In this document: one piece after another, positions 1 to 64,000 of the stretch | Layout: each line of letters opens with the position of its first letter | How positions within the stretch are numbered: position 1 is the first letter of the stretch | Source: Chiridota heheva | Lineage: Eukaryota; Echinodermata; Holothuroidea; Apodida; Chiridotidae | NCBI GenBank assembly: GCA_020152595.1 | Contig: JAIGNY010001587.1 | Coordinates: forward strand, 2,489,501-2,553,500 | DNA length: 64,000 nt | Direction of reading: 5' to 3' | The notes under the pieces: generated by a model | Seen by the model: only the letters and a program-made list of their open reading frames with translations | What the model was told of the DNA's origin: nothing | Databases searched by the model: none | Position numbers and translations under genes: made by a program

Positions 1-315
1 GTTCATTTGAGAACTTAATTTCAATCATTTTCAAGACACCATTAGCCTAGTGAGGCTACTAGTATTAGGCCTAAAGCCTAAGATTTTTAAAATGTTTCCA
101 TTTATACAATGATTTGAAATTCATTGAAATAAATTAATGTTTTCATAATATTGAACCAACCATTGTTGAAGAGAGTGATGAATTCCATTGGATTTGGGAA
201 CTCTGCAACTAATCCTAATTTCATTCACTGTGTAATAGCCTAAATATGGCTAATCACTCAGCAGATGTAGCCTTACACTGTGTGACAGTACTGTACAGTG
301 CTGTACAGTACTGAA
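1..315. other. Intergenic, no gene seen
   Basis: AT-rich sequence with TAGGCCTAAAGCCTA near 66 and a short self-similar run of GTACAGT words at 285-312, just before the SINE. No open frame or splice signal worth reporting. Confidence 0.6.
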
Positions 316-752
316 GGAGTCAGGTAGCTCAATTGGTAGAGCACACAACTGAGATGCTGGAGGTACCCGGTTCAAGCCTCAGACAGGTCTAACCAGTTTT
401 TCCACAGCTATGCAGACAGATACGCCGATCATCAAAACGGAAGTACGTTGTTTGCAGCTCCTGCTCCTCATTCAGCTGTTGAGGAAAAAGGCAATGGTTG
501 AATGGCGCTCGCCGTCCTTTGGAGGGGACGTAAAGCTGTCGGTCCTGATGGTTGGACAGTCACAGTTCTCTGAACACTTCTCAAAAAGAGTAGGGTGAAA
601 ACCTGGTGTTCATCCACTTCCATCCCAATCGCACGAGACTGGCATCTGCTATGCAGGCTATATCTTGGCGTCTATGCTCCATATAGGAGTCTTGCCGAGT
701 TCCCGTAAGGGAGGATCATGTACAAACAAACAAACAAAACAAACAAAACAAT
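316..752 (+). repeat. tRNA-derived SINE with ACAAAC tail
   Basis: The head carries RNA polymerase III promoter boxes in tRNA order: a box A (TAGCTCAATTGG, 325-336) and a box B (GGTTCAAGCC, 369-378). The acceptor and T stems no longer pair, so this is not a working tRNA gene. The body (roughly 390-715) includes a GC-rich module around 505-545 (GGAGGGGACGTAAAGC) of the type seen in the central domain of other metazoan SINEs; that resemblance is from memory. It ends in a run of ACAAA/ACAAAC units at 721-752, the expected simple 3' tail. No clear target-site duplication was found. Length near 435 bp fits a long SINE. Confidence 0.75.
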
Positions 753-1157
753 TAGTAAAAAGTAACAAAGGTTTAATCGGACGGATTACCGATACTAGGG
801 CCTACTGATCAAATTATTGTCAATAAATGACTATTTTACAACCTGACAAATCAAAGTATGGAGAATATAATGAATACAAATCGAGTCAATATAACAATTG
901 GTAATTGTTTTACAATTCTGTCAAAACTGCTAAGGTGAGTAAAATCGCACGAATGACGTGAAATTAGGCATACACACAGTCGCGTATAGCACAAATTACT
1001 GTAACTTTTTTAACAGACAGGCTTAATTTTCGATGAGTTTCACGTCAAGGAATATCATTGTACAAGGGCCTAAATGGTATAGCACATTGCAACACCACAT
1101 AATCCTCCAATATGACAATAATGTAGTAAAGATAACAATCGTTTAAAATGTAGTTAC
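753..1157. other. Intergenic or intronic, no feature
   Basis: AT-rich, no open frame. If the first exon proposed at 1158-1197 is real, this lies in its first intron on the minus strand. Confidence 0.5.
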
Positions 1158-1197
1158 CTTTTCTTCTTTCTTGACCAATTTTCTCACCCATACTCAT
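1158..1197 (-). CDS. Possible first coding exon, unknown protein
   Basis: Read on the minus strand, an ATG at 1197 opens a short frame reading MSMGEKIGQERRK, and one base of the next codon is followed by GTAACT (1157-1152), a usable 5' splice donor. A second in-frame ATG follows two codons later. Upstream (1250-1510) are two CCAAT boxes and two octamer motifs in the matching orientation, which is why this start was preferred. Thirteen codons are far too few to identify a family, and no downstream exon could be assigned, since the gene would run out of the window to the left. The alternative is a chance ATG plus donor. The exon does not join in frame with the exon at 2529-2863 through the acceptors I tried, so they are treated as separate genes. 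Confidence 0.3.
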
Positions 1198-1249
1198 GGC
1201 TCAAGTTGTTACAGGTAGGCCTACGTAATTGAAGAAATAGCTCTACAGG

Positions 1250-1510
1250 ACCATATTTGCATATGCATGCTGTATGTAACGTGTACATGCCACTACGCTA
1301 CGCACCAGGTTGTTAATACCAGCATCTGATTGGTCAAACCTTTGGAATTTTTCACATTACGTGGTCACTTTTTATGCGAACAAGGTGTTCTTTTAGTGCC
1401 ATACACTATCTACCTGTCTCTACTAGGCTAGTATAGTACATCTAATTGGCCAAACCTTTGAAATGTTACCAGTACGTCATATGATCCATGTGTCATGCAA
1501 ATAACAGGAT
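1250..1510 (-). promoter_or_regulatory. CCAAT/octamer-rich possible promoter, partly duplicated
   Basis: On the plus strand ATTGG occurs at about 1328 and 1444, reading CCAAT on the minus strand. Perfect octamer motifs lie at 1495-1502 (ATGCAAAT) and about 1254-1261 (ATTTGCAT). The segment from 1322 and that from 1438 are diverged copies of one ~116-bp unit (CATCTRATTGGYCAAACC). CCAAT plus octamer is a known layout of some metazoan promoters, for example histone H2B, but no histone sequence is present. No TATA box was seen. The orientation fits the ATG at 1197. Confidence 0.35.
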
Positions 1511-1739
1511 GATATGGAGCCATATAGGCCAGCATTTTCAATTTCAATTGCTGTTTTCTGCGATTCTGTTATTGCTGTATTTTAGTCATTTAGCTGGACT
1601 AACTCAATTCACACGTCGCAATTATGTGAAAAGTTGTTTTGCAGATATTTTGACTAACAACTAAGGTTGTTCGTGGGGAAGGCCAACCCGGTCTGGCATA
1701 TCAAACACAAACCCGTACGTCTATCTTTTCTTGGTTAAA

Positions 1740-1845
1740 TGGCTTAACATAACATAACATAACAATATGACGTGCTAAAAAGGGTGAATCACCCCATAAA
1801 AAAAACCAAACTAACACCACCACCACCACAAAATTAAAAAATCAC
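1740..1845. repeat. Interspersed repeat with TAACA-rich end
   Basis: TAACATAACATAACA is followed by a short unique stretch (AAAAAGGGTGAATCACC) and then CCACCACCACCAC and A-rich sequence. The same order of elements recurs at 26553-26645 with moderate divergence, so this is a dispersed family. The class is not recognised; it may be the end of a LINE or SINE. Confidence 0.6.
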
Positions 1846-2522
1846 GGTCAAAATCTCGGCTTGAAATCTCGATCACAATTACTCATGTCACCAATTGTAC
1901 CCTGTGTTACTGCGTACAATAAAGTGACCCTCAGTATTATTTCCCTTTACCACTGTTTCCTTTACTATTTTGTCGTTTGCTGGTTCTTGCGTTTTGGCAA
2001 CAGCTCTTTTTAGCTATCAAAAGATAACACAACTTAACTTATGAGTCCCAAAGTTCCATCTTTCAGAGTCAAATAACCTTCCACTAAAATTCTTCCGCGC
2101 CTCTATTCTCTCCCCTGCCACTGGTACTCTGTGCCTCTATTCACTCCCCTGCCACTGGTACGAAATAAACTCAGGTTTCTCATGCGGTGAACTATTTCTT
2201 GTCGAGGAAGGGGGGGAGGGGGGAGGGAAGTGTGCTTGAAGTGCGATTGATATTCTAACCCCTCTCCTTTACTAAGCCCAACTTTTGTTTGTTCACCTGC
2301 CTCTTAAGTTATCCATAATCGCAGGGGAACTTGCCCACTGAAAGTGGGGTTGGGGTCACTGATAATTATCATACAAATCAGACCCGTTTTTTCATAATTC
2401 TGGTGGAATTAGTCATTGGAAAACTATCTGGAAATTTTTCTTCTCGTGTCACGGCCTTTTCAAGATCCTAGTGACAGGGCAGGTCACACTGGTTCAATTC
2501 TAAATAAAGGAATACAAAAAAA
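1846..2522. other. Intergenic or intronic with a 35-bp tandem duplication
   Basis: No gene seen. Two near-identical copies of a 29-bp segment (CTCTATTCWCTCCCCTGCCA core) start at 2098 and 2133, a 35-bp step. A short G-rich run lies near 2207-2225. If the exon at 2529-2863 is real, this block begins its downstream intron. Confidence 0.5.
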
Positions 2523-2528
2523 ACTTAC

Positions 2529-2863
2529 CGTGAGTTGAGTTTTTCAACCTCCTGATCCAAGGAATCGGTTGAATCCGTGACTTCGATCCTAGGTCCCATC
2601 CTTGCAAAATACGGAGTATGAAAGAATACATCCTTTTCAGTGCTGGTCGTGCTCTTCTGTGAACTTTGAGAGGTCACTGAACTTTGAGATCCCGATCCTA
2701 TAGATGTTAAAGCTTGCCTGTAGCCTGTTTTTTGGGTGCTTGATTGCTGATTGCTTTTGGAACTGTAGTTTGGTTCTGTTTTGACGCTATCCGTTGAATA
2801 TCCGCCATTATTTGTTGCGGAGATGGGATGGAATACCGACCGCTGGTAAGGTGTTCGCGTTTC
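2529..2863 (-). CDS. Candidate internal exon, Ser/Thr-rich protein of unknown family
   Basis: Both splice sites are strong. On the minus strand the exon is preceded by a pyrimidine-rich tract ending TTTCCAG (acceptor AG at 2865-2864) and followed by GTAAGT (2528-2523). The frame is open throughout: 335 bp, 111 codons plus two bases, entering in phase 0 and leaving in phase 2. The encoded segment begins ETRTPYQRSVFHPISATNN. Its middle is rich in Ser, Thr and Gln and probably disordered. Its end (IEVTDSTDSLDQEVEKLNSR) is more acidic and may start a helix or coiled coil. I do not recognise the protein. Upstream the frame runs into low-complexity intron-like sequence, so the start Met of the longer open frame (at 2977) is not used. 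Neighbouring exons are not assigned. Confidence 0.5.
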
Positions 2864-2924
2864 CTGGAAATGATAATGATAATGATTTTTTTTTTTACAT
2901 AAGGATATAAATTGCATCATTGTA

Positions 2925-3225
2925 TTTGTCGTTATCGTCGTTTTCGTTTTCATCTTCATTGACGCTGTCATCTTCATTCAAGTTGACATCACCAACGTCA
3001 TTATCGTTATCACAATTTTCATCGTCGTTGTCTTTGATGTTGTTATTGTTATCGTCACTTTCATTGTCAGCGTCAATTTCGTCATTGTTGTTGTCATCAT
3101 TGTCGTCGTTATCATCGCCAATGTTGATGTCCCCGTCATTGTCGTTTCCATTGCCATTGTCGTTTGTCATGGTGTTTGTCGTATGTCATCGTCATTACCA
3201 TCGTTATTGTCTATTTTTGTCAGTG
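2925..3225. repeat. Low-complexity GTCRTT/ATC-type trinucleotide tract
   Basis: About 300 bp of degenerate TCGT/CATC/GTCATT words with a strong period of three. Read on the minus strand it spells runs of Asp, Asn and Glu, on the plus strand Ser and Leu. It has no splice limits or start context and is best taken as a decayed simple repeat. Confidence 0.75.
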
Positions 3226-3407
3226 GTGTGCTCACCAATCTGTGTCCAATTTTCCCATCTGAAGTCAAAAAGATAATAATAGATAAATAATTAATCAATT
3301 GATAAATGAAAATTGCTGGTACGTGCTTTTTACGTTATACTGACGAATTTCAAAAAAGCGTTGCGGAATTTTAATGTGTTTCTGGTGTTCAATAATGTAA
3401 CGTCTTC

Positions 3408-3588
3408 GACAACGTGTTGATGAACTTCGACAACCAACTTGTTGCCAAACTTCGACAATGTGTTGCCAAACTTCGACAATGTGTTGCCAAACTTCGACAA
3501 TGTGTTGCCGAACTTCGACAGCGTGTTGCCGAACTCTGACGATGTATTGCTGAATTTATATAACATATTGCCGAACTTCGACAAGTGT
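3408..3588. repeat. 21-bp minisatellite, array 1
   Basis: About eight diverged copies of a 21-bp unit (TTGCCAAACTTCGACAATGT plus G). The unit holds a 17-bp near-palindrome, TTGCCGAACTTCGACAA, whose 8-bp arms differ by one base. The same unit recurs at 4264-4545 and 6300-6533. The heptad-like open frames it produces in both directions (LPNFDNV, FGNTLSK) are by-products of 21 being a multiple of three. Confidence 0.85.
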
Positions 3589-4212
3589 TTTCAAATAGGA
3601 TTTATAAGGTCATTACCAGAAAACCTACAAAACTTCTTCTCACTGGCATCCAATGATAGATATAACACAAGGCTAAAAAATAATTTCAATTTCAAACAAA
3701 AGTATGTAAGAACAGGGATTTACAAAAGAACACCTCAGGAGCTTAAACTCTGGAACTCACTCGATGATAGTATAGAAGTATGGAAAAATGGAAAACCTTA
3801 ATTAGAAATAAGTACGAACAAAAATTATTGGCATCTCAGGTGTATCAAGATTAACTTTCAATCTTTAAGTTGTGCAAGTGTGTAATTGTCTAATCTTATG
3901 AATTTTTCTTTCTTTTCTTTTTACTGATAATATCTTTTTTTTGTACTCAAAGTTTTTTCTTATGGTATCCTTTTGTACAGATTTATGTTCGATTTATCAC
4001 AAATGTTTCCGATTCATGTTGAAATGTTTGGAGAAAACATTTTATAGATATTACAATTCGATTTTCTCTATTTCTATGCAATAATTTACCGATTAGATAC
4101 AAGATAAAGATTTTTTTTAAATGTATTTTTTTAATTAGAAAATGTATATGATTTGTCTGTTACACATATGTATTATTATTTGCTAGAAATAAATAGTGTC
4201 ATTATTATTGTC
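3586..4212 (+). pseudogene. 3' remnant of a non-LTR retrotransposon (RT C-terminus plus 3' UTR)
   Basis: From about 3590 to 3801 the frame reads a C-terminal reverse-transcriptase tail: the SNDRYNTRLKNN patch, then YVRTGIYKRTPQE and LKLWNSLDD. The order 'YNTR ... RT ... LWNSL' is the usual end of LINE ORF2 proteins. It is joined in frame to the preceding minisatellite, which is accidental. After the stop at 3799 comes an AT-rich 3' region ending near 4212 with AATAAA and ATTATTATT, a plausible LINE tail. The catalytic domain is absent. It is a 5'-truncated dead copy; the clade is not assigned. Confidence 0.6.
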
Positions 4213-4263
4213 AGGTTGATTGGATAATTGCTATCACGTGATATTCCAAGAACGCATCACAGC

Positions 4264-4545
4264 ACAAAATGTTGTCGAACTTCTGCAACATGTTGCCGAA
4301 CTACGACAACATATTGCCGAACTTCGACAAAAATATAAAAAAAGATTAATAAAGAGATTAAAAAAGACAAAGTGTGCTGAACTTCGACAAAGTGTTGCCG
4401 TATTTCGATCACATGTTGCCGAATTTCGACAACTTTGTTGCCGAATTTTGACAATCTGTTGCAGAACTTTGATAATGTGTTGCCAAACTACGATAACATG
4501 TTGCCAAACTACGAGAACATATTGCCGAACTTCGACAAAAGTTGT
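4264..4545. repeat. 21-bp minisatellite, array 2
   Basis: The same 21-bp unit as at 3408, in two blocks split by an A-rich insert at 4330-4375 (AAAAAAGACAAAGTGTGC). That A-rich junction recurs before array 3 at 6290-6305, so flanking sequence was copied together with the repeats. Several units here have the spacer CATG, which gives the monomer a second small dyad (CAACATGTTG). Confidence 0.85.
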
Positions 4546-4662
4546 AAAAAATAAAAGATTCATAAAAAAAGATTAACTAGAACGGTAAATACCGTCATGG
4601 TTCGCATGCCCGTGCAAATTGACACCCATATAATATGACCCGGCCAATAAAAACAATGACGT

Positions 4663-5275
4663 CAAGTCCCACATGGCATCCCGTGTCCCACATGGCATCC
4701 CATGTCTTACATGGCATCCCATGTCCCACATGGCATCCCATGTCCCACATGGCATCCCATGTCCCACATGGCATCCCATGTCCCACATGGCATCCCATGT
4801 CCCACATGGCATCCCATGTCCCACATGGCATCCCATGCATCCCATCCCACATGGCATCCCATGTCCCACATGGCATCCCATGTCCCACATGGCATCCCAT
4901 GTCCCACATGGCATCCCATGTCCCACATGGCATCCCATGTCCCACATGGCATCCCATGTCCCACATGGCATCCCATGTCCCACATGGCATCCCATGTCCC
5001 ACATGGCATCCCATGTCCCACATGGCATCCCATGTCCCACATGGCATCCCATGTCCCACATGGCATCCCATGTCCCACATGGCATCCCACCCCATGTCCC
5101 ACATGGCCTTTCACCCTGTTCCGCATGGCATCCCACTCCATGTCTCCACATGGCATCCCACTCCATGTCATGGCATCCCACCCCATATCCCCACATGGCA
5201 TCCAACCCCATGTCCCACATAAAATCCCGCCCCAGGTCCCACATGACATCCCGCCCCCTGTCCCACATGACATCC
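4663..5275. repeat. 19-bp minisatellite
   Basis: About 22 near-identical copies of a 19-bp unit (CATGGCATCCCATGTCCCA) from 4663 to about 5090, decaying to 5275. Each unit contains a perfect inverted repeat CCATGT-CCC-ACATGG. Long open frames exist in all six frames because the unit has no stop codon; none has gene features. Confidence 0.95.
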
Positions 5276-5930
5276 CATAGGCTCCATAAGAAGTCTCATC
5301 CTAGCTATTACAGTCTCTGATTGAGCAAAGTGCCAGTTCATATAATAACTTAGATGCAAATGACATGTTGAAATGTTCCACATGATATCCCATACCACCC
5401 ATGTCCCACATAACATCCCATCCCATTCCACCCTATGCCCCGCATGGCATTCCATCATATATCCTACATGGCATTCCACCCTGTTCCACTAGGCATCCCC
5501 TCATGTCCCACATGGCATCCCACCCTATGTCCCACATGACATCTTATAGGCGCCATAAGAAGACTCATCTTAGCTATCACAGTCCCTGATTTAGCATACT
5601 ATATATGAAAGTGTCAGTTCATATAATAACTTATTTGCAAATGAGTTGTTGAAAGAAAAAAAGGCGGAGTCAAATAATTATGCCTGATGTAGCCCTTGGT
5701 TTATACCACATGTATTTATTATATCATATGGTCTCCATCCATGTCCCACATGGCATCCCTCCCTGTGTCCATATGCAGTCACATCCTGTCACACTCCTTG
5801 ACTGAGCATACTTAATATAACAATCTGGTCAGTTCATATACTTTAGCAACTTTATGCAATTAAACACAATAATAAACAGATAAAGGCGGTGTTTAATAAT
5901 CATGCCTAATACAACCGTTGGTGCCCAAAT
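5240..5930. repeat. Higher-order repeat containing decayed 19-bp units
   Basis: Three diverged copies of a longer unit: short runs of the 19-bp repeat, then CATAAGAAGWCTCATC, CAGTTCATATAATAACTTA and ATGCAAAT. Copies begin near 5287, 5549 and 5765, with steps of about 262 and 216 bp. The third and most of the second also share AAAGGCGG and a TAATWATGCCT patch. The array has expanded at two scales. Confidence 0.7.
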
Positions 5931-6299
5931 ATTTTGAAGATTTTAAGGATTTTAAATCTCCAGTGCTACAAGAAAGACACTTGCTGCTCTCTGAAGAATA
6001 TTGATAAATTATATTATTTTACAATTATCTTCTCAGGAATTATCAAATGTTTTGTAGATTTTTAAAGGAAACTAGTCTTCAATCTGACTTAAGTGTCTCT
6101 GAAAAACTTTAACATTTTGTAAGGAAATTCTATTCTTTTATAAAGATATCTGAAGAAAGTTAACTTTTTCTGAGGAATTCTCAGAAAAAAATTGTAGACG
6201 GCCGGACGCCGGACGGCCGGCCATACAGACGGCTGGAAGGACGAAATTGCCATTACATAGGTTCGCATTATGCTTCGCATGCTCACCAAAAAAGACAAA
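5931..6299. other. AT-rich spacer and GC-rich hairpin
   Basis: No gene. At about 6197-6222 the run GACGGCCGGACGCCGGACGG continues into GGCCGGCC and is strongly self-complementary. Such GACGG/GGACG clusters are common near the ends of short invertebrate DNA elements, but no partner end was found. Confidence 0.5.
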
Positions 6300-6533
6300 G
6301 TATGCCGAACTTCAAAAGTGTTGCCGAACTTCGACAACATGTTGCCGAATTTCGACAAGGTGTTGCCGAATTTCGACAAGGTGTTGCCGAATTTCGACAA
6401 GGTGTTGCCGAATTTCGACAAGGTGTTGCCGAATTTCGACAAGGTGTTGCCGAATTTCGACAAGGTGTTGCCAAATTTCGATAATGTGTTGCCGAACGAC
6501 GATAACATGTTGCCGAACTACGACAAGAACGCA
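6300..6533. repeat. 21-bp minisatellite, array 3
   Basis: The most regular of the three arrays, with about seven nearly identical units (TTGCCGAATTTCGACAAGGT plus G) in the middle and diverged units at both edges. This suggests recent local expansion compared with arrays 1 and 2. Confidence 0.9.
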
Positions 6534-6599
6534 TTACTGATCTTCCAAACATGGTATAAAGTGTATTTGAATGTATTTCTTCTCAGACAGTCAGAGTCG

Positions 6600-6725
6600 G
6601 ACTGGGATGCTTTAGAGGGTCGTGCTATAAAATGAGGAGAGTGCCCAGAAATGTTAGAATGTGGAAATTAGTATAATATGCCATCGGAGCAAGGGGCCCT
6701 TGTGCCATTGGCGCATTTTTGTAGA
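6600..6725. repeat. Dispersed repeat shared with 31230-31462
   Basis: GGATGCTTTAGAGGGTCGTG (about 6606) and ATCGGAGCAAGGGGCCCTTG with TGCCATTGGC (about 6682-6712) match, in the same order and strand, sequence at about 31237-31255 and 31430-31460. The class is unknown. Confidence 0.55.
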
Positions 6726-7425
6726 ACCCCGACTTTGTATTATCGAGGAGTCGACAGCCATGACAGCCTGGTAGAGCATTACGTAATGACCGTAACGGCT
6801 TAAGTGACTTCGACTGTTAACAAAATATAAGTCTTTGGACGCTCGGGGAATTATATTAATCAAACAAACAAAAATCAGGCAATATTTGTTCCTATTTTCA
6901 TCACATTTAATACCGGCACACATTCAGACTTCATTTTCGGTGAATACATTATTGATGTTGTGCTCTTTAATTTCTTTAAGCTGTTAAAGTCTAAAATCTA
7001 TTTCAAAAACGTGTTTCGTATTCTTGGGAGCCAAGTGGCGAAATTTACGATTTATAAAGAGTCCCCCAAACCAAACTGACAAAGGATATAATCTGGATAT
7101 AGTCAAAATGATATAGGGCAAGGAGGTGCACCCCCTCTTACCCCAAGATATAGAAATCACTGCTTTTGTAGTGAATTATATGTATAACTAAGAAGATGTT
7201 CTCATGTAATAATGGACTACTTGACGCGCAAGTCTCACTACATATAACTAAGTATGGTTGTGAGAGTATGTTTCTACTCCTCAACCGTTCATGCACGGCA
7301 GAAAAAGCTTGGGCATTTCCAATGAACTCGATATCACTAGGAAATTAGGACAAATTTATTTGCGCCATCACAATTCAATTTGATTTTCAACATGATTAAA
7401 AATTAACAGGGGTTATGATAACATG
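6726..7425. other. Intergenic, no gene seen
   Basis: AT-rich, with no splice-delimited open frame, repeat array or recognisable element. Confidence 0.5.
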
Positions 7426-7847
7426 CAGGGGCGTATATAACCTCAACAATTTCTGGTTAAAAACAGAAACATTCCATCTATTGGTAAATTAGATATATGC
7501 CTACATTCGAAGTTATGATGTTATGAAAATAAAGGTAACACAAATCAAAAGCAGACTTGTTTCCGGCTAATTGCCTATGCAAAGGCCACACAATTTAAAA
7601 TGCTAAACTGTTTCTCAAGTTGTAGCTACCTGTCCATGGAGACTCTAAACTGAACATTTAAAGGGGCGATCACGTCTTCAAAATCAATCGTGATGTCATA
7701 CATTGCACAGTTGCAGGAGCAGGCCTTACTGACGTCATCAATTTGGTGATGTATAGATAGCTTCTATTAACCGCAAAACAAAACATTTTTTTTTTAAACA
7801 TTAGGAATAAAACTAAAAAGGATAATAACATAAATAGAGATAGGATA

Positions 7848-8232
<385 letters not shown>

Positions 8233-8417
8233 ACACATTATCTTATATGAGCAGTTTTATTATGAACATCCAAAATCACGGGTGGGGTTTTCCTACCAAA
8301 AGTTGGGAGGGGGCAAAGACAAAGTGTGGAGAATCATAAAATCACGCTAAGATACAAAAAACAGCAATCACCATACAAAATACATACATTTGGAAAAAGT
8401 GTTAACCACCATTATTG

Positions 8418-8657
8418 ATTTTCTCAAAAAGGCGACAATGAAGTTCAAAAAGCATCGGCGAAAAGTTGTGCATATCTATTTACTATCCGTCTCCAAAATT
8501 TCAGGATATCCAGTAAAATTTTGGACAATCTGGAGCGGAAAATGAAAAACCCCATACGTTTGGTGTGGGCTAGTCAAATGTGTAGCTCATTCGGTGACGT
8601 AATACATAAAAGTACCCAATTTCAAAGTACCCAGTTTTTCGGGTTGCTCCCGGACTG
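8418..8657. mobile_element. Solo right arm of foldback element family 1
   Basis: This is the right half of the elements at 30056-30593 and 59025-59559, including AAAAAGCATCGGCGAAAAG, GACGTAATACATAAAAGTAC and the end GGGTTGCTCCCGGACTG. No matching left arm is present. Confidence 0.8.
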
Positions 8658-9750
8658 ACTATATCGCACCTTTGGTTACACCTGATTGTGTGTTGATTCT
8701 CTTTGCCAAAACGTTAAGTTCTCTATTTACATTTTATACTTATTAATGTACAAATCAATTTCTCTTTTTTATTACATGTTATAAACCATTCGTATAGCTG
8801 CATAAATGATGCAGCATGACCATTCAAAATTCTTGTTTTGTAATCTGGTAATGTATAGGCAGGTTTTAATCTTTCATGTTTTCCTGCACAATATTCATAA
8901 TTACACAACTGTCATTATCTGATTGAACATCTTCATCAATTATAAACTTCCATTTACGTGACAATTTGATAAAGAAATACTTGTTGCCTAACTTGATTCA
9001 GAAAATTGGGATTGGCAAGGTCTTTTACTTCTCATTAATTTCCTCTGTTTTTGACATTTCCGTGAAAGGAATTGAATGATTAAGTTCTGGTTGTAATAAT
9101 GCCTTCCTCATTTTTTTGTTTAGTTTTATTTATTTCAAATCAATTATTATCGAGATTGTGATTACTGTCGAAAAGGAAGAAGATATTAAGACTTGGTTTC
9201 ACAAATTGTATTTAACGTACGCAACATGGACTTTTCCCAAACTTCCAAAGGGGACACTTCTGATGCAATAGGAGCATATGGGGTTGCGGTTGTTTTCTCT
9301 CTTATTGTGTAGTTGTAGTCCTATGCAGGAGGAAGATGTTATCCTGTGTCCATTGTAGGGGAGTAGGAAGGGTCCCCTCTTATGAGGGCAAGAACCCACA
9401 AACCTCCAGGTTACAAGCGGAAAAATTGCACTAAGATTCCATCAAATGTCGCTGCTATTCGGGAAATCTATATTTTAATTTCGGCAACATTCCTAAACTT
9501 TTGGGAAATTGTCTTCAATGTTAGGGAAATTTCCTTCATGTTCAGGTAAATTCTTTCAATCATCGGAAACTTTTGACATATTGATTAAGATTGCCAACTT
9601 TCCCTTCAGTTTTACTATTTGTTTTCAATTCATGTTGATAATTTCCTAGTTTTACCTCCCAAACGGGCAGAAAGCTTGCAATCGGGAATGTGAAATCCTC
9701 TAAGGAGGAAGCTTGCCCAACACCTTACCTCGCTTCTATATACGCCTCTG

Positions 9751-10393
9751 GTCACGTGTTGGCTGTCTAGTCCCGTATTGACTGTGGCCCTGCATACATT
9801 TAGGCATTGATGTAATGAGATTTATCATACACTCACTTACAAATCAAACTTACATGGTTATGAAATTCTAGCATTGCATGTCGATTGTGCCATGCAATTG
9901 TGCAAGTGTCTGTAAATATTAACATTTTTTCATCCCACTGCCTTAGAACAGCGGCATATAATGATTATTTATGAAGTGTCAACGACATTAAATTTCGGAA
10001 TCATGTCCCACGTTGATTATTTACGGTCTTAAATGGTCCGGTTTCTTCCAAACCATGATCTAATTTCTCAAACCAAGAACCTAAACTTTCTGATTTATCC
10101 GAATTATAGCATATAGGATCATATCTAGATTTTCCGGCGTTTCCGAATTAATCATTATCCGCTTTTCGTCGCTTCAAAAAGCAGAAAAGAGAACAAATGG
10201 GGGGGGGGCGGACTTGACTCTCCCCTTCCCCATCCCAAAACACACACACACTTTCATCAAAAGTTTAAAATTGCCCTTTTCAGGAGGAAAAGTGCCCATC
10301 CAAATAGGACAAGTGCCTTTTTAGAGAAGGAATATGCCCTTTCGAACATTATTGAAAAACGTTTTCTTTACAAGAATATTGCTCAAGCTACAT
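9751..10393. other. Intergenic, no gene seen
   Basis: AT-rich, then a G9 run and a C-rich, CACACACA-bearing stretch near 10200-10255. No open frame of note. Confidence 0.5.
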
Positions 10394-10635
10394 TCATCCG
10401 AGCCATCGGGCTCATAGAGCCGGTGTTTATCCCCGGTTTCGATGGGGCAAGCGGATAAGAGTACATGACTCCACCAGTCCATCGCAGAATGGCTCTCCAG
10501 CAGTATTGGTACTCATTTTACAGCTGAGTGGAGTGAGTAAAGTGTCTTGTTTATTGCAAGGACACAATGCAGCACTCACGACGGGAATCGAACCGTTCGA
10601 ATACTCTACGAGCATGACCCTTATGCCACTATATA
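10394..10635 (-). repeat. tRNA-derived SINE, minus strand
   Basis: On the minus strand the head (10631 downwards) reads TAGTGGCATAAGGG, a box A-like start, and box B GGTTCGATTCC lies at 10594-10584. The body and 3' part (GATGGACTGGTGG, ACACCGGCTCTATGAGC) continue to about 10394. A head-less copy of the same body lies at 57280-57475 on the same strand. The layout (tRNA head, GTGTCCTTGCAA body, GGCTC-rich end) is that of a SINE family I recall as widespread in marine invertebrates; no family name is assigned. Confidence 0.7.
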
Positions 10636-12370
<1,735 letters not shown>

Positions 12371-12374
12371 TTAA

Positions 12375-12475
12375 CCCTTACTCTACCAGCACTTTTTTGA
12401 AAATGCGCTCGGGAGGCGGGGCCAAAGACGGGGCACCCAAAACGGCGATAATATCGCCGCGTGGTAGAGTAAGGG
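12375..12475. mobile_element. 101-bp TTAA-flanked MITE, copy 1
   Basis: It is flanked by TTAA on both sides (12371-12374 and 12476-12479). The terminal inverted repeats are CCCTTACTCTACCA / TGGTAGAGTAAGGG, 14 of 14. TTAA duplication with CCC ends is the signature of piggyBac-type transposition. A perfect 17-bp palindrome, CGGCGATAATATCGCCG, sits close to the right end. The interior is GC-rich. A twin of the same length lies at 12620-12720 in the same orientation. Confidence 0.85.
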
Positions 12476-12479
12476 TTAA

Positions 12480-12615
12480 TCAAGGCGTGATTATTAAAGG
12501 GTCCTCTGTCTTCCAGGCAGAAAAGTCGGGCCCCTTACGCTTTCGGGACCCGCTGGGCCGCCCACCGGGATCGTGCTGCCTATATTTTCGGGTTGGCGCA
12601 TATGTCGCGGGTTGA
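12480..12615. other. GC-rich spacer between twin MITEs
   Basis: 136 bp containing GGGCCCCTTACGCTTTCGGG and GCTGGGCCGCCCACCGGG, unlike its AT-rich surroundings. Not recognised. Confidence 0.5.
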
Positions 12616-12619
12616 TTAA

Positions 12620-12720
12620 CCCTTACTCTACCAGCACCTTTTGGAAAATGCGCTCGGGAGGCGGGGCCAAAGACGGGGCACCCAAAACGGCGATAATATC
12701 GCCGCGTGGTAGAGTAAGGG
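12620..12720. mobile_element. 101-bp TTAA-flanked MITE, copy 2
   Basis: TTAA at 12616-12619 and 12721-12724, with the same terminal repeats as copy 1. The two copies differ at only about two positions near the left end (CACTTTTTTG against CACCTTTTGG), so they spread recently or one was copied from the other. Confidence 0.85.
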
Positions 12721-12877
12721 TTAATCCACTTACATATACTGAAATGGGCATGGATAAGATCAAACAGCCTCTTACCAGAACCAGTACTCCCTTTATAAAA
12801 TAAGTGTAGATGATTAAAATGCAGTGGATTATGATATAATAGAGTGGTCTGCCCAATAATACATCACACTTTGCATA

Positions 12878-13410
12878 CAGGGGCGGAGCCAGGATAAAAT
12901 GTCAGGGGGCCGAGCCAAACCAAACCAGGAATGATGTGATAACGTGTGTGTGTTGTGTTTTTTTTTTTTTAACGAGTTTTGAAATGATTAATGAAACATA
13001 TTGGTACAAGGCCACACAATAGTGCAGAGAGAAAGGTACTCTATGAAAAGTTTTTTTTGATTGGGAAATTATTAACAAAAATTTGAATAAAATTTTGGTA
13101 AAATCATTAAAAAATTTGGTAAAATTTGGCAACATTTCCCAATAATTGATTAAAAATTACCGAAAATCGAAAAGAAATTCCCCCCAAATTAAAAAACTTC
13201 CCGAAAATGAAAGAAAATTACACGAAAATTAAGGAAATTGCCTACAATTGAATAATTTTAAATTGAAAAATTTATCAAAATTTTAAGAAATGTCATCAAA
13301 AATTGAAGAAATGTTCCGAAAATTGCACGTGAATAAAAGAAATTTCCCGAAAATTGAAAGAGACTTTTTAAACATTGAATGAAAATTCCCGAAAAATTTA
13401 AGAAAATTTA
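12878..13410. repeat. hAT-like left end and degenerate GAAAATT repeats
   Basis: It begins CAGGGGCGGAGCCAGGA, a common start of hAT-type short elements, and is followed by about 300 bp of diverged words such as CCCGAAAATTGAAAGAAATT. Similar degenerate A/T words occur at 9430-9650 and 51590-51850. No matching right end is visible. Confidence 0.5.
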
Positions 13411-13544
13411 CATCAACCGTGACTAAGAATTATCTCATGGTCAAAAAGTATCATCGAAAGAATCTAGTAGGAGGGGAGGAAGAAGAGGGGAGGGGGGGAC
13501 ATGTCCCCGCCAAGGTTTGCACTCAAATTTACTTATTAAAGAAA

Positions 13545-13755
13545 GAACGAGTATTGTGTGCGTCGCCGTGCTGGCAACGTCACCTCCGGTTTTTAAGTAT
13601 TAATCGCGAGAAATCTGCGATATTATCTACCAATCACACATACGCCATAAAGAAAGCATTCAAAAATCTTATTCCGTTTAGGAGATATCTAAGTTTAAAG
13701 TTTGGTATCATTTGTGTAGACACGACGGAATTTAGACTAGTTGTGATGTCATAGC
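13545..13755. repeat. Arm of foldback family 2 joined to a dispersed repeat
   Basis: 13555-13640 (GCCGTGCTGGCAACGTCACC, ATCGCGAGAAATCTGCGA) matches the arms of the elements at 21868 and 53894. 13660-13755 (AGGAGATATCTAAGTTTAAA, CTAGTTGTGATGTCAT) matches 44785-44885 in the same strand and is the inverse of blocks at 15200, 15900 and 53650. Confidence 0.6.
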
Positions 13756-13799
13756 AAGTAGCATAGCTTTGGCATTTCTGGCAACGCTTTGGATTGGCT

Positions 13800-14902
13800 A
13801 TCATCATATTTTAATTGTCGGACTAACCATGTCCATGTTCCTGGAGCTGACTCCAACACTGTAAATCTTGAATATGGGACCCCACAAGGCTCTGTTTTAG
13901 GACCCTTGGTCATTCACACTTTATACTATCCCAATAGGTGACATATTGCGGAAGCACAAGATCGAGTATCACATATATGCTGATGATATACAGATTTTCT
14001 TAGCCTTTAACCCTAAAGTTCCACTCGATGCTGAATGTGCTTTGTTCAAACTGACCTCCTGTGTGCAACAGTGGATGATTGCAAACAAAGTTAAACTTAA
14101 TAAGGACAAAACAGAGTGTATCATAATCTCTTCATCAAATGCTAGTAAAGCCCTTGAGAACCTCAAGTTTGTATTTGGCAATACTTGCATCTCACCAGTC
14201 ACTTCAGTTAAAAATCTGGGAGTTGCTTTCGATAATAGAATGTCAATGGACAACCATGTGACACAACTTAGTAAAACAATTAATTATCACATTAGAAACA
14301 TTGGCAAGATTCGTCGGTACATTGACGTTGAAACCTGTCATTATGTTGTTCGATCACTCATCCTATCACGTTTGGACTACTGTAATTCCCTTTTGAATGG
14401 TATTACCATGAAACATGTAAATCGCCTACAGAAACTCCAAAATAAAGCTGCTAAAGTTTATCTTCAGGAAACGTCGTCGTGATCATGCCTCACCCTTGCT
14501 CAACAAATTGCATTGGCTCCTGTGTCACAGCGAATTTTATACAAAACATGTCTTATTGTCTACAAATCCTGATACATCAATCACCTGAATACGTATCCAA
14601 CAGTCTGAAACTTTATACACCATCACGATCCCTTCGCTCCTCTTCTGAAAACTTTCTGACTGAACCCAGAACTAACACCAAAGCTGGTTCTAGGGCTTTT
14701 TCAGCTGCAGCACCCCATGTTTGGAACTCTTTGCCTTCACACATTCGCCATGCCAGTTCACTTGGACAGTTCAAAACACGTCTCAAGACTTTTCTTTTTT
14801 AATCATGTAATACTTACTGAACTTTGGGGCAGCATTCTGGGCGCTTTGTATCCTATGGAAAAGGCGCCTACTACAAATGAACATGGATGGATGGATGGAT
14901 AG
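13800..14902 (+). pseudogene. L2/CR1-like LINE, 3' fragment of the reverse transcriptase
   Basis: The segment encodes the second half of a non-LTR retrotransposon ORF2 protein in broken frames. GTPQGSVLGPL (13876-13908) and IYADDIQIF with the YADD catalytic site (13976-13987) are in different frames, so there is a frameshift between them. The thumb/C-terminal region follows: SRLDYCNSLLNG, RLQKLQNKAAK, then RRRDHASPLLNKLHWL in a shifted frame from about 14473, more shifts and a stop near 14570, and finally YTPSRSLRSSS, GSRAFSAAAPHVWNSLPSHI and FKTRLKTFLF to a stop at 14802. The 3' UTR carries AAAAGGCGCCTAC and ends in (ATGG)n at 14882-14900, as in L2-type LINEs. There are at least three breaks. 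The endonuclease and first half are missing, so the copy was 5'-truncated on insertion and is dead. Confidence 0.85.
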
Positions 14903-14904
14903 CC

Positions 14905-15845
14905 TCAGAAATGTCAGATTCCTTAAAGTCTTTATGTATTCTATCATATTTTGTCCTACGATTTTGTGGCTTAAAAACCATGGGATGTGTCAAAAAAAGT
15001 AGTAAAACTTAATCTATTGAAATGGTATTTATAATATACCACCTGAAGAAAGTTTGAGGAAAAATAGTTTAAATAGTGAAAAAATTAAATAAACTTTTTT
15101 AAGATACATTAACAATTGTTAAGAATGTGAGGATGAAGACGCCAACTTTCGTAGACTTACTAACCTGTCATTTCTACACAGATAAGACAGAGCTTTAAAC
15201 TTGAATATCTCCTTAACTGCTTAACGGAATAAGATTTGTGAACGCTTTGTTCAAAGTATTGTTTCTTTTGAAGTCCTCTTTCAAATAAGATGGACATGCT
15301 TGACCACTGAAGTAATCCTTTAAGATGTAAGCTCAATAAGATTTGACTGATTGCAGTTGATGCTCAAGTGACTGGCCATGAGACTATTGACGCAGATGGT
15401 TTGACATTCGAGAGTTAAAAGTATTCTTATACAAGATTTTATCATTCACACAGTTGACGAGGAAAAAGCCACTGAACTATTTGGTCTTGAGTTACAAAAA
15501 CTTTCTCTTAATGATCTTTTAAATCTTGCATTATTACCAAAAACGTAATTCTTGAAAGTCTTTTAATTTTGAAAACATCACATTTAGTTTCATGTGTGGC
15601 TGATACAGACCGACGCGCATGAGAAGTCTACTTTAGAAGGTTGGTGCCCTCATCCTCACTTTCTCACTGATTGTTAATCTATTTAAAGAGACTAAATTGT
15701 TTCTTTTTACTAATTCAATCTTTATTTTTATTTTTTCAGGTAGTAAATTAAAGTTACTTAACAAGTTTACTGCTTGCTCATTATATCTAATGGTTTTAAG
15801 CCACAAAATCTCAGGGGAAAATACAAACAAAATACACAATAGCTT
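14905..15845. repeat. Composite inverted-repeat element
   Basis: The left arm (about 14914-15160) contains TTTTGTGGCTTAAAAACCAT and AAGAATGTGAGGATGA. The right arm (about 15640-15840) is its reverse complement with moderate divergence. The left arm and the sequence after it (to 15330) recur in direct orientation at 53335-53775. The middle (15340-15640) has no coding potential. Confidence 0.6.
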
Positions 15846-16261
15846 TTGAGAATTGTGAGGACGTGTGTTATAACTAGTCTGATTTCAGTCGTTACTGCAC
15901 AAATGAGACAGAACTTTAAACTTGAATACCTCTGTAGCTGGATTAGGTAATGAATAAGTTTTTCACCAATTTTTTCCATATATATCAGATAACGTATTTG
16001 ACCACTGAAATACTTAAACTTCAGATTAAAGAGATTTTAAGTTTCATAAATTCATGTTTTCTTGTACTTTTTGTCACATGATTGAAAAACAATCTGATAG
16101 ACTGTCGTTCGAAAACGGAGTGCTTTTCCGCCAATAATATCACAAGTTGATGATGTTTTTTAAATTAAAAACATATACGTGTAAAAGTTTTGACGACATA
16201 TTGTACTATTTCCAGGTTGCAAACAGCTTTAATTTGTTTTCTTATACAATTAGTAGCCCTT
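15846..16261. repeat. Dispersed repeat fragment and spacer
   Basis: 15855-15965 (GAGACAGAACTTTAAACTTG, AATACCTC) is another copy of the block seen at 15170-15260 and 53600-53690. The rest up to the left end of the next element has no feature. Confidence 0.5.
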
Positions 16262-16795
16262 TTTAGGCCAAGAATTTTAGATAAAAAAGGAGGCCCACAC
16301 CTGGAAATATATTTCGCTGGTAACAAGCTAATTTTTTCATGATAGGTCCAGAATTATGTGTAGAATAACACACTAAAAGTCCCCGAAAATCTTTCTTAAG
16401 CTTTCCCGAAAATCCAAGATGGCGTCCAAAATGGCCGCCATTTAAATTCGTTATCATATCTTTGCATCCAGAGAGGTTATAGATATTTAAAAAAAAAGAA
16501 GGTTTTTAAACATGTTTTATGGGATAAGAAATCGATTGAAAGCATCACGTAAGAGGCTATAACATCCCATATTACCAAAAGCTAGATGGCGTCCAAAATG
16601 GCCGCCATTTAATTTTGTTATCATAACTTTGCATCCAGATAGGTTATAAATAAAAGATAAGTGTCTAAAACATGTTTTGAGGGACAAGAAGTCCATTGAA
16701 AGCATCACGTAAGAGGGTATAACATCCCAAATTACCAAAACCAAGATGGCGTCCAAAATGACCGCCTTTTTATTTATTTTTAACATAACTGCGGA
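16262..16795 (+). repeat. Left long terminal repeat, three sub-repeats
   Basis: The marker word GGCGTCCAAAATG occurs at 16421, 16588 and 16748, steps of 167 and 160 bp. Each sub-repeat carries AAGATGGCGTCC and AATGGCCGCCATTT, close to the YY1 consensus AANATGGCGGC in one or both orientations, which could give the ends promoter activity. Other shared words are TTTGCATCCAGA, AACATGTTTT and GAAAGCATCACGTAAGAGG. Confidence 0.8.
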
Positions 16796-17289
16796 ATGTA
16801 ACAAATATCAACACAGTGTCAAAACATGTTCTAACTTGGCAGGAATCCAATCAATTATTTAGTTAATATGGTCCCAAACCGTCCAATCATACATCATAAC
16901 CCTACCACAATTCATTACCCTAAACCAAAGAGCTTCTACACACTCTTTGCCCAAACCTATAATCATATAAACCCGCAGGAAAATAATTCCTTTGTGTCAA
17001 AAACTACACACGAAAAAGTTCCATAGCGGTTGAAAAAGATATGCCAGTCTTGAACAAAAAGTAGAAGTACCTCAACTGAGGTCAAGTACTTCTCGGACAT
17101 ATGACATAAAAAAAAAAATAACACAATAAAAAAACAAAAAAATTATTTTCTGTTTGAACCCTGTCAAACTAGACATTAAGAAACCATTTAAAAGAAGGAG
17201 AATAATAAGTAATGTAGAGACCTTGGACTTTCAAGCAACAGTATCAAAATGTGCAAGAGAAAGCCAAAACATGTGAAGCAATGTTGTTG

Positions 17290-19900
17290 CAGAACGTGTA
17301 CAACAGGCATATGACCTTGTAGCAGCAAGGGCTAAGTATCATTGAAAGTGTGCCTAATTATTTCTTAAACAGAGTGAAAAGGCTTAACGAGGATTTGCGG
17401 GAGCAAGCATTTAAGAAGCTCTGCGAGTTTTTAAGTGATAATGATGAGTGTCAATACTCAGTGCAGGAGCTTATAGAATACATGAGCGTGTTATTGGATG
17501 GATCTGAGGATACTCAGTAAAGCAATTCAAGGCCACACTGAAGGAACATTATGGTGATGATATAGTTGTAACCAGTATTTCTGGAAAACCAAGTATAATT
17601 TTCCGTGACTCGGCACACAGGATCCTCATTGAAAAGTGGATTACTGATGAGGTGATTGATGTGAATGGTCAAAGTGAACTGATAATAGATATGGCAGATG
17701 AACGATATCAGATTGACAGTGTATGACTGTGACAAGTACACAACATTGGAAGGAACAGAAAACAGAGATACATTGATACCCAGTTCTCTTAAGCGTTTCC
17801 TACACAACTTGGTGGGCGTTAAGGGTAAAAGAAGCACTGTTTCAGAAAGGAAATGCACAGCCATAGCACATGCTGTAATGCCAAGCAGACCCAGATCCTT
17901 TAGCTCACCACTTTTGCATGTAATAGCTGTGTATATACACCACAATTATGCCTCCCATGGAGTGATTGACATTCTTAGCAGCATATGCTTTGCAGATACA
18001 TACAAAGAGATGTAGCGGTTTGAACAAACCCTAATGTCAGGTAGTGACCTGTCATATGATCTGAATGTTTTACACAGTTTGTGTTTGAAAACGCTGACTT
18101 CAATGTAGCTACAGTTACGGGACACAACACTTTTCATAGTATGGGTGGCATAGCTTGTGAAACACCATCTAGTGTTGTGAATAGTTCACCTATCAATCGC
18201 GAAGTAAAGCTGCAGTCTGCTGAAATCACTGGTGCCTTTGGACAAGTTTCAATAAAGACATATAGCAAGCCAGCTGTTCCAGGTCTATAGTCTGTTACAA
18301 TGCAGCCCCTCTAGATTCCTAGCCAGAACCATCATGACTAGGATCAGCAGTTGCCCTAGACGTCCAGTGGATGTGTGGCTGCATTCTATAAATAGCTCAA
18401 TGCCACTCATGGAGTAGCTCTATGAAAGTGGCTATGACGAATGATCAGCATGAGAGAAACAGAATCGTAGCCATGCCCTTCATCAACCTGGAGTCAACCA
18501 ATCCAAGCACCATCTACTCTGCTTTATGCTTTTGTAAAACATGACTTGCGGGTATGCCCAGTTATATTTGACCAGCCTTTATATAAAAGCTGCGAAGATT
18601 GTAGCTTCTGCAAAAGATATACACAAAGTTGTTGTGCGCCTTGTTGGATTCCATCTCCTAATTTCTTATCTCGGCAGCATTGGGTATGTCAGGAAGTGGA
18701 ATAGCGGAGCTTTGGGAGACGGTGTACGCAAAAGGATCAGCTGTACATATGTTAACTGGCCATGTCTTCGCTCGTGCACTCCGTGCTCACGTTCTTACAC
18801 CAGTAGCCATCATTTGTGTTTTAATGGGTACACCTGGTTCTTTGGACAGCATTGATAAAGAATGTTTAGAGAACCATTACAAAGGCCTTCTTAACCAAAA
18901 CACAATGCCACTGAAGTAGATGAGGAGTCTATCAAAGTGTTTAATCAACTCATATCAAGACTACTTGGCCAAACAGTAAGTCAGAGCAGGACTGGAAAGC
19001 TCTGGATGCAGTATGTCCGGCAAGTGGCACTCATGCAACACTTCATCTGTGCTGAAAGGACGGGTGAATGGAAACTTCACCTCTACTTTTAAGAGAAATG
19101 ATTCCACATTCCATGCCGCAGGTCACCTCCATTACGCAAAGGCTATATCAACAACAAACGGAAGCTTTGAAGCAGACAATGCCAGTTGAGGAGTATAAGC
19201 TCTTTACAGAGAAGGGACACTTTATTATTCGTCGTCTTGATCAATTTTGGAGTGGAAACTTCTCAGACCAGACCATCGGGCAGTTCTTAATGCAAATGCT
19301 GAAAATATTTGGAGGAATGACGCATGGCCAGAGTATCACAGATAGTAGATTAACAAAGTGGGTCCATGTATTATCTCGCTGCGTTCCTGTCTGTCAGGCA
19401 CTGGAGCGGTTCATTGGGTACACGCTGCCACATCTGAGCAAGACAGAGATCTTCGTTCTAGCACCCAGCCAAGGGACAACAGACATCGTGTGACTTTTAT
19501 ACAGTGGCTGCAGGCAGAGACACAGATAACCACTTGATGGTTATACATGTTATAAGAGGATGTGATACTGTTTCTGCCATCTATCGTCAGGGCAAACGCA
19601 AGGCATTTAATCTTGTGCACAAAAAACAGGACTATGATCAATTGGACATGTTCACAAAGGCTGAATGCTCACTTGCAGAGCTGAATAAAGCATGAGAAAG
19701 TTTCATTCACAAGTTGTATAGAATACCGCCATATAGCATATAAACGGGCGATTGGTAGGAGATCCCTTAGTTCATCATTCCAGCTGGCAAGCTTACCCCA
19801 AACTAGTGCTACAGCAAAGCAACATTCCTACTGTACTTTAATACCTCAGAGTTCAACAATAGATGGGAAATCCTCTGCTTTCAACAGACTGGCAGGGGAT
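17290..19900 (+). pseudogene. Remnant of a large repetitive metazoan protein (GCDT-motif family), unclassified
   Basis: Collinear fragments in changing frames can be read along the plus strand. They are: RVKRLNEDLREQAFKKLCEF (from 17371, stop 17518); KQFKATLKEHYGDD and SGKPSIIFRDSAHRILIEKW (17520-17726); ERKCTAIAHA and RPRSFSSPLL ... YASHGVIDILSS (about 17850-18015); ADFNVATVTGHNTFHSMGG (about 18084-18150); VVVRLVGFHLLISYLGSIG (about 18625-18690); GSGIAELWETVYA (18690-18730); FIIRRLDQFWSG ... GGMTHGQSITDSRLTKWV (about 19220-19370); and RGCDTVSAIYRQGKRKA (about 19555-19605). I recall this series, in this order, from a long uncharacterised protein predicted many times over in genomes of cnidarians, echinoderms, hemichordates and lancelets; its function and class are not known to me. 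At least six frameshifts or stops show it is dead. It lies between the inverted repeats at 16262 and 20688, consistent with being their cargo. Confidence 0.65.
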
Positions 19901-20344
19901 GGCATAAATGGTGGAAAATTCTTATTGTGAATTTTTCGAGAACAGGCGATTCATATCTTCCAATCTTCTTTGAATAAAAAAAAAGTCCATAGGGACAAAA
20001 AATCTGACAGGTCACAAATAAAAGCTCCTTCTTTCCATTGCAAAAATCACCTAATTTGTGTCTGGTAGGTTACAGTTTCTATTACTTAACAGATTATGAG
20101 ATAAAAGGTTACAAACGTATTTGATGTGTACAAAGGTGTATGAGGGGATTTTGTGATAATAATATGCTATATTTTGGAACCCGATTGACAGAATTGTGCA
20201 CGCCTTCCTCAGATCATGGTCATTTTGGTACCTTATGGTCTTTGTAACCCCTTTATATTTTTTATAGGATTCTTTGTTCATTATTTGTTCATTAGAACAT
20301 ATTGTTGGTCATTTTTTGGTATTTTTTTTAACTTGTCAGGTTAA

Positions 20345-20688
20345 AATGATATAATAAAATAGAAAATGGCGGCCATTTTGGATGCCATCTTGGTTTTGGT
20401 ATTTTAGAGATATTTTAACCTCTTATTGATGCTTCCAATGGATTACTTGTCCCTTAAAACAAATGTTTAGACACTCATTTCTTACTTATCACCTTTTTGG
20501 ATGCAAAGTTATGATAACAAATGAACATGGCGGCCATTTTGGACGCCATCTTGGATTTCCGGGAAAGCTGAAGGAGGATTTCCGGGGATCATATTATTCT
20601 ACACATAATTCTGGACCTATCCTGAAAAAAATCAGCTTGTTACCAGCTATTTCCAGGTTAAAGCTAAAAATCTTGGCCTATTTAGTCA
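20345..20688 (-). repeat. Right long terminal repeat, two sub-repeats
   Basis: Reverse complement of the left repeat. AAAATGGCGGCCATTTTGGA at about 20364 and ATGGCGGCCATTTTGGACG at about 20527 are about 162 bp apart. It ends at TAAAAATCTTGGCC near 20686, mirroring the left start at 16264. Confidence 0.8.
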
Positions 20689-20734
20689 TTGCAACTGAAT
20701 ATTTATTTTTAACTTCAACACAAGAAATCCTTAA

Positions 20735-21335
20735 AGGTATATGGACAGGTAGTAACCACTTTGCATAAATTGATACAAATACCCTTCATTAACACTCCTC
20801 ACAAACACTTCCTTACAAAATCGATCCCAAATGTAAAAATCCGGCTGATTTTTAGGTCTCCAAACGTCTGCTCATTACGTTTTGGGTTTTTCGTGACGTA
20901 AGGATAGGACAGGACAACACTAAGGTTATGTGAAAGTTACAGTGTAAAATACAGTAAAACTTACAGCCTAACGTAACAAGTGAACTACCAATCATAAAAA
21001 AATAATGGATCTGAACTTGAGTCTATATTTCCTTTTTACCCACAAGAAAAAATCCACAAAATAATTAGCACATCGCTAATTAAGCGATATTCTTATGTCT
21101 GATACAATGAAACTGATGTTTTGGAGTAACCTAGGTCATGTGACACAGTTACACAATGAAAGTTTTGCATTGTAGGCTTCGCTGTGTCCTTATTCTTACG
21201 TCACACGCCATTTTGAATAATAGAAGTCCAGCTGTTTCTTGGAGCTTAATATTTCACTTTTTGATAGATTCATGCATGTTAGTGACATGTTCAGAATATC
21301 AAAAAGAACATATTTATGGCAAAATCTCTATACCT
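20735..21335. mobile_element. Possible 600-bp TTAA-flanked inverted-repeat element
   Basis: TTAA occurs at 20731-20734 and 21336-21339, with AGGTATA at the left end and TATACCT at the right. Subterminal GTGACGTAAGGATAGGA (about 20893) and its diverged inverse (TCCTTATTCTTACGTCAC, about 21187) lie at similar distances from the two ends. The terminal match is only seven bases, so the call is tentative. Confidence 0.35.
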
Positions 21336-21867
21336 TTAAAGAGTTAAAAGGTGTACTATTTAACGACACGACCCCCCCTCCCCTCAAAGAACCTTGACCA
21401 CCATTAGCACCTTCAGTGGTAAAAATTAGGTGCATAATAGTTACTAGAATGAGTAATGAAGCCGTTTTAAAAGACCCAGGGGAATTGACCATCTATGTTA
21501 TTAGGGCTGGGAGTGGTCAACCACTTCAAAAAAAAAAAAAAATCAGAGGTAAAAAAAAAATCAAAAAAATCAGAGGTACAAAAAAAAAATAATTGATAAG
21601 TGGTAGGAGAGGAGTTCCGCCCCTTTTTTCCTTATTTCACATATGTGAGCTTAAAGGAGCACTCAGCCGAAATGTAAGGGCGCATTATTCTGGAGTCTCC
21701 AGATTATTTGAACATACGTTTTTTGCACATGATGGTATTGAAAACATTTTATACGAATGTTCAATCAAAAGTAATAAATTGAAATGAATACTTTTTCAAA
21801 CATATTAGACCTGTGCGGATTCAAAACTCTCACGACCCGGCAAAAAAGACGTCCTCACTTTTCGATA
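21336..21867. other. Intergenic with A-rich runs
   Basis: Two A-rich segments around 21527-21590 alternate with ATCAGAGGTA, making a short imperfect tandem. A C-rich run lies near 21370. No gene. Confidence 0.5.
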
Positions 21868-22091
21868 GAGGAAACTTATCGTCACATAAATAATTTCAGA
21901 AGTGAACGCCGCCGTGCTGGTAACGTCACTTCCTGTTTTTAATTTCCCTTATTGATTGCGAAAATTCTGTGATGTTTGATAACACCGCAGATTTCTCGCA
22001 ATCAATAAGGTAAATTGAAAAAAGGAAATGACATTACCAGCACGGCGGCGTTCAATTCTGAACTTATTTATGGGATGATACCTTTCCTTTA
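21868..22091. mobile_element. Foldback element family 2
   Basis: Two arms of about 100 bp are reverse complements: GAACGCCGCCGTGCTGGTAA at about 21904 and its inverse at about 22030. A short loop (ATGTTTGATAACAC) lies between. The arms match the element at 53894-54138 and the single arm at 13555. The right edge CCTTTCCTTTAA fits a TTAA target site; the left edge is decayed. Confidence 0.75.
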
Positions 22092-22111
22092 ATGCTTGAT
22101 TGGTTTAAATG

Positions 22112-23065
22112 ATGGTGTTTAAAGGAATATTCCCGTGAATTTTAGGACTATGAAAGAAACACATTGGTGAAAAAGCAATATTTGATATCTTATTTCGTTT
22201 AAGAGTTATTGCATTTTCAAAGATTTTACCAGTGTGTTGAAAAACGACCTTGCATTGTACAGTGTGATGTCATAATTGCAGATCCAAGACTGTTTTCGAT
22301 ATATTTCTTAAAATTGATATTTTCTCTTATTAAGAATATAAGGTACATGAGCTGATAGATAAGCAAATCCTGTTCTTGTTAAGTGCATCTTATGTAATAC
22401 CCCATCTCAATATCTAATCAAAAAAATGTTTACAATAGTTTAGAAAGAGGCAATTAAATAAGACAAAAGTATGATACAATCATTATTTCATATGATAGAG
22501 GATAAACATCTAACCAATTACCAAAAACAGTGAGTCAAAATCTTATTCCTATCTCAAGTTATTCATGTTTGAAATCGACACAAGGGGGCTGCCATTTTGT
22601 TCATTCTGTATTGAAATATTGTGCATGATGACAAAATTTCCCTAATAGAGACATACGGAATTTAATGTATTTCTTTATAAATGAGATTAAAGTTTTTATT
22701 CCAAAATGATGTGACACAAAGTTTTAACAGATTATTTTGTTAATTTTATGTGTACACAAAAAAATCCTTACGTAAGATTTTTTTTTTTCTTCTCATAACC
22801 TAGAAATCTTGAGGTAGATTATAAAAAAATACAAAGCATTCCAACATCCTGCTGAGCTGATGACATCATAATCTGCATGTTTTGAAATCAAAATGGCGGC
22901 TCCCATAGTACTATTTAGTAATAGAATTAAAGTTTTTAATAATTATACAAATTGTGTTAAGATTGCTTAAGAGGGTATGAAACTTGGTCAGAAAAAATTC
23001 TTATTTCTAATTCTATCATATGAAATAAGGACTATGTCAGACTTTATTATGTCTCCTTTAATCTT
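22112..23065. repeat. Composite repeat with AAAGGAATATTC end
   Basis: The left part (22114-22285, from AAAGGAATATTC through CAGTGTGTTGAAAA to GTGATGTCATAATTGC) is the reverse complement of 54310-54480. The right part ends TGTCTCCTTTAA at about 23060. Internal words such as ATTAAAGTTTTTA (22688 and 22927) and TCATATGATAGA and its inverse (22488 and 23019) suggest a large decayed inverted-repeat element of about 950 bp. Confidence 0.5.
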
Positions 23066-25190
23066 CGAAAAAAACATAAGCATTATGGAAGCCCTTTGGT
23101 TGTTCGTGGCATTTATTACAGAGTGATGACTGGCCGTGAGATTGTATTGTATTGGTAACTATCTTTTTTCTTTTTTTACTCATACTTTTTACGCTCGGTT
23201 GGCGTTCATGTCCTCTTGAAGGATTTTTGCCGACTTAACCGATTTAGATTCAGATAAAGAGGTGTGCTCTTACAGCATAGGCGGGATATGATGACCTTTT
23301 TGTTGCGAGAGAGGTTGTGGAGGTGTGTGATGGGAGGGGCTGGTTTGTTGATAATGTGAGTTAATACATTATGTTTCCAAACAGGATTGACAGCAACTGC
23401 ACTGGAAAGTGACAAAAATATGGGTGTTTCAAATTATTCTCGTGGCAGTGCAGTATAACATGTAACCTTAAATCATGTTTCTGGAAATCAGAATTATGCT
23501 ACCCTCCCGAAAATAACATGTTATACAAACATGTGATAAATGTTAACTATTTGATTTAATTGATTTATTTTTCATTTTCATGCATATATTACAATACTTA
23601 TAATGAAAAGACATAACAATTTATGAGAAAATGGTGGAAGGGCTTAGAAGTCGGAGCTTTTATAAGAAGCCCACCGTAACTTAAATAAAATAATTAATTA
23701 CAAAGAAAATGAATAGAAAAGTGAAATACTGAAAATAGAAGGAAAAGAAAAACTATACATTCTGCCTAAACTAAAGCAATGGCACCTAACAGAGCATTAA
23801 CATGAAATACACTCCATTATATCTTCCATCTCACCCACGCTCCCATCAATACTGACTCCCATGGTCTCCCCGTGCACGCCGGGCCTCTTTCCCATCTTTC
23901 CAACAAAGTAAAGGGCGGGTAACCTTAATTTTCACCCTGGAAAAGTACTAACTATACCAGTGTCTATGAATAAGTATTAGCTACTTCATACCTCAGATGT
24001 GGACTTGGTTTCTTTGCTCGGTATACATGGTATACAGTTTCTGCTATTCCGCCTCGACGAAAATTGTATGAAATTCATAATTTCACAGTAGACCCCAACT
24101 TGAATATATGTAATATATATGTGCTACATCGATTCTGAAATTGCGGTGCACATACGTGGAATACCAGAAGGGATGACCAGGGTTGGTATATTGGCTTGTT
24201 AGAAGCCAAATTAAAAAAAGAAAAAAATACTTTTGGAGACTTATTTGGCTCAAGAAAAAGAAAAAAGTTATTTGGCTTTTTTGATATTTGATTTGATCAT
24301 GTGGCTTTTTTGGAGTTTTCTGAAGACTTGCTTGGCTTAATTCTGGCATTTTCAAAGTCTTTGATGGGGAATAAATAGAAAGTAAAAAAATATTTTCTGA
24401 TGACGTTCGGACCACGTGATATTTGCAAAATTGGCATGTGTACCCCATAATGAATCATCAAAACATACTGTTTTTATTCCTCACAGAAAAGCCCCTGAAC
24501 CCGCCAATCCCTTGAAATTTTGTAGTTTCTTGACTTGATTACAATAAGGATTAAAAAGAAACAACTCACTTTGGCTTTTTGTGCTTTGGACGTTCTACCA
24601 ACTCTGGGGATCATGATGTTAGTTACTTTTACAAACTGACAATGGATTTTTGGTTCTCCAGCGTTTCCTATATTAGATAACGCTGCTGTTAAGACACAAT
24701 CCTTCCACTATAGATGCATACTTTCAGACTTCCATTCAATAACAATTGTTTTAAACCAGGAATGCGTCCACAATTTGAAGTATTGTGTAGTAAAAGGCGA
24801 GATGCGGATAACAATCTCTGAATTGTGTAAGTACACGTGTGAGACAAATGCATGACTCCACCCCTTTATAGAGGAATATGCATAGCGAAGTATGCATATA
24901 TTGATCAGGATCTGCTATACAAATTTGTGATAGTTGGTTAAACGTGTAACACCCTTCCCCCTACCCCCACCCCCCTCCCTCCCTGTGCCATACACTTGCC
25001 TGAATCGTGTTGTATCTTTGGCATAACTTCAACCAATCCTCGAAATTGTAATAAATAAGTTCACCTGTTTACCATGTTTACTGTTTGATTCAGGAATGGA
25101 ACCCAAAATTTCAAAATACGTTACTTACTTGCTTACACACATCATTTTCCTACCACTACCCGACATGGAGGGAGGGGAGGGGGAGACAAC
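23066..25190. other. Intergenic, no gene seen
   Basis: Only low-grade signals: a TTGGCTT-rich low-complexity stretch at 24190-24340 and a C-rich run near 24955-24985. The open frame at 24083-24448 on the minus strand covers this low-complexity stretch and has no motif. Confidence 0.5.
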
Positions 25191-25412
25191 CAGGGGCAGA
25201 CTGGCGAAAATCATTCCGCTGATCCAGGAGAAGGACCGGTCTCCAATTTTGAAGTGAAGACCGGCCCACATTATATTTATACCATGATTAACCAAAACGG
25301 CCGGCCTCAACCTCCCTTCGAGAGGCTTCTGTGCCCGTTTTAACGGCTGCGACCTTGGGGCCAGCGACCCACCGATCCAGGATCGGTTGGTCGATGGGGC
25401 AGTCCGCCTCTG
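25191..25412. mobile_element. hAT-type MITE, 222 bp
   Basis: The ends are CAGGGGCAGACTGGC and GGGCAGTCCGCCTCTG, an inverted pair with a few mismatches, of the CAGGGGCGGACTGG type common in hAT non-autonomous elements. The flanking 8-mers GAGACAAC (25183-25190) and GTGACACC (25413-25420) agree at 6 of 8, matching the 8-bp duplication expected of hAT. GC-rich interior, no open frame. Confidence 0.65.
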
Positions 25413-25732
25413 GTGACACCAACTAGACAAATCCGGGCACAAACCTTTCCAAAAATAACGTTATCATATAGAGTCATATGCCAGTATGCCCTCGGAACCC
25501 CACGTTTTGGACATTGGCATTGTTAGAACAGTTGGAACACCTATACTTTTTGGAGGTTGGCTATGCCACTGCCAAAAGATTCAACAGGAGGGGGTGGCAT
25601 TCTGGTTTGACTGTTATTTGTAAAAGGCCGAGAACCAAGGGGTCTTCTAAATCTTTGATAATGAAAAACTGGCAGAGGGAGTTGAAGCTAAAGAGTTTTA
25701 TGTTAGGCCTCCACATCGTCATTGAACCCGTC
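25413..25732. other. Intergenic, no gene seen
   Basis: An open frame of 94 codons (25478-25762) crosses into the duplicated block that follows and lacks any motif or splice limit; not called. Confidence 0.5.
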
Positions 25733-26391
25733 AGCGTATCGCAAGCCGGAATTAGACAATGAGCTTCAAATAATTATCCCAAAAAGTGCGTGGGGTGAGT
25801 GGTAATGAGTTCAACCACCCACCCCCCCCCCCCCTCCCCCCTTCCCTCCCCTCCAACTCTGTACATGGCTACAATGTACTGAAATAGTTAGACATTTCGT
25901 GACAGTTTCTTTTTTGTGAGAATGAAGATTATCTATTCATGGAATTTGTGAGCATCTTGTGGAAACCCTTACTTTTCATATTTCATTAAATGCGTGACAA
26001 AATGATAATCCCGCTGGCTGGTAGGAAATAATGAACTTTGACAGTATAGCGTTGCACACGTGCACGTACAGTATATACAATTCCGATCTTCGCGCTCATT
26101 AATCAGTCAATGTAAACTTACACAATTTTGACGGTCGTAGTTCTTAGTTAAGCTACATTCTTTATAGTTCATTCATTTGTAAGTAGGCTCAATGATGCGT
26201 TGATTTATCTTAGCAAATTCTTCATGTTGGATTCACCCATTATATTGATTTACTTCAGATTACAGGAAGAGCAATCTGATGACGTCACAATCCTTCAGTT
26301 GCCAAACGAAGACAAGCCTCTCTGCTCCTCAGGATTACACTGCTGCAGTCATTGACGTTAACGAAAACAAATGCTTACATATGATAATTGC
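25733..26391. repeat. 660-bp duplicated segment, copy 1
   Basis: AGCGTATCGCAAGCCGGAAT (25733) to ATGATAATTG (26390) is repeated at 26745-27422 at high identity (about nine in ten bases by eye), with small indels. Both copies carry a full CRE palindrome TGACGTCA (26280-26287 here), a C-rich run near the left end, and TTTCGTGACAG. No open frame is conserved between copies, so it is a non-coding duplication, perhaps regulatory. Confidence 0.85.
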
Positions 26392-26552
26392 ATGAATGTT
26401 TCGCGCTCTTACATCAGCGATGTTTGGTTTTTCCACATACAGTGTACAATTATACATACATACACTTTACATATGTACGTACGGAGTTTTTTTTCAGGAA
26501 TGGCTTAAGGTTGACACAGCGTGTACACTATTAAAGAAATATTTTTGGAGGG

Positions 26553-26645
26553 CGCTACATAACATAACATAAGAAGATTACGGGCTAAGAAGGGTTAGTC
26601 ACCACCACCACAAAAAAAAATCCAAAAAAAAAAAAAATCAAAGAC
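26553..26645. repeat. Interspersed repeat, second copy
   Basis: CATAACATAACATAAG, then AAGAAGGGTTAGTCACC, CACCACCAC and an A-rich tail: the same order as at 1740-1845. It lies in the spacer between the two copies of the duplication and is not part of either. Confidence 0.6.
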
Positions 26646-26744
26646 GCTCAGACTTAGTAAAGAACTTATCAATGTTGACTTGTCACGTGTATCAATGTCG
26701 TAGATGTCGAAGCCTAATATTTGCATGGCGGCATTGTACTTCTT

Positions 26745-27422
26745 AGCGTGTCGCAAGCCGGAATTAGACAATTAGCCTCAAACAATGACCCCAAAAAGTG
26801 TGTGGGGTGAGTGGTAATAAGTCCAGCCAACGTCCCACCCCCTCCCATTCCTCCCCACCCACCCCCTGTACATGGTTGGCTCCTCCAATGTTTTCAAATA
26901 GTTAGAAATTTCGTGACAGTTTTCGGTGAGAATTAAGATTATCTATTCATGGAATTTGTGAGCATCTTGTGGAAACCCTTACTTTTCATTTAATGGGTGA
27001 GAAAATGATTTTCCCGCCAGGATGTAATGAACTTTGACAGCATAGCGTTGCACACATGCATGTTAGTGCATGTACAGTATACACAATTTCGATCTTCGCG
27101 CTCATCAATCAGTCAATGTAAACTTACGCATGATTTATCTATAAAATGCATTCGATTTTTACGGTCGTAGTTCTTAGTTAAGCTACATTCTTTATAGTTC
27201 ATTCATTTGTAAGTAGGTTCAATGATGCTTTAATTTATCTTAGCAAAGTCTTCATGTTAGATTCACCCTTTATATTGATTTACTTCAGATTACAAGAAGA
27301 GCAATCTGATGACGTCACAATCCTTCAAGTTGCCAAACGAAGACAAGCCTCTCTGCTCCTCAGGATTCCACTGCTGCAGTCATTAACGTCAACGAGAACA
27401 AATGCTTACATATGATAATTGC
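26745..27422. repeat. 660-bp duplicated segment, copy 2
   Basis: Direct copy of 25733-26391, displaced by 1012 bp at the left and 1031 bp at the right. The CRE palindrome is at 27310-27317. It gained about 20 bp relative to copy 1, including ATGATTTATCTATAAAATGC near 27130. Confidence 0.85.
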
Positions 27423-27880
27423 GTAATTCGCTCAAAAACCCTAAACTGCTAAATGGTTTTAAATTAAGCACAAAATTCAATTGATGACAAGAAGAAACCT
27501 TTGAATTCAAGCGTTAAAATGTACTGAGAAAAACATTAAGGTTATCATTTCGAAACAGGCATAAAAGGAATTTCCCGTGAAAATGGAGAAAATTCGGAAA
27601 AAATTGTGGGTTCAGGAGCAAAACCCTGTTATGGTCCAGGAGGGAAGTCCTGATAAGGTCCAGGTGGCGAAATACCCGGAAGCTGCGAACATTTCATGTT
27701 TTGATCCGCAAAGTGGCTTAAAATCGTTCAAAAACGTAAAATATCAATTGATGAAAAGAAGAAACTTTTCAATTCTACCGTAAAATCTACTGAGATAAGC
27801 ATTTGGGATAAAAGCGGATCAAAGCATAGCGCCATACGTAGAGAATGGTCCATCCAACTTCGGATGTTCACTCTCATGGT
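27423..27880. other. Intergenic with a diverged ~275-bp-spaced repeat
   Basis: 27468-27535 (CAATTGATGACAAGAAGAAAC) and 27745-27800 (CAATTGATGAAAAGAAGAAAC) are related direct copies. The open frame at 27577-27783 spans part of this and has no recognisable domain. Confidence 0.5.
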
Positions 27881-27883
27881 TGA

Positions 27884-28165
27884 GTGCCAATATGGTCAAG
27901 TGCCAAATGGCCGAATGCCAACATGGTCGAGTGACAACATGGTCGAGAGCCAGCAAGGCCGAGTGGCCGAAATGGCCGAGTGCCAACATGGTCGAATGCC
28001 AGCATTGTCGAGTGCCAACATGGTCGAGTGCCAACATGGTCGAGTGCCAACATGGTCGAGTGCCAACATGGTCGAGTGCCAACATGGTCGAGTGCCAACA
28101 TGGTCGAGTGCCAACATGGTCGAGTGCCAACATGGTCGAGTTGGTTGAGTGCCAACATGGTCTAA
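27884..28165. repeat. 16-bp minisatellite
   Basis: Unit CATGGTCGAGTGCCAA: eight near-perfect copies at 28009-28140 and diverged copies on the left. As 16 is not a multiple of three, all three frames are visited in turn, and the open frames on both strands are by-products. Confidence 0.95.
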
Positions 28166-30055
28166 TGCCAACACGTCTCTAACTGTGCACAATTGGATTA
28201 TATTTGTTGTGCTCAGTTTATATATAAAAATGAAATGTTTGCGCCATTTTTAAGTGTTACCTAACATGACTAACAACCTATATATTGTTCCTGAACAAGC
28301 TAAGCCGAGAAGAAACTTCCTGAAAATTAAGAAAATTCTGGCGAAATATTATTGAATATATTCGGATCAAGAATTTTGGATGATCGGAAGATAAAATTTT
28401 AGTCAAAATTTCTGAAGATATGTACCCCCACAATAAGAACTTGAATAGATCATGCTGCAGACTATTCTATTCTCAGGCAGCCAGGCAGAAATATTTGTCA
28501 AAACTGCGTTCAGATTAAAAAATCGTTGGTTCAGTTTCCAACTGTCATTTTTTTCTTTAAATTCGACTACCAATTTTCCAACTGTTCAAATTCTAAATTT
28601 TAAAGCAGGTAAAAACAAAATTCCGGTTAATCAGAAGTTAGAATTAAAGTCAAATTTTCGAATGGCTGAACCCAACGTAAGAATTGAGAGAGGTTATTGA
28701 GGTAAGAATTGAGAGAGGGGGATGGGGGGGGGGGGTACTTGGTGTGCAGCCCACCAATCTAAAAAATACCCGCAGTATGACAAAAACGTTTGGTAACGGC
28801 AGTATGAAATTATACAATTTTGATACCCGCAGTATAAAATAAGTCAATGTTTATACCTGCAGTATGAGTATTCAACAAAGATATTGTAAAAATGGACCAG
28901 CAGTACAGAATTAATACAGTAAAACCTTTTTTTTTTTTGTATACACTTCCCATGTGAAAGTGCGTGTCTTTTGCATGTTAAATTCCATATCAATTCACAA
29001 TTTCCCCCAATAATTTTCAAAGTGGTAAAGTGAATTCATATGTATATCATGTATCAGCATACTAATGCCATATGACGCGAAGGCGATAGCTCGGCCCCTC
29101 CAATAATTTATGGTTTCCTATGGTTGGGCCTAAAAATGTTGTAATTTTGTCCTAAATTCGGTTGCGCACGACATTTTACAAATAACAACCTAAAGTTAGA
29201 TTATAGTAATTTTATTTTTGCTCATTAAGCATACGTTTCTTGGACCCAGTTGGTCCTTTTCTGGGTCCATATATAGAAGTTGGCCTGTCTCCTTATCGGT
29301 GTTGCTGGCTCAAAATAATGGCTGTAAAATACTTCCAGTATGATCACAATTGTTGGCCTAAGTATTAATAAACCTGAGAAGTCATCGCTGTGAAGTAAAA
29401 CCACGTTAGAAAATGTGAATTACTTACCAGACTATATAAGCCCTATTGATCCAAATTAACTTCGTACGAACAATACCTTCATTCAGTTTTACCATTTCCC
29501 ATAAATTATACTTAAAAACTTCCGTTCAACTAGTCCCTTACAGTAGGCCTACGTCTCCTAATGATAATGAGAAAGTACATATATTTGATTCAAATCCATA
29601 CAAAACTGCAAACTGGGAACAGAAAACATGTTTTGACTCAAATTTACGGAAGAAAATTGATGATTGTTTGCTGCAAATAATTTCTTTGACGATACATATC
29701 ACTATTAATAGAATGATCAAATGATGCTCAAGTTTCAATGTAAAAACATTGTGCTCATAAAAAGAATTTCGCAGAAATATTAATTTCAAATCATTTTAGT
29801 CTTTGAATTGTAAATTTGTCACTGAATGTTTACAAAGGTTACAACCGGGCAATAAAACATCGATAGTGAGCTCTCTACTCAGAAGATGTATTTTACCTTG
29901 CCAACGAAATCAAAGAAATTAGTTAGTAATGAGAAAATCTTCATTTATTGGATTTTTAAAGATTTTCAGCGTCAATAATTACGGGACAATATTTTTTCGA
30001 GACCTCGCGGGAGGAACGATCATAATGTTAAACGTGGAAGATGCCATTTCACCGT
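28166..30055. other. Intergenic with a small 30-bp tandem
   Basis: At 28765-28870 the word CCGCAGTATGA recurs four times with 27-30-bp steps (28771, 28798, 28828, 28857), a decayed tandem. A G-rich run lies at 28718-28735. No gene seen in the rest. Confidence 0.5.
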
Positions 30056-30593
30056 CAGTCCGGGAGCAACCCGAAAAACTGGGTACTTTGAAATGCCCAA
30101 CAAATTGGGTGCTTTTATAGATTACGTCATCGCATGAGTCTTCACATTTGACTAACCCACACTAAACATATGGAGTTTCTCATTTTCTGCTTCGGATTGT
30201 CCAAAATTTCACTGGGTATCCTGAAATTTTGGAGACGGATAGTAAATAGATACTCAAAACTTTTTGCCGCTGCTTTTTTAAATTCATCGTCGCCTTTTTG
30301 AGAAAATGAACAAGACTGACTGCACATTAACAGTTGTATTAATTTTCTTAACAAAGCGGCCGTGAATTTCAAAAAGCAGCGGCGAGAAGTTTTAAATATC
30401 TATTTACTATCCGTCTTCAAATTTTGAGGATACGCAGTAAAATTTTGGACAATTCGGAGCGGAAAATGAGAAATCCTATATGTTTAGTGTAGGCTAGTAA
30501 AATGTGTAGGTTCATTCGATGACGTAATACATAACGGTACCCAATTTTTTGGGTATTTTAAAGTACCCAGTTTTTCGGGTTGCTCCCGAACTG
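30056..30593. mobile_element. Foldback element family 1, complete copy
   Basis: 538 bp made of two long arms in inverted orientation. Left tip CAGTCCGGGAGCAACCCG, right tip CGGGTTGCTCCCGAACTG. The arms (about 245 bp) share AAAACTGGGTACTTT, TTGACTAACCCACACTAAAC, TATTTACTATCCGTC and AAAAAGCAGCGGCGAGAAG. Each tip can fold into small hairpins (TTCGGG-AGCAA-CCCGAA on the right arm, and GGGTA...TACCC further in). No open frame spans it, so it is non-autonomous. Flanking bases do not show a clear duplication here. Confidence 0.9.
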
Positions 30594-32022
30594 TTTTATT
30601 TGGTGTAGTGTAACATGCCCACAAGCGATATGTTCGTATTTTATAGGACTTATTCTGGTTAATATTGATAAGAAACTCAATGTTTTATGATTTAGGCATC
30701 ATATAATCGGATAGAATGTCGCATCTATAACATGATTTTGCTTGACTTATGTTCACATGATATTCTGTTTAGGAGATGCATATATACATTCGGCAATAAG
30801 GCAGGTGCTCAATACAAGCTACAAAATATCTACCTATAGTTTAAGGCCGTATCCTAAGGCGACCCATTCTCGACACCCCTTACGGTATAGATTAAATTGA
30901 GAGACTATGAGGAAACCAGTCATTTTTAAGGTTCAATTATAATTGTTGCTTGCGTTAGTATAGATAGGAAGAGGAGGGGGGGGGGGTCCTTTACGCCTCA
31001 TTCTATTTAACTGGTGCGTCACTGCTTGAATGCAATATACACTTTCAATGCATACTATTGCGTGTTTTATATTCTGTGCAATATGCTAAATTTATCTTCC
31101 GTCTCACAATTGAGCGGAACAACCAATCAAAATGCTTCGATCCCCATTTTCTGATGGCTTACACCGCCACTGCTATTACTCATAACGTTTTGAGTATATA
31201 CAGGGAAGTACCACTGTACTTCACTAGACTGAGATGCTTTAGGACCGTGCCATCAAATGACTAGAGAGCAGTGGCGTGGCTAAACTTTTTTTGAAGTAGG
31301 GTTTGGGAGGGGGATAAAAACCATGAAAAAAATTCCAATCCATCCATTCTCGTCCCCTTCTCCCATTACCGGCAATTTTAAGAAAAAGTCGGGAAAGGGG
31401 GTGGGTTGGGGGAGGGGGTGGGGGAGGGGATCGGAGCATAAGACCCTTGTGCCATTGGCACAATGATCAGTCCAACATTGCCCTGGTTTGAATTTGACTC
31501 CTAGTACTAACTATAACAAGGATTTAATCAGCTCGCGAGAAACCTTATTTATACTGTTATAAGGATTAACCAAATCCTTAAAAATAAATTTCTCTAATGT
31601 AATCTGGTAATGCATGGAGGCTGCCGTATGGACGTATATCAAGTGCTTGTAGAAAAGTTTAAACTCAGAAAAAAGTAAAGGGAAAAAAGAGGAGAATTGA
31701 TGCAAAGGGCAAGAAATTAAAGAAAAGCTTTTTATCTCAATTTTGAGAGAAGATGGATTTAATGGATATTATATGAAATATCTAGACTTTAGGGATGTAT
31801 TGTAGCTGAACTTTGAGCCAAACAATCATAAGTATGCTAGACCTTACACTTTTGTTGCTGTGTGTGTACATTAGCATTGCTCATCAATGGAGAACATACC
31901 AATGGTGTCATCTTCCAGAAAACTGATCTAGAACCCTAAAAGTAAACAATACTCCGTGATTATTCAAGTTGTAAATTTTCTCTCAGAGTGACATTCCATT
32001 ACTGTTTTAAAAACACGTGTAT
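30594..32022. other. Intergenic with a dispersed repeat at 31230-31462
   Basis: 31237-31462 shares GATGCTTTAGGACCGTG and TCGGAGCATAAGACCC with 6600-6725. A hAT-like tip CAGTGGCGTGGCTAAAC starts at 31269 without a confirmed partner. G-rich runs lie at 30977-30987 and 31393-31430. No gene. Confidence 0.5.
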
Positions 32023-32480
32023 CAGTCCGGTTCGTACCCCACAACGGGAGAACAGTTTTGTTCTCACGATCAGGGGATCCTTAACAGAAGTATCCCACAA
32101 TGCATCTATCCAAATTCAAAGTTTGTATAGAAATAACATAAGAATCAGATACAATTTGAGCGCGGGGAACTCAACCACTGTGAAGGGTTCAAAATTTTCT
32201 TTACGATTTAAAATAATGGCATATGAATTATCTTTTCACCGTGCGCTTTTAATAATCACCGTGCGGTTTTCGAGAAATTTGAAGAAAAGTGATGAATTCT
32301 TTTTATGTGTTAAGGCCGTGACACACCAAACGCGACGCGACGCGATTTTGCTAGAGCGACGCGATGCCAAAAAACGCGTACACACATTATGCATTAGTAC
32401 ATACATATCGAACGCGACGCGTTTTTTTTTAGCCGCGCGATGAAAATGAAATCGCTCACGTAGCGAATTCATTCGCGACG

Positions 32481-34654
32481 CGAACAAAATCGCGTTGGAT
32501 TAATCAATCACAGGCCGTGAAAATACTACTGGATTAACAAAATTTGACGGCGACACAAGAAATGAGGGACGAAGAAGACTGAATCATCTGCATTTTCAAT
32601 CATTCAGAGCTGTTTCATAGAAAATATCAACATTATCAGAATATATGTTACGCAAAGAGTGAAATAGTTCCAGAAATGAGTCATAAGGGTAAGGGTAAAA
32701 GTTAATTTGTAACTTCTTTGCAAGCTAAATATCAACTAAACTCGAGTGTGATACATTTTGCGTTAGCCAGCCGTACCAATATGGAGTAAACGTAGGCCTA
32801 TGTAGGCGTCTTAGGCCTGCTAAAATTATTCAAATTTAAAGATTGAAGAAATGGCTTTTATTAATCTTTTTACTGTCGGCTATTAAATCGTTTTACCATA
32901 AAACACTTACAATTTTTCGATCTTACGTCACCAAAAATTCAAGGGAAAGCTGGATAGGCCTAGCATCCCTCAGCTCCATACGAGTGACATTGTGATTGCT
33001 GTACGAGGACGGACGGCCAGCCATCACCAACAGCAGCCATACTAACACTGCTGGCATCAGTCCTACGGTACTACGGGGAGTATTAAGATAGGCCTAACTT
33101 TAAGAAGTTCTACGTTTGCCATGGGCACGGATACTTATTTGGTTCGTCATCTGTGCCTGCTGTTGGCGCGGTAAGGCTGTGTCTGCTGTCGGTTAGGCTG
33201 GTCATCTGTGCCGGCTGTCGGTTAGGCTGCAGCTGAAGTCAGTTAGACTAGCTGGGCTACATTGAACTGCAAGTTGTCGCGTATTGAGTGTGACATTTAT
33301 CTTACTGGAAAAACTATAGCCTACCACCATTAAGGGAAGTTACAAATATTTGCAGTCAAAATCATTCCATAGTTTCCATTGGATCATGTTGTCTGTTGAC
33401 TAACGTTAAAACTGTGCAAAACTTAGGAGTGCAAACTTGATGTAGGCCTAAGCTATGCCTGTCAGGATAAGGTTTACATTGGCCTAAGCTTTGACGCTAA
33501 CGTTAGGCCATTTACTTCTGCCTCCGTTTCAAGTGTTGGGGTGATAACGTTAGGCTATACGTATCATCATTAGGTTTGTTGTTATTGGTACTTTGGTACT
33601 CCTAACACACACATATACTACTCGTTTGGTCTTTATAAATTATACTGACCAACACATCATTTTAGAGCAGTTCATGTTAATGTCCTTGATTTGTATTTTT
33701 TTTTTTTTTTTGGGAGTTGTAGAAGTGGGGTTAGCAGTATAAAGGGTTATAAAGGGTTGGGAAGGGGCCTTGCAGTGTTGCACCAACGTGCATGCAAAAA
33801 TATGATTACATTTTGAGCTTGGAATTTAGACAAAGGCTACAGATGGTTGGTACAGTATGATCGATGTTTGTAGGTGGGATGGAGGTTGATATTGCAAAAA
33901 GGTGAGTACTGTAAGCCACTCCTAGCTGGAACTTGAAGTATCATCTAAAATTAACGGCTTAAATATGACTGTACATTTTGAAGTATATGTTAGCCTATTT
34001 GAATTAGAACCAGAATTATTTAAATTACTAAATAGGCTGTCAGTCCCAGCTAGGTTCCATAGTTTAAATCAAGATGTATTGTACTATACAAGATTGATTG
34101 GTATTGCAGGGCTATCTGGGTGGGTGTGATAATTGGCGCTACAGAATGCTAGGTTTTAATGTGCATCTGAAAGATCTGATCAATGGGTATATTTACAGTT
34201 TCTAGCATGGAGACTAATGTAGTCCTCAATACTCCTGACTAATATGACAAATACACCATGCATCATTCCCCAACCTTAGTTAGGATTGCTAATTGCTAAG
34301 TAGATTTTTTATTAATTCTGACAAGATTCTGCATAAAACTAGATCGCATTTCCTACACACTATTGTATATGTGACATAATGTTAAGTTTATTTCGTATTA
34401 TCCCACAATGAGCGCCATCCATTATCAGATCAAAAGCCACTTTGTACAGTAATTACTAAAAGCACTGGTTCCTTATAGTTTCACTGCAAATATTGCATTG
34501 GAAATGGTACATACAATTTTCGGATAGTTGATAGTACTGTACTTTCTTCCAAGAGAAAATAAAAACTAAATTGAAAGGCTTTTTCAGTTACCTAGTTAAT
34601 CAAATTAACATTATGGAGAAATTTGAACTTGAATATACTGTAGCTATTTTTTGG
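32481..34654. other. Non-coding interior of the 7.6-kb element
   Basis: TAGGCCTA words are frequent (32790-33450). Around 33145-33240 the phrase CATCTGTGCCKGCTGTYGG is tandemly repeated two to three times with GGTTAGGCTG. A T-rich run lies near 33695-33710. It looks like a 5' untranslated or intronic region, but no exon boundary can be fixed. Confidence 0.4.
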
Positions 34655-34762
34655 TGTTTTGGTATAAGTACTCTTAAATTAGCTTTCTGTTAGGCATTAC
34701 ATTTTCATTTTAGTCTCAGCGATTATTTTCCACATACTTATTTGTGAAAGTTGATTTATATT
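34655..34762 (+). repeat. Left member of an inverted repeat (partner 35702-35805)
   Basis: GGTATAAGTACTCTTAAATT, TTTTCATTTTAGTCTCA and CCACATACTTATTTGTGAAA reappear in reverse complement at 35702-35805 at high identity. The pair brackets the first exon-like segment and the (AT)n array. Confidence 0.75.
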
Positions 34763-34812
34763 TTTTATATGGATGTTATTAGTTTGACACTTTTATTTTG
34801 TATCTTTTTCAG

Positions 34813-34914
34813 TGTGGTTCTAAGCCATCAACAGGAAATGAACGAATGCTTGGGATACCGGCAGAAGGACAAAAGGAGCATGGAAGATGGATGACTGTAT
34901 TAGATGTATCATAA
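34813..34914 (+). CDS. Possible alternative terminal exon 1, unknown protein
   Basis: A pyrimidine-rich acceptor (TTTTGTATCTTTTTCAG) ends at 34812. From there the frame is open for 33 codons to TAA at 34912-34914, reading CGSKPSTGNERMLGIPAEGQ and KEHGRWMTVLDVS. A duplicated version with an equally good acceptor starts at 35354 in the same phase (also beginning Cys-Gly), and a weaker third acceptor precedes TGC at about 36356. This is the pattern of tandem terminal exons giving different short C-termini. No upstream coding exon was found, so it may instead belong to a non-coding transcript. Confidence 0.3.
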   Translation, partial: CGSKPSTGNERMLGIPAEGQKEHGRWMTVLDVS

Positions 34915-35353
34915 CTTGGATACCATGAGACGAACTTTACCCTGTTTAAGTAAGGTATTGTGAAATAATGTCTTCAGATCACTTCGAAAAGATGATACCC
35001 CAAATAATACTAGATGAAATTTTGGAGTTACAACTGAGTGAAGAAAAAGGAATTAGCAAAAATATTTATAACGTTTATAAACAAATGAGCAAATTAAATA
35101 TTGATTTGGGGGGAAGCCTTTTCATTATAACCAACAAGAAAAAATATATAAAATGGTCAACTTCTTCGATAGTTCAAGGACTAGTGACACATAAATGCTG
35201 ATGGGCAATATTAGCCAGATTGCTCTGTTGCTATCTGATATCAAGATGATTGTTATTTATCTAAACTTGTGAACAGCTGAAAAATAATCATGAAAATTGT
35301 ATCTTTTGTATAGATGTCACTAGTTTTACACTTTTATTTTGTCATTTTTTCAG

Positions 35354-35425
35354 TGTGGAACTGAGGCTGCCATCGAGAAGATTAAAAACACTTGGGAGAA
35401 AAGGAGCACAAAAAAAGAGTTATGA
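35354..35425 (+). CDS. Possible alternative terminal exon 2, unknown protein
   Basis: Duplicate of the exon-like segment at 34813. The acceptor TTTGTCATTTTTTCAG ends at 35353. The frame, in the same phase, reads CGTEAAIEKIKNTWEKRS then TKKEL and stops at TGA 35423-35425. The first two residues match copy 1 but the rest has diverged strongly, while the following untranslated sequence stayed similar. The protein is not recognised, and a non-coding origin is as likely. Confidence 0.25.
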   Translation, partial: CGTEAAIEKIKNTWEKRSTKKEL

Positions 35426-35594
35426 CTGTAACATAAATATCATGACATCAATACCATGGGACGGTCTTTAGCCTGTTTGAGTATTGTAAGTATTGTGAAA
35501 AAAATTAGTTCAGATCATCTTCTGTATTCCACAAAAGATAATAAGTAAATGACATTTGGTGCTTTTACAACTGAATACAAAATTAAATATACAA

Positions 35595-35698
<104 letters not shown>

Positions 35699-35975
35699 CT
35701 GTATATCACCTTTCACAAATACGTATGTGGAAAATAGTGAGACAAAAATGAAAATTTAATACTTAAGAGCAAGCTAATCTAAGAGTACTTATACCAATAT
35801 ATATATAAATATTGTTGGAAAGCCTTTTCATTACAACCAACAAGAAATACATAATGGTAAAGTTCTTCAAGGAATAATGACACCTATGCTGATGGGTAAT
35901 AGTAACCAGATTGCTATACGACAATTATGATTTATTTAAACATGTGAACACCTGAAGTTCTCATTAAAATTTGTA

Positions 35976-38900
35976 TGGATTTTGACAGCTTAACCATGAC
36001 AACTCCTGGTTGAAAACTATTAAATTGGAAGTCTTGTTTACATCCCAAAATAAACATGCAAATGTATAATGAACTCTGTTCCTAATTTTGTTGTTTTTTA
36101 ATGCTCTAATACGGTAGATTGCAGGAAAGAAGCTGATTTGGTTCAATGTTAAAGGGTTTTTTTCAGTCATGGCTAAATTTGAATGAAAACAATTAAAGAA
36201 GAAGTACATACATGACATACAGGGACCAGTAGATTGTTACTTCCTGGCACATGTATTAGAATGAAAATATGGCATGACAATATTAATTATAGGAGGAAAA
36301 TAGTATGTCATGCTTGTGTGACATAATTTGATTTTTGTTTCTTTTTCTTTCACAGTGCATCTTTAAATAGAAGATTGATGTTGCATCTATCATCCAACAC
36401 TTAACATAACACAGGACACACTACCTCCTAGAGATAAACTGCTGAATTAACATCCATCAACAATCCTGGCATATTTCAATGGCAGCTGTACCACAATATT
36501 GTCCATTTTGTACCACTAGTTCTTTAGGAGTAGCAATCCAGTCAGTAGAAAAGTTATATTTTTAAAGACAAAAGAAAAAAATTGCATGAAAAGAAAAGAC
36601 AAAACCAGTCTGATTGAATGTTCTTTTTCACTTCAGAACTTCATCCACTTAGTCTAGCTACCGCAAGAAAGTATGTTGCGCAGAACTCACATATCATTAA
36701 AAAAAATATTTTGACATTATCTTTTGAGGTAAGGTATTCTTAAAGGATAGAATAATGAAAGAGGATAGAACAATGACATTACATAAATAGTTATGGAGAT
36801 TTGATTCAGGGAAGGATGGACAGATTATTATTAAGAGATATGGTATAAAATGATATCAGATGGCAGTTTTATTAGGAATTTTAATTAATTGCTGAAAGAA
36901 GTATATTTAGTAGCTGCTTCAGACTGATGTATGTATTCAATAATAAATTTCATTTTTAAAATGTGTTGAGCAAAGAATTTTATTTTTAAATGTGTTGATC
37001 AACCAGTATAGACAGAGGCTGGTTTGCATGTATTTAAATAAAACAGGACTTCAAACATTATATTTTATCCTTGTGCATCCTGTTTTGGTGCATTGTGTAA
37101 AATTAATGTAATATTTATAAATTAAAAAAAAAAAACATAGTTATATTTGAGAATTCCTTTTCACTCTTAGTTTAAACTGTATTTCATACTAAAATGTTGA
37201 ACTATTTTAGGACCACTTACCACTAGACCAGAATATATTACTAACATTGTTTTAAAGGTCTCGGTCAAGAAGTAGGGGTGTCTTTTTTGACAAGGTAAAT
37301 TTGAAATAAGTCATTGAAAAATTATGTAAGTATTTACAAGAATTAGTTATGACTAATTTCAACATTTGTATCAAAAATTTTCAGTCAACTGCACGAAAAG
37401 TGTGTTTTGAGTATCTTGATATTCAAGATGCTCTTACGTTTTGGCAGCCAGTTCCTTAGGTATCTTTTGTAAATGTATCAATATTTTGAACCCAGCAGCA
37501 ATCCATAGTAGCCCATAAAAGATGACAATTAATTCATATTTGAAAGACTGCATGTGAATTGTAAAAGAAATCAAAGATTTTATCCAAGTAAAGAGATGAA
37601 AAGATTTAAAACTGTCCATGCAGCTTGTAAAACTTTTAGAATGTATAATAGATACAGCAGACTACTACCATTGAAATGCATCAGTTGATCAAATTTCAGA
37701 TTTTACTCATGTGTTACACAGCGTACGCTGCAAATCACTTTTTTTTAAAGAAGGTGAGGTATACCTTACCCCCTCCCATTTTTTCAAAGAAAAATGATTT
37801 TGTTGCTGGTTAAAAAACACTGCAAATTTCCTCCAGAAAGTAAAATCCATAGAGATTCAGTGTGCTTTATCCCAGTGACCTCCAGCAAGTATAGCCTATA
37901 GTTTAGCCTCCACATTTCAGAGCAAAAAATATTTTGTTTTTTCATCTCAATCTGCCAATAGACCAATTGACGGCTGTTGAAAAAGTTTCCAGTTTCTGAA
38001 ATCGGCAACTCACAACATGCACTGAATCATTGGCACTTTTTTTGTGATTGCACTGTTGTATGTGCGTATTTCAAACACCAAAACATGCAAAACAGCAAAA
38101 CGAATATGTTACCCAAATATGACTTGGGCACTGTTGTGAGCAACTCAAATGTGTTAGAAGCGCCTCAAAAAATATCCCAAAAAGAGAAAGGTACTGCCAT
38201 AAGGGATATTGGAGAGGCGCAGTTGAAATATCGGCCCCCATTAAAAAAAATTCCTACACATGCGTCATTAAGGTTTGAAGACTGGAGGGGGAAGGTGCTG
38301 AAATTTGAACCTGACAAAAATCTATAGCTGTCCGGACAGGTCTCTGGAGCAGTGATTCCAGATGCGGGGACGGGCAGTTTGCCCGGAGAGGATTTCACCT
38401 GCCTGGTTGCATGCTTCCTTCATGTTTTGAAGGTGAAATTGGGAACTTATTGAAATATAAAAGTTGGGAAAATTTTGCAACATTTCTTGAAAATTGCATA
38501 TTTCATTTTTACTATTTTATGACTTTGGGGCCCTAATAACAACCCCCTACCCCCTCCCCCTTTAGACACGCCACTGAGTAGCTTGTATTATTGTATATAC
38601 AGAGTACACAATTCAACATAGCCATTATGGTCGAACGTTGGAGCATGTCGGAGCAGAGCTAAATGGAAAAAGTAGTTGTGCCATTTTTTAAACCCGAGTT
38701 TTACCGTAGAATGATACTGCTAATTCTTTCCAGACAAGCGGGCGAAGAAAAATCTACCCCACAGGTGATAGCCTGGATGGATCATCTCCACCAACGAGGC
38801 TTAAAACTTTTGAAAACTGGAACAATTTCCCTTACAAAACGGCATGATTTTCTCGACAAAACGCAATTTTTCTATCACTCATCTGTGCTTCTTCCACGCA

Positions 38901-39830
38901 CCATATACAGACATATGTTACCAAAGTGATATCATATCATTCCTGGCGCGTGTAACGAGTTATCAATCCAAATTTAAAATTAGTCCCATCATGCAGTCAG
39001 GAGATATGTTCTTTATGGAAATCATTTTTAGGGGGGCACTTCCGGTGTTCATGTGCACTGTATAGTCTGCAGATCGGGGGTAGGTTGTACTTGTTTTCGT
39101 TGTTATAAAACCCTTTTTTTTTGATATTTGAAAATGCCCTTAATATAAATAGTAGGCCCTGCTTTTTCGTCTACTAACGACACCAGGTCCTTAGCCAGGA
39201 TTTGAAAGAGGATTAGTTTTTCGTATAAAAGGGCAGATAATCTTGAAATTCTGGGTGCTTATTATTTTTTTAGATTTAAAAGGCACTTTTTCAACAAAAG
39301 GGGATTCGGACGAATCCCCCCTCCCCTCCCCACACACACACACCATAGCTACGGGGCTGAACACTTTCAGAAATGCCCCCACTTCCCTTCTCTTGTTATT
39401 TACAGTGAGTGTATCGGGAAAAAACGTTTATTATGAGACCTTTGTTTTCATGATTTTACCGGAGCTGTAACGGTATTTGGAGCCTCGTCATTCAACTTTG
39501 GGACACCTATTATTAGACCGAGTTTGTGTGACTGTTCCCCCACTGGCACTGCATTTGGATGATGTGTTTCAAATTAAAATTTGATTCAACTGTCGCTGGT
39601 CTTTTAAATTTAAAAGTGGTATACTTTTTCCAATGTAAATACGTCATGCATCAATTCTTCAAATTATTTTCCGTCCCCCATCATGCGTCAATTCGTTAAG
39701 TTATGTTATTTTTCGGTTTTCCCCCTTCCTCCCTAACCCCCCCTCCCTACCTCCCACCACGCACAAATTATTTTTAAAAATCGCATATTATGCGTACGCA
39801 AACCACCCGTTTCTTACTCAGTTTATTTTA
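35976..39830. other. Non-coding interior, possible transcript end
   Basis: 36340-36357 is a pyrimidine-rich acceptor (TTTCTTTTTCTTTCACAG). AATAAA signals occur near 36942 and 37036, and an A13 run at 37123, compatible with a transcript 3' end. Open frames at 37977-38327 and 38663-38929 have no recognisable motif or splice limits. A hAT-like tip ends at 38576 (GACACGCCACTG). C-rich runs lie at 38540-38560 and 39718-39760. Confidence 0.4.
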
Positions 39831-40259
39831 TGTTATTAATTTTTGACCAGTTGACATTTCATCGCCCCAAAAAACGCGTTTGGTGTGTATAGTCCACCGC
39901 GACGCGACGACAGGCGACGCGATTCGCGTCGCGTCGCGTCCGGTGTGTTTCCGCCTTTACCGTTAAGCAGTCGCGCTTTAACAAGGTTTTCTGAAATTAT
40001 GAGAAATAACTTGGAGATTTGTGAAAATTAAGCAATAACTGCGTGGTAGTAACGAAGTTGTTTTACTTTCGCGAAATTAAACATGAACAAAGCAAACTTT
40101 ACTACAAACCTTCAACGAAACGACTGATAGGCGTCTATGACTGAAACTTCACAATGAATATGGCGGCTTCCATATGTCACTGTAAGCTCAGTGCGCATGC
40201 TTGAGTTTATCGGTCGGGGGACTTATTGAGTCCTCTGATAGGCGGTACGAACCGAACTG

Positions 40260-41127
<868 letters not shown>

Positions 41128-41575
41128 ATAGAGTCATTTTGACTCTTCAGCGACTTTACAAGGGAGTCGCTGGAACTTAAAACGACTCTTTCAAGGGAGT
41201 TGTTTTGACTCTTCAAGGCATTTACCGAAGCCCAAAAGGAAGTCATGCATTGGAACCAAATATGACCATTTCAAAGGAGGCATGTTGACTCTTCAAGCAC
41301 AAAAGGGTGTCATTTGACTCTTCAATAGAGTTCTGACGACTCCAAAAGAGAGCTTCGTTAGCCCAAAGTAGAATCAATCCAGACAAAGTTACCAAACTCT
41401 ATAGTAGATATAGACTAGTAGATATAGACCAGAGTATTTCAATGTTCCATTTGCAGCAAATTTGGTGCAACAATTGAATTTTGAGCCGATTTTGTTTGAA
41501 ATTGATTGAAAGCTAACACAACTTGTTCAAATGACGAGCATTAAATGTCAGCTACAAAATGATGGTGGTCTCATA
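41128..41575. repeat. Diverged GACTCTTCAA repeats and spacer
   Basis: 41131-41350 contains at least six diverged copies of a word of the type TTTTGACTCTTCAAGG with irregular spacing. The remainder up to the minisatellite has no feature. Confidence 0.5.
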
Positions 41576-42392
41576 ATCGTAGAGGACTATCAATCGAGCA
41601 GGGCGCGGAAGGGCCATCAATCGAGCAGGGCGCGGGAAGGGCCATCCACCGAGCAGGGCGCGGGAAGGGCCATCAATCGAGCAGGGCGCGGGAAAGGCCA
41701 TCTATCGAGCAGGGCGCGGAAGGGCCATCAACCGAGAAGGGCGCGGGAAGGGCCATCAATCGAGCAGGGCGCGGAAGGGCCATCAATCGAGGAGGGCGCG
41801 GGAAGGGCCATCAATCGAGCAGGGCGCGGGAAGGGCCATCAATCGAGCAGGGCGCGGGAAGGGCCATCAATCGAGCAGGGCGCGGGAAGGGCCATCAATC
41901 GAGCAGGGCGCGGAAGGGCCATCAACCGAGCAGGGCGCGGGAAGGGCCATCAATCGAGCAGGGCGGAAGGGCCATCAATCGAGCAGGGCGCGGAAAGGGC
42001 CATCAATCGAGCAGAGCGCGGGAAGGGCCATCAACCGAGCAGGGCGCGGAAGGGCCATCAACCGAGCAGGGCGCGGGAAGGGCCATCAATCGAGCAGGGC
42101 GCGGGAAGGGCCATCAATCGAGCAGGGCGCGGGAAGGGCCATCAATCGAGCAGGGCGCGGGAAGGGCCATCAATCGAGCAGGGCGCGGGAAGGGCCATCA
42201 ATCGGGCAGGGCGCGGAAGGGCCATCAACCGAGCAGGGCGCGGGAAGGGCCATCAATCAAACTGGGCGCGGGAAGGGCCATCAATCGAGCAGGGCGCGGA
42301 AGGGTCATCAATGGAGCAGGGCGCGGAAGGGCCATCAATCGAGCAGGGCGCGGGAAGGGCCATCATTAGAACAGGGCGCGGGAAGGGCCACT
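41576..42392. repeat. 28-bp minisatellite
   Basis: About 29 copies of a 28-bp unit (GGGCCATCAATCGAGCAGGG followed by CGCGGGAA). Many copies are 27 bp through loss of one G, others shorter. An open frame of 358 codons (41531-42607) runs through the whole array because the unit lacks stops in every plus-strand frame, while the peptide register changes at each 27-mer (SIEQGAGRA, INRAGRGKGH, QSSRAREGP). A protein-coding role is therefore unlikely, though the ATG and downstream open frame leave it possible. Confidence 0.95.
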
Positions 42393-42641
42393 GTGCTGAA
42401 TGCATGAGCGTATCAAGCCATGTACGCACACTACATGTTTCGGCAGTGCTGCCAAAATTTTCATTGTTCTCGTGCGATGTACAATATGAGTGTTTTTACA
42501 CAACGCGCGATAATACTACGCGTTTATTTTGTCATGATCTTAAAGAAATTATTCCCAAAGTGAAGGTTTGTGCATTTTTCAAATGTTTATCCCAAATTTT
42601 TGATTAAAAAAGAAAAAGTCAATGTATATGAACAGGGTTAA

Positions 42642-42737
42642 TTCATAGTGCGCTATACTCGGGCTCGTGCATTCAGCGTCATCTCTGCCCAGCTTCTTTA
42701 TGCATTATCCTGTGCCGAAAACATAGCGCACTATGAA
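42642..42737. mobile_element. 96-bp TTAA-flanked MITE
   Basis: TTAA at 42638-42641 and 42738-42741. Perfect 15-bp terminal inverted repeats, TTCATAGTGCGCTAT / ATAGCGCACTATGAA. The interior contains GTGCATTCAGC and ATTATCCTGTGC. Too short to code. Confidence 0.8.
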
Positions 42738-42741
42738 TTAA

Positions 42742-44486
42742 TCCTTTATTAGGGATTTCCACCTCTTGTAAACCCGGTCAGAATTAAGTATGGTAAGTTA
42801 TATTTTTTCCTTTGAAAATTTATACAGCATGTAAAGTGCCCATTTTAGATGACACTTTACCCCCAGAGATTTAGATGAATGTTTTCGGTACCCTTAAAAC
42901 TCGCAAAGGAGATCATATATAATTACGAAAAGAGTGACTGTCAACAAGAGTCCCTGAAAATCTGTCAAGTGAGGCCCCTTTCAAAGTTAAAAAAAAAATT
43001 ACTCCACAGTATTTGATTATGCATATCATTTAAAGAATTACTCCTTGAAAATGTTGATATGAATTGTATCCCTAAACCACCTTTAAAAGATATGTATGGT
43101 AAAAGGGAGAAACATCACATACCCTCTCCTAAAATAGGACACACAATCAACCCTCACAAAACTGGAACCTTTGAAAAGTGCATATCTTGAATGTGTCCGG
43201 TTATTCATTTCATGCTACCTGATCGGCTGACAAGCCTCATTTGCATAATCCTAATGTCCGGTTATTACTCAACGAACCGACAGTAGCTGGAAAAAATGAC
43301 CAATGACAGCACTCCCAGTCAATAACCGGGCAGTTGCATATTCATTAGATTGACAATTTATAATGGAGGTATTAAACTCCTACATTAATCATGACAACCA
43401 CGGACTAACCCTGCAATAATAATTATACGCACAAAACTAAATTATGCCGAAAATACTTAATTTCATTTTCAGCAGGATCAAACTTCTTGCTGACCAGCTG
43501 ATTATGCCAGATTTAAATTGAGCAACAACATAGTTCAATGTGCACAGCTTGAAATATAATGCAATAAATAAAAAACAAAAGCAAAATGTAAGAATTCAAA
43601 AGTTAGGCCTAGTACAAGTTCATACTAATACAAGTTCAACAGGGTTATAATTGTTCAGTATTTACACCAAACAAGTATATCACTAGGAATGAAACGTGCC
43701 ACTGCCTGCTTTACTTTTTTCTGAAATCATTAGTCTTATTTTGTAACATTAGGGCCGAAGCTTTAAAGTGTTTACAACACAATTTAATTGCACTTACCTA
43801 CAGGATACACAGTACTGTCGTTGTAACTAGCCTAGCAGTGCATAGCCCTATGCCAAAACGCTATCATGTTCAACAACTTCAAAACTGTTCAAACCTTCCC
43901 ATTCTGACAAATTTCAGAATATTGAATAACAGTAGTTTCTGTTCCAATAACAACTAGGCCTGAAACAGTTACCATTTTCCAGTATTCTACGTACTTTGAC
44001 AGGACACGGCCGTGTGCCTCAGCTAAAGCGATCATCAACTCCAGTGATATTTTACTATGTACAGTGCAGTACATGTTTACAGCTGGCCTTCGGCACGTGT
44101 GTAGTGACATGACACTCACGTAATTTTGACCTGTGTGTATTGTTTCTCGCTAAGTTAACGAGATATTTTTTCTTTAAGGATAAACTCGAATGTGTTTCTT
44201 CTGAAATGTTGCTTTTATATTGCAAAATACTTACATTATATTGATGAATTCGCGAGTCATTTACGAGATCAATTTTTGTTAGTTGGACAAAAGTACAAAT
44301 TGGTGAATTAGAAACCGTCAACATTCTCTCTGTGTCGTCATATGCAAATAAGCTGGATTGATGCATGTGCGATACAATGTATAAATTTCGCATGTTTCTT
44401 CATCTGAATTTGATCAAATTTTCTTTATTTTTTTAAACGTTTTTCATCATATTTGGTGATAGAATAGATATAAACTGCTCTTGCTT
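42742..44486. other. Intergenic with small inverted repeats
   Basis: TGTCCGGTTATT at 43194 and 43255 and its inverse AATAACCGGGCA at 43321 form a loose inverted/direct set, possibly a decayed MITE. No gene; the minus-strand open frames near 43889-44393 have no motif. Confidence 0.45.
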
Positions 44487-44604
44487 GCCCATTGTTGGTA
44501 ATAACCGGCTCGCCCAAATAATTTGAACTATAATGCGCTCGGCTTCGCTTCGCCCATTATTCTTCAAATTATTTGGGTTTGCCGGCTATTACTCAACAAT
44601 GGGC
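44487..44604. mobile_element. 118-bp palindromic MITE
   Basis: Left arm GCCCATTGTTGGTAATAACC then GGCTCGCCCAAATAATTTGAA. The right arm is its inverse with few changes, ending TTACTCAACAATGGGC. The arms are about 40-50 bp with a short GC-rich centre (GCTCGGCTTCGCTTCG). Flanking bases show no clear duplication. Confidence 0.7.
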
Positions 44605-44685
44605 TCTCAATTGAAGTTGTTGTTTTTGAATACAAGTAGTTCGCGTCCGCCTCATGAGAAGAAAAATCTAAGGCGAAAAGAAATT

Positions 44686-44893
44686 GAACTACATCATCCC
44701 CGCTGTACTTTTCTCGAAAGAGATATCAGTGCGATCGAAATCCATCTCATATGAAAAGAAACAAAATGGTGAAAAAAGCATCAAAAATCTTATTCCGTTA
44801 CGGAGATATTTAAGTTTAATATTTGGCATCATTTGTGTAGAAATGGCTGAAAAAAGACTAGTTGTGATGTCATTCAAATTTATACTGTTATGA
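44686..44893. repeat. Dispersed repeat shared with 13660-13755 and others
   Basis: CATCATCCCCGCTGTACTTT with GAGATATCAGT matches 54485-54530, and AATCTTATTCCGTTACGGAG to GTTGTGATGTCATT matches 13660-13755. It is part of the same inverted-repeat family as 15170-15330 and 53600-53770, in opposite orientation. Confidence 0.6.
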
Positions 44894-46198
44894 TAAGGTA
44901 GATACCAAACTGTGACGTCCGAGTCATAGGCGTCACCAAAGAATATAAAAATGAGGTTGAATCAAAAAAGACGGCGTCCTACTTTGAAGGCGCGAGATAA
45001 TCGGCGTGGGGTCGAGGGGCCCGTTTAAGGGCCGCTGGTGGGGGTCAAAGAGGCTTCGGTGAAGACCCCTGATGCTCTGCAATTTTAGTCATTATGAGGG
45101 CCTAAAAGTGGGTGGAATTTGACACGTTTTTATGTATCCTTGCATGCTTTTTTCTACACACCCGCGTATGTGTAACTGAAAGTCCGTGAGAATGGTGCTA
45201 CAGCATTCAAAGGATTGCATCATTTCAGGAAGTTTTAGTGCTTTTCTTATTGCTATGCTTTCTGTGAATATAGAATAATTGCTGCTAGGAACTAGCACTA
45301 TATGCCAGTGCATCTATCTTATAGTCTTGGTTACTAACATATAGGTACAATCACGCGTGATTCAAAGGCGGGTAGTCTAGGGACTCGCTTTGTGAGTCTA
45401 GGAGTGGGTCCAGGGACCCGCTTTAGGGGCCCTTGGCAAAGCCCCGTGGACGACCAGGGGGCAAAGCCACCGGAAGCTCTGCAGTTAGTCATTTTGAGGG
45501 CCTAAAGGTGGATGAAATTCAACATATGTATAAGGTACAGTACCTGGCTGTGCATGCTTATAAACCGGGTACAAGAATTTAGTCAATTTGGAAAAGAAGC
45601 ATATAAAAAACGTTTTAATAATTTTGAGTTCAATCAAATTTGATATATTTTCGAGGTATACGTGCATGCTTTTGTGAAAATAGATTTATTTGCATTTGAT
45701 GTCCTAAAAGGTTATCATTTTTACTCAAACACTTCAATAATATTAGAAAATAATGGTATTTTAGTTGCAAGAAAAGTGATATATAATTGTATAGACCATC
45801 GCCTTTTTAAAAAGTGGGGATATATACCAACAAGCTCCTATCCCCTCTTCCGTGATTTGTACGTAAGGCATATTTAACAAACTGTATTCTAGAAATTTGA
45901 TCAGTCACGGCAACAGTCATAACCTTAGACAGTTAGATAAAGTTTTACATATCAAGTAGACCATTGATATAAAGAATCTGCATTTCAGTGAAGAAATATT
46001 TCAATGAAATTACATTTTCCAATATAAAGAACATTTAAAGAAATACAATGAAGAAACAAGAATTAACATTGCCCGCAGGAAAAGTGACGAGCAGATTTAT
46101 AGTATGCCCTAAGAGCAGTGGAGCTAGAGCTGAATACAGTACAGATTGCATCATTGCATCTACGTTATTTTTGTCAATGTAGAATATATAATATGCAG
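44894..46198. repeat. GC-rich dispersed repeats and spacer
   Basis: 44985-45120 and 45370-45530 share GAGGGCCTAAARGTGG, GCTCTGCA and a CCGG/GGGCCC-rich upstream part. 55875-55980 has similar CGCCCCTGG and GGGGCCCTTAAG phrases. The rest (45540-46198) is AT-rich; the open frame at 45662-45877 shows no recognisable motif. Confidence 0.45.
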
Positions 46199-46427
<229 letters not shown>

Positions 46428-46858
46428 ACTATCGGACAGCTTTTAAGTTGAACAGGAAAATAGAGTTGGGTACAAATGAAACCTCATTACCCGCATTTTA
46501 AATGTCTACATTAGTAAAGCTTAGTAGACCTAACCAAAGCCTTTATAGATTATGGTTAGGGTACAGCTAGATAGTTACAACAGGCCTATATCTTTGTCTA
46601 AATGCCTGACATGTTTAGTTATATTTTCTGTAGAGTGAATGAAAATTGGCTGATCTTTGTATAATTGTACGAAATCTATTAATTTGATTTTCCTGGCTCT
46701 TCAATGCATACAGCTTTTGTGATGTGTGTTACTCGTTGGGATCACTGTCATGTGTTATAAACGACATGTCACTAGCCTACATGCTCAGACTCGCCAGAAA
46801 TAAAGCTAGAGTGATCATAGTAAACGCTTGTGCATGCAAGGAAAACCTAAAGTCACCA
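46428..46858. other. Intergenic, no gene seen
   Basis: AT-rich with no splice-limited open frame. Confidence 0.5.
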
Positions 46859-46860
46859 AT

Positions 46861-47160
46861 ACATTAGTGAGAGGAATAGTTCATTAAACTTCCATATTAA
46901 AATACAACTCATGGATTATTAAATTAATGAGAAAAAAATCAAATTGCAATTTCAGATATTGCCTATAATTGCCCAGAAGTACCGGTATATCTCTTAGCTC
47001 CTAGGAGGAAAAAGAGATACATTAGTGAGAGGAATAGTTAATTTAGTTTCCATTTTACAATACAAGTCATCGATTATTAACTTAATGAGGAAAAATTAAC
47101 TTCCATTTTATATATTATTGCAGAAGAACCCGTATATTTCCTAGGAGAAAAAAGAAACTT
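46861..47160. repeat. 158-bp tandem duplication
   Basis: ACATTAGTGAGAGGAATAGT starts at 46861 and 47019. The two copies also share TTCCATWTTAMAATACAA, GATTATTAAMTTAATGAG, GTATAT and TCCTAGGAG. They are moderately diverged. Confidence 0.8.
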
Positions 47161-47508
47161 TAATCTAAACACAATTTATTTGCGTTAAGATTTTGTGGTA
47201 TTCAGCTCTTGAATCGCTTTTTATTGATTCACTGCATGAACAAAATTTCAGAATAATCAGCTCATTAGGGCTGAAAGTAATATGAAACAAAGTCAATTTC
47301 AAATCCAATGTGTAGGCTGATTACTAAGAAGGTAAAAATATGTCTTTCCTAGATGACAATGGTTGACAATGACATTGAACATTTAGCCTCATAATGTGAT
47401 TTAATTGTCACATTTTCTTACAATTGAATAAATAAAAATTACATAAAACTAATATATAGACAAATGTGTACAATTTCAAACAGTATCTTCCACATTTAGT
47501 AATCATTT
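47161..47508 (-). other. Possible 3' UTR of the minus-strand gene
   Basis: Read on the minus strand it follows the stop at 47511-47509 and contains AATAAA signals (plus-strand TTTATT near 47175 and 47219). No other feature. Confidence 0.3.
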
Positions 47509-47611
47509 TCATGACAATTTCAAACCGCTACCAATATCTTCCACATCATCTTCCACAATATCTTTTAATATCTGCTTCCTTCTCACATACCACTTGAGCT
47601 TACCAGTCAGT
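47509..47611 (-). CDS. Candidate terminal coding exon, unknown protein
   Basis: On the minus strand a good acceptor (TTTCAACCTCTCCATAG) ends at 47612. One base completes a codon from the previous exon, then 33 codons read LTGKLKWYVRRKQILKDIVE and DDVEDIGSGLKLS before TGA at 47511-47509. The peptide is basic, then acidic, as in a helical C-terminal tail. Poly(A) signals lie 290-335 bp downstream. No family is recognised. It could be the last exon of a gene whose first exon is at 53127-53205; the intervening exons are mostly unassigned. The chance of a false call is substantial. Confidence 0.4.
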
Positions 47612-50496
47612 CTATGGAGAGGTTGAAATATTAATTGAAAATGAGACTCATCTACAACATTTAAATTTCATATGAACCAACCATTTTTCCAGCAAATACA
47701 GTTCTGGAGCAGATCATGATCCTCCTGAATATATAACTCTTGAAGTTTCTTATAAACTAATCAATCATAAGAAATCCTCTGAATGTACATGACAGTAGCA
47801 TCATACTCACTGGTTGGTCATAACGAGATATCTAACATGACATTTTTCTTCCATCTCACTTTTCTTCCATCTCACTGTTCTTGCATTTTATTTTCATAGT
47901 GTAAAATCCTTCTTCCCAGTTGTGCATCCCCATTACCTTCATTTCAGGGCTTCTAACATCTTCCCCACATTTCACCAAAACCAAATTAAGCTAAGGACAA
48001 AGATGGTGATAAACCACTTTAAAATTGATTTGGTTGCTAAATCAAAACCAGCGTGTTAACTCTCTTCTGTACTTGTAACAGAGGTTTATATACTTCTATT
48101 AAAGTTCATCTAAATTGGATGTACACCTTTATTTACTCGCATTCAATATAGTAGGAATGAATTAAATTCACTTCAAAGCTTATAATTGTCATTGTCTAAT
48201 TCAGATTTTGCTTCCAATGGTTATTGTTAAATTATAATTTGTTGCTCTTAAAGTCTAAATAGTATTAATTCCACGTGCTCAATAAACGAGGCCGTTTATA
48301 CACAAACTATGAATATCACCTGTTTGTTTTTGCAGTTTGATTATTCAACTGAATATGATATTTGTGTACACTGTAAGGATATTCACAGCCTCATAGAGAA
48401 AGACTTTAGTCACATTTTAAATTTGACATTCAAATGGTTAACAAGCATTCTGTTCCATAGAAAGAGACACTACAATCAGACACATTTGTTCAAATGTCTC
48501 TGTGTATTTGCACTATTTTGTCAACATCAACAATTACATATCAAAAGATGAATGCATGTAACATTTTCTACATCTGGAGAAAAATTCATTGCATATATTG
48601 CATACATCACCATGCAGTAAAGATTTATAAATGATACGACATTCACTTTATCTCTAATGACATGACAAAAAATTATATGATGTTTTTGTTTTAATTCCTT
48701 TTCCTTACAGCCAGTTTTCAGATTAATGCAAACAGTATGAGAAAATAAGTGGCAAACATAAAACATTTCTCTACAAATACATAATCACTCCACTTTTTAA
48801 GGACTATGAACATCTAGAAACACCATGGACTTATTGGTTAAAAATATAATGTAAACCATAAAAATTGCAAAACATTCCAACAAAATTGATTAAAAATTAA
48901 CCAATTTACTCATTTTTAATTTTTATCTGATATTGCACAATAATCTGTGACATCAATGGGGGAAGAATCCTTCCTATTGTAAAACCTTTGTTTCTTATTC
49001 CTCTGTTAATGAAGTTTGAAATATTGCATTTGAATTGGGGCAAAATGCTTAGAAACTTGGTCATATCCCTTATCATAAGGTATTCAGAAAAAACAAGTAG
49101 CTGTATTTGAAGAATAGAATTTAAAGAATTACGTAAAGATTTTAAGATGTGTTTCTCTTACTATATCACAAATTCCGCACAAATTAACAAATCTTGAAAC
49201 TTTGCTTAGTCATACCTTGAAAATTAAATCAACCTTTTACAAAACCTTAAAAAATATTGTTCTCAAAATTCCATGCTCTTTTACACACCTTAAATCTGCT
49301 AGATGTCATTAGTCTTTTAAATGGTTATCTTTATTTTGGTCAACATTATCTTCATCCAATAGCTTACAAAGTTTAGCAGTTTCCAGGGTAACTGTCAATT
49401 TCAAATTTCATCCCATAGAATGGTACAGTATCTGAAGGATTTCATTATTTTTTCTCCAAGTCTGGTATTCAACTCTTCTTTGATATACATCTGGTATATA
49501 TCTGAAACATTGAGGTTGTCCAAACTTCATGTAAGGTCATTGACACCACAGAGATTGTCTACAAAAGAGAGTTATGCAAAACTGAATGTTACTTCTACAT
49601 TTAAAAATACCACAATTATTTCACATAAATTATAATTTAAGGTATTTGTTTGTATTACTTCATTTTTCAATTCATAAGACCCCTGGCATCAAAGTCCTGG
49701 CACCGCTACTGATCAGCCTTACCATTTCTGCAAGCTTCAAAACAGTCACTTACAGTACAGTGAAAAAAATAGAAGATTTGATAGAAAGAACTGTTAATCA
49801 TTGACAAGTACTGTACAGTTACAGCTTGTTTGTTTAATGAGGGCTTAACGGTACCACGACAGCGAGGGTTAAGTTGTGCCTGAGAGGTTAGATCATTCCA
49901 GAGGTAGTAAGAAAAGAAAATAGGAGCAGTCTGAGAGAAGTACGGGGACTAAGAGATAGGAAGCTAGGATCGAAAGAGGAAGTGCAGGGGTGTACAAAAA
50001 GGGGTAAATGTAGGTAGATAGGGTGGGGGAGGAGGACTAAATATGGTTGTAGATGAAAGCATGATGAAGGAAGGTGATCATTTTATCCAAGTGGTTTTTG
50101 GGTTTTTTTTTTAAGAGCTCGGCTATAAAGTTGTGATGGGTGAGGGAAGCTCTGGAGAGGATGTACAGGGGCAGGCAAGGAGGACGTGGTGGACTGTGAG
50201 GGGATTGTTGCAGAGGGGTGGGGGAGCCAGTAAGGATTATACAATATATTATGTTTGATGCTACTGTAGCAGGTCAAGTACAAACAAAATTTTATGCTGG
50301 AAATTGTGTATACTGTACCTCAAAAAGGTCATTGGTAAAAAAATTAAACATTTTTGGTCAATTCATGCAAAGGTTTGATTTCTGTGTACAACAGTGTACA
50401 AACAAACTGAATGTGGGTTAAATCAGTAGCAGTTAGCTTTCTAATGTTGTTTCATTAATAAAAGAAGGAACTATTTTTTTCATTGAGGAGTCAACG
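47612..50496. other. Putative introns or intergenic, mixed repeats
   Basis: AT-rich with no confident exon. A hAT-like tip ends at about 49715 (CCTGGCACCGCTACTG). 49835-50235 is purine-rich. Its minus strand reads SPRTSLRQTAP and FFSYYLWNDLTSQAQLN across frame changes, faintly like a LINE RT C-terminus, but this is too weak to call. Confidence 0.35.
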
Positions 50497-51010
50497 TTGG
50501 TGTTTCAATCAAACTTTAATTTTCATATGATTAGAAAAATCGTTTATACATCAAACTTTGTTACAACTTCTGGTATTAACTATATGGATTACACTCAACA
50601 CCACTACAACCGTGATAAAACAATCAGCATCATGAAATACAAATTATGTTTTTTTCTTATCATCTACATGTCAGAACTTGCTCCAAATTCACTAAAAAAA
50701 CAGTTTCACCCTCTTCTACTTCACCATTTTATGCATGCTCTCATTATGGCTTTATGTCATATGACACCACATTAATGATCACTATTGTACTTGTCATCAT
50801 ACCTTTTCAAAAATTGGAAAACTGTCTCGCATTTTCATGCATCCCTCCTTGGTCCTTGGTACTCTATGGCAAGGTTAGATCTATATGGTAACATCTTGCT
50901 ATGTTTGCTGTATGTCCTTCATTCTGCATTCAAATGAAAATAATAGGATGGTAACTTTGATTTATAAACATAGTGTTACTTGCATGTAGTTTATTTATTA
51001 AAATATTTTT
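50497..51010. repeat. Local duplication, copy A (empty site)
   Basis: It shares CAAACTTTGTTACAA, CTCCAAATTCA, CTTCACCAT, CATATGACACCAC, TTAATGATCAC, GGTACTCT, GGCAAGG and TAACTTTGATTT in order with copy B at 51290-52310. At 50758-50765 it has a single CATATGAC followed directly by ACCAC, whereas copy B has an insertion there. Confidence 0.7.
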
Positions 51011-51417
51011 ACCAAGTTTATTTAGATAAACCAGCAGGTTTACTGTTGTACATCAAGGTGTACTATGATATTCAGATCAAACCCTGATCAAATCATGTCT
51101 CATTCTGGGTAGGGGAAGCTACTTATTAAGACAAAATAGGTAATACATTTATTTTAAGAAGTCACAAAAAGGTCAGTTCCATTGTGGGTGCAACAACGAC
51201 AGTTTGATAAAAAGCTTGCTTTCATTGTTTGATAAAGTACACAGGGTAGGCCTACTGTATAACTTCCATGGGGAGTCAAGTTTTGATGTTTGTGTGAAAC
51301 TTGAATTTTTAAATGATCACACAATTCAAACTTTGTTACAATGACATTCAACTAACTTGAGCTCCAAATTCAACGTCTTGCCCTTCACCATCTTGTTTTG
51401 AATTTGCATCATATGAC

Positions 51418-51945
51418 CAGTGGCGTATTCAGTGGGGGATCATGTGGAAAACTCTTCTCCCTCCCCCCCCCCCCCTCCATCCCGCCGTGAAAATCTGTAT
51501 GTAAAATGTAAGTATCGGGATATACCAGTATACAATATCCTATACAGTACGTCATTTTAAGGAAAAAGTTGAAAAATGAATGTACAACGAAATTGGTTAT
51601 GACTTTGTTTCTATTCAGTTTTTGAAAAATTTTATTCAATTTTCGGAATTATTATTCTTAATTTTGCTAATTTTTTCCAATTTTCATGCAATTTCTTGGA
51701 TTTTAGGAAAATCTTCAGGAAATCTTGCCAAAATGTTTCAAATGGTTACTCAAATTTCCAACATTTGTACCATAACTTCCAGTAATTTGACTAAATTTCC
51801 TAATAATTATCTTTTACTTTTTCAATTTAATATTAACAATATCCCAATTTTACCTTCAAACTGGGAAGGTGACATCAGAATCCCCTTCACTTCCTATACA
51901 ACTGTGCGAAGAACCCTTGTCCGATAATTTCTATTTGCCTCTCTT
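51418..51945. mobile_element. 528-bp insertion with 8-bp target duplication
   Basis: CATATGAC occurs at 51410-51417 and 51946-51953, while the duplicated locus (copy A, 50758) has it once, giving a local empty site. The left tip is CAGTGGCGTATTCAGTGGG, typical of hAT-type short elements, and 8 bp is the hAT duplication length. The expected right tip is decayed (TTTGCCTCTCTT). The interior is C-rich, then A/T words like those at 12878-13410. Confidence 0.6.
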
Positions 51946-52009
51946 CATATGACGCCACTTTAATGACCACTTGAACGTTTTTTATAAGTGTACAGTACAT
52001 GTACCAATC

Positions 52010-52123
52010 AGACTTATCAGTTATGAATTTTGGTACTCTGCCTTCTTGCATCTTCAAAATCACACAACCCTCTTCGGTAGGCTGTTGCAAGGCAAGGCTG
52101 ATGTGGAAATGGCTTGCTTTATC
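52010..52123 (-). CDS. Possible internal exon, unknown protein
   Basis: On the minus strand a strong acceptor (TTTTCCTTGTGTTGCAG) ends at 52124. The frame then reads, in phase 0, DKASHFHISLALQQPTEEGC followed by VILKMQEGRVPKFITDK. The open frame continues to 51887 but enters the hAT-like insertion at 51945, so the true end must lie before it. No consensus GT donor is evident, and the left limit given here is approximate. The family is not recognised. It lies between the first exon at 53127 and the terminal exon at 47611 on the same strand. Confidence 0.35.
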
Positions 52124-52310
52124 CTGCAACACAAGGAAAAGAAGAAAATGGTAAATTGGTTAACTTTGATTTCTAAGTTAATGTAGTGCTAGTACAGTTA
52201 ATACAACTGTATACCTACATCAGCTTAAACTCCATAAAGTTTGGTGGTAGTATAGAGTGCTAGGTTGGAAGTTATTTATTTATTACTTAAAAAATATTTA
52301 AAATGAACAA

Positions 52311-53126
52311 CTCTGAAAAATGTTTTTTTAGAACCTTTGTGCATCTTTGTGTTTACTGTTTTCTTTTGTAATAGTGGTGTTTGAGTTTAATATGACGTGA
52401 CTAAAGCCCATTTCACCTGCCATTAACATAAGATGATGCTAGACCTAAATTTGTGTTAAGAGCTAGCCTGTCTCGTGTCAACAAAAAAAGTAAACTAAGT
52501 AGGCCTAGGCCTATTGAAATAATTTAAACTTGCAAGTTACTCTTCAAACAATTTTAATTCCCCAACGTACGAGATCGTTCTGCCCCCACGAGATCGCTTT
52601 TCACCTCCCCCACTTGCCCCAGAAAATTTTGTAAAGAGACATTTTGTCCGATTTATAGACCTTTCCCCAATTAGACAAAACTCCCCCGCTCCTCCCCCTT
52701 CCCCGAAAAAAAAGATCAAAATCCTAGCGCCATGCCAAGCTCTATTTTCCCGTTTTGGCTTGATCTTATTATGTACAATAAGATGACGACTACATGGTGA
52801 CGACGTTATAATTGATCAGAGATATTGATTTCAAACTATAATCGCCATATTCGTGTATTGTTTTGATGTAGGCATAACGTTAGGCTATGCACAAGCCCCA
52901 AATAATGGCTTGTAGATGCAACCTCGTGGAATAGGTATACATTACACACTGTGGAGTTTGGTGAAACAGTGAATGCCTCCACTCACGATTCAATTTAAGG
53001 TTATATTCGGGGCTTAATTTTCTCTCTGGGCACTAAATATGCTTTAACCACTAAAGTTACAATTAATCATTCTTTTCTTAATTTTTCAGAATAATGAATT
53101 AAAGAAGAAAAAATAGCATAACTTAC
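52311..53126. other. Putative first intron, no feature
   Basis: AT-rich, with TAGGCCTAGGCCTATTG at 52500 and a C-rich stretch at 52570-52700 that resembles the tips of hAT-like fragments. No open frame with splice limits. Confidence 0.4.
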
Positions 53127-53205
53127 CTGCTTTTACCGTTCGTTTACTCGGCAAACTGTTGGTCGGCTGTGGAAAAAGTTTGCTAAGGTGCGCGCGCGAC
53201 GACTG
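53127..53205 (-). other. Possible non-coding first exon
   Basis: On the minus strand, GCAG at 53130-53127 is followed by GTAAGT (53126-53121), a consensus donor. Upstream is GCGCGCGCAC (about 53191-53200), a small CpG-rich patch in an AT-rich context, as at many metazoan promoters. There is no ATG in the segment. The right limit is a guess. Confidence 0.3.
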
Positions 53206-53334
53206 AAAAAAGCCTAGATTATGTAGATAAATTAGCATGTGGGTTCCAAATCTGACACAAAAAGTTTAATGTGGGATCCAATGGGAGTGACGTCAAAGTT
53301 TGGTATCTAAGTTATTATATATCTTATCTGTGGA

Positions 53335-53775
53335 TGCCATAGCCTCAGATTCCTCAGTCTTTATATATTCTATCATGCTTTGTCCTGTGTATTTGTTGCT
53401 TAAAAACCATTGGCTATGTCAGGAAAGTAGTAAAACAGAATCTAGCAAGAGTTATTATAATTTACCACCTAAAGAAAGTCTGGAAAAATTAATTTCAATA
53501 GTAAAAAAATTAAATACATTTTTCTGTAAAATACATAGACAATTGATAAGAATGTGAGGATGATGGGACAACCTTCCATAGGAGAATTAAAACACCAGAC
53601 TGAATCATTTCTACACAGATAGCAAACAGGAAAAAATAAATAAACTTGAATATCTCCTTAATGGAACAAGATTTTTGAATACCTTTTTCCCCATTTTGTT
53701 TCTTTTCTAGTGCTCTTTTGTTATAAGATGAACTTGCTTGACCATTGAACTAATGATTTAAAAAAATGTGAAAAC
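53335..53775 (+). repeat. Dispersed repeat, copy of 14905-15330
   Basis: TCTTTATATATTCTATCATG, TTGCTTAAAAACCATTGG, AAGAATGTGAGGATGATGG, ACTTGAATATCTCCTTAA and TGCTTGACCATTGAACTAAT match 14905-15330 in order and strand. Confidence 0.8.
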
Positions 53776-53893
53776 CATGTTGATATTCTGTTTACAGTCA
53801 GCTTTAGAAATGATTGCATTTCAAAGGTGTCACTAGTGTGTTGAAAAGTGACTCTGAATTGTTGACGTGTACAGTGTGGCAGTGTGATGTTAA

Positions 53894-54138
53894 AGGAAAG
53901 GTGTCGTCCTATAAATAAATTCAGAAATGAACTCCGCAGTGCGTGTGACATCACTTCCCTTTTTCAATTTTTTCTAATTGATCGCAAGAAATTTGCCTCC
54001 TTATCGACCGTACATAGGGGCCTAATGAGTGATCGATAACATGAGATTTTTCGCGATAGGAAAATTGAAAACCGGAAATGACGTTACCAACTTGGCGGCG
54101 TTCACTTATAAATTTATTGATTGGACGATACCTTCTCT
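53894..54138. mobile_element. Foldback element family 2, TTAA-flanked copy
   Basis: TTAA at 53890-53893 and 54139-54142. Ends AGGAAAGGTGTCGTCC and GGACGATACCTTCTCT. Arms of about 100 bp (GTGACATCACTTCC, TTGATCGCAAGAAA and the inverses) flank a centre unlike that of the copy at 21868. No open frame. Confidence 0.75.
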
Positions 54139-55427
54139 TTAAGCTTGCAAATCCAAATTAATGTTTCTGTATTTCTTTGAAAATTAATTGCCTATTTCTA
54201 ATTATTGAATTTTTCAGATGGGTTAAACCTCCTGCACTTTGCAAGAAAAGTTTGTTTATATGTACCTTTCACTCTTATTAGAGGAAAAACAATTTCTTCA
54301 TAGAAATACTTTAAAATAATTTTCTTGAATTTGCAATTATGACACCAAACTTTACACTGCAAGTTGGTCAATTTTCAACACACTGATAAATTTTTTGAAA
54401 CACAATAACTCCTTAGCGGAGTAAGATACGGTCCTCTATCAAATAAATGAAAATGAAACTTCGCTGGAATATTCTTTTAATCACTGCATCATCCCCCGCT
54501 GTATCTTTCTCAATCGAGATATCAGTCCGAACATTGATAAATGAAAGCCAAGTCTGATATTTGACAAACAAAAATCAAACCCACAGTTGACAGAATCTCG
54601 AAAAATCAGTGAATAAGGTACAAAGTACGTATAGTTATATAAATTAGACATAACAGACTAATGCTGTATTTATTTAAAATTAATATGTCAAAAGTATCCC
54701 AAGGTAAGAATGTAAAGTTTTTCGAGGGTGTTTCAGATCATTAAAATTCCAAAACAAAATTTCAGTTTTCACGATAAAAGATTCGTGAGTTTAATATAAA
54801 AAATCTAAGAACAATCCTGTATTTTTCGATACATTAGCAATATCGCTCAGAATCATATATTGACCAATTTATTCAGTGGGAAAGTAAATTATTCAGCATA
54901 CCTTTAGTTGCCTTAAGCGGTTAAGATTGATAACACAGGTTAATAACAGCTGGGTGCAGTGATGATATTTGTCTTTCTGTTACTTAAAGAAATGGGAGAC
55001 ACATACTATTTTAATGTGATGATACAATATTGTACACACTGCTTAAGCATTTATGGACATAGTTATCATCATAATATGGTTCAATAACACTTGATTCAAA
55101 GCTTGAATCACAATTTGGCCTTATTTCTTAATTCGTTTTTCATATGCTCTGCTTAAAGGGAGTGATCAGGTACTGAGCAACAGCATGAGCGTAAACAGCT
55201 TATGTACTAAGAACTATGCAAACACCAAGTAGTCCCATCAAATTCGGTTAGAAATTGACTATTTTACAGCATTTTAAAAGTTAGATACCTCACTGTAATT
55301 AACATAAAACTGCAATTTTAACTCTAATTAATATAAAACTGTAAGTCTAATTAACATAAAATTGCGCAATATTTTGCTTATAAAGTTAACTTCTTTTTTT
55401 TTCTTTTTTTTTCGGTCCTTCCCTCAG
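54139..55427. other. Intergenic with repeat fragments
   Basis: 54300-54480 is the inverse of 22114-22285 (ending GAATATTCTTTTAA). 54485-54530 matches 44690-44735. The rest is AT-rich; 55290-55370 repeats TCTAATTAAYATAAAAYTG three times. Confidence 0.5.
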
Positions 55428-55436
55428 ATATTTTGA

Positions 55437-55577
55437 AACGCAGAAGTTTGCTATAGTGAACAGGAAATTGGATATTATTATAACCTTGATCCAGATTTAG
55501 CAGTAGAATACAATTTGAGAAACTTTAAAATTTGGGAAAGAAATGTGAAGAATTACATTAAAGAATTTCAACCGTAA
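55437..55577 (+). CDS. Weak candidate terminal exon, unknown protein
   Basis: A long pyrimidine tract (TTCTTTTTTTTTTCGGTCC) and CCCTCAG ending at 55427 make a strong acceptor. After a stop at 55434-55436 the frame reads NAEVCYSEQEIGYYYNLDPD and LAVEYNLRNFKIWERNVKNY, then IKEFQP and TAA at 55575-55577. A second AG at 55442-55443 would exclude the stop. The peptide has protein-like composition, but I recognise no family, and it may be a remnant of a mobile-element protein. Confidence 0.25.
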   Translation, partial: NAEVCYSEQEIGYYYNLDPDLAVEYNLRNFKIWERNVKNYIKEFQP

Positions 55578-57279
55578 TCCTTTTCATACATCATCGATAG
55601 TGTACATGCTGAAAAATCTTACAAACTTTTATTACCTTTTAACTTAATTACAATTGCTATTGTGACATTTAAGAACTGTTCCGCTCAGAACTGGAAACAT
55701 TTGTATACCTGTGCAAAGTATGATGTCATTGATCATTACTAAAACCTCCAATGGAGGAGGGGACGTGCCCCGAAATCGTACAAATTTAACAACTTAAATA
55801 TGGTTTTTAGTGTGTATTTGAAATGATTTTTAAGCAATTTCCTGCTACCAAAACCACGAAAAACGCAGGGTTTCTTACACCACACCCTTCTTCGCCCCTG
55901 GGTCTCCACCAGGGCTTCGCCCCTGGATTCCATCAGGGGCCCTTAAGCATGCCCTGGACCCCACGCCGTTGTGACGCACGCTTCGCGTGCGCAGTTAGGC
56001 CTACAGAAAAGGCGGTACACACAGAAATTAAAAATGAGTCACTAAATTTGAACAAAGAAATAGATATGTTTAAAAAAATATTGTATCTTTATAATAGTTT
56101 GGCTGACAATGGCTGCTATATACTCATTTGATTGCTTATAAACTCATATCCACGGTAAAAGCATGTTAATAGCATGTTGTGTATTAAATAAGAAGAAACA
56201 GACGATAAGGATGGCTTTAGAGCATAGACCGATAAGTTAATGATAAAATTCATTTCACAAAAGTTCATTTTTGCATGATATAATTCTAAACCGTAGATTA
56301 TATATCCACGCATATTGCTTATCATCTTTAGTTCAAGGAAGAAAGGTGTGATGTAAGAACCCTATTTACCTACACAAAATGAATGTCTTGCTTAGGAGGA
56401 TAGAAACCCAATGACGATTATGCTTACCGTTAAAGCATTTAAATAAAATTTACATCAATAATAATATATATAGCTCATAAGTTTGTGTTTATGAACTTAT
56501 CCATCGCATAAACCAACTGTAAGTACCTAATCATGAGTTTCCATAAGGCTATAATGAAATAATATAATACGTACAATTTTGTTCATATATACTTTATATA
56601 CATAATGCATTGCAAGAACCCATAATTGATTATCCTGTGCTGAATGCATGAGCGTATCAAATCATGCACGCACACTACATTTGTTGGTTGACAAAACAAA
56701 AGAAGTTGAACACATTCACACGGTTAATAGGCAGAGGTGATTGAGAAAGTTCATAGACATAGAAATTACGCATATTTAAATTTGATTGGTTTCAGGTAGA
56801 TATTTTCGATTTTATTTAATTCACTCTATAATTTTGCCATTTATGATGTTATGAAATTGCCAATACATTGTGATTTTCACAGCTTTCATCATCTGCTTTG
56901 GTTACGAAATAGAACATTCAAGAAATTACAGTTATCAAATTACAGCATAGACGAATTGGTACAATTTGGACAAAACCTTTCTATATTACTTTGCATGAAG
57001 CATTATCTTTGCAGAATCGTGAACTGGAGTCATTGGGATATGCAATTAGCCCGATTATTTCTTATCAGGTATATTCGACACGCTAATAAAGATAGTTTCC
57101 ATCTGGTAAATCACGCAAGCTAATGAAAGGTACAATCTCTTATATTTACACACTTACCCATTTGCTTTAATTAAATCTGTAAAATCGATGTTAATGTTCT
57201 TTTATCAATGTGATGCATTTGCTTTCAACATTCAATGTAATTGCCTTACCAACTGATCCAGACGTTAGTTAAATTTAAT
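55578..57279. other. Intergenic, GC-rich repeat fragment at 55880-56005
   Basis: CGCCCCTGGGTCTCCACCAG and related phrases form a GC-rich fragment like those at 44985 and 45370. At 56636-56684, GTGCTGAATGCATGAGCGTA with ACGCACACTACAT repeats the sequence directly after the 28-bp minisatellite (42394-42440). No gene. Confidence 0.5.
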
Positions 57280-57475
57280 CCATCCTAGCCATTAGGCACA
57301 TAGAGCCGGTGCTAATCCCCAGGTTTCCATGGCGCCAGTGGTTGAGAGCACATGACACCCCTGGACTGGACGCCAGTCCATCGCAGGTAAACTTTCCAGC
57401 AGTGCTGTTACTCATTATACAGCTCAGTGGACTGAGGCTAGTAGAGTAAAGTGTCTTGTTAAAGGACGCAATGAA
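57280..57475 (-). repeat. SINE fragment lacking its tRNA head
   Basis: It matches the body and 3' part of the SINE at 10394-10635: ACATAGAGCCGGTGCTAATC, GCCAGTCCATCGCAG, CCAGCAGTGCTG and AGAGTAAAGTGTCTTGTT. The box A/box B head is missing, as expected of a 5'-truncated copy. Confidence 0.7.
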
Positions 57476-59024
57476 CATCAAAAAGTACATATTGTAAATC
57501 ACAGTTGGGAAAAAGATCTTTTCAATGAGATAACGAATGTTTTCAAAGAAAGTGAGTGTGTGACGGCACTCGATTGAAGTAACTTTCGTCATTATCCATA
57601 TTTGAATACACTTGTGCTATCTTTACAACTCGATATTTTAATTACGAAACAAAATTTTGAGTAATTGTGTTATACTGTAATCTTTCAATCCAATCGGTAT
57701 AAAGATTTCTGAACAATACACTGATTCCGAAATTAGGACAACTCCTGGTGGACAACTGCCTAACAAAACAGTACTATTCTGAGCTCGTTCCTGAGTTTCA
57801 ACAGCTAATGCTGCTTGATTGAATTTTCGAACAACAACTTTTATGCCTACGCCAACTTTGAAGGAAAATCGCCGCCCTGACCTCCCTCGTTCATCGAAAG
57901 AATCATTCTATCAATAACAAATATGTATTTCAAATCTTATTCAAAATGTCTGTTTTGATCCAGTTGGTAGAAGTGATTTTGTACGTTTGATTCTTTTTCT
58001 CAGTGGAAACTTTTTCTCGAAGTTTAGAAAAACACACTCTTGTTTGACAAAAAGAACTTCTCATCAATTAAAATATCCATATTTCATATTTCCAGACAGC
58101 TAAAGCTCCATATGTCTTATGTCGAACTTTTGAAAAGGCTACTCAAAAAACAATTTTTCTTTTCACACATGTAAAAGTAACTTCTCAGTATATATTGAAA
58201 TCTATATATCTGCGATTGGGACATTACACCATTTTCAAATATACATTTCGAGCTCAAATTTGTTTACGGTCTGCAGGCTGAAAAAAAGGTAGTGCGTTTA
58301 AGCTGTCAATTTGAAAATAGCTTTCATGAAGTTTTGAAGGCTTGTGAAAAGAAGGTGTAATTAATTATCTAGATATGCAAGTTATTGATTTTCTCACCTT
58401 GTTAAACAGTTGTGAATAATATTCTTGGTGTGCACTCTGTAGAAACGCCAAGAAATTTAAACAAAGTAAGTTAAAAACAAGGTCTTGACGGATATGATGT
58501 ATGTTTTAAACAAAATACATCTGCACATGTCCACTCACACCAAAGAGTTAAAGCAACAAACATGGAACTGATTTGAAATAGGATTCTTTAGTTAAATCTA
58601 ATTAAATTTCCACCAAACTACATACTACTTATCTAAAACACATGGAATTATTTAGGTAAAGGATGTTTTTGTTGTTCTAATTACATTTCATTTGCTTTGT
58701 TAACTCCACATCAGTCAGCATTTCTCGATGATAAGTTTTAAGAGTCGACTGCAGTCTTCAAAATATGTTATCATACTGATGATATATTCCGAGATAACCA
58801 AGAAGTACTAGTTCTATATATTCAACAACACTATGCTATAGAACCATCTTTTCCTGTTAAATTGACAAGATCCGTGGCCAAACCTACAAATGTAGGAAGC
58901 AATAGAGGGCGGGCAGGGGAAACTACTCTGGTTTGGAGGTTAAAGGTGTGAAGTAATTGAAATGAAATAGAAACAAACTTGGCAAACAAATTTCAGAGAC
59001 GATAAAGAAGTCTGCTCTCTTAGC
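57476..59024. other. Intergenic, no gene seen
   Basis: AT-rich; no repeat or open frame that can be supported. Confidence 0.5.
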
Positions 59025-59559
59025 CAGTTCGGGAGCAACCCGAAAAACTGGGTACTTTAAAATACCCAAAAAATTGGGTACTTTTGATGTATTACGGCAT
59101 TGCATGAGCCTACACATTTGACTAGCCCACACTAAACATATGAGGTTTCTTATTTTCCGCTCTGGATTGTCCAAACTTTTAAAGGATATCCTGAAATTTT
59201 GGAGATTGATAGTAAATAGATATTCAAAATTTTTACCGCTGTTTTTAACTTACGGTTGTCTTTTTGAGATAATCAATAAAACAGATTATAGGCAGTCTGT
59301 TTTGTTCATTTTCTTTAAAAGGTGATGATGAATTTCAAAAAGCAGCGGCAAAAAGTTTTTAATATCTATTTACTATCCTTCTTTAAAATTTCAGGATATC
59401 CATTGCAATTTTGGACAATCCGGAGATGAAAATGAGAAACCCCGTATGTTTAGTGTGGGCTAGTCAAAGGTGTAGGCTCATGCGATGACGTAATACATAA
59501 AAGTACCCAATTTTCTGGGTATTTCAAAGTACCCAGTTTTTCGGGCTGCTCCCGAACTG
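59025..59559. mobile_element. Foldback element family 1, copy with target duplication
   Basis: 535 bp, ends CAGTTCGGGAGCAACCCG and CGGGCTGCTCCCGAACTG. TTAGC lies directly outside both ends (59020-59024 and 59560-59564), a 5-bp target duplication. The two arms of about 245 bp are inverted copies. They match the element at 30056 over their whole length, with a different centre (CAGATTATAGGCAGTCTGTT). Confidence 0.92.
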
Positions 59560-59564
59560 TTAGC

Positions 59565-60060
59565 AGGATATATTCTGATAACCAGCAACGCTTGCTGGAA
59601 ACTTGATTTATTTCGATCCACACCCCCGAACGGGAGATATCCCGATGGGGAATGTTTGTCACTATAACCCACAATGCATCTGTCCAAATTCAAATCGCTC
59701 TAACGGTTAAATAGGTTTTATCCAAGGTAGGAAAATGCATGCGAAATATTCAAACTTATTGGTGTAACAGAACAATGAAATTATTTTCTCCATTTTCACG
59801 AACGCAAATTTAAGTTTAACCAGGAAATTTTAACGTAATCTTTCAAGATTTATTTCATTGTTTTTGAAAAGCAGGTTTTAACATTTTAACCCACCAGCAA
59901 AAGCTCAAAATTATACAGGCTATTAATTATAATATCATTTCCAAAGTATATAACTTCATAATTACAGAATTTGAAAAGCAAAAACAAATTAACGGCTGAA
60001 CTTATTAGCAACAATTCAAGCAATTCCTGGAGTTGCTGATATCATCACCTTAAGCATACA
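59565..60060. other. Spacer with a fragment of the 32-kb MITE family
   Basis: 59581-59597 is a perfect small hairpin (CCAGCAA-CGC-TTGCTGG). 59615-59690 (CCCCGAACGGGAGATATCCC, CCCACAATGCATCTGTCC) matches the left half of the split element at 32023-32312. No gene. Confidence 0.5.
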
Positions 60061-60267
60061 ACATATGGTTGGTACAGATCTTGCCCTCTTGGAGTTTAAA
60101 GTGGTACTAAATTGTACAAATTACCACATAATTACCCCCTAAAATTGCATATTTAACCACCAAAACAACATCTGGAATTCATTTATCTTACCCTACTATA
60201 TAACACCACCGACGCTCAGATCACTCTTACCATTCCAAAACTATGGGGAAAGGGGTCACTAGTTCTG

Positions 60268-60280
60268 TGACCTCTGACCT
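60268..60280 (-). promoter_or_regulatory. Perfect DR1 nuclear-receptor site
   Basis: TGACCTCTGACCT, that is AGGTCA-G-AGGTCA on the minus strand, the consensus for RXR heterodimers and HNF4-type receptors. It lies in the first unit of the tandem repeat. Binding is an inference from sequence only. Confidence 0.45.
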
Positions 60281-60435
60281 TTGAACTCTGAACCTAAAGT
60301 TTACGGGACGCAGGTTCATGTACGACAGTATTATGACACAAACATAGGATTGGTATAGATCTTGCACTTTCGGAATTTAAAGTGGCACAAAAATGTACAA
60401 ATAAGTACATAATTACTCCTTAGAAATCACATATT

Positions 60436-60448
60436 TGACCTCTGACCT
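60436..60448 (-). promoter_or_regulatory. Perfect DR1 nuclear-receptor site
   Basis: The same 13-mer as at 60268, in the second unit but at a different place within it. It is followed by further TGACC half-sites (60456-60462). Confidence 0.45.
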
Positions 60449-60844
60449 CTGATCCTTGACCCTAATCATCGAAACAACTGAAATGTGTTACATTTATTGT
60501 ACCCTACTGTATGACACCATTTAGGATCACGTCACACTTACTATTCCATAACTGTAGGGGGACATAGTGAAAAGTGGCCAAAAGCTCTGTGACCTTTAAC
60601 CTTTTGACCCCAGAGTCTACAAGACACAAATTCATGTACCAAGCAAAAAAATTGATGGTACATTATAGGGTTGGTACTGATCTTGTATTTTTAAGCACTT
60701 ATTTGACCTTTGAACCATGATTTTTTGACCTCCAATTATTTTTGTTTTTTGTGGGAATGTTAAACCCTACCCACCTATGCAATTTGTAAAGATAACAATT
60801 AACTCCTTCAAAAGATACAGCCATCACCCAAAACTTGTTTCATT

Positions 60845-60857
60845 TGACCTGTGACCT
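60845..60857 (-). promoter_or_regulatory. Perfect DR1 nuclear-receptor site
   Basis: TGACCTGTGACCT, AGGTCA-C-AGGTCA on the minus strand, near the right end of the tandem block. Confidence 0.45.
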
Positions 60858-60870
60858 TTATCCTTTGTAC

Positions 60871-62269
60871 TTCAAAACCTTGGAGACAAAAAATTTGGGC
60901 CAGGGGTACCCGTCCACCAATTTTGGTTCATGTGTGCATTACATTTTTTGAGTTATAAGCGACACAAAATTCTTTAATTAACAAACGCACCCCCCCCCCA
61001 TCTTCCCCACACACACACAGACACACGTACAGACGCAAAAATTACCAAATTTTGCCCCGTTAAAAAACTTACAACCACTGGCCCCTAACATGAGGTCATA
61101 ATATGAGACCCCCTGGTGGGCCCACCAGCCCTCCAAATATCAAGAGAGTGGCCATGTAGTGTAGGAGGTATAGGCAGTTATTTGCCTATACAGCAAAGAC
61201 TACAGTATTTCATCCATATACATACATGTGGGTGATGAGATACTTATGGTCACTGCGCATGTCTCGATCTCCAATCGGGAGATCTCCCAATTGGGAGACC
61301 TCCCGATCGGGACCCTTCTTGCGCCACTGGTCACACCCATATTTCAGAAAATCATCGTCAAAAAACATTTTTTTGTTTTGTTATGGTGCTTCCACTTTTG
61401 TGTGAGCTCCACTGCCTCTGATAGAACTCATGATAAGTAGTGCTGAAATAGCGCATCTCATCATCGTCTGGTCAAAAAGTTAGCCACTTTATATAACATT
61501 GTTAGTGTTGAGTACTGTTATAGGAAGAAGAACAGATGGCAAGGGTCCACCGTGCTGCTAATATAATAACCACTGACTTTCTCTGCAGATGGTACTTCCC
61601 CATCATCACGGGGTTTTCCACATGAACGAAACAAACACCCACATTGCAAACAATATAGAACCCAGTTGTATTGAAATTTGGCAATCCTGAAGACTGACTC
61701 TCTAGCTTTAACAAGAAAAAATCCACAAAAAAACCAAGCCTTGAAGAGTGTGAATATTAATGTTAATCATTCATTATCATTATAACAATTAAATAATGTT
61801 ATTTGTTTGACAGTATTTTAAAGATGGTTCAATATAAAGGCATTTCCGCTGGACCATGTAAAATTGAAAAGCGACTTGTATCAAACCCTCCCGTCTAATC
61901 CGCAATGACGTCACACTGTCCAACATTAAGATTTCATCACAACTGACCAAGGAAATGTAACACAGCCTAACAATATTTAAAATGTACGTAAACTATATCT
62001 ATGCGGTAAGTACCATGCTTTTTATGTTCACTAGACAGGTTTTCGATAGTATTTTGACAGGATACCTATATAAAAAACCTCACCTATTGAAGGTGGCGTA
62101 ATGTAAATAGTTTCCATTGTGGAACGGGAAGCGCAGGTATAACGTTTAATGTCAACGAAACCTATGTTCCATGCTTTTCCACTTTCATTACATTTGTTTA
62201 GTTCTTATTCAATAAAAAGTATTAAAACGAAAAAAATAGATATGAAAGAATTGCATTAATTTAACTTAC
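60871..62269. other. Intergenic with a nested palindrome
   Basis: 61262-61312 is a nested palindrome (see findings). 60985-61025 has C-rich and CACACA runs. The rest has no supportable gene; open frames at 61228-61440 and 61502-61726 lack motifs. Confidence 0.45.
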
Positions 62270-62372
62270 CATGATCCAATACGATAATTGTTATATCCTT
62301 AACCCAGTAAGCAATGCAACACAAATCCGTGATGCTTCCTTCATGAAAACAAATTATGTAGTATTGAAACAT
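62270..62372 (-). CDS. Candidate first coding exon, unknown protein
   Basis: On the minus strand an ATG at 62372, directly after an in-frame TAG, opens 34 codons (MFQYYIICFHEGSITDLCC, then IAYWVKDITIIVLDH) plus one base. It ends at a consensus donor, CATG followed by GTAAGT (62269-62264). The peptide is hydrophobic at the start and again around IAYW...IIVL, so it could be a membrane segment or core strand. I do not recognise it. The next exon would be further left, and none was found with confidence. The call rests on start, open frame and donor only. Confidence 0.3.
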
Positions 62373-63324
<952 letters not shown>

Positions 63325-63325
63325 T

Positions 63326-63505
63326 TTCATAGGACTATGGCTATGGGGACATTTAGTGACATATCCCCTTGTTATGGGGACTCATTAGGCTATGGGGACA
63401 TATACATGTCCCCATAGCCATAGTTGCTCTAAAATCCCTCTAAGTGAATCGTTATGCAAAGTTGTGGCGTTTTTAGCCATGTCCCCATAGCCCTAATTTT
63501 AGTGA
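63326..63505. repeat. Inverted and direct copies of CTATGGGGACAT
   Basis: The word CTATGGGGACAT occurs forward at about 63339 and 63390, and inverted at about 63406 and 63480, with a decayed copy near 63374. The central pair is a perfect 14-bp inverted repeat with a four-base loop: GGCTATGGGGACAT (63388-63401), ATAC, ATGTCCCCATAGCC (63406-63419). Confidence 0.85.
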
Positions 63506-64000
63506 CCAGTGACCACAGCGAACATTTTGAGGTATAAATTGCTGCCACCATTTTGCTTTAATGTATTTGGAGGTAAATAGTTGGTATACTATAGACACAG
63601 GTCGAACTGAATGGATAACTAAATCTAACTTGACCTCTGTGGTGAATCATTTGCGGTGTTGATGTATGAAGTGAATAGTAATACAGTTGTTTATAGCATG
63701 TATGGAGATGGCATTGGGGTTGAATTTGTTGTAATGATTAAACTCTATGGTACAACATAGTGAATACAAGAGGAAGTCAATATGCAGTATTCATGATAAA
63801 TGCAATGTATCTGATATGGGCTCTTATTGTGAAAACGGTCGCATGGATAACTGTTGAAAACGATATACTGTATGACTGTACAAGGAGAAAAATCTGGAAC
63901 ATGGATTTATGTGTTTTGTTGGGATGTAGGCCTAGATGTAATTGCATGGGCCTCCAACATTTTCGAATAAATCTATCTTACACAACAGTGGCGATTTTTT
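63506..64000. other. Intergenic to window end, no gene seen
   Basis: AT-rich; TAGGCCTAGATG at 63927. No splice-limited frame. Confidence 0.5.

Follow-up and report, generated by a model that had tools for sequence, protein, structure and literature searches.

The window analysed here, a 64,000-nucleotide (64-kb) stretch of Chiridota heheva DNA, contains an old and broken copy, shortened by an internal deletion, of a DNA transposon that is present many times in the genome and belongs most likely to the AcademX lineage of Academ. Its intact form would be about 5.6 kb long and would encode a protein of some 1,080 or more residues, with a large transposase part and, after it, a probable FEN/XPG (PIN-type) nuclease domain. 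The earlier note on this DNA had set the limits of the unit at 16262 and 20688; the conserved termini instead place them at 16264 and 20680, and the ends are organized as follows (window positions):

16264–20680: whole element; outermost conserved bases TAGGCCAAG at 16264, mirror at 20680
16261–16263: left copy of the 3-bp target duplication, TTT
16264–16409, + strand: outer left terminal inverted repeat, 146 bp, beginning with TAGGCCAAG
16410–16815, + strand: left sub-repeats (unit 1, 16410–16576; unit 2, 16577–16736; partial unit, 16737–16815)
16416–16443, + strand: 28-bp core 1
16583–16610, + strand: 28-bp core 2
16743–16770, + strand: 28-bp core 3
20322–20558, - strand: right sub-repeats (unit 1, 20558–20398; partial unit, 20397–20322)
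20364–20391, - strand: 28-bp core 4
20525–20552, - strand: 28-bp core 5
20559–20680, - strand: outer right terminal inverted repeat, 122 bp, with matches elsewhere in the genome
20681–20683: right copy of the 3-bp target duplication, TTT

Comparison of the window with itself aligned 16299–16653 with 20658–20322 as an inverted repeat (78.3% identity, 359 columns, E 4e-76), and the match extends further out on both sides to the terminal bases. This limit is shared by other copies, since 31 of the best 40 of 277 genome places matching the left arm start at query base 1–5, base 3 being 16264. The description of the inverted ends as built of ~163-bp sub-repeats is true of the inner part only, where the left end has two units (167 and 160 bp) plus an incomplete one and the right end a single unit (161 bp) plus an incomplete one; the outer arms of 146 and 122 bp give a gapped alignment to each other and contain no sub-repeats. 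Each sub-repeat unit of the window element carries the core AAGATGGCGTCCAAAATGGCCGCCATTT, which we take to be similar to YY1 sites. Allowing up to 3 mismatches, five sites are present (three left, two right), all of them within the arms and oriented inward; no further site was found in the 64 kb at this threshold, and shuffled sequences also gave 0. When all five units are aligned, invariant gap-free columns make up 27/34 of the core and 17/49 of the rest of the unit (p 6e-5), and with the three full units only the values are 30/34 and 91/125 (p 0.07). Folded as single-stranded DNA the core gives a z of -2.9, with 4 of 200 shuffles equally good; it is read only as a dyad.

The interior of the element holds a coding fossil on the + strand, with the following parts:

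17229–19692, + strand: remains of the family protein's coding sequence in 14 collinear pieces, interrupted by 3 in-frame stops and repeatedly frameshifted
18561–18730, + strand: VIFDQPLY ... RLVGFH ... GSGIAELWETVYA, proposed region of the catalytic D and E of the transposase
19449–19482, + strand: site of a ~1-kb internal deletion, placed by motif spacing, with most of the nuclease domain gone
19483–19692, + strand: surviving C-terminal end of the nuclease domain, with RGCDTVSAIY at 19555–19584

The collinear but broken reading region reported in the earlier note was recovered in full, its five named motifs starting in order at 17887, 18117, 18692, 19311 and 19555 of the + strand in shifting frames. 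With the minimum length set at 50, 60 or 70 codons, the sum of open stretches on the + strand was matched by none of 500 second-order Markov shuffles (with 40 codons it was reached by 8 of 500), and the open stretches of the - strand resemble shuffles. The coding pieces show a codon-position bias with a p value of 7e-7, which is favoured by their having been picked by eye, and the G+C content of the region is 39–47% against 29–37% in its surroundings. Taken together, with pieces chosen in this way, the open-frame excess, the codon-position bias and the higher G+C point to old coding DNA. A composition-based coding score (1.0, with 3.2 as the largest of 200 shuffles) gave no separation and is a method without power here. 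Searches with the window coding region yielded no convincing Pfam family (best E 0.061), 19.2 bits in NCBIfam, where the cut-off is 140, a best E of 0.01 in PHROGs and no match among solved structures; the predicted structure of a 77-residue piece (pLDDT 50) was too weak to use.

Both arms and the protein recur in the assembly from which the window was taken (1.1 Gb, 3,744 contigs). The left arm gave 44 matches (best 40 of 277 candidates scored), the right arm 52 (best 40 of 274) and the protein 123, the window's own included (best 61 of 1,319). These were reduced for the pairing count to 40 places for each arm and 52 loci for the protein, the arm matches left out being further pieces at the same places; owing to the similarity between the two arms, two or more of the left places (C102, C1681:15635) are in fact right arms of their elements. 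Among the matches listed, all 16 left-right pairs no more than 12 kb apart are inverted around an interior, 20 left arms have the protein on their inner side (in 19 with the strand as expected) and 21 right arms do so with a consistent strand in 21/21, while the outward controls for the three counts gave 0, 0 and 0. Protein loci with no listed arm amount to 22 of 52, which may reflect the arm listings of the best 40 of 277 and best 40 of 274. In 20 retrieved stretches, 14 of them selected for having both arms listed and six for a right arm plus protein, protein parts were present in 20/20 and both outer arms in 17/20, an unlisted left arm having turned up in three of those six. Paired inverted arms around intact copies of the protein had been anticipated; the pairing is borne out, and the copies that it encloses are all broken as far as they were scored (see below). 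The sub-terminal cores are a shared feature as well. At up to 5 mismatches, 54 cores were counted in 16 elements, a count made without a shuffle control, and in 16/16 both ends have one or more nearby; 27 of the 54 lie at 127–154 bp from the element end and 21 at 288–320 bp, the remaining six being placed elsewhere, 388–667 bp from an end.

Target duplications were examined in the 16 elements with both termini clean (the window copy and 15 others); L050 and L056, which lack one terminus, were left out, as were L054, L055 and L059, which have a single arm. At the window copy taken alone, the TTT duplication might be a coincidence (1.9% for random pairs). Identical flanking 3-mers are present in 12 of the 16 elements (chance 5.4%, from flanks of different elements), namely TTT, AAA, ATA, TAT (2), ATT (2), TTG (2), GTT, CTG and TTA, and absent at L043, L048, L051 and L057; other offsets gave at most 2/16 identical flanks, and 4 bp gave 0/16. 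The joined flanks of all 16 elements were then compared against the retrieved loci and the window, which returned one empty site (1/16), that of L040, an element lying inside a dispersed host repeat. After removal of one AAA, its joined flanks can be aligned, with no gap where they meet, to unoccupied copies of the repeat (L008, L022, L005 and window 44754–44872) at 78–83% identity, over 13–29 bp to the left of the junction and over 100 bp to its right. This is a paralogous empty site with one copy of the target. The same host repeat has copies in the window at 13648–13751, 15167–15230, 15888–15951, 44754–44872 and 53604–53667.

With recurring inverted pairs around the protein, 3-bp target duplications and this empty site, the suggestion that the unit is mobile is upheld: it recurs with inverted repeats exactly at its two ends, has a target duplication and an empty site, and in these respects is a DNA transposon. 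Two other origins can be weighed against the same observations. A cellular multigene family whose flanks were carried along by segmental duplication rather than transposition would account for many copies of which none is unbroken (best 61 of 1,319 scored), but it does not sit well with exact ends followed by different flanking bases in each copy, nor with the 3-bp duplications and the empty site, and is considered very improbable. That two independent short inverted-repeat insertions came by chance to flank an unrelated gene fossil is barely credible: dispersed repeats do occur in opposite orientation in the window (30056–30377 and 59238–59559, for instance), but the geometry recurs around the same protein, with 16/16 listed pairs inverted inward and none outward, and the duplications match between far ends.

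The window also contains a number of other features. A reverse transcriptase remnant at 13904–14479 (+ strand; RVT_1, E 2.1e-6, 28.1 bits, cut-off 29.6) is probably a LINE fragment. A fold-back repeat at 30056–30593 has arms of ~263 bp with 12 bp between them and related copies at 59057–59561 and 8409–8671, and a long palindrome at 21866–22091 has 111-bp arms that are 86% complementary with a 4-bp gap. There is a tandem duplication of ~1.02 kb at 25717–27422 (pieces 82–96% identical), a 21-bp minisatellite (TGCCGAATTTCGACAA...) with related units in four separate arrays (3404–3589, 4264–4330, 4375–4538 and 6303–6527), and a G+C-rich 28-bp minisatellite at 41589–42390 with 29 copies and three frames open. 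An open frame at 2525–2977 (- strand) with a weak DIX-domain match (17.2 bits, cut-off 22.2) is possibly part of a host gene.

The DNA transposon copy in the window is shorter than the median length of 16 elements, 5,573 bp. The distance between the GGMTHG...ALERF and GCDT motifs is 221 bp in the window copy and 1162–1264 bp in 10 of the 12 measurable elements (of 15), the other two having longer spacings (L043, 1776 bp; L051, 1963 bp). The window copy has thus lost about 1 kb, comprising most of the nuclease domain. At the other extreme, L053 (C2156) is a 9.5-kb copy, ~4 kb above the median, and perhaps contains a nested insertion. Left and right arm of the window copy diverge by ~22%, and the right arm differs by 11–18% from the other 39 places scored (best 40 of 274). 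No unbroken copy of the protein was found among the loci scored (best 61 of 1,319); the longest stop-free protein match among the matches listed covers 213 residues, every longer one containing a stop, and the longest single open frame matching the family among the retrieved loci has 324 residues. The family looks old and inactive in this genome.

The central part of the protein, read from many other copies with some loci overlapping in the genome, shows the motifs NADFN, VTFDQPLYIKAAEIVASAKDLHKVVVRLGGFHLLMSYLGSIG and GSGIAELWETVYAKG. The acids of NADFN, VTFDQPLY and AELWE are proposed, from their sequence context, as a D-D-E-like catalytic set. The hAT/P/MuDR/Kolobok/Dada group is described as having a C/DxxH motif between the second D and the E (PMC9587614). 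On the proposed placement of the acids, many copies have GGFH at this position and a few, such as L012 and L018, have DGFH. Comparison of the central part with Pfam gave nothing beyond E 0.065, and a profile search of solved structures only noise.

The part missing from the window copy could be read from 30 loci as VVFDGYGST, EADADSLIVSTALAVAES, ELPVVVVGTDTDLLVMLVA and HAITGCDTVSAIYRQGK, many of the rows being patchy and individual motifs absent from some of them. The order of the acidic motifs (VVFDGY, EADADxLIV, GTDTDLLV, GCDT) is presumably that of FEN/XPG 5' nucleases. The Pfam family PF02739 (5'-3' exonuclease, N-terminal) matched 3 of 10 members with 20.8, 19.3 and 14.5 bits (best E 3.5e-4), all under the curated cut-off of 34.3, and seven were without a match; five other, unrelated Pfam families match single members at E 0.025–0.16. 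The profile search of solved structures returned only noise for this part, and a model from an 18-row alignment led by L058 (pLDDT 42) was too weak to use. As a result of the sub-cut-off match, the noise in the structure search and the weak model, assignment of the lost part to a FEN/XPG (PIN)-type nuclease domain is likely, not proven.

In a possible mechanism, the protein would bind the core sites near both element ends and pair the TAGGCCAAG termini, after which the element would be cut out and joined to target DNA with a stagger of 3 bp. The chemistry might fall to the D-D-E-like acids (NADFN, VTFDQPLY, AELWE), and the nuclease domain might process a DNA end or flap.

Filing of the transposon under AcademX is inferred from published descriptions rather than from transposase homology, and follows from the fit of the 3-bp duplications, the likely nuclease and the ~5.6-kb length. 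The Academ nuclease is probably of the XPG type. According to one description, which speaks simply of a nuclease, AcademX produces duplications of 3 or 4 bp and AcademH of 9 or 10 bp, a difference tied to the encoded nuclease and helicase (PMC10045372), and the 3 bp seen in 12/16 elements falls in the AcademX range. A second description reports an expansion of Academ in bivalves with 100 curated consensus elements of mean length 5,565 bp (PMC10294476), close to the present median of 5,573 bp, length being a usual and not a defining trait. The element could instead represent an unnamed DNA transposon superfamily that has a transposase of its own and has captured a PIN-type nuclease, its likeness to AcademX being limited to duplication length, nuclease and size. 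This is in keeping with a central part for which Pfam, NCBIfam, PHROGs and PDB offered no convincing match, but duplication length, nuclease and length jointly match the AcademX and bivalve Academ descriptions, and we consider such a superfamily unlikely. A version of it in which the FEN/XPG-type nuclease has a direct role in excising the element or processing its ends, with the tandem sub-terminal cores as guides, is a slimmer prospect still; if true, the uncharacterised protein family would be the enzyme that mobilises a separate class of large DNA transposons.

Searches for relatives in IMG/VR, GTDB contigs, phages and plasmids returned none, which says little because these collections hold viruses and prokaryotes; some of the motif patterns used on IMG/VR and GTDB were influenced by a prior idea of what the family looks like. 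Literature searches found no paper joining GCDTTS with a transposase, Academ with YY1, or PIN/FEN1/XPG with DNA transposons, and the core letters matched only an unrelated plasmid paper. For the AcademX-like transposon favoured here, the consequence is that a long unannotated protein family with no convincing Pfam match gains an identity as the gene carried by a ~5.6-kb transposon. Annotations may count such genes as host genes, and the sub-terminal cores together with the joined nuclease offer testable parts of a transposition mechanism.

Among known systems, the FEN/XPG and T5-type 5' nucleases (PF02739) resemble the nuclease of the element in the presumed acidic motif order and in the sub-cut-off profile match; unlike them, it is joined to a transposon protein and is known from sequence alone. 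CMC/EnSpm (CACTA) and PIF-Harbinger elements share short target duplications, of 2–3 bp, with the present family, whose 12 duplications are not confined to TWA. The termini of CMC/EnSpm are of the CACTA type and those of the present element are TAGGCC (TAGGCCAAG), which speaks against membership in this group. The AcademX lineage of the Academ superfamily has in common with the element a 3-bp duplication, a nuclease-like domain, a length of ~5.6 kb, inverted ends and a multicopy nature, and to these the present family adds ~160-bp sub-repeats with a 28-bp core, a feature unmentioned in the passages on AcademX and bivalve Academ cited above.
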